The notes under the pieces are model-generated. The model was not told where the DNA came from. It worked only from the letters and a program-made list of their open reading frames with translations, and did not search any database. A DNA stretch of 24,758 nucleotides, taken from IMG/VR virus record IMGVR_UViG_3300036785_000190, positions 1 to 24,758 of that record. One strand, 5' to 3'. The position numbers were made by a program, and so were the translations under genes. Below, in pieces: positions 1 to 24,758 of this stretch (position 1 is its first letter; each line of letters begins with the position of its first letter). The DNA is from a virus.

Positions 1-60
1 TGGCGCTCCCATGTTGTAGGGAGGCAGAAACTGAAACGGAGTGAAGGTACCACGCGGCAT
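1..60 (-). CDS. Partial gene leaving the left edge, unknown protein
   Basis: Only the first 20 codons are inside the window; they begin with ATG at position 60 and read MPRGTFTPFQFLPPYNMGAP. The start is secure because a 12-nt Shine-Dalgarno match (AAAGGAGGTGAT, 66-77) lies 5 nt upstream. The peptide is proline and aromatic rich, with no charged residue after Arg3, and I do not recognise it. It lies just downstream of the HNH gene, whose last codons contain its ribosome-binding site. The strength of that site suggests a protein made in quantity, for example a virion protein, but this is inference only. Confidence 0.6.
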   Translation of the reverse strand, partial: MPRGTFTPFQFLPPYNMGAP

Positions 61-65
61 AAGGC

Positions 66-77
66 ATCACCTCCTTT
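66..77 (-). promoter_or_regulatory. Full-length Shine-Dalgarno site of the left-edge gene
   Basis: On the minus strand the sequence reads AAAGGAGGTGAT followed by GCCTT and ATG. All 12 bases are complementary to the usual 16S rRNA 3' tail. It is embedded in the last codons and stop of the upstream HNH gene (Glu-Arg-Arg-stop), so the two genes share these bases. Confidence 0.75.
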
Positions 78-480
78 CCACATGAACGAGGCGACGACGC
101 TTGCGCCGCCGGTTGGCTGTACGAATCCGATGACAGTTGGCGCAAACTACGTCACACTTGTCGATCTCAGCGAGGAGGGCCTTCCAACCGAGATGGGCAC
201 CAGACTTGATGTCCCTGACTTTCTCGGTACCGGGCCGATGGTCGAAATCGAGAGCGACGTGATGAGTGTTGTAGCCGCAGTCAGCGCATCCCTTGGAGAG
301 CTTGTACTCGATCACCCAGTGCTTCTTGAAGGCAGGGGTGACGCCATGTGTCGAAACGGCCCGCCCCAGGGTGAGAGGATCACCATGACGCCTCCAGCGG
401 CTGTAGTGAGCGTGGCAGTACCCACGACGCACAGCCTTCTTTCGGCAGTCGGTGACCAGGCATGGTCCACCGTTCACCAT
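67..480 (-). CDS. HNH endonuclease with N-terminal zinc knuckle
   Basis: This 137-residue protein has the layout of free-standing phage HNH nucleases. An N-terminal Cys/His cluster (CLVTDC, then YCHAHY, about residues 7-26) probably binds zinc. The HNH core follows: CADC at about 65-68, then ALDFDHRPG with the catalytic His, then CANCHRIR at about 114-121. HNH enzymes cut DNA using a metal held by the beta-beta-alpha fold; in phages they act as homing endonucleases or in packaging. The ATG at 480 follows the stop of the upstream gene by 3 nt and has no clear Shine-Dalgarno site. The very basic C-terminus (RRRKRRR) suits DNA binding. Homing or packaging cannot be told apart here, but the position next to small unknown genes far from the terminase favours a mobile homing gene. 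Confidence 0.85.
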   Translation of the reverse strand: MVNGGPCLVTDCRKKAVRRGYCHAHYSRWRRHGDPLTLGRAVSTHGVTPAFKKHWVIEYKLSKGCADCGYNTHHVALDFDHRPGTEKVRDIKSGAHLGWKALLAEIDKCDVVCANCHRIRTANRRRKRRRLVHVERR

Positions 481-483
481 GGG

Positions 484-735
484 TTAGCCCAGGAGTTTGT
501 TGGCGTCGAAGAAGCTCCGCACCTCGTCGGTACGGGAGTGAGCTACCGGCATGAGCTGGCCGAGAAAATGAGGGTCCTGTGGGTCGCGGGTCGAGGAGTC
601 CTTTTCCGACACGACCATGTCGTAGGTCGGGCCATGTGGCTCCTTGTTGACGTGCTGGGCGTACTCGTACCCGCCAGGACCGACGTTGGTCGGAGCTGGA
701 CTGGGTCCCCAGGTCCCTCCTCGTCCGTTAGCCAC
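484..735 (-). CDS. Unknown 83-residue phage protein
   Basis: I chose the GTG at 735, which overlaps the TAA of the upstream gene (GTGGCTAA). An upstream ATG at 798 in the same frame would only add residues that are antiphase to the neighbouring gene. The N-terminal third is Gly/Pro rich (VANGRGGTWGPSPAPT). The rest is mixed and protein-like, ending RTDEVRSFFDANKLLG, which could form a helix. No family is recognised. The coupled start suggests it is translated together with the Gly/Pro-rich protein before it. A virion-associated or accessory role is possible but unsupported. Confidence 0.55.
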   Translation of the reverse strand: MANGRGGTWGPSPAPTNVGPGGYEYAQHVNKEPHGPTYDMVVSEKDSSTRDPQDPHFLGQLMPVAHSRTDEVRSFFDANKLLG

Positions 736-1237
736 TGTACGCACCCGACTGGCCGGTCGAGAATGACCCCTGTCGGCTGGTCTGGGACGGCACAACATGA
801 CCGCCGCCCTGGGTGGGCACGGGTGACTGCTCGGGCATCTTCATCGAGGGTGACACCGTGAGACGGGCACCTGCGGACTCTGACACGCGGGTACGAGCCG
901 GGTGCGGCTCGGCCTGCACACCGGCACTCACTCCGGCGATGAAGGCGGCGTTGTCGCCAGCGAGCGGGGGGCCTCCCCCACGTCCGTAGGTGTCACTGCC
1001 GGTCTCGTAGGTATCCGGCACACCCTTGATGTGTCCAGGCGATCCCATAGAACGACCTCCTGTCGACGGGATGGACACGTTTCCTCTTGCTGTTGCTTCT
1101 GCTTGGGACAGCGCAGCCTCGTCACTGGGCGGGTAGCCACCCCAGTTCCCGGCAACCCTTTGGGCCATACCGAGGTGACTGGACGGTGCTCCCATCCGGC
1201 GGCGGATTGCGTGCCCGACGCGGCGCTGATCTGGCAT
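728..1237 (-). CDS. Gly/Ser/Pro-rich unknown protein
   Basis: This 169-residue reading frame begins with ATG at 1237, 9 nt after the stop of the RuvC-like gene, with only a weak ribosome-binding site. The sequence is low in hydrophobics and rich in Gly, Ser, Pro and Thr, with stretches such as GSDTYGRGGGPPLAG, so most of it is probably disordered. One more hydrophobic stretch (DNAAFIAGVSAGVQ, about residues 94-107) could be a short helix. No domain is recognised. It lies between the resolvase and the 83-residue gene in the same leftward series. A structural or scaffold role would fit such composition, but this is a guess. Confidence 0.5.
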   Translation of the reverse strand: MPDQRRVGHAIRRRMGAPSSHLGMAQRVAGNWGGYPPSDEAALSQAEATARGNVSIPSTGGRSMGSPGHIKGVPDTYETGSDTYGRGGGPPLAGDNAAFIAGVSAGVQAEPHPARTRVSESAGARLTVSPSMKMPEQSPVPTQGGGHVVPSQTSRQGSFSTGQSGAYSG

Positions 1238-1246
1238 ACCCAGATG

Positions 1247-1858
1247 CTACGCCGAGGCCCCTGCGGCCCCCTGACCACCTACCCGAACCAGGCGTCGCCG
1301 GGGCTTCTCCGGGCGCTCGGTGCGGCCCGCTAAAGCCTTGACCACATCCTTCTGGTACTGATACATGATCGGGCTGGCGTCCACGGCGTGGGCGATCCGG
1401 GCCAGGACGTACGCCTCAGCCAGATTGGTGTCATCGAAGTCGACGTTCCAGCGTTTGAGCACCTCCTTGGAGATCATCTCTTTTTTGGAGTTGCCGTTGC
1501 CGGTGGCGAATTTCTTGAGCTGCTGGGGGGCGACGAGCACCGGGAAGGCGCACTCGTTCCTGCCGACGAAAAAGCTGAAGACGCTGAGCTTGATCACGCC
1601 GCCCACCTCCCCAGAGTTGTGCTGACCGTACTTCTCGGCCATGGAGTACCCCTCCATGGCGATCTTGGCGACCCGGCCCACCTTGACGAGCTTGGTCATC
1701 TCACCGCTGATGTCGTAGTACAGCTTACGGAGCCGCAGCACCCCGGTCGGCATCTTGCCCTTCGGCTTCCAGGTGGTGATCAGCTCCTCGCTGGGACTCC
1801 ATGCCACCAGGGCGCAGTTCTTGGAGCCGGGGTCGATCCCGACATAGATGTCAGTCAT
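1247..1858 (-). CDS. RuvC-like Holliday junction resolvase
   Basis: The 203-residue protein has the RNase H fold signature of RuvC. The first acidic residue lies in VGIDPGS (Asp9), the second in AMEGYSMAEKYG (Glu69), and the last acidic cluster is FDDTNLAEAYVLA (about 141-153). The loop PQQLKKFATGNGNSKKEM (about 111-128) matches the conserved Lys/Gly region of RuvC. RuvC enzymes cut four-way junctions symmetrically; in phages they resolve recombination or branched replication intermediates before packaging. The ATG at 1858 was chosen because it starts just before the IDPGS strand and overlaps the upstream stop (ATGACTGA). A longer in-frame start at 1894 would run into the neighbour. The last 25 residues are basic and Gly/Ala rich. 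It belongs with RecA and the Cas4-like nuclease in this region. Confidence 0.88.
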   Translation of the reverse strand: MTDIYVGIDPGSKNCALVAWSPSEELITTWKPKGKMPTGVLRLRKLYYDISGEMTKLVKVGRVAKIAMEGYSMAEKYGQHNSGEVGGVIKLSVFSFFVGRNECAFPVLVAPQQLKKFATGNGNSKKEMISKEVLKRWNVDFDDTNLAEAYVLARIAHAVDASPIMYQYQKDVVKALAGRTERPEKPRRRLVRVGGQGAAGASA

Positions 1859-2042
1859 TGCCGGGGTAGATCCACTTCTCATAGGACCGGCCATTCTGGA
1901 GCGCCCAGTCCTGGCACTCCTCGCACTTCTCGATGTGGTTCTCGATGATGCGGTTGAGAGACTCGCTTGGCTGGTTCGCCCCGAGAGCGACCATGTGAGG
2001 GGGGCGACCCTCGGGCCAGGGGGTGTAGGCCGACGGGGTCAT
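1851..2042 (-). CDS. Small protein with H-x3-C-x2-C motif
   Basis: This 63-residue protein starts at ATG 2042 with an ATGA overlap to the gene before it and ends overlapping the resolvase start by 8 nt, so it is tightly coupled on both sides. Residues 36-43 read HIEKCEEC, a zinc-binding-like H-x3-C-x2-C arrangement similar to that of zinc-binding anti-sigma domains. The preceding residues (SLNRIIENHIEKC) could form an amphipathic helix. There is no membrane segment. A role as a small zinc-binding regulator is possible from the motif alone; no closer family is recognised. Confidence 0.65.
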   Translation of the reverse strand: MTPSAYTPWPEGRPPHMVALGANQPSESLNRIIENHIEKCEECQDWALQNGRSYEKWIYPGND

Positions 2043-2611
2043 GGTGCTCCCCTGTCTGCTCGCCGGTAACCCGGAGACCTGGTGTCGGTACGACGGGTCA
2101 GTTCTCGGCTCACCACAGCAGCATCGCGCTCGGCTGACTCATAGAGCATCGCCTTGAGCTTGCGACGCGCGTACACGACTCTCAGGATGTCTCGGGCCTT
2201 CGCCACGTCGGGATCCAGTTCCATCTGGGCACGCACCCAGGTGACGGCTTCGGAGACACGCTCGGGCTTGTTGGCCGTCATGTAGAGGCCCTCCAGCTTC
2301 TTCACCTCGGCGTCGGCGTACCGCTCGCGGATCTCTTCGATGGCGGTCTCATGTCCGAGGTAGTCGGTCCACCGAGTCAACTGGACAAACAGCGCCATGA
2401 GTTCGGGGTCGGGGAGGTCATCGATGTTGGCCTCCAGTTTCGGCGGGCCGAACTGCGGGCGCTCAGGCTCTTCGATCCCCAGGTCTTGGTAGACGACGCG
2501 CTTGACGCCGGTTATCTCCTTCGCCCACTCAGCGGTTTCGTGGAGACTTTTCGACTGCTGACGCTTGAGCCGCCGTGCCCCGTCGGACGAGGATTTTTCT
2601 TGGGTGGTCAC
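2039..2611 (-). CDS. Unknown 190-residue helical protein
   Basis: I chose GTG at 2611 because AAGGAAGG lies a few bases upstream; an in-frame ATG at 2650 and a farther start at 2722 lack this. The protein is highly charged and probably mostly helical. The N-terminus is basic (ARRLKRQQSKS), the middle contains DLPDPELMALFVQLTRWTDY, and the C-terminal half is a long run of alternating acidic and basic residues typical of helices (AVTWVRAQMELDPDVAKARD). It overlaps the end of the Cas4-like gene by 83 nt and is joined to the next gene by ATGA. Similar proteins occur in actinophages near recombination genes, but I know of no assigned function. Confidence 0.65.
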   Translation of the reverse strand: MTTQEKSSSDGARRLKRQQSKSLHETAEWAKEITGVKRVVYQDLGIEEPERPQFGPPKLEANIDDLPDPELMALFVQLTRWTDYLGHETAIEEIRERYADAEVKKLEGLYMTANKPERVSEAVTWVRAQMELDPDVAKARDILRVVYARRKLKAMLYESAERDAAVVSRELTRRTDTRSPGYRRADRGAP

Positions 2612-3533
2612 GTCCCTTCCTTTCGTATCGTTGACAGTCGGCGCATCCATCGAAGGGGCAGTCGGGGATGCCACCGTCCTGGAGACCCGCGACGATCTGG
2701 CGGCACCATTCCAAACGGTCACTGATGCGCTCCTCTCGGTACTTGACCACCATCTCCTTTACCTTCTGGTTCCACTTGCACTCGTACAAAAAGATCGCCT
2801 CGGGTGGCGCACCCATGTACTGGTACAGATGCACCTGGCGGATGTGTGATGGGAACGGGACCCGGATCGAGTCCCACAGACCGTCGTAGTCGAGGAACTC
2901 TCGGTTCCTGCCGTTGATATTGAGCTTGTAGGTGTGGTTCATGAGCAACTGGGGGGCCTCAAACCGGAGCGTGTTCACACCCACCGACTTGATTTCGATA
3001 GTGGCTCTGTCATCACCGTCGATGCCGTCAGCGGATCCCTCCATGCGGAGGGCGGCGTCTTGGAGCGGTACCTCTTTGTATTCCAGGAAGGGCCGTGCGG
3101 CCCCGCAGTACTGGCACCGCGCGGGTGAGGTGTCCCACCAGATGCCCTTGCAGTCCATGCACCGGAAGTAACCGGTGAGCCGCCCGAGATCCCAGATCCG
3201 GTTCTGCCACTTGCGGTGGATCTCCTTGCCTTCATCGAAGATCATCCGCATCTGCCAGTGCGTGACCGGCCCTTCGGAGTGCGGTGTGTGCCCTGCCAGT
3301 CGGTGGTAACTAGCCCTCGGACACCATTCCGAATGGCTGATCTCCGACGGGTGCAGGTGCTTGTCCTTCTTGTGAGCGTCGTAACCGTCGCTGTTCAATA
3401 AGGCTCTTTGAATGTCTCCAAGGAGTCGGGTTTCGCGCTTTGATGTTGCCAACAACGCGCGCAGATTTGCGTCGATTACGGGTCGTCGCGGTGTTGATCG
3501 CGACGATGTTGCCCGCCCTGAGCGCGGCGTCAC
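2529..3533 (-). CDS. Cas4-like PD-(D/E)XK exonuclease with Fe-S cysteines
   Basis: The protein (334 residues from the longest start) has the plan of Cas4/RecB-family nucleases. One Fe-S cysteine sits in EWCPRAS (Cys71) and three near the end in CPFDGCADC (Cys292, 297, 300). The nuclease core is EGSADGID (Asp169/172) and IEIKS (Glu180, Lys182). Between them is an inserted zinc ribbon, CMDC (125-128) and CQYC (140-143). Such phage enzymes degrade DNA ends to make single strands for recombination, which suits the RecA and RuvC neighbours. The start is uncertain. GTG at 3533 forms GTGA with the stop of the frame before it, but the first 25 or so codons have poor third-position bias and overlap the WhiB frame. 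TTG at 3455 or at 3398 (with AAAGAG upstream) are alternatives. Confidence 0.82.
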   Translation of the reverse strand: MTPRSGRATSSRSTPRRPVIDANLRALLATSKRETRLLGDIQRALLNSDGYDAHKKDKHLHPSEISHSEWCPRASYHRLAGHTPHSEGPVTHWQMRMIFDEGKEIHRKWQNRIWDLGRLTGYFRCMDCKGIWWDTSPARCQYCGAARPFLEYKEVPLQDAALRMEGSADGIDGDDRATIEIKSVGVNTLRFEAPQLLMNHTYKLNINGRNREFLDYDGLWDSIRVPFPSHIRQVHLYQYMGAPPEAIFLYECKWNQKVKEMVVKYREERISDRLEWCRQIVAGLQDGGIPDCPFDGCADCQRYERKGRDHPRKILVRRGTAAQASAVEKSPRNR

Positions 3534-3831
3534 GAGACCGCGCCCGTCGGATCTGACGACGCTCCCTTTCGCTGGACCCGCCCCAGACCCCCCACTTCTC
3601 GCCGTTGCTCAGGGCGTATTCCAGACATTGGTCTAGGACCGGACACCTCCCTGGAAAGTCGGGATGGGTGCCGTGGCACACGCTCTTGGCTTCGTTCACC
3701 TGACCGTTGTGCTGATGGTCGGCGTAGAACAGGTTGCCCTGGCCGTGCCCGCACGCCCCCAGGCACTTGGCCCCGGCGAACCAGTCGGGGCGTGAGCGTT
3801 CGGATATTGGAGGCAGGACGTCGACTCTCAA
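3310..3831 (-). CDS. whiB: WhiB-family Fe-S transcription factor overlapping two other genes
   Basis: In a frame different from both neighbours lies a clear WhiB core: DWFAGAKCLGAC, then AKSVC, CPVLDQCLEYAL and the GVWGG turn followed by a basic tail ERERRQIRRARSR. WhiB proteins bind a 4Fe-4S cluster through four cysteines and control transcription by contacting the principal sigma factor. Here the second and third cysteines are separated by ten residues (HGTHPDFPGR) instead of the usual two. No ATG or GTG fits; the best start is TTG at 3831, which overlaps a TGA in the third frame. Third codon positions are strongly G/C from about 3800 to 3480, supporting real coding. The frame stays open to 3310, inside the Cas4-like gene, so the tail is probably not conserved. 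An indel in this stretch is an alternative explanation. Confidence 0.72.
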   Translation of the reverse strand: MRVDVLPPISERSRPDWFAGAKCLGACGHGQGNLFYADHQHNGQVNEAKSVCHGTHPDFPGRCPVLDQCLEYALSNGEKWGVWGGSSERERRQIRRARSRDAALRAGNIVAINTATTRNRRKSARVVGNIKARNPTPWRHSKSLIEQRRLRRSQEGQAPAPVGDQPFGMVSEG

Positions 3832-4126
3832 CCAGCTCGTGGTAGTCCCTCTCGTGGAGGACAACGAAGTTCTCTCCACCGAGTTCAAAACCCAGAATAG
3901 GGACTCGACACTCGACCACTGCGTGGAGCCGTAACGCACGGAGGTCTTTGTAGAGGAGAGTGATCGACCGTTGGTTGTCGGTGCGCTTGAACTCAATGAG
4001 TTCGGTGTCGGTGCGACCGTCGTTCTTCCGGTCCCATCTCGCACCAGATCGGGGGTTCTGGATGCCGCCAAACCGCTGCATCCCCTCTCGTTCTTGCCGT
4101 CTCGACCTCGCCAGGCGACCGTTCAC
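3530..4126 (-). CDS. Small PD-(D/E)XK-like nuclease, C-terminal half doubtful
   Basis: The GTG at 4126 overlaps the RecA stop (GTGA) and follows AGGA. Residues 1 to about 100 look genuine. A basic, Arg-rich N-terminus is followed by WDRKNDGRTDTELIEFKRT, in which Asp40, Glu45 and Lys47 resemble the D...ExK signature of small Holliday-junction-resolvase-like or PD-(D/E)XK nucleases. Next come a helix with YKDLRALRLHAV and the strand pair VPILGFELGGENFVVL. Related small proteins are common in actinophage recombination regions. After HERDYHELVE the frame stays open to 3530, but this part lies over the WhiB core in another frame and reads like an Arg/Pro/Ser-rich antiphase translation. The true protein probably ends near 3830, which would need a missed indel or a frameshift. 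Confidence 0.6.
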   Translation of the reverse strand: MNGRLARSRRQEREGMQRFGGIQNPRSGARWDRKNDGRTDTELIEFKRTDNQRSITLLYKDLRALRLHAVVECRVPILGFELGGENFVVLHERDYHELVESRRPASNIRTLTPRLVRRGQVPGGVRARPGQPVLRRPSAQRSGERSQERVPRHPSRLSREVSGPRPMSGIRPEQRREVGGLGRVQRKGASSDPTGAVS

Positions 4127-5211
4127 TTCTTGGTCCTGGACAGCCGTCTGGGAGTACGCTGAGTCTCGGGGTCTTTGCCCTTCGACGCAGCCTTTAGTAC
4201 AGCACTACGCAGGGTCTCTTGCAATGATTGGCTGGAGCGAATTTCCTCCTCAAGGGCACTGCGGCCATGCCAGGACTGGTCCCCGTAGTGGTAATAGGAC
4301 CCCTTGATCGTAAAGAGGTCGTAATACACGGCCATGGTCGCCAGCTCCTTGGCCGGGTCGTAGTTACCCGCCGGTATTCCCAGCTCGTTGTGGTCGAAGT
4401 AGAAATCGAAGCTGGCGACCCGCTCGGGCGGAAAGCTCTTGTTCTTCTTGGTCAGGCATTTGATCGACAGCCCGACCTTGCGCTGGTTGCGCTTCTCGCC
4501 CTCGGTGATCCACTCGTCACGCTTCAGCTCGACCCTGGTGTTGTACCAGTAGTTCTTCGCTCGACCGCCGGGGGTGGTCCGAGGGTCGCCCCAGGTGATC
4601 CCGATCTTCTCCCGCCACTGGTTGACCATAAAGCAGGTGACGGGCCGGTCGGCCTCCACCATGGACCGCTTCATGGCGGTGTACGCCTTGCGGAAGAACT
4701 TGCCCATGAGCCGTGCCACCTGGCCGACCTGCTGGTCGTCCATGGCACCCTCGGTCTCTCCGATGGGGGACAGTGCCGGGAGGGAGTCGATCACCAGGGC
4801 GTCGACCGTCCGGGTCTCCAGTACCCGGATGGCGGCGTTGGTCGCCTCCTCCAGCACGTTGGTCTGCATCACCACGATGCGGTCCACGTCGCAGCCCAGG
4901 TCCCGCGCCCACTCGGGCACGAACTCCTCGGCGGCGATCCAGAAGACCGTCCAGTCCTTGTCGCGGGCCTGCTGGGTGGCGATGGTCTTGAGGATGATCG
5001 TCGTCTTCCCAGAGGACTCGTCGCCGTAGATCTCATGCCAGGCATTGACGGTCCACCCGCCCCCGAGAGCCGTGTCGAGGGCGAGGGAGCCGGATCCGAT
5101 GCGGGGGATGTCGGAGAACCGAAGCTCACTGCCCCAGACGACGGTCTCGGGTCCGAACTCTTTGTTGATCTCTGCCATCACCTCGATGATGACCTTGTGT
5201 TCTGTTGTCAC
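4123..5211 (-). CDS. recA: RecA-like recombinase
   Basis: The 362-residue protein has the RecA ATPase core: Walker A GDESSGKTT (63-71), a catalytic glutamate in AAEEFVPEWA (95-96), Walker B VDALVIDSLPAL (Asp142), and the switch strand CFMVNQWREKIG followed by GDPRTTPGG, which match the FINQ and ETTTGG regions of bacterial RecA. RecA coats single-stranded DNA and drives strand exchange; phage versions repair and recombine phage genomes. GTG at 5211 was chosen because it overlaps the stop of the upstream 40-residue gene (GTGA) and follows AGAGG. The upstream in-frame extension to 5343 reads through that small gene in the wrong frame. The C-terminus is basic (TPRRLSRTKK) where bacterial RecA is acidic. 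Phage UvsX-like proteins are an alternative label for the same fold. Confidence 0.9.
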   Translation of the reverse strand: MTTEHKVIIEVMAEINKEFGPETVVWGSELRFSDIPRIGSGSLALDTALGGGWTVNAWHEIYGDESSGKTTIILKTIATQQARDKDWTVFWIAAEEFVPEWARDLGCDVDRIVVMQTNVLEEATNAAIRVLETRTVDALVIDSLPALSPIGETEGAMDDQQVGQVARLMGKFFRKAYTAMKRSMVEADRPVTCFMVNQWREKIGITWGDPRTTPGGRAKNYWYNTRVELKRDEWITEGEKRNQRKVGLSIKCLTKKNKSFPPERVASFDFYFDHNELGIPAGNYDPAKELATMAVYYDLFTIKGSYYHYGDQSWHGRSALEEEIRSSQSLQETLRSAVLKAASKGKDPETQRTPRRLSRTKK

Positions 5212-5330
5212 TTGCCTCTGCTGGTCTTCTTGGCGGGCTTCTTCTTGGTGTCGTCCTTGTCGTCGTCGCCCTTCTTGCCGAACGGCTTTGCCTGCTTGCC
5301 GCCGAACGGTTCCTTCTTCTTGGTTGCCAC
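5208..5330 (-). CDS. Lys-rich 40-residue protein coupled to RecA
   Basis: A short frame starts at GTG 5330, 5 nt after GGGAGG, and ends with a TGA overlapping the RecA GTG start. The product begins MATKKKEPFGGKQAKPFGKK, passes through an acidic patch GDDDKDD and ends in TKKKPAKKTSRGK. About 40% of residues are lysine and the rest are small or charged, so it must be disordered and nucleic-acid- or protein-binding. The pattern PFG-K repeats twice. The strong ribosome-binding site and the coupled stop suggest that it also sets RecA translation. No family is known to me. Confidence 0.7.
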   Translation of the reverse strand: MATKKKEPFGGKQAKPFGKKGDDDKDDTKKKPAKKTSRGK

Positions 5331-5368
5331 TGGTTCCTCCCATTGACTGATCTGGATGTTGCTGTATC

Positions 5369-5620
5369 TCACTTGCCCCGGTTCTCTGGCTTGTTGTGCT
5401 TGTTGGCGGTCGGCTTGGGTTCGCCCTTCTTCGATATGGGCTTACGACCGGACTCTCGTGTCTCAGCCGCCTTTACCCCCATCTCGTGACGCCGGGGCTT
5501 GCCCTGGGCCTGCGCGTTGGCGATGGAAGCCGCCTTGCCCTTGGAGAACCCTTTCTCCTTGAGCTTCTCGTAGGTGTCTGGTTTTTTGACCGACGGTCCT
5601 GGTGATTTTCCTCCTGGCAT
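5369..5620 (-). CDS. Small basic protein, DUF7218-like
   Basis: The 83-residue protein starts at ATG 5620 with AAGGAG 6 nt upstream. The N-terminal half contains PSVKKPDTYEKLKEKG and SKGKAASIANAQA, which matches a short helical motif found in many actinobacterial and phage proteins (a conserved pattern of Tyr, Lys/Arg, Gly-x-Ser-Lys and Ala-x-x-Ile-Ala-Asn). I recall this as DUF7218, often fused to a Rho-N-like end in other proteins; that label is from memory. The C-terminal half is Lys/Pro rich and likely disordered. Its function is unknown, though the charge suggests nucleic acid binding. Confidence 0.75.
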   Translation of the reverse strand: MPGGKSPGPSVKKPDTYEKLKEKGFSKGKAASIANAQAQGKPRRHEMGVKAAETRESGRKPISKKGEPKPTANKHNKPENRGK

Positions 5621-5630
5621 CTGTTTCTCC

Positions 5631-6035
5631 TTATGCCGCTTTCAGCTCTCGGATTTCAAAAGCGTCAACGAGTTCGATTTCCTGGACCATGATCAGGCGG
5701 GCGTACCGAGACCGGTAGTTGTTGTTCAGCTTGAAATCGCTGGCAGGGTCGGTCGTGGTCATGAAGTACTGCCAGCGCAGAACCTCGTACAACATTCCAA
5801 TGCCGATTCGATCTCGTCCTCGGCGGCGTAGACCCAGAGCTAACTCAACCAGGTGGTCATACACCCATGGGTTCAAGGCATCGAAACTCTCAAACTGCTC
5901 TTGAATAGTGCCGCCAAGGCCAGCCCGAAGCCAGAGGACCCTCCTCCGGGGTGTAGTGGTGTGTTGTTGCTCTGCCCTTCGCTGTATGAGCCGTGCGAGT
6001 GCTACGACCCATGGTCGAGGACTTCGGTCACTCAT
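5631..6035 (-). CDS. Conserved phage protein of unknown function
   Basis: The ATG at 6035 overlaps the stop of the zinc-ribbon gene (ATGA), giving 134 residues. The C-terminal part is well ordered: NPWVYDHLVELALGLRRRG, then RIGIGMLYEVLRWQ, TTTDPASDFKLNNNYRSRYA and LIMVQEIELVDAFEIREL. I recognise this pattern from other phage and actinobacterial proteins, where it has no assigned function. The basic helix LALGLRRRGRDRIGI and the conserved aromatic and Asn residues suggest a small DNA-associated domain. The N-terminal 35 residues are Arg-rich and may be flexible. Confidence 0.78.
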   Translation of the reverse strand: MSDRSPRPWVVALARLIQRRAEQQHTTTPRRRVLWLRAGLGGTIQEQFESFDALNPWVYDHLVELALGLRRRGRDRIGIGMLYEVLRWQYFMTTTDPASDFKLNNNYRSRYARLIMVQEIELVDAFEIRELKAA

Positions 6036-6529
6036 CTGACACCGGACCAACTGAAGTCAGTGGGCACGCTGGGGTCGGTACCGAAGTGCGAGCTGCCGTC
6101 GGGGTTGTCACTGCGGGCGAAAGCAACCGGTGCTTGGCTGGTCATGCCGAGTCCGTTAAGCATGCTGCCCGACTGGGTGAAGAGTTCGCCGTTGTACCCA
6201 CAGTCGGTGCACAGCGGGGCGGCTTCCTTGTGCGCCCACTTCCGTTGGAAGAAGTTTGACCCGCCGCACTCGGGACAGGTGCCCACCTTCCCTATATTTT
6301 GCGGTTTCTTCTGGTTGTACCCCTGAAGGCGCACACGGTCGTAGGTACTATCCCCGTTGCCTTCCGGCTGGGCCTGCTGCTCGGATCCCGCCACCGGGCG
6401 CGGCCCGGTCGGGGGGTACTGAGGCTGCCAGCGCACTGCAGGACCGAAGCTCGACGGGGACGGTTGTTGCTGTGGTTGTCGGACCACTCCTCCGAGGTGT
6501 CGCTCCCACCAACTCAGATCACTTGACAC
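6032..6529 (-). CDS. Zinc-ribbon protein of unknown function
   Basis: GTG at 6529 was chosen because GGAGG lies 5 nt before it; a second GTG two codons upstream overlaps that site. The 165-residue protein has a Gln/Pro-rich linker after VSSDLSWWERHLGG, then a zinc ribbon made of CPECGGSNFF and CTDCGYN about 22 residues apart, then a Gly/Ser-rich end. Zinc ribbons bind DNA, RNA or protein; with only one module and disordered flanks, the job cannot be assigned. It overlaps the HNH gene by 11 nt and the next gene by 4 nt. Confidence 0.72.
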   Translation of the reverse strand: MSSDLSWWERHLGGVVRQPQQQPSPSSFGPAVRWQPQYPPTGPRPVAGSEQQAQPEGNGDSTYDRVRLQGYNQKKPQNIGKVGTCPECGGSNFFQRKWAHKEAAPLCTDCGYNGELFTQSGSMLNGLGMTSQAPVAFARSDNPDGSSHFGTDPSVPTDFSWSGVR

Positions 6530-6968
6530 GTCCACCTCCGTATGAACAGAGCCTGCATTCGCGGCTCTCTTTTCGCATCTTGCTCTTGCCACGGGATCGG
6601 GCAGGACGCAGCATCAGGTTGGGTCCACTAAGCGGGTGACCTTGGGGACAGTGTGTTTTCTTGAGGTTTGCCGCAGTGAGCGTGTTGCCAGCCAAAACAT
6701 TCTCGCCCTGGGTCATGGGCCTGAGATGGGAGGGGCGCACACAACTTGGATGACGGCACTTGTGGTCGAGGGTCAGACCTTTGGGGATAGAACCAACCCA
6801 ATGCTCGTAGGCCCAGCGATGAGCACGCACAGTCTTGTAACTGCTCTCCTGGAACTGTCCATAGCCACGGATTCTGGCCCCAGTCCAAATCCAGCAATGA
6901 CTGCCGCATCGAAGTGAGTAGCGTCCATGTTTGTCGACGTACAACAAAAATCTCTCTTCTCTAATCAT
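6519..6968 (-). CDS. HNH homing-type endonuclease
   Basis: This 149-residue protein has the plan of free-standing HNH homing endonucleases. A CWIWTGARIRGYGQF strand region (25-39) leads to AHRWAYEHWVG (49-59), then the HNH core LTLDHKCRHPSCVRPSHL (65-82), then a second Cys pair CPQGHPLSG with CRLC near the end (136-139). Such enzymes cut a specific site and spread by repair. It follows the DNA polymerase stop by 4 nt, with TAGGAAA as the ribosome-binding site. A nuclease gene next to a replication gene is typical of intron-less homing, which often targets the neighbouring conserved gene. Confidence 0.88.
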   Translation of the reverse strand: MIREERFLLYVDKHGRYSLRCGSHCWIWTGARIRGYGQFQESSYKTVRAHRWAYEHWVGSIPKGLTLDHKCRHPSCVRPSHLRPMTQGENVLAGNTLTAANLKKTHCPQGHPLSGPNLMLRPARSRGKSKMRKESRECRLCSYGGGRVK

Positions 6969-6972
6969 TTTC

Positions 6973-8793
6973 CTATTTGGCGTCGGCCCAGTCCTTTCCG
7001 ACGCTGATGTTGACCTCCAGAGGAATATCGAGTACTGGGCGCTCGTCCAACCGGACGTCTTCCATCGCCGTCTGCACTAACGGTAGGACGTCGTCCACCT
7101 GACGCTCGTCCACCTCGATCACGAACTCGTCGTGCACCTGGAGCACGAGGGCCGCATTGAAGCTAGAGATAGCTCGGTGCACCGCTATGAGTGCAATCTT
7201 GGCGATGTCGGCGGCGGTGCCCTGGATCGGGTGGTTCACTGCCTGGCGCTCGGCGTAGCCCCGCAGCGCCCAGTCGTCCGAGGTGATCTCGGGCAGCCGA
7301 CGCTTGCGCCCGAAGAGGGTCTCGACGTAGCCGTTCTGCCAGCAGAACCGCTTGATCTCCTTGCCCCACTTCTTCACGCCGGGGTACGCCTGGTGCCAGG
7401 CGTCGTAGACCATCTCGGCCTCGCGCTGGGAGATGCCCGACATCTCGACCACCCGCTGCGGCCCGCCTTCAAAGGCGAAGTTGAAGTTGGAGTTCTTGGC
7501 GATGGAGCGTTGTTCGGGTGTGACCTCCTCCTTGGGGATCTTCCAGATGAGCGACGCCGTCTGGGTGTGTAAGTCCAGGCCCCGCTTGTAGGCCCGTAGG
7601 AGCCGGGGATCCCTCGTCATGTGGGCGAGGATCCGCAGCTCGATCTGGCTGTAGTCGGCCACGATGAGCTTCATCCCCGGTGGGGCGCAGAACAGCTTGC
7701 GGACCATGGTGGCCTCAAAATTGTCCTTGTGGCGGGCCGGGATGTTCTGCAGGTTCGGGTCGGAGCAGCTCAGCCGTCCGGTCTTCGCTCGTGCCTGGTT
7801 GAAGCTCGCCCGGATTCGGGAATCCGGGTCGATGTGAGGGATGTACCCGACGATGTAGGTGGACAGCAGCTTCTGCACGTCTTTGAACTCCAGGAGCTTC
7901 GCTGGGGCCTTGTGTTTGCGGGCCAGACTCCGGAGCACAGATGCGTCGGTCGAGCGCGCTCCCTTGTCGGTCAGCTTGGGGCAGCGCAGCTTCAGCTCGT
8001 CGTAGAAGTACCGGCCCAATTGCTGCGGTGAGTTGAGGTTGATGTCGTGCCCGACCATCGCCACGATCTCGCGGCGCAGGGCTTCACGTTGGCGTGTCAG
8101 CACCGGCTCCAGGCGGCGGAACTCCTCGACGTCGACATAGGCCCCCGTCTGGCGCATGTCCATGAGCACACTGAGAACGTCCATCTCCAGGTCGAAGAGA
8201 GTGCCCATGCGCCTGACCCTCCGGTGGAACTTCCACCAGAGCATCCAGGCCATCTTGGCGTCGATGATGGAGTACCGGATCGCCCGCTGAAACGCTTCGC
8301 TGTACGCCTTTTCGCCCAGCTTCTCGGAATACACATAGCCCAGGTACTTCTCGCTAAGCGACCCCAGGTTGTACAGCCCGAGGTTCTCGTTGATGAGGAA
8401 CACCATGACCATCGTGTCGGCGTAAGGCGGCGGCGGGATCTCGTCGTCGTAGTACTTGGCGATGGTCAGCAGGTCGAAGCCGACATTCTGGTTGATCTTG
8501 ATCCGGTCGGAGAAGAACAGCGGCTCCAGGGCCTGGAACACGTCGGTGCGGGTCAACTGGAACCGCGGGTCAGGATGTCCGCAGGGAATGACATCACAGC
8601 GCCCTGGACCGGACAGGCTGAGGCACCACACCATGTTCGTCCGGGTGTCGAGGGCGGGCTTGTCCTTCTTCGCCACGGCTTTGCGGCTGGCCCTCGTCTC
8701 GGTATCGAAGGCGAAGGCGTCGAAGTGCTCGTAGTCCGCGACAACGTGCTTGAGGTCATCGACACTGCTCACAGTTCTGGTGGTGAGGTTCAT
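6973..8793 (-). CDS. polA: DNA polymerase, family A, with 3'-5' exonuclease
   Basis: The 606-residue enzyme is a Pol I Klenow-type polymerase without a 5' nuclease domain. Proofreading exonuclease motifs are FDTET (Asp30, Glu32), NQNVGFD (101-107) and YSIID (Tyr174, Asp178). The polymerase part has TGRLSCSDPNLQNIP (338-352), motif A VADYSQIELR (Asp380), motif B from Arg429 to Gly444, and motif C QVHDEF (Asp555). In motif B the expected Gly, Tyr and Gly after Phe437 are Asn438, Phe441 and Glu442. It is presumably the replicative polymerase, working with the nearby SSB, helicase and primase. The ATG at 8793 has no Shine-Dalgarno site; a strong hairpin ends 8 nt before it. GTG eight codons in is a less likely start. 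Confidence 0.95.
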   Translation of the reverse strand: MNLTTRTVSSVDDLKHVVADYEHFDAFAFDTETRASRKAVAKKDKPALDTRTNMVWCLSLSGPGRCDVIPCGHPDPRFQLTRTDVFQALEPLFFSDRIKINQNVGFDLLTIAKYYDDEIPPPPYADTMVMVFLINENLGLYNLGSLSEKYLGYVYSEKLGEKAYSEAFQRAIRYSIIDAKMAWMLWWKFHRRVRRMGTLFDLEMDVLSVLMDMRQTGAYVDVEEFRRLEPVLTRQREALRREIVAMVGHDINLNSPQQLGRYFYDELKLRCPKLTDKGARSTDASVLRSLARKHKAPAKLLEFKDVQKLLSTYIVGYIPHIDPDSRIRASFNQARAKTGRLSCSDPNLQNIPARHKDNFEATMVRKLFCAPPGMKLIVADYSQIELRILAHMTRDPRLLRAYKRGLDLHTQTASLIWKIPKEEVTPEQRSIAKNSNFNFAFEGGPQRVVEMSGISQREAEMVYDAWHQAYPGVKKWGKEIKRFCWQNGYVETLFGRKRRLPEITSDDWALRGYAERQAVNHPIQGTAADIAKIALIAVHRAISSFNAALVLQVHDEFVIEVDERQVDDVLPLVQTAMEDVRLDERPVLDIPLEVNISVGKDWADAK

Positions 8794-8801
8794 GGTGGTG
8801 G

Positions 8802-8839
8802 GAGGAGGGGCGACTGTGTCGGATCAGTCGCCCCCCCTC
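8802..8839 (-). promoter_or_regulatory. Hairpin in front of the DNA polymerase gene
   Basis: Arms GGGGCGACT (8807-8815) and AGTCGCCCC (8826-8834) pair perfectly over 9 bp around a 10-nt loop. After one A/C mismatch, GAGG (8802-8805) pairs with CCTC (8836-8839). The hairpin starts 4 nt after the SSB stop and ends 8 nt before the polymerase ATG, where a ribosome-binding site would be expected. No T-run follows on the minus strand, so it is not a standard terminator. Confidence 0.6.
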
Positions 8840-8843
8840 GATC

Positions 8844-9527
8844 TCATTCGGTCGCCATGTCAGCGACCTCTTGCAGCTCCTTCCGGCTGGAGCGTTCCAG
8901 GGACTGGTCGTCCCAGAGCTTGGAGTCGAACCGGACGATCTCGTCCTCGCTGAGGGGCGTGATCTTCCAGTCCTCCTCCAGGTCGCGCACCTTCACCGGG
9001 CGGATCTGGGTGCGCTTGGTCTTGTCGCCCACCATCGAGATGGCGAAGTACCGACCGGCGAGCGGCTCGCCCTTGGCGTACTTGTCGAGCGTGTCGGTGA
9101 TGGTCATGCCGCACTCGTAGGTCCAGTGCACCGGCACGTCGCCCAGGGCCAAGATGTTGAACCGCACGCGCGCCGTCGGTGTGTCGACGTCGTCCAGGGG
9201 GCAATCATCTTGCGAGCAGATGTAGCTCATCTTGTGGCCCTTGGGGACCCAGTCGCACCAGTGCTGGAGGAAGCTGGCGTAGGGGTCGTCCTCCAGGAAC
9301 ATGATGACCTGTTCCTCTTCGGGCACCTTGTAGATCTTGGACCACTTGGAGGGGGCGTTGGCCTTGGTGCGGCGATAGCCGCCCCAGCCCTTGCCGACCG
9401 CCAGGTCGCTGTCGTCGTCGGCGCTCTTGCGGCCTTTGGACTCAGGCGGGCCGGAGCGGAGTCGTCTTGGTGGTTCCTCTTCGTATGTTTCGGCTTGACG
9501 TGGCTGTCGTGCTAGTCGTCTTGGCAT
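8844..9527 (-). CDS. gp32-like single-stranded DNA-binding protein (putative)
   Basis: The 227-residue protein starts at ATG 9527 with AAAGGAAA upstream. After a charged, disordered first 45 residues comes GKGWGGYRRTKANAP, a motif I associate with phage SSB-like proteins, then EEEQVIMFLEDDPYASFLQHW, then a Cys/His group (H99, CSQDDC at 104-109) that could hold zinc as in T4 gp32. Strands follow (RVRFNILALG, VHWTYECG), then PVKVRDLEEDWKITPLSEDE. The C-terminus is acidic-rich, as in SSBs that recruit partners. Its place directly upstream of the polymerase supports a replication role. A general OB-fold protein of unknown use is the alternative. Confidence 0.68.
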   Translation of the reverse strand: MPRRLARQPRQAETYEEEPPRRLRSGPPESKGRKSADDDSDLAVGKGWGGYRRTKANAPSKWSKIYKVPEEEQVIMFLEDDPYASFLQHWCDWVPKGHKMSYICSQDDCPLDDVDTPTARVRFNILALGDVPVHWTYECGMTITDTLDKYAKGEPLAGRYFAISMVGDKTKRTQIRPVKVRDLEEDWKITPLSEDEIVRFDSKLWDDQSLERSSRKELQEVADMATE

Positions 9528-9828
9528 CTGGTTTCCTTTGCATGGTGGTAGGTGGTTTTTCTGACAGGTAGTCCTCTGCGAGATTCGGGTTGATCTCGGA
9601 CCATCCGGCGATGACTTCAAGCTCTTCTCGGGCGATCTGGTCCACCTCGTAGATGAGTTGTCTGTGAAGTCCTTCGATGAGTTCGTGTCGGCGCTCAATG
9701 GTGAGACCGGCCCACTCTTCGTCGCCATAGCCGAGGTCGTAGTGGCTGATTTCTGCGCCGCACTCGACCTGGACGGTCTCGTAGTCGCGGACACGCACCA
9801 GGTATCGGGTGTGCTTGGACAGCTTCAC
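9442..9828 (-). CDS. Unknown 128-residue protein
   Basis: GTG at 9828 was chosen because it overlaps the stop of the HTH gene (GTGA) and GGAAGGAG lies 5 nt before it; in-frame starts farther upstream have neither. Residues 8-35 look like strands (RYLVRVRDYETVQVECGAEIS). A helical section follows (TIERRHELIEGLHRQLIYEV) and then EELEVIAGWSEINPNLAEDY. The last 30 or so residues are Thr/Lys/Arg rich and overlap the SSB gene start by 86 nt, so they may be a weakly constrained tail. No family is recognised. Confidence 0.65.
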   Translation of the reverse strand: MKLSKHTRYLVRVRDYETVQVECGAEISHYDLGYGDEEWAGLTIERRHELIEGLHRQLIYEVDQIAREELEVIAGWSEINPNLAEDYLSEKPPTTMQRKPDAKTTSTTATSSRNIRRGTTKTTPLRPA

Positions 9829-10295
9829 AACCACTCCTTCCATCCGGCGATGACCCGCTCGGTGAACCTCGTTTTTTGAATACGTGGTGGTTTTTCCTTG
9901 AGCAAGCCCTCCTCCCTGGCGATGGCAAGGATTCCCTCGATCTGGGCACGGGTGTACAGCCGTCTCGGTGCGTCGCCCCGAGTCCCAGGCAGCGGCTTGG
10001 TCAAGAACCTCGCCTCGGGCAACCATCCCTTGCGGATCCAGGCCCGGATGGTGACCGGGTCGCGGCCCAGGGCCTTGCCCAGGGCACCGATGGGGAACAT
10101 CTCCCGCTCGATGTGGTGTCCGTTGAGGGTGAAGTGCTTCACCGTGGGGCGCGCGTCCCAGGCTTCGTTGTCCTTGGCCTCGGTGCGCTCAGCAGCCATG
10201 CGCTCCCGGCGCATCTCGATGGACTCGCGCCGACGCTGCTTGGAGCCGGGATAGAACTCGTCCTGCAGGTCGGTGAACGCGTCCAACGAGGTCAT
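9825..10295 (-). CDS. Helix-turn-helix DNA-binding protein (MerR/excisionase-like)
   Basis: This 156-residue protein carries a winged helix-turn-helix of the MerR/excisionase type: MFPIGALGKALGRDPVTIRAWIRKG (about residues 66-90), followed by WLPEARF and, after a basic loop, RRLYTRAQIEGILAIAREEG. This matches the order recognition helix, wing, then regulatory helix. The N-terminal 45 residues are charged and helical. Such proteins act as excision directionality factors or regulators; with no integrase in view a regulatory or replication role is as likely. Its ATG overlaps the previous stop by one base (TGATG). Confidence 0.75.
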   Translation of the reverse strand: MTSLDAFTDLQDEFYPGSKQRRRESIEMRRERMAAERTEAKDNEAWDARPTVKHFTLNGHHIEREMFPIGALGKALGRDPVTIRAWIRKGWLPEARFLTKPLPGTRGDAPRRLYTRAQIEGILAIAREEGLLKEKPPRIQKTRFTERVIAGWKEWL

Positions 10296-10750
10296 CAGTT
10301 GACCGGCTTGTCGGCGTCGTCCAGGAGGATCAGGGAGAAGAAGATCGTCTTGGGGAACAGAAGCTGCAGATCCTCGTCGGAGAGCTTGCGGTCGTAGTAG
10401 GCAGCGTGGACCTTGCCCTCGTCCACCTGGGGCACCATCTCGACGCAGTCGTCCCAGATGCCCTTCTGGCGCAGGATGCGCTCGGCGTCGGGGTTGAGTC
10501 CGGTCCTGACGGTACGCTGGGCCTTGAGCCTGACGATCTTTCGGTCGCTAACCGGCTCCTCCAGGTCCAGAAAAAGTGACCCGGTTTCAGGGTCTGTCTC
10601 GCCGTGTCGTTGGATCATTTTTAGCAGGGCGTTCTTGCCCTCATCCAACTTCTTCGCTATGAGCTTGGATTGGAACTTGATGCCCCACCAGCTCTCAACG
10701 TCGTGGGTGAGTTCCTCTGTGTCCAGTACTTGTCGTTGCAGTCGTGCCAT
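10295..10750 (-). CDS. Conserved unknown phage protein, 151 residues
   Basis: The ATG at 10750 lacks a clear Shine-Dalgarno site and follows a 53-nt gap, one of the few gaps in this block. The sequence is soluble and mixed: LTHDVESWWGIKFQSKLIAKKLDEGKNALL is likely helical, GSLFLDLEEPV and KIVRLKAQR likely strands, and the end has LQLLFPKTIFFSLILLDD. The spacing of charged residues suggests a folded domain, but I cannot name it. It is translated with the HTH protein (one-base overlap), so a shared regulatory or replication role is plausible. Confidence 0.7.
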   Translation of the reverse strand: MARLQRQVLDTEELTHDVESWWGIKFQSKLIAKKLDEGKNALLKMIQRHGETDPETGSLFLDLEEPVSDRKIVRLKAQRTVRTGLNPDAERILRQKGIWDDCVEMVPQVDEGKVHAAYYDRKLSDEDLQLLFPKTIFFSLILLDDADKPVN

Positions 10751-10803
10751 GGAACGAGGGTACCGATTCGGTGTGACACGAATGGGCCGGTGCGGAATTT
10801 TCT

Positions 10804-11136
10804 TCAGCAGTACCGGCTGTACCGGCTGACGACGAAGGCCGGGATCCCCTCCTTGTCCGCACGCTGCAGCGTCCTCTCGGTGTCGCGGTTCTGCTGAAGC
10901 CCGTCCATGAAGGCAACGACGATGTTGGCGGCGACCCAGCTCTTGATCTTGCGGTACTGCAGGTGTCGGTAGTCCTCGACCTCACCCTGCAGGCCCAGGA
11001 TGGTCCCGTCGTCCAGAATGGTGATGACCTCGCCCCATTGGCGCGCCTCGGTGTTCAGCCCCTCCAGGATGGCGCGCAGGAGGAGCGTGTCCTGGGTGAG
11101 ACGGCTGCCACAGAAGAGGTACCGGGGACCGGTCAG
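10804..11136 (-). CDS. SLOG/DUF2493-like protein with apparent CTG start
   Basis: An open frame with strong third-position G/C bias gives 110 residues. It begins LTGPRYLFCGSRLTQDTLLL, with the CGSR nucleotide-binding loop after the first strand as in SLOG (YspA/DUF2493-like) Rossmann proteins. It continues with GEVITILDDG, YRKIKSWVAANIVVAFMDG and IPAFVVSRYSRYC. SLOG proteins sense or process nucleotide-like ligands and are found in phages and defence systems. Between the upstream in-frame stop and the CGSR strand there is no ATG, GTG or TTG. CTG at 11136 overlaps the stop of the previous gene as CTGA, in the same manner as the many ATGA/GTGA joins here, so I take it as the start. No Shine-Dalgarno site is visible. 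Confidence 0.65.
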   Translation of the reverse strand: MTGPRYLFCGSRLTQDTLLLRAILEGLNTEARQWGEVITILDDGTILGLQGEVEDYRHLQYRKIKSWVAANIVVAFMDGLQQNRDTERTLQRADKEGIPAFVVSRYSRYC

Positions 11137-11714
11137 CGTCGTGAACGTACGCGAACGATGCGTTCCTCGTATTCCGGGTGCAAGCTCTTCTCGATCCTGG
11201 CCCGGTTTTCCGCGTTAGCGGGTTCTTCTTCCTGTAGCCAGCAGTGCTTGCAGTTGCGTCGCTGCAACATCTCGTGGGTGAACAAGGGATACCAGTCATT
11301 CCATTGATGTCCGTTGGCGGCGCATTCTGCTTTGTGACGCTGGCTTTCCTCTAGGCATCGTTGCTCTTCCTCGCTCCACTCCTGGCGAAAGGTGGGCCAC
11401 CAGCGGTTGAGGATGGCAAGATTTTCTTCAGGGATTTCGTCAGGATCAGTCAAATCCAGGTCCCACAGATCGAACCGGTCACGAAGACGCTCTTCTGGAG
11501 ACTGGGCGGTAGCGGTTTTCTCGGTGTCTTCAAGATGACCCTTCAGCAAGGCGAAGTCCGTAGGTGCGCTGTATTCTCGGATCTCGTTGATAACTCCCCA
11601 GAAATCCCAGGCGTCATCTTCAGTGGGAAAGGGACCGATGATGGTTAGCGAACCAGCGTCCTTGTAGGCCCGGTCGCTGGCTGCGCCACCCCATTCGGCC
11701 AAGTAGAAGCTCAT
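11133..11714 (-). CDS. Unknown protein with C-terminal zinc-binding motif
   Basis: This 193-residue protein starts at ATG 11714, overlapping the previous stop (ATGA). The first 50 residues look like a small alpha/beta domain (MSFYLAEWGGAASDRAY, then LTIIGPFPTEDDAWDFW). The middle is very acidic and Trp-rich (DLWDLDLTDPDEIPEE, RWWPTFRQEW). Near the end, CAANGHQWNDW and RNCKHCW put Cys130, His135 and a CxxC pair in position to bind zinc. No known family. The neighbour it overlaps is the CTG-start gene, so translation of that gene may depend on ribosomes finishing this one. Confidence 0.68.
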   Translation of the reverse strand: MSFYLAEWGGAASDRAYKDAGSLTIIGPFPTEDDAWDFWGVINEIREYSAPTDFALLKGHLEDTEKTATAQSPEERLRDRFDLWDLDLTDPDEIPEENLAILNRWWPTFRQEWSEEEQRCLEESQRHKAECAANGHQWNDWYPLFTHEMLQRRNCKHCWLQEEEPANAENRARIEKSLHPEYEERIVRVRSRR

Positions 11715-12202
11715 GTCGTGCCGTTCAGGACGACTTCCTCGATGTCACGCGCCATGGCGGCACACGCCTCTTGAGTCGCGGCCAATCGACGCAGCCTGCG
11801 GCCCTGGGTTGGTGTGAGACCGCCGTAGCGGGCAGTCTCCCGCAGGGCATGCGCCTGGTTTTCGGACTCGGTCGCCACCAGACGCAGTGTCGAGACCGCA
11901 CCGGCTCTGATCGCTGCCTGCTCCTCCTCATCGAGATGTTGACCCCCGTTGGTCAAGATCACTTGGTAGAGGTGCTCACCGTGACCACGCGGAACGTGGG
12001 GCACGGTCCAGCCCTCCTCTGCCGCTATCTCCGGGCGGCGGATCAACGCCAGGACCGTGGACACCTTGTTGACCCCCCAGCCCGTTATCGCCCCGATGTC
12101 CTCCCGCGTCCGGCATACATGGCCGGTGATGGCATCGAAGAGATCTTCAAAGTCCTTATCCCGGTTGGATACGTCGTCTGGGTCGATGATGTCAGGACTC
12201 AT
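11711..12202 (-). CDS. Putative winged-helix DNA-binding protein
   Basis: The 163-residue protein is joined on both sides by ATGA overlaps. Residues about 20-80 (FEDLFDAITGHVCRTREDIGA, then GWGVNKVSTVLALIRRPE, then HLYQVILTNGG) read like a winged helix: helix, short turn, a recognition helix around VNKVSTVLALI, and a strand pair. The C-terminal half is a long Ala-rich helical region (EEEQAAIRAGAVSTLRLVAT, RRLRRLAATQEACAAMARDI), possibly for dimerisation. The HTH reading is inference from pattern only. Confidence 0.65.
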   Translation of the reverse strand: MSPDIIDPDDVSNRDKDFEDLFDAITGHVCRTREDIGAITGWGVNKVSTVLALIRRPEIAAEEGWTVPHVPRGHGEHLYQVILTNGGQHLDEEEQAAIRAGAVSTLRLVATESENQAHALRETARYGGLTPTQGRRLRRLAATQEACAAMARDIEEVVLNGTT

Positions 12203-12891
12203 GTGGCTATTCCTCTCAAAAACTCTTCCGCCTCAGCGGAGAGTGGGCGCTTCACGGCCTGCTGCGCCGCCTTCCAGGTGGCGAGGACACGCTCGATGTC
12301 CTCCGTCAGTTCCTCAGTTTCTTCGGTAGTGAGTTCGCGACCGGCCATGCCCTCAACGAACTGACGGCCCAGGCGACTCGCCTTGTCGGCCATGACGCCC
12401 AGGCCCAGCACATCGGCGGTGCGCCGGGTCTCACTGGTGGGGCGACTAGTTGCTCCCTGGATATGCGTCGCGGCAGGTCGCCGTGTAGGACGCTCCGCAG
12501 CGCCGGAGCTGCGACGAGCATCGGCATGGACGGCTTGTCGTACCGCCCGTACCTGGCGCTTGGTCACCTTCGTGCCCTCCTCAACGGCCATGCGCTCAGC
12601 CTTACGGAGTATGGCGGGAGTACCGGCCTCTCGTGCCACCTCCACTGAATCGGGTCGCTCGTCAGGCTTCCACTTCGCGGCCAAATCACGCAGCAGGCCC
12701 AGACGGCTCACGCTGTAGCCAGGGAAGCCCTGCTCTCGTGCCCGCTGTGCCAGCTCAGCGAGGAGTTCGTCCCGTCGCGCCGCCCGTGGTGGCACCAGCT
12801 CGACCAACAGCTCACCCAGCGCCCACTGGCCCTTGTCAGCCCGACGTACTGCGGCGTCGAACCTGCTCAGGTCTCGCGCATCAAAAGTCAC
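12199..12891 (-). CDS. Putative DNA-binding regulatory protein
   Basis: GTG at 12891 was chosen because GGAGGAG lies 3-4 nt upstream; ATG at 12903 and ATG at 12960, which would abut the tRNA 3' end, lack such a site. The 230-residue protein starts VTFDARDLSRFDAAVRRADK and continues with helical segments, including GYSVSRLGLLRDLAAKWKP and AILRKAERMAVEEGTKVTKR. These resemble helix-turn-helix units of phage regulators and ParB-like proteins. A disordered Arg/Ala/Thr linker (about 135-165) and a helical end (LTTEETEELTEDIERVLATW) follow. The palindrome at 12912-12928 just upstream could be its own operator. I do not recognise the family. Confidence 0.68.
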   Translation of the reverse strand: MTFDARDLSRFDAAVRRADKGQWALGELLVELVPPRAARRDELLAELAQRAREQGFPGYSVSRLGLLRDLAAKWKPDERPDSVEVAREAGTPAILRKAERMAVEEGTKVTKRQVRAVRQAVHADARRSSGAAERPTRRPAATHIQGATSRPTSETRRTADVLGLGVMADKASRLGRQFVEGMAGRELTTEETEELTEDIERVLATWKAAQQAVKRPLSAEAEEFLRGIAT

Positions 12892-12911
12892 TCGCTCCTC
12901 CATTTCGTAAT

Positions 12912-12928
12912 GTACGGATGATCCGCAC
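12912..12928. promoter_or_regulatory. Palindrome upstream of the putative regulator
   Basis: The plus strand reads GTACGGATGATCCGCAC: CGGAT and ATCCG pair around one base, and the outermost GT and AC also match. It sits in a short A/T-richer leader between the tRNA and the gene starting at 12891. This is a typical size for a dimer-binding operator; no -10/-35 pair is convincing. Confidence 0.35.
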
Positions 12929-12961
12929 GTTAGGTTTACCACATTTTTAACTTCGGTCATG

Positions 12962-13036
12962 CGCCCCCGGCAGGATTTGAACCTGCGGCCTTCCCGTCCG
13001 TAGCGGGATGCTCTGTGTCCACTGAGCTACGGGGGC
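12962..13036 (-). tRNA. tRNA-Arg (anticodon ACG)
   Basis: The 75-nt sequence folds as a full cloverleaf. The acceptor stem is GCCCCCG with CGGGGGC (7 bp), the D arm is GCTC...GAGC, the anticodon stem is TCCCG/CGGGA with loop CTACGGA, and the T arm is GCAGG-TTCAAAT-CCTGC. The anticodon ACG decodes CGU and, after inosine modification, CGC and CGA. No CCA tail is encoded. It lies inside the leftward operon, 2 nt after a perfect hairpin, so it must be cut out of a long message. Confidence 0.95.
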
Positions 13037-13038
13037 TT

Positions 13039-13057
13039 GTGCGTCTCAGAGACGCAC
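13039..13057. promoter_or_regulatory. Perfect 9-bp inverted repeat between a CDS stop and the tRNA
   Basis: GTGCGTCTC and GAGACGCAC flank a single central A. The repeat fills the space between the stop codon at 13058 and the tRNA 5' end at 13036. There is no T-run on the minus strand. A stem that exposes the tRNA 5' end for processing, or partial termination, are both possible. Confidence 0.55.
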
Positions 13058-13201
13058 TCATGTGTCCTCGGCGTATCGTCGCAATGTCCTCATGTCGGCA
13101 TGGACGACCCACCAGCACGCCGGGTCGCCGCAGCCGCAGAGGGTGACGAGCACAGGCTGAGTAGCCGTCTTGATGGCGACCTCCCAGGCCAGTCGTGGCA
13201 C
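13058..13201 (-). CDS. Small Cys-rich protein of 47 residues
   Basis: The frame starts at GTG 13201, 13 nt after the helicase stop. It reads VPRLAWEVAIKTATQPVLVT, then LCGCGDPACWWVVHADMRTL, ending RRYAEDT. The cysteines (C-x-C-x4-C) with the following His suggest a metal site, and the ending TLRRYAEDT looks like a short helix. In-frame residues upstream of GTG belong to the helicase region in another frame and were left out. The ribosome-binding site is weak. The ordered composition and snug fit between helicase and tRNA support a real gene; the function is unknown. Confidence 0.6.
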   Translation of the reverse strand: MPRLAWEVAIKTATQPVLVTLCGCGDPACWWVVHADMRTLRRYAEDT

Positions 13202-13214
13202 ATGGTCACGTGAC

Positions 13215-14768
13215 TCAGACTTCGTGGGTGGCGAGGAAGGCTGAGAGGGACTGAAGATCAAGCGAGAGTCTCCCTTTTCGGGAGATTCCTTTCCCGTCGA
13301 CCACGGCATCCGCCACCTTCTGCTTTTGTGCGAGGACTCCATACTGATACTCATCGATGCTCCCTGAGACTTGTAGTGAGAGCAGTGTGACCTGGGAGAA
13401 CTCTGATGACAACCTGATGATCCGGGACTGGCGCTGGGCGTACGCTCCCGCACTCCAGGGCAGGTCGTAGCTGATCAAAAAATTCGCCTGGGGGAGGTCG
13501 AGACCGATCCCCCCGGCGTCCGATGACAGGAACAGCCGGGTCTCGGGGTCAGTGGCGAACTGTTCCTTGGCCTCATGGCGGCGCTGCTGGCTGATCGCCC
13601 CGCTGAAGATGACGCTCTTGGTCAGCGGGGCTGTGGCACTGGCGAGGAGATCGAGCATCTTCTTGAAGAAGGAGAACAGGACGACCTTGTTGGCCGGGTC
13701 GGCGTTGAGGATGTCGATGATCAACTCGACGCAGGTGGCGAGCTTGGGTGCCTTGTTCAGGGCGTCCAGGCGACCAGCAGCGTCGAGGTCTTCGGCGTAC
13801 TCGGAGCCGCCCTGACCGGCGATCTCGCCCCGGAAGAGCGCAGCCGAGTGCCGGATGAGTTCGGGGTGGTCGCACAGCATCCGCAGGTTCAGGAGCTTGG
13901 ACATGATGCGCCCTCGCATCTCGCCCTCGTCCTCGCCCCGGTAGAAGCCCGAGAGGGAGAAGTTGCCCCAGTTCCCGATGGCCTCCTCGACGTCGGTCTC
14001 CAGGTCGCGGACAGTGCTCTGGTAGACCGCCGCAGCAGCACGGTCCAGTTCGACCGGCACGACCTCCTCGGTCACGTCAGGGAGCTGGTCGGCCACCTGG
14101 GCGCGAGTGTGGCGCACCATGGACTCGGTGAGGATCCGGTGCAGAGTGGGGAGGTTCTTGTACAGCTTGACCCGGCCCCAGTGGTCCCTCGTCATGAACG
14201 CTCGGTCGAAGGTGTGGTAGTCCCCCAGAACCGAGGGGTCGACCCACTGCATGATCGAGTACACCTCTTCGGCCCGGTTCTCGACGGGCTGGCCGGTCAG
14301 TGCCCAGCGGTACTCCGCAGGTAACCGCTTGATTTTTTTCGACCGCTTGGGCCGAAAGTTTTTGAACCAGGTGGCCTCGTCGGTGACGATGTAGTCCCTC
14401 GGAAGTTTGCGGATTACCTCCCAGTCGTTGACCATCGTTTCGGGGTTCAGGATTAAGTACTCGGTCCCGCCTTCGATGTATTCGTGGTACTGGTCCTGGC
14501 GATGGAAGCCGTCGCCTGAGACGACGATTACGTTGGCCTCACCGTCGGTGAACTCCTCGATCATGCGCTTCCACTGCAGCTTGAGGCTGGCGGGGCAAAT
14601 GACAAAACCCGCAGCAATCTCCTCGGCGTCGATGAGCCGCTCGACCGCAGCGATGACCACGACGGTCTTGCCCAGGCCCATCTCCATCGCCAGGAGAATG
14701 CGACGCTGGCGGATCATCCGCTGCACTGTTTCCTCCTGGAAGTCGTAGAGCTTGCCCGAGAAGCTCAC
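13215..14768 (-). CDS. SNF2-type DNA helicase/translocase
   Basis: The 517-residue protein is a compact SNF2-family ATPase. The motifs seen are YDFQEETV (Q-like, near 8), MGLGKT (motif I, 30-35), VICPASLKLQW (Ia), TDEATWFKN (motif II, DEAT at 130-133), ALTGQPVEN (III), then in the second lobe VVLFSFFKKMLDLL (IV), SSDAGGIGLDLPQAN (V) and QRQSRIIRLSS (VI). SNF2 proteins move along double-stranded DNA and remodel bound proteins or branched structures. Phage versions sit in replication modules and may help recombination or restart. The ATG at 14768 overlaps the primase stop (ATGA). Confidence 0.93.
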   Translation of the reverse strand: MSFSGKLYDFQEETVQRMIRQRRILLAMEMGLGKTVVVIAAVERLIDAEEIAAGFVICPASLKLQWKRMIEEFTDGEANVIVVSGDGFHRQDQYHEYIEGGTEYLILNPETMVNDWEVIRKLPRDYIVTDEATWFKNFRPKRSKKIKRLPAEYRWALTGQPVENRAEEVYSIMQWVDPSVLGDYHTFDRAFMTRDHWGRVKLYKNLPTLHRILTESMVRHTRAQVADQLPDVTEEVVPVELDRAAAAVYQSTVRDLETDVEEAIGNWGNFSLSGFYRGEDEGEMRGRIMSKLLNLRMLCDHPELIRHSAALFRGEIAGQGGSEYAEDLDAAGRLDALNKAPKLATCVELIIDILNADPANKVVLFSFFKKMLDLLASATAPLTKSVIFSGAISQQRRHEAKEQFATDPETRLFLSSDAGGIGLDLPQANFLISYDLPWSAGAYAQRQSRIIRLSSEFSQVTLLSLQVSGSIDEYQYGVLAQKQKVADAVVDGKGISRKGRLSLDLQSLSAFLATHEV

Positions 14769-15652
14769 CAGAAACCTGCCAGGGTGCTGTTGTCGATGCC
14801 CTGCTTGATCTCCTCGGGCGTCAGCTCGCCGGGGTCCTTCCCCTTGGTCCCCCAGTAGTTGAAGATCCGGATCGGGATGCGGTGGTGCCAGCGTTCCCGC
14901 AGCAGTCGCCTGGTCTCATTCTGACCGGTTCGGTCGTTGTCCAGGGCGAGCACCATCTCATCGAAACGCTCGATGATCAGGCGCATCTGGAGGTCACTGA
15001 CAGCAGCCCCGAAGCTCGCGAGCGCCACGTACCCGAAGCCGTCGAGGTGTACAGCGTCGAGCGGACTCTCAACCAGGATCGGGAAAACACTGTCTGGTCG
15101 AGGTACTTGGATGCCGAAAAGGGTACGCGATTTTTTGATTCCAGGAGGGCGGTTGCGGACCCATTCCGACGTCTTCTTCTGCCAGCCCCACAGGTCACCG
15201 CTCGGCCCGTAGATGGGGAGGACCCATGCCGACTCCTCGTAGTCCCACCGCAGCTGGAACTTCTCGACCGACCATGGGTTCAGGCGGCGGTGCTTGATGG
15301 CACGCTCGGGTGGAGGCCCGTACTCAGCGAGCTGGTCCTCAAGATCGGGTGGGGGAGGCAGCCGGGTGTCCACTTCGCTGGGTTCACCCAGCTCGACATC
15401 GAAATCGCGCACCAGCTTGTGGGCGTCCCAGAGGCCCACCTTGGTCATGTCCATGATGAGCTTGGGCAACGTGCCGCTGTAGTCACAGGAGAAGCAGTGG
15501 AACACCCCGGTCTCCCGGTTGATCGACCAGTGGCGGGGGCGCTGTTCACGCTCCCCCGTGCGCTTCTCGTGCATGGGACACCGTCCCGCGATCTCCACGT
15601 CTCCGGGCCGGACGTCTTCGACACCGATGTGAGCCAGCAGGTCTTCGATCAT
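14765..15652 (-). CDS. dnaG: DnaG-like primase
   Basis: The 295-residue protein joins an N-terminal zinc-binding domain (Cys25-Pro-Met-His28 and Cys53-Phe-Ser-Cys56) to a TOPRIM core: VESPLDAVHL (Glu195), LASFGA, LALDNDRTGQN (Asp238, Asp240) and GKDPGEL. Primases make short RNA starters for the polymerase. It is about half the length of bacterial DnaG, lacking the C-terminal helicase-binding domain, which is common for phage versions. It is joined by ATGA to the DnaB-like helicase before it and by ATGA to the SNF2 gene after it, so primase and helicase are made together. Confidence 0.92.
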   Translation of the reverse strand: MIEDLLAHIGVEDVRPGDVEIAGRCPMHEKRTGEREQRPRHWSINRETGVFHCFSCDYSGTLPKLIMDMTKVGLWDAHKLVRDFDVELGEPSEVDTRLPPPPDLEDQLAEYGPPPERAIKHRRLNPWSVEKFQLRWDYEESAWVLPIYGPSGDLWGWQKKTSEWVRNRPPGIKKSRTLFGIQVPRPDSVFPILVESPLDAVHLDGFGYVALASFGAAVSDLQMRLIIERFDEMVLALDNDRTGQNETRRLLRERWHHRIPIRIFNYWGTKGKDPGELTPEEIKQGIDNSTLAGFW

Positions 15653-16899
15653 GAATCGTCATCGCTCATATCGTCGTCAGCGTCGAAGCTGATCTCGCCG
15701 GTCTCCATGATGGTGCCGCGCTCCCAGTCCAGGGCGAGACGTACGTCCTTCCTCGGACAGTTCCGCGAGGCGATGATCCGCAGCAGGATCTCGTGCTCGG
15801 AGTCCTTGATCTCCTCGACCCCGAAGATGACATCAGAGTCCTGGGCGAACGAGCTGGAGTACCCGATGGAGTCGAGCGTCAGCCCCTTGCGGCTCTTCCA
15901 GGTGAGCGCCTGGGTGGTCTGCACGATGGGGATCCGCACTCGTTGTGCCAGCCGTTTGAGCGACCGTGTGATCGAGGTGAGGGCCTGAGGGCTGTTGGGT
16001 TCGACGCCGATGACCTCTGCGTCCATGAGGTACGTGCCGTCGATGAAGGCCACTTCGGGTTTGTGCTGGGCGATCTTGGCGGCAAGGGCCGACACTGTCG
16101 TCGTCGCCCCTGGGTCGTGGATGAAGATCATCGGCTGGGTGTCCTCCATCCCGTGCATCATCCGGCGCAGTTTGGTCTTCTCCAAGGGGAGCAGCTTTCC
16201 GCTCTGGAGCCGGGTGAGGCTGATCCCGGCCCGCAGGGCGTCGTGGCGAGTGGTCTGCTCCTGGTTGCTCATTTCAAAGCTGGCGAACAGGGTGCGGTAG
16301 CCTGCCTGGTGGCAGGCGATGTTCATGCACATGAGGAGCATGCTCTTGTACGTCTTCTGCAACCCGACGAGCGTGACCAGTTGTTCGGGCTGCAGCCCGT
16401 TGGTCGCCATGTCCATGGTGGGGAAGCCGGTGGGCACGCCCAGTAGTCCGATCATGGTCTCCAACCTTTCGTAGTGCTCCAGACGGTCCTCTGTGGTCTC
16501 GGTCGCATCGTCGTCACGTAGATCAGCGACCTCGGTGTGGATGGACTCCAGCGATGAGTTGAGGGTCTTGATGACGACGGTCGTGTCGCCCCGTTTGAGC
16601 GGGTCCTTGATGTCATCGAGCATCCCGTTGATCAAGGCGTACCGGTGCTGCTCTCTCAGCTCCGAGAGGTAGTACGCCAGCGGTTCGGGCGTGGAGACGA
16701 GGTCGTGGCTCGGAAACTCGTGGCGGAAGGCGTCCTCCCCCGGTGTCACACCGTGCCTGCTCCAGTGGTCGTGCATCCACCCGAACACCTCGGCGTTGTC
16801 GGGGTCCAGGAAGAAAGACAGCCCGATGCGCGCCTCGGCCAGGGCATCGAAGCCGCCCGCCTCGATGGTCTTGCAGATGGTCGCCCATTCGACGTCCAT
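15649..16899 (-). CDS. dnaB: DnaB-like replicative helicase
   Basis: The 416-residue protein has a DnaB/RecA-fold ATPase domain. TGFPTMDMATNGLQPEQLVTL leads into an unusual Walker A, GLQKTYKS (179-186), where the glycine before Lys185 is Tyr184. FASFEMSN (206-212) holds the usual catalytic Glu, followed by VAFIDGTYLM (Walker B, Asp287) and IPIVQTTQ. The N-terminal 130 residues resemble the DnaB N-terminal helical domain. The C-terminus is acidic (DADDDMSDDDS). DnaB-type hexamers unwind the fork and recruit primase. The ATG at 16899 overlaps the previous stop by one base. The DnaC-like loader lies two genes upstream. Confidence 0.87.
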   Translation of the reverse strand: MDVEWATICKTIEAGGFDALAEARIGLSFFLDPDNAEVFGWMHDHWSRHGVTPGEDAFRHEFPSHDLVSTPEPLAYYLSELREQHRYALINGMLDDIKDPLKRGDTTVVIKTLNSSLESIHTEVADLRDDDATETTEDRLEHYERLETMIGLLGVPTGFPTMDMATNGLQPEQLVTLVGLQKTYKSMLLMCMNIACHQAGYRTLFASFEMSNQEQTTRHDALRAGISLTRLQSGKLLPLEKTKLRRMMHGMEDTQPMIFIHDPGATTTVSALAAKIAQHKPEVAFIDGTYLMDAEVIGVEPNSPQALTSITRSLKRLAQRVRIPIVQTTQALTWKSRKGLTLDSIGYSSSFAQDSDVIFGVEEIKDSEHEILLRIIASRNCPRKDVRLALDWERGTIMETGEISFDADDDMSDDDS

Positions 16900-17342
16900 C
16901 AGAAGACCGACCCGATGTTGGGGAGGAAGATGCCGTGCGGCCCGTAGGCCCAGCGTTGGTCCTCGCGCCCGTAGTAGACCCGATCCACGTCGGGCATGGT
17001 CGGCAGCATCCGGCCCAAATCCTGGGCTGACTGGGCGAAGATGTAGCGGATCGGCCAGTTGTTGCGCTCAGACCGCTCTGCGACCGCTTTGGCGAACCCG
17101 GCAGGTCGGGTGGTGACGGCCATGTCGATCCGGTACGGGGAGCGACTGAGCATCGACCACAGCCATTTGAGGGCGAACTCGTTGATCACCCAGCAGTCCA
17201 TCGCAGCGCCCCAGAGCTTCGTCTTCACCCTGATCATCTCCATGGCGCGCACGGCCCGCTTGTCCGGTAGCTCTGCGAGCGCCCCCTCCCAGATGACGAT
17301 GATCCTGCGCTCGACCCCGGTGCCCAGTTCTCCATTCTTCAC
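16899..17342 (-). CDS. Unknown 147-residue protein in the replication operon
   Basis: GTG at 17342 overlaps the stop of the DnaC-like gene (GTGA). The protein has alternating strands and helices: RRIIVIWEGALAELPD at the start, a Trp-rich helix (MDCWVINEFALKWLWSMLS), the strand YRIDMAVTTRP, then WPIRYIFAQS and PDVDRVYYGREDQRWAYGPH. The series D/E-containing first strand, VTTRP and late VYYG resembles the order of motifs in HAD-like folds, but the catalytic DxD is absent (WEG), so an inactive or different Rossmann-like protein is more cautious. Its conserved place between loader and helicase suggests a replication role. Confidence 0.75.
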   Translation of the reverse strand: MKNGELGTGVERRIIVIWEGALAELPDKRAVRAMEMIRVKTKLWGAAMDCWVINEFALKWLWSMLSRSPYRIDMAVTTRPAGFAKAVAERSERNNWPIRYIFAQSAQDLGRMLPTMPDVDRVYYGREDQRWAYGPHGIFLPNIGSVF

Positions 17343-17953
17343 CGATAGTCGTCAGCCTCAATCGAGATGAGCGTCGATGATTCCTTGAGCACACTCGTCA
17401 GAGAATCGGTGTACCGATTCGTCAACTCATCCCACGTCAGATTCGTGGTGATGATGGTCGGCAGCCTTCTGTTCCAGCGACCGCGTACCACTTCTAGGAA
17501 CTCGCCTTGAGACCAACCCGACTCCGACGGATGCTCACGGCCAACATCATCGAAGAGAACGAACTCGGCACTACGTCGTGTGATGCCCTGTATTTCTCGG
17601 ATGTGATTGTCCGTACTCTCCAACTTTTCAGCGGTGTCGTCGTCGTGCAGTTCTCGTAAGAGCTGGGTGAGGGTGAATTGATGCTTGATCAATCCGACGT
17701 ATTTTCCCTCCTCGATGGATTCGATGCGGTACGGCGGCTCATGGTGACTCGCCTCGTTTAAGACGGCTGATGCCAAGTGCGTCTTGCCCACACCTACTGG
17801 CCCGAGAAACGTGAGACCCCGACCGATGGCACGGGCCTCCTCAAGCTCCTTGACGTACGCCGTCACTTTTGAAAAGGCGGCTGCCTGGCTGCCGTTAGAC
17901 ACCTGAAAGTCATCCAGGGTCTTGTCGCGATACAGCGGGAAGGTTCGTTTCAT
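17339..17953 (-). CDS. dnaC: DnaC-like helicase loader ATPase
   Basis: The 204-residue AAA+ protein starts at ATG 17953 with GAAGGAA just upstream; the longer in-frame reading to 18061 overlaps the WhiB gene and was rejected. It has Walker A GPVGVGKTHLASA (51-63), Walker B FVLFDDVG (131-138), sensor 1 PTIITTNLTWDEL (Asn171) and an Arg-containing stretch NRYTDSLTSVL, as in DnaC/DnaI. These proteins place the replicative helicase onto DNA. The insert between Walker A and B (HQFTLTQLLRELHDDDTAEK) is in the usual position. The DnaB-like helicase two genes on is its likely client. Confidence 0.9.
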   Translation of the reverse strand: MKRTFPLYRDKTLDDFQVSNGSQAAAFSKVTAYVKELEEARAIGRGLTFLGPVGVGKTHLASAVLNEASHHEPPYRIESIEEGKYVGLIKHQFTLTQLLRELHDDDTAEKLESTDNHIREIQGITRRSAEFVLFDDVGREHPSESGWSQGEFLEVVRGRWNRRLPTIITTNLTWDELTNRYTDSLTSVLKESSTLISIEADDYR

Positions 17954-18332
17954 GGTTCCTTCTTTGGTGTCGGTTCTGCTTGGCCCGTTCCCGGTACCTC
18001 GCCTTGCTGCTCGCCTCGATGTAGTTGAACGTCTCGGTCCAGTCCCTGAACGTCTCGTCACCCCGCCGGATACGACGCCGCTGGGGCGGATCCATCCCGG
18101 CCACGATCCCGAACCGGGTGTCGCAGTCAGGGGAGAAGATCGCCCAGAGAGTGCATTCCCGGAATACGGGGCAGGTGGAGCAGATCTTCTTGGCGATGGC
18201 CTGGTCGCTCAGGTCGTCGCTGTAGAACGTGTGCCCCCAGTTGATGCAGGCCCGGTCACGGTCCTCCATGAAGTCGGTGTCGATGGGCTGACGCTTGCCG
18301 ATGGTGAACCACGTCGGCTCCGCGCGGGTCAT
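17910..18332 (-). CDS. whiB: WhiB-family transcription factor
   Basis: The 140-residue protein has the four-cysteine WhiB cluster: Cys29 in DRACINWG, then KICSTCPVFREC (Cys51, Cys54, Cys60) with the standard C-x2-C-x5-C spacing. FGIVAGM takes the place of the usual G(V/I)WGG turn, and a basic tail RRRIRRG follows. A long charged C-terminal extension continues to residue 140. WhiB proteins hold an Fe-S cluster, bind the host sigma factor and alter promoter choice. The ATG at 18332 overlaps the stop of the first gene of the block (ATGA). It overlaps the DnaC-like gene start by 44 nt. As the second gene of the operon it is probably made early. Confidence 0.9.
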   Translation of the reverse strand: MTRAEPTWFTIGKRQPIDTDFMEDRDRACINWGHTFYSDDLSDQAIAKKICSTCPVFRECTLWAIFSPDCDTRFGIVAGMDPPQRRRIRRGDETFRDWTETFNYIEASSKARYRERAKQNRHQRRNHETNLPAVSRQDPG

Positions 18333-19096
18333 GCGGGTACTCCCCAGTTCTTCCCAGGGGCGCGGGTGTTGTTCTTGTGCTGACGCACCACGAGGTTGGT
18401 GAGCTTCTCCCGACGAGAGATGAACAGCAGGTCCGGGGAGCGGGTCAGGTGAGTCAGCTCAGGGAGGCCGACGAAGACCACCATCATCTGGCGCACGAAG
18501 TCCAGATCGATCTCGTAGTCCCATTCCCACTTCTTGATGTGCGCTGCCAGACGTGACCAGGAGAACTGCATGGGATGTACTGCTATCCCGGCGTCGCGAC
18601 ACATCCTGGGGAAGGTCTCCCGGCAGAGAACTACCCGCCTACTTCTCGGGTGTCGGGGTTCCGGGAGATACTGGGCGGTAACTTCGTACTGGTCGGTAAC
18701 TTCACTGAAGACAGACCTATCCGACGCGGGGCTGTCGCCGGGGTGGAAGCACTCGGGTCGCTTCGCTCCCCTCGTAGACTGCTCGCTCGCACACGCGCTC
18801 CGCGCATATGCTCCCTCGCTGAGGTCGGCTGCGCCGATGATCGCGTAATTTTTTTGAAACTTCTCTGTGACCAGGAAGCCCTCGTCGGTGCTCTTCAGGA
18901 TTCCTTGGTCGAGAAGGCTCCGGAGACCGTCTGAGACCTCCCCGCAGGTGAGTGCTTCTCTCCGACAGATCACCTCCAGGAGTTCTCCCCAGTTCATCCG
19001 AAGGGACCCGTCCCTCCAGGCTTTCTTGGAGACCCACTCGTGGACGAGGTTGAAGGAATCCGGTTTTGGGCAAGGCTCTGCCCCGGTATTTGCCAT
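18329..19096 (-). CDS. Winged-helix protein, putative replication initiator
   Basis: This is the first gene of the leftward block. The ATG at 19096 follows GAGGAG by 6 nt. The 255-residue protein has an N-terminal part that reads like a winged helix (LRMNWGELLEVICRREALTC, then EVSDGLRSLLDQGILKST, then the wing EGFLVTEKF). A Ser/Pro/Arg-rich linker spans about 95-155. A C-terminal helical domain follows (FSWSRLAAHIKKWEWDYEID, then FVRQMMVVFVGLPEL). DNA-binding domain, linker and C-terminal domain, directly upstream of a DnaC-like loader and DnaB-like helicase, is the plan of phage initiators such as lambda O. The linker DNA carries a near-perfect 17-bp direct repeat. A regulator is the alternative. 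Confidence 0.7.
   Translation of the reverse strand: MANTGAEPCPKPDSFNLVHEWVSKKAWRDGSLRMNWGELLEVICRREALTCGEVSDGLRSLLDQGILKSTDEGFLVTEKFQKNYAIIGAADLSEGAYARSACASEQSTRGAKRPECFHPGDSPASDRSVFSEVTDQYEVTAQYLPEPRHPRSRRVVLCRETFPRMCRDAGIAVHPMQFSWSRLAAHIKKWEWDYEIDLDFVRQMMVVFVGLPELTHLTRSPDLLFISRREKLTNLVVRQHKNNTRAPGKNWGVPA
18669..18703. repeat. Two iteron-like 17-bp direct repeats
   Basis: TACTGGGCGGTAACTTC (18669-18685) and TACTGGTCGGTAACTTC (18687-18703) differ at one base and repeat with an 18-bp period. They lie in the part of the winged-helix gene that encodes a disordered linker, where they encode EVTxQY twice. An A/T-rich stretch with seven T's follows at about 18846-18861. Confidence 0.6.
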
Positions 19097-19118
19097 GTGT
19101 TCTCCTCACTCACAGCCC

Positions 19119-19152
19119 TATCTCAGGGTCGGGGGTCGACCCATTTGAGATA
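19119..19152 (-). promoter_or_regulatory. Hairpin in the leader of the leftward block
   Basis: TATCTCA (19119-19125) pairs with TGAGATA (19146-19152), and inside them GGGTC (19126-19130) pairs with GACCC (19138-19142), leaving a 3-nt bulge and a 7-nt loop. In the leftward message the stem ends about 22 nt before the ATG, just ahead of the GAGGAG site. It could be an attenuator, an RNA-stabilising stem or a protein-binding site. Confidence 0.5.
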
Positions 19153-19163
19153 ACGGGATGATC

Positions 19164-19192
19164 ACCCTCGCGCCGCGAACGGGCGCTGTCAA
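19164..19192 (-). promoter_or_regulatory. Candidate leftward promoter (TTGACA box)
   Basis: On the minus strand a perfect TTGACA occurs at 19187-19192. A 17-bp spacing leads to GAGGGT (19164-19169), a weak -10 that fits only the end of the actinobacterial TAnnnT form. The position, 68-91 nt upstream of the first leftward ATG, is right for a promoter. A WhiB-assisted sigma factor could tolerate the weak -10, but this is conjecture. Confidence 0.35.
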
Positions 19193-19328
19193 GCGTTAAT
19201 AGGAGGGTGGAAACGGGACCTTTTTTAGGTCAAGAAACGGTCTGTAACCGCTGTTATTTTTTGAATAGCTCTACGCTCATATGGTTGCACAGAGCTTCAC
19301 TGAGCTATCAAACAGCCTCCTTCCCCTC

Positions 19329-19359
19329 CCCTGTCGGACTGCTCCTGCCGACTTCAGGG
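19329..19359. repeat. Bulged inverted repeat in the intergenic region
   Basis: CCCTGTCGG (19329-19337) pairs with CCGAC (19348-19352) and, after the 3-nt bulge TTC, with AGGG (19356-19359), giving nine base pairs around a 10-nt loop. No T-run follows on either side. Its role is unknown. Confidence 0.4.
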
Positions 19360-19428
19360 TGTCAGGTGGAGGATGTTGAAGTGAGGATGCCACCAGTCTC
19401 TGGCAGCGTCAAGTAGTTCTGAGAAAAG

Positions 19429-19452
19429 ATCCTGGGGATAATCCTGTGGATT
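19429..19452 (+). repeat. Tandem 12-bp repeat upstream of terminase
   Basis: ATCCTGGGGATA and ATCCTGTGGATT follow each other directly, matching at 10 of 12 positions. Each unit is itself a small palindrome (ATCC, three bases, GGAT). T's continue to 19456. The first unit also holds GATAAT across its end, which resembles a -10 box. This looks like two operator half-sites ahead of the rightward genes. Confidence 0.45.
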
Positions 19453-19511
19453 TTTTGTGGAGCTTGCGACATACCAGGTGCCTGTCCAGGGCGGTTGGGT
19501 ACTCTGGGCGC

Positions 19512-21161
19512 ATGACGTACGTGGATGACCCGACTTTGGAGGGCGACGAGCCGCCCCCCGACGAGCCAGACGACCTCTCCAGTGATCTGGACCAGTTCGC
19601 CCCCGTCGTCCTCGATCCCGCCGACCAGCAGTTCGTCAACAGGCTTGTGGATAAGGTGTGGGAATTCACCGTGATCCTCTCCGGTGTGGATATGTTCCCG
19701 TACCAGGCGGCACTCGGGCATCGGATCATCGAGTCGGTTATTTCCGGAGATGGGGCCACCATTACCGGCGAGCTTTCACGTCAAAGCGGCAAGACCGAAG
19801 TGGTGGCAAATGTCGCCGCCAGCCTCATGATTCTCCTGCCCAGGCTGGCCGAAATGTTCCCCGAGTTTGAGCCTCTTCAGAAGTTCGCCAAGGGCGTCAT
19901 GATCGGCTGCTTTGCCCCGGTCGAGCAGCAGGTCGAGACCCTCTTTGGTCGTGTGGTGGATCGTCTCACCTCGGAGCGCGCCCAGGAGATGCTGGAGGAT
20001 CCCGACATCGATGACACTGTGCGCCCCGGCTCGCGCAAAGTTCGGTTGAAGAAGTGCCAGAGCTTCTGCGCCATGCAGACGGCGAACCCGAGAGCGAAGA
20101 TCGAGTCGAAGAGCTACCACGTCATCTTCGTGGACGAGTCCCAGTCGGTGGATGAGTACGTGCTCAACAAGTCGATCACCCCGATGGGTGCGTTCTACCT
20201 CGCCACCATGTGCATGACCGGCACTCCCGACATCGTGAAGGGCGTGTTCTACAAGACCATCCAGCACAACAAGCGCATGGAGCTGCGCCGGGGCGGCAAG
20301 AAGAACCACTTCCGCTTCGACTGGAAGTACTGCGCCCGGTTCAACCGCAACTACGCCGCCTACATCCGGGGCGAGGCGATGCGGATCGGAGAGGACTCCG
20401 ACGAGTTCCGGCTCAACTACAAGCTGGAATGGCTCCTGGAGCGGGGCATGCTCATCACCGAGTCCCGGCTGGACGAGCTGGGCGACACCACCATGCCCAT
20501 CGTCCCGGCGTACTGGCGCAGCCCGCTCATCGGCGGCATCGACTTCGCCCGCAAGATGGACTCGACCGTTGCCACCGTGCTCTGGGTGGACTGGGACCGT
20601 CCCGACGAGCTGGGCCTGTACGACCACCGGATCCTCAACTGGCTGGAGATGCACGGCGAGGAATGGGAGGAGCAGTATTTCCGACTGGTCGACTTCTTCT
20701 CCAACTACTCAGTCGTGGCGATTGGTGTGGACGCCCAGGGCATCGGGGATGTCGCCGCCGACCGACTCAAGCGGCTCCTCCCCAACATCCAGGTCGAGCC
20801 GCTGTCCTCCCAGATCGCAGAGCAGTCGCTCCGGTGGAAGCACCTCCAGGCTCTACTCCAACGTGGGCTGCTCTCCTGGCCCGCCCACCCCAAGGCGCGG
20901 AGGACCAAGACCTGGAAGCGGTTCCGCCAGCAGATGATCGACGTGGAGAAGAAGTACCAGGGGGCGCACCTTCTGGTCGAGGCCCCCGACGAGGCCGGGG
21001 TCCACGACGACTACGTGGACTCGCTGGCCTGTGCGGTGATCATGAGCAAGCAGATGATGGTGCCCGAGATCGAGGTTCAGACGACGCCCTGGGCCTCAAC
21101 GCCCAGGGTTACCCGAGAGCGCCGTGCAGGACGTCAGCGAGCGGGTTCAGGACGTCGGTGA
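19512..21161 (+). CDS. terL: Terminase large subunit
   Basis: The ATG at 19512 (MTYVDDPTLEG) is preferred over an in-frame start at 19446 that runs through the tandem repeats; the ribosome-binding site is weak. The ATPase domain has Walker A SRQSGKT (89-95), Walker B VIFVDESQS (204-212) and coupling motif TGTP (236-239). The nuclease domain has GGIDFARKMD (Asp344), IGVDAQG (Asp407) and HDDYVDSLACA (Asp500, Asp503). Terminase pumps DNA into the prohead and cuts it. In the plain frame the protein ends at 549 residues with an Arg-rich tail of poor codon bias. The +1 frame after codon 531 has excellent bias and ends at 21213, so the functional protein is probably 566 residues. No small subunit is visible. 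Confidence 0.93.
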   Translation: MTYVDDPTLEGDEPPPDEPDDLSSDLDQFAPVVLDPADQQFVNRLVDKVWEFTVILSGVDMFPYQAALGHRIIESVISGDGATITGELSRQSGKTEVVANVAASLMILLPRLAEMFPEFEPLQKFAKGVMIGCFAPVEQQVETLFGRVVDRLTSERAQEMLEDPDIDDTVRPGSRKVRLKKCQSFCAMQTANPRAKIESKSYHVIFVDESQSVDEYVLNKSITPMGAFYLATMCMTGTPDIVKGVFYKTIQHNKRMELRRGGKKNHFRFDWKYCARFNRNYAAYIRGEAMRIGEDSDEFRLNYKLEWLLERGMLITESRLDELGDTTMPIVPAYWRSPLIGGIDFARKMDSTVATVLWVDWDRPDELGLYDHRILNWLEMHGEEWEEQYFRLVDFFSNYSVVAIGVDAQGIGDVAADRLKRLLPNIQVEPLSSQIAEQSLRWKHLQALLQRGLLSWPAHPKARRTKTWKRFRQQMIDVEKKYQGAHLLVEAPDEAGVHDDYVDSLACAVIMSKQMMVPEIEVQTTPWASTPRVTRERRAGRQRAGSGRR

Positions 21162-21213
21162 CGGCCCGGTCTACTCCTCCCGCCGCTCCGGCGATCCCCG
21201 GTTCAAGTTCTGA
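21102..21213 (+). other. Likely +1 frameshift and alternative end of terminase
   Basis: Codon 531 (CCC, 21102-21104) is followed by the rare Arg codon AGG. After a +1 slip at this Pro codon the reading continues GLPESAVQDVSERVQDVGDG and PVYSSRRSGDPRFKF to a TGA at 21211-21213. In this frame most third positions are G or C; in the original frame most are A or T. CCC before a slow codon is a known type of +1 shift site. A single inserted base in the sequence would give the same picture. Confidence 0.55.
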
Positions 21214-21327
21214 CTCAGCTCGTGCCTTGGCCGACTGGGCGCTGAGCTGAGCGGCGTAGGGCGTCGCGCGCTCCATCGAGGTCTGCATCGCCCAGTCCTG
21301 CCCTGCGCCCACGACCGGAGAATACAC
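21109..21327 (-). CDS. Doubtful antisense small protein
   Basis: A 72-codon minus-strand frame starts at GTG 21327 and ends inside the terminase tail. The first 35 or so residues (YSPVVGAGQDWAMQTSMERA, then TPYAAQLSAQSAKARAES) have good third-position bias and no competing plus-strand frame. The remainder lies opposite the +1 terminase frame, where its bias is poorer. There is no Shine-Dalgarno site. It would be the only leftward gene in the rightward block. I list it because the 21214-21327 stretch is otherwise empty. Confidence 0.3.
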   Translation of the reverse strand: MYSPVVGAGQDWAMQTSMERATPYAAQLSAQSAKARAESELEPGIAGAAGGVDRAVTDVLNPLADVLHGALG

Positions 21328-21370
21328 CCGGCTAAGTGATCAACTCTGCCCACGGGTGGCACGCCGGGTG
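21325..21370. repeat. 8-bp inverted repeat before the post-terminase operon
   Basis: CACCCGGC (21325-21332) and GCCGGGTG (21363-21370) pair perfectly across a 30-nt loop. The right arm lies about 48 nt before the ATG at 21418. It may be an operator or the stem of a leader; no T-run is present. Confidence 0.4.
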
Positions 21371-21417
21371 AAAACGGCGTGAGTAGCCTCGTCGTAACTG
21401 CGTAGAAGGAGTTTCCC

Positions 21418-21819
21418 ATGGGACTTGCCCCCGACCCGATGTTCCCTGAGAAGGGTGCATACGCCTACGACATGACGCCGGGTCCGAACAGCCCCGGCGG
21501 TCGCGGACCTCTGCGCTTTGAAGAGGGGATGGCGACCGACACCGACGTCCCCAACGACTTCACGCGGGGGATGACCGAGTTCATGGTCTCGGCACCTGGC
21601 CGGATCAACCACGTCGACCCGAACACCCAGTTCAAAATGCCCGAGGAGACCATGGCAGAGCGCGCCCACGTCGGCTCATCCGCCTGGATCGACGCCCCCA
21701 CCATGCTCGGTGAGTTCGCCCACGGCAGCTTCACCGACCAGGCCGAGGTGCGCTACGAAGAGGTGATCCGCAACGGGGCCATCCAGAAGAGGCGCTCACC
21801 TGAAGTCGTCTCCGACTGA
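21418..21819 (+). CDS. Unknown protein, first gene after terminase
   Basis: The ATG at 21418 follows AAGGAG by about 6 nt, a strong site. The 133-residue protein begins MGLAPDPMFPEKGAYAYDMT with Pro/Gly-rich turns. It continues with TDVPNDFTRGMTEFMVSAPG and NTQFKMPEETMAERAHVGSS, and ends in the helix-like QAEVRYEEVIRNGAIQKRRS. No domain is recognised. Position after terminase and high Pro/Gly content fit a small virion or head-assembly protein, which is inference. Confidence 0.75.
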   Translation: MGLAPDPMFPEKGAYAYDMTPGPNSPGGRGPLRFEEGMATDTDVPNDFTRGMTEFMVSAPGRINHVDPNTQFKMPEETMAERAHVGSSAWIDAPTMLGEFAHGSFTDQAEVRYEEVIRNGAIQKRRSPEVVSD

Positions 21820-21821
21820 CC

Positions 21822-22070
21822 ATGGCGACTGATGTCGCGGCGTCACTACGGCGTGGGCGTATGGCGGTCGGTCGGCACCTCATGGAGGGACACGGCTTCA
21901 CCAAGAGCGAGTTCGGTATGTTCGGTGACAATCCCTCGCAGCAGATGCTGGAGGGGGCGCACGAGCAGGAGCACGAGTACAACCAGGAGGCGCTGAGTCA
22001 CACGCATGAGCTGTTCCACGACCGGCGCAGTGAGGGACGCAGGCACGGCCCGAGAGTGGTGCACCTGTGA
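21822..22070 (+). CDS. Small protein ending in the FHDRRxEGRR motif
   Basis: The ATG at 21822 comes 2 nt after the previous stop. The 82-residue protein is basic at the start (SLRRGRMAVGRHLMEGHG), has an acidic, His-rich middle (EGAHEQEHEYNQEALSHTHE) and ends LFHDRRSEGRRHGPRVVHL. The last part repeats at the start of the next gene and at the end of the one after. The middle is likely helical. No family is known; the terminal motif may bind a shared partner. Confidence 0.75.
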   Translation: MATDVAASLRRGRMAVGRHLMEGHGFTKSEFGMFGDNPSQQMLEGAHEQEHEYNQEALSHTHELFHDRRSEGRRHGPRVVHL

Positions 22071-22294
22071 TATTCCACGACCGGCGTGACGAGGGGCGGC
22101 GACGCAGTCCGATGTATTTCGGCCATGGTGACAGGTTGCCGCAGAAGGAACAGGACCAGCTCTACGCAGAGAAGCTGGCCGAGTCAGGTCGGGACCCCGA
22201 GTACGAGCACGCTGAGTGGGCCGACAAGATGATGCGCGCTCAGGACGCCGAAGAAGGCGGGCTTGAGCAACACCGTGGGATGCCGAGGTACTGA
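22067..22294 (+). CDS. Small protein starting with the FHDRRxEGRR motif
   Basis: The GTG at 22067 overlaps the previous stop (GTGA). The 75-residue product starts MIFHDRRDEGRRRSPMYFGH and continues with a charged helix (KEQDQLYAEKLAESGRDPEY, HAEWADKMMRAQDAEEGG), ending EQHRGMPRY. Its motif lies 60 bp after the copy in the previous gene. The proteins may have arisen by local duplication. The function is unknown. Confidence 0.75.
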   Translation: MIFHDRRDEGRRRSPMYFGHGDRLPQKEQDQLYAEKLAESGRDPEYEHAEWADKMMRAQDAEEGGLEQHRGMPRY

Positions 22295-22674
22295 TGGCGA
22301 AGAAGACAGCAGTAGACGCCCCTGACCCTGATGAGTGGAAGCACACGCACTACTACGACCCGGCCCCCATTGATCGGTACGACGCGCGTCCTCATCCGGG
22401 GAGTAGCGCCATTGCGCCGGGGTCCCCGGTGCAGAAGATGAAGTGGAAGATGGGTCCGGGTCGCAGTACCGGTGGTGCGTTCGCCCACATTCGGGATCAG
22501 TACGGAAACAACCAGTCGGTCTTCAAGACCGCTCTGGCATCCAAGAAGGGGTTTCAGTCCAAGATGTCTGACGCGCAGGGTCAGGCATCGAGTGGGTGGG
22601 GAGGACCGGAGCCGAAGTATCCGGGGTACTTCCATGATCGGCGTGAAGAGGGTCGAAGGGACAGGCCGATCTGA
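22294..22674 (+). CDS. Basic protein ending in the FHDRRxEGRR motif
   Basis: The ATG at 22294 overlaps the previous stop (TGATG). The 126-residue protein begins MAKKTAVDAPDPDEWKHTHY, contains KMKWKMGPGRSTGGAFAHIR and NQSVFKTALASKKGFQSKMS, and ends YPGYFHDRREEGRRDRPI. Its first 15 nt around the start (CTGATGGCGAAGAAG) are identical to those of the next gene. It is Gly, Lys and Ser rich and probably partly disordered. No family is recognised. Confidence 0.75.
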   Translation: MAKKTAVDAPDPDEWKHTHYYDPAPIDRYDARPHPGSSAIAPGSPVQKMKWKMGPGRSTGGAFAHIRDQYGNNQSVFKTALASKKGFQSKMSDAQGQASSGWGGPEPKYPGYFHDRREEGRRDRPI

Positions 22675-24335
22675 TGGCGAAGAAGCGCCCTGGTGCACCT
22701 GAAGGCCGTGCCGTCCAGATGGAAGACCTCGATCCTCAAGGTCGTCGCGCCGCTCGTGAGAACTGGGCGCAGATGGGCATGGTCAAGTCCCGTCATGGTG
22801 AAGCGTTAGCGGCGGCACAGCAGGCTCAGGCCACTACTACCAACCCCGAGTACGTCAAGAAGATGGGTCACCGGATCTCGACCCTCAAGGCTGTTGAGCC
22901 TCACCTAGAGGACAAGCCCATGACCGAACGGGGCGCAGCCGCAGAGCGGGTCAAGTACATCGAGGCTGGTGCGAAGCGCGCACGGGAGCATGGGCCAGAA
23001 GAGGGTGGCCTGGGCGGTGCCGATTTCTACTTCGACCATCACAACTTGATCCGAGAAGCGGGACGGGCGACCGGCTTCACCCCCCACGAGGCGATCACTG
23101 GGACGACGTCGATGAGTCCGCTCAATGCCCCGACGACAGAGCGGGCTGCTGGGCGTGCGGCCATGAAGCTCGTGGGAGAACCAGGCCATACGGTCGAGAT
23201 GACTCCAGAGCTGCACAAGGCCGCGACCGGGGTGCTTAAGGGGACCATGAAATCGATGAACCCCCCTCCTCTCCCCAAGGAGACCGTCGGTCAGACCGTG
23301 AAGGTCGAAGATCTCCATCACACGCACGTCGCCGCCCTGGGGGCTGTCAACGCACCGATGCGGAAGAAGGGTCAGCCGATCCAGTCGAGTGCTCCTGAGG
23401 CGTTTACCGCCATGGGGGCCACCCGTTTGTCCCCAGAGATTGCTCGCTCTATCGGTCACCTTCGTGGTCATATTCCAGAGGAGGATGTCATCGCTCCTGG
23501 GGGTGCGCCCAAGGTCCACACATACAAGGAGACCACCAAGGCACACGTCCCAAACACACCGGAGCACGGCGAGTTCGGCGTCCGGCTGCACCACTACATT
23601 CACGGTGACCCCAAGCAGCATGTGATGGACCTGTTCGGCCTTCGTCACTCCCAAAAAGGTGTGCTGAGTTCGGACGCACCCACGGTTGAGGACACCTGGA
23701 TGAACGCGATCTCCACCCGCCAGGTCCCGACGAACATCGGTGGTGGTGGGCGTGGTGTCAGCGTGGCGAAGACGGCGGGCACCGACCCCAAGCTCGCCGG
23801 GGCCGACGCCATGCGGAAGGCGTCTCCCACATCGGAGGCGACGGTGGCCGACGATCCAGGCATCACCGCCACCGGTCTTGTCCACGCCCTCAACTCCTCG
23901 GCCAGCCGGATGGCGGCGAAGAAGATCAAGATCCAGATGGGTGACGAGACCACCAACCTGCCGTCGGTGGCCGGTCATGCCATGGCCTGGACCGAGATTC
24001 GCCGCCAGGCTGACAAGGACCCCGAGTACAAAGCTGCCCAGGAGGCGAAGCAGGACGTCGCCGGTCGCCAGTTCAAGGCCCCCAGGAATCAGCCGAAGCT
24101 GGGGAAGGAGAGGACGGCCACTGCAGTGAAGCAGACGCCTGTGCCCTCTTCTGTCAGGCAGCCGGTTGGTCCTGCGATGAAGAAGCAGCGGCGTCAGCGT
24201 GCTCGCGCTGCCAAAAATGCGCCCGCTTCCGCACCTGAAGCTGCCTCGGCAGCGGCACCCTACGTGCCTCCTTCCACTCCCGCTGGTCCGGTCATGACTG
24301 AGTTCAGAAGAAAGCGAGCGGCTGCAAATGGCTGA
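22674..24335 (+). CDS. Large enzyme-like phage protein (DUF7178-like region)
   Basis: The ATG at 22674 overlaps the previous stop. The 553-residue protein has a charged first 85 residues, then a folded region: YFDHHNLIREAGRATGFTPH, ITGTTSMSPLNAPTTERAAG and AMKLVGEP. After a gap comes FGVRLHHYIHGDPKQHVMDL, and PTVEDTWMNAISTRQ. The order (aromatic/IRxxA helix, S-MSP-N loop, GD-x-V-x-D, then PTVEDxW) resembles a phage family I remember as DUF7178, which itself looks like helix-hairpin glycosylase folds; that link is from memory. A Thr/Ala section and a long Lys/Pro/Ala-rich disordered tail (after about 440) follow. It may be a virion-borne enzyme. The position among small structural-type genes supports this. 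Confidence 0.7.
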   Translation: MAKKRPGAPEGRAVQMEDLDPQGRRAARENWAQMGMVKSRHGEALAAAQQAQATTTNPEYVKKMGHRISTLKAVEPHLEDKPMTERGAAAERVKYIEAGAKRAREHGPEEGGLGGADFYFDHHNLIREAGRATGFTPHEAITGTTSMSPLNAPTTERAAGRAAMKLVGEPGHTVEMTPELHKAATGVLKGTMKSMNPPPLPKETVGQTVKVEDLHHTHVAALGAVNAPMRKKGQPIQSSAPEAFTAMGATRLSPEIARSIGHLRGHIPEEDVIAPGGAPKVHTYKETTKAHVPNTPEHGEFGVRLHHYIHGDPKQHVMDLFGLRHSQKGVLSSDAPTVEDTWMNAISTRQVPTNIGGGGRGVSVAKTAGTDPKLAGADAMRKASPTSEATVADDPGITATGLVHALNSSASRMAAKKIKIQMGDETTNLPSVAGHAMAWTEIRRQADKDPEYKAAQEAKQDVAGRQFKAPRNQPKLGKERTATAVKQTPVPSSVRQPVGPAMKKQRRQRARAAKNAPASAPEAASAAAPYVPPSTPAGPVMTEFRRKRAAANG

Positions 24336-24573
24336 CAACTACATCCAGAACGTCCCGGTCCCTTACATGGACATCCAGACCTTGTGGAGCGACCGGCGTG
24401 AGCCGCACGCCAACCCGCTGTCATCAGGATCGTCAGGTCGCCGGATGGTGGCGCGGACCAGCCCCAGCACCCTTGGTAAGTCCATCGAGGGCCTCTACCA
24501 CCCTGGTGTTTTTGCCGAGAGGGCGTCGGCTCCGATCACGAAGAAGAGGCTGTACGGAGATCAGAAGAAATGA
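24328..24573 (+). CDS. Small unknown protein
   Basis: The ATG at 24328 overlaps the end of the large gene by 8 nt and follows AGCGAGCGG, a weak site. The 81-residue protein starts MADNYIQNVPVPYMDIQTLW and continues SDRREPHANPLSSG, a faint echo of the DRR motif in the preceding small proteins. It has a Ser/Arg-rich middle and ends ITKKRLYGDQKK. It appears to be a small accessory virion or assembly protein by context only. Confidence 0.7.
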   Translation: MADNYIQNVPVPYMDIQTLWSDRREPHANPLSSGSSGRRMVARTSPSTLGKSIEGLYHPGVFAERASAPITKKRLYGDQKK

Positions 24574-24758
24574 CCGACCTCGTACCGGAGATCCCTATCC
24601 GAGATGGCGAGGTTGTCCTCGACGCCAGTAGTGGTTTGCTCGGTGCAGTCGTGGTTCGCCATCATGCTCATGCCGGTATGGGCGTTGATGGCGTGTCTGC
24701 GACGCCGCCCCCACGCGTAGTGGATCACTCGTTCCACCACCATCAACGCCCATACCGG
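24570..24758 (+). CDS. Partial gene leaving the right edge
   Basis: ATG at 24570 overlaps the previous stop (ATGA) and the frame stays open for 63 codons to the window end. It begins MTDLVPEIPIRDGEVVLDAS and continues SGLLGAVVVRHHAHAG, which reads like the strands of a folded domain. The last 30 or so codons cover the inverted repeat at the window end and become His/Pro rich (DHSFHHHQRPYR), so the true sequence there may be altered if that repeat is an assembly fold-back. The product is not recognised. Confidence 0.55.
   Translation, partial: MTDLVPEIPIRDGEVVLDASSGLLGAVVVRHHAHAGMGVDGVSATPPPRVVDHSFHHHQRPYR
24673..24758. repeat. Perfect 19-bp inverted repeat at the window end
   Basis: CCGGTATGGGCGTTGATGG (24673-24691) is the exact reverse complement of the last 19 bases (24740-24758), with 48 bp between the arms. 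The next inner pair does not match; the outer side cannot be tested because the window stops. It may be a fold-back artefact at a contig end or a real terminal or regulatory structure. Confidence 0.7.

Follow-up and report, generated by a model that had tools for sequence, protein, structure and literature searches.

Three consecutive small proteins encoded in the window (the whole DNA stretch analysed, a linear IMG/VR virus record of 24,758 bases with 62% G+C) carried the peptide FHDRRxEGRR near a chain end, and the broader form F[HN]DRR recurred at the ends of many otherwise dissimilar proteins in related phages. The combined results provide strong evidence for a portable docking motif at chain ends on which selection acts at the level of the peptide. 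The window comes from an uncultured virus related to Streptomyces phage BRock. The features relevant to the tag, all on the + strand, are the following.

19446-21161 (+), terL, terminase large subunit (PHROG E 8e-25; Pfam Terminase_6C; ∼50% identity to the BRock terminase)
21418-21819 (+), 133-aa protein of the BRock gp155 family (alignment A1, related loci, BRock synteny)
21822-22070 (+), 82-aa small protein with the tag near its C-terminus (ORF)
22014-22043 (+), tag copy 1, FHDRRSEGRR, in frame in the 82-aa ORF
22067-22294 (+), 75-aa small protein with an N-terminal tag, MIFHDRRDEGRR (ORF)
22073-22102 (+), tag copy 2, FHDRRDEGRR, in frame in the 75-aa ORF
22294-22674 (+), 126-aa small protein with the C-terminal tag FHDRREEGRRDRPI-stop (homologues in L028 and L084/L054)
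22630-22659 (+), tag copy 3, FHDRREEGRR, in frame in the 126-aa ORF
22674-24335 (+), DUF7178-related protein of 553 aa, product of the large gene in the tagged cassette (iterated profile search)
24328-24573 (+), 81-aa protein with the N-proximal tag variant DIQTLWSDRREPHANPLS (nine-member alignment A2)
24385-24408 (+), tag variant WSDRREPH, within the 81-aa protein (homologue alignment)

The three copies had been reported from the sequence-only reading, and searching the entire record for HDRRxEGR recovered exactly these, all on the + strand, with no matches on the reverse strand or for the backward control; the ten-residue motif was confined to three of the window's ORFs and was in frame in each. 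The tag-bearing ORFs of 82, 75, and 126 aa are tightly coupled, with the GTG start of the 75-aa gene overlapping the stop of the 82-aa gene, and they lie immediately 3' of the untagged gp155-family gene, which is kept in at least 594 IMG/VR stretches. The earlier placement of the tags at chain ends was correct in that all are near an end and copies 2 and 3 are terminal, but the tags are not the first or last residues: HGPRVVHL (8 residues) follows copy 1, MI precedes copy 2, and DRPI follows copy 3. The fainter fourth copy that had been proposed, WSDRREPH, is real, as the 81-aa family reads W[NS]DRRDPH and D-R-R-x-P-H is invariant in the nine-member alignment. Mimicry of the capsid N-arm by the QTLWS segment of this 81-aa protein was considered and dropped, the capsids of tagged relatives reading QVIWS or QTIWS.

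No convincing match to the window's small proteins was found in Pfam or PHROGs. The body of the 82-aa protein has no relatives among the tagged proteins; the 126-aa protein has a homologue in L028 (53% identical, with the same tag) and distant homologues in L084/L054 that end in FNDRR/IHDRR. Searches of cultured phages for homologues of the 126-aa protein, for a 20-aa form of the tag, and for a 94-aa N-tagged family yielded none. The contig terminates in a perfect 19-bp inverted repeat (24673-24691/24740-24758, with 48 nt between the arms). This may be a hairpin arising from assembly or amplification, so that the last ORF at this end is possibly chimeric.

Recurrence and conservation of the tag

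A degenerate-codon scan of 2.9 million viral IMG/VR contigs located the ten-residue motif in 15 stretches, of which 13 are genuine small ORFs with the motif near a chain end, often several per contig; the reversed peptide gave four scattered single matches in the same scan. The remaining two matches (L005 and L013) arose by chance, being out of frame or reflecting Ser codons caught by the degenerate pattern. The core F[HN]DRR matched 41 times in 30 whole related records versus twice for the backward control. For all loci pooled, 45 matches were obtained against 0.58 for permutations, an enrichment that is partly biased because the motif served to fetch some of the loci. When the loci were fetched independently of the motif, using the gp155 family as the sole bait, F[HN]DRR was present 20 times in non-redundant ORFs, whereas 59 permutations of its residues averaged 0.25. 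In these more distant phages, F[HN]DRR again lies at an end of the product of the gene adjoining the gp155 family, with N-terminal forms MVAFHDRRR, MVAFNDRRR, MVDFHDRRR, and MVDFNDRR and C-terminal forms SVFNDRRGS and GIFTDRRM; tag peptides written out are MVAFHDRRRAP and FHDRREEGRRDRP. One tagged phage found with this bait sits in Terracoccus sp. 273MFTsu3.1 (L116; also L086). The viruses that carry the tag form a widespread uncultivated group, mostly from soil, that infects bacteria.

The C-terminal tag of the window's clade often takes the strict form FHDRRxEGRR[DE]RPx-stop, beginning 14 residues before the end, and the N-terminal tag reads FHDRRxEGRRxAP, from 1 to ∼20 residues past the start. 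The expectation that the motif is terminal in related phages was borne out, with 18 of the 20 F[HN]DRR copies in the loci fetched by the gp155 bait at most 20 residues from an end. The 19 ten-residue copies are encoded by 19 distinct DNA sequences, and nine positions are invariant in amino acid despite varying codons (position 6 holds nine different residues), in support of the reported drift of the DNA under a retained peptide. The 97-aa family likewise keeps MVxFxDRRR in members that are 33 to 38% identical to the first sequence. On these patterns of variation, there is strong evidence that selection on the tag acts at the level of the peptide.

Bodies and predicted structure of tagged proteins

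With the tag removed, the tagged proteins fell into ∼25 groups lacking detectable similarity at the cut-off used, the grouping also leaving a few single entries that resemble chance. Profile comparison of two C-tagged families aligned only the 17 tag columns and not the bodies. Homology joins the 126-aa family to that of L084/L054 along the length of the proteins, and therefore the diversity is partly one locus diverging and the truly independent families number fewer than 25. Two cases show the modularity of the tag directly: the DUF7178 protein of L031 is longer than four homologues by a 48-aa extension bearing the tag, and two tandem N-tagged genes in L029 (11048-11556, − strand) have a first part in common at the DNA level, with mainly synonymous changes, and unrelated bodies beyond the tag segment. 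The large DUF7178-like protein of L049 has a C-terminal tag that its homologues lack. Such comparisons indicate that tags are acquired as extensions or duplicated onto different bodies.

AlphaFold2 models of two tagged proteins assigned low confidence to the tag region. In the 97-aa family, the first nine residues had pLDDT values <50, with most blocks of the body >80, and residues 1-61 of a tagged DUF7178 protein had values of ∼30, with a core mostly >80; the tag is thus predicted to be disordered outside the folded body in both proteins modelled. The concerns raised along with the initial observation, that the motif might belong to an ordinary folded domain in relatives or be missing from all related phages, were not borne out: it lies outside the folded domain in these two models and is present in many related phages. 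Fold comparison gave no significant match for the 97-aa body in the PDB and BFVD or for the DUF7178 model in the PDB, leaving a DNA-glycosylase fold for the latter unsupported. A DUF7178 homologue is named "glycosylase" in one Streptomyces phage record.

Two readings of the peptide bear directly on these properties. It is very improbable that the repeats lack a tag function, whether as remnants of recombination, as a nucleic-acid element, or as part of ordinary folded domains; adjacent copies can come from duplication, as in L029, but this reading is already contradicted by the almost wholly synonymous variation over the 19 copies, the position of the motif outside the folded part of the models, and the presence of copies on unrelated bodies in distant phages. 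Recognition of the tag by a phage or host enzyme that processes, degrades, or modifies proteins (e.g., a protease or an arginine-modifying enzyme) would agree with the short, arginine-rich, terminal, and disordered nature of the peptide; we nevertheless consider this improbable, as the tag works at either chain end, the conservation of nine of ten positions in the window's clade exceeds that of most degrons, and no candidate enzyme was seen.

Genomic setting and candidate functions

The gene order common to the related contigs is terL, the gp155 family, one or more C-tagged small genes, a variable large gene, the 81-aa family, a short basic protein, one or more N-tagged genes, portal, scaffold, and capsid. 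Most tagged clades have a tagged gene immediately 3' of the gp155-family gene, within this terL-portal-scaffold-capsid operon, and the window's clade has a second one immediately 5' of the portal gene. The tagged bodies differ strongly among close relatives, with 0 to 5 per genome. Streptomyces phage BRock and its relatives (Borockvirus) share the order of terL, gp155 family, portal, scaffold, and capsid with the window's group, terL being ∼50% and the major capsid protein 67 to 70% identical; the window record itself contains only terL and the gp155 family of this backbone. In contrast to the window's group, BRock and three relatives possess neither tagged proteins nor a DUF7178-like protein in their four genomes; FHDRR matched the DNA of BRock-type genomes twice, either antisense to the annotated genes or, judging the frame by the coordinates, outside the reading frame of a minor tail gene.

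The location near terL anticipated from the sequence alone holds for many tagged genes but not for all. A tagged zinc-ribbon protein is encoded directly downstream of DNA polymerase in a replication operon, and a tagged basic 54-aa protein is encoded near an endolysin-like gene in a late cassette, beside a DUF7178-like gene; such neighbors do not compel a purely head-linked interpretation. A second conserved cassette recurs in distant phages (L167 7520-11463; L157 13258-16669) and comprises a PSAEYPDGYLGT protein, a DUF7178-like protein, a DGVYDHTKPW protein, a small tagged basic protein, and a GHAxRRRMGAP protein. The left end of the window (728-1237, − strand) corresponds to one gene of this second cassette. 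On another contig, L030, which lacks terL-region homologues, two tagged genes (10630-11172 and 14587-14820, − strand) are clustered with genes for a ParB/VapB-like protein and for two large proteins that have no match.

We conclude that F[H/N]DRR, or FHDRRxEGRR in the window's clade, is very probably a functional docking motif of some kind. We infer that the tagged proteins bind one common partner and, more weakly, that this partner is the prohead and the proteins are packaged. According to this proposal, the tag would be a short linear motif on the flexible N- or C-terminal tail of many small, fast-changing phage proteins. Exposed there, it would bind a single phage component, the likeliest being the prohead (through its scaffold, major capsid protein, or portal vertex), and the proteins so recruited would enter the particle as cargo and later be ejected into the host. 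Assignment of the tag as a capsid-targeting or cargo-loading signal is tentative, with a chance somewhat short of even. The more encompassing version, in which a large group of phages, actinobacterial and environmental, would use F[HN]DRR as a universal, end-independent label for packing interchangeable small and DUF7178 proteins into the capsid and injecting them, presumably against host defences, is possible but doubtful. Loading is favored because the late head operon is the main home of the tagged genes, the bodies are variable, and the T4 internal proteins and encapsulins offer parallels. Against it stand the tagged genes outside the head operon beside DNA polymerase and endolysin, the linkage of neither a cleavage motif nor a prohead protease to the tag, with none noticed in the head operon, and the BRock-type phages, which have homologous portal, scaffold, and capsid without the tag, so that the partner surface there must differ or stay unused.

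The same head-operon setting could alternatively indicate that the tagged proteins are structural accessories fixed by the tag at the head-tail vertex or head exterior (portal, connector, or decoration), as virion parts that are not injected. The fixed site between the gp155-family gene and the portal gene, the N-tagged gene that several members of the window's clade have directly 5' of the portal gene, and the small folded bodies such as the 97-aa family are consistent with such a role, but the number and sequence of the bodies vary among close relatives, unlike essential connector parts, and some tagged genes reside in replication or lysis regions. We regard this anchoring role as unlikely.

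The copies in the replication operon and the link to DUF7178 proteins favor a different partner, an in-cell phage complex (e.g., the DUF7178-like protein or the replication machinery) on which the tag would dock small accessory proteins that act during infection and are not packaged. The 553-aa protein of the window was joined to PF23802-positive relatives by iterated profile search (E 2e-4) and has no direct match to DUF7178 (PF23802), falling below the Pfam cut-off. Together, three DUF7178-superfamily models matched 13 tagged records but no BRock-type genome out of four; among the tagged records without a match, G021 and G026 are shorter fragments. DUF7178-like genes neighbor tagged ones in the terL-portal interval as well as in the second cassette, and tagged zinc-ribbon genes adjoin DNA polymerase. 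In addition, many large DUF7178-like proteins end in Q..LF-stop (QGRLF, QQRLF, QQKLF, or QQGSLF), as listed below.

L025, 12415-13959, protein ending in Q..LF
L028, 16795-18174, protein ending in Q..LF
L041, 6395-7930, protein ending in Q..LF
L043, 6796-8046, protein ending in Q..LF
L157, 14854-16110, protein ending in Q..LF

We take these ends to resemble bacterial sliding-clamp binding motifs, which would suit an in-cell role. The tag itself was also considered as a sliding-clamp motif and dropped, the conserved upstream Q being absent. Docking within the cell is, however, rather unlikely in our estimation: two DUF7178-like proteins (L031 and L049) are themselves tagged, which fits fellow cargo better than a receptor; the models match one record without F[HN]DRR (G022) and miss the divergent large gene of a tagged record (G001); and most tagged genes are housed in late head operons.

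Returning to capsid loading, three known systems provide comparisons. The internal proteins IPI-IPIII of phage T4 have one short conserved terminal peptide (CTS) on highly diverse small proteins (PMC3012670), a pattern that the ∼25 body families also display; the CTS is N-terminal and tied to the T4 scaffold core, whereas F[HN]DRR occurs at either end, has no known cleavage, and is a putative packaging signal. In phage P1, an N-terminal peptide steers DarB and a reporter into the capsid (PMC9024508). The present tag is similarly a terminal peptide of phage proteins, but the P1 Dar proteins lack a common consensus (PMC9024508), whereas the consensus here is nearly invariant. Encapsulin cargo loading peptides are found at either end of the cargo, with the genes beside an HK97-fold shell gene (PMC7355545); here, too, a short tag lies at the N- or C-terminus of unrelated proteins whose genes, with exceptions located elsewhere, are near a shell gene. 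The tag sequence is unlike those peptides, however, and an encapsulin shell is not a phage particle; the neighboring shell gene encodes a phage major capsid protein in a full terL-portal-scaffold operon, and loading is proposed here by analogy. We do not claim membership of the tag among capsid targeting sequences; its mode of action resembles known kinds. In agreement with the sequence-only reading, which knew of no system with this tag, open-access papers yielded no description of the motif, of DUF7178 function, or of the virion content of these phages, and nothing relevant under Borockvirus, DUF7178, or the HDRR string.

Should the tag serve for loading or docking, it would allow dozens of small phage proteins without annotation, mostly termed "hypothetical," to be recognized as one functional class. 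The cargo of tailed phages beyond T4 and P1 would then be testable by motif search and virion proteomics, and proteins could be loaded into actinophage capsids by means of a short peptide. As a separate observation, a contig from a Chloroflexi MAG (PCAM01000041.1, L120 3929-5879) has a gp155-family gene followed directly by a homologue of the window's 553-aa protein, placing this gene pair outside the Actinobacteria.
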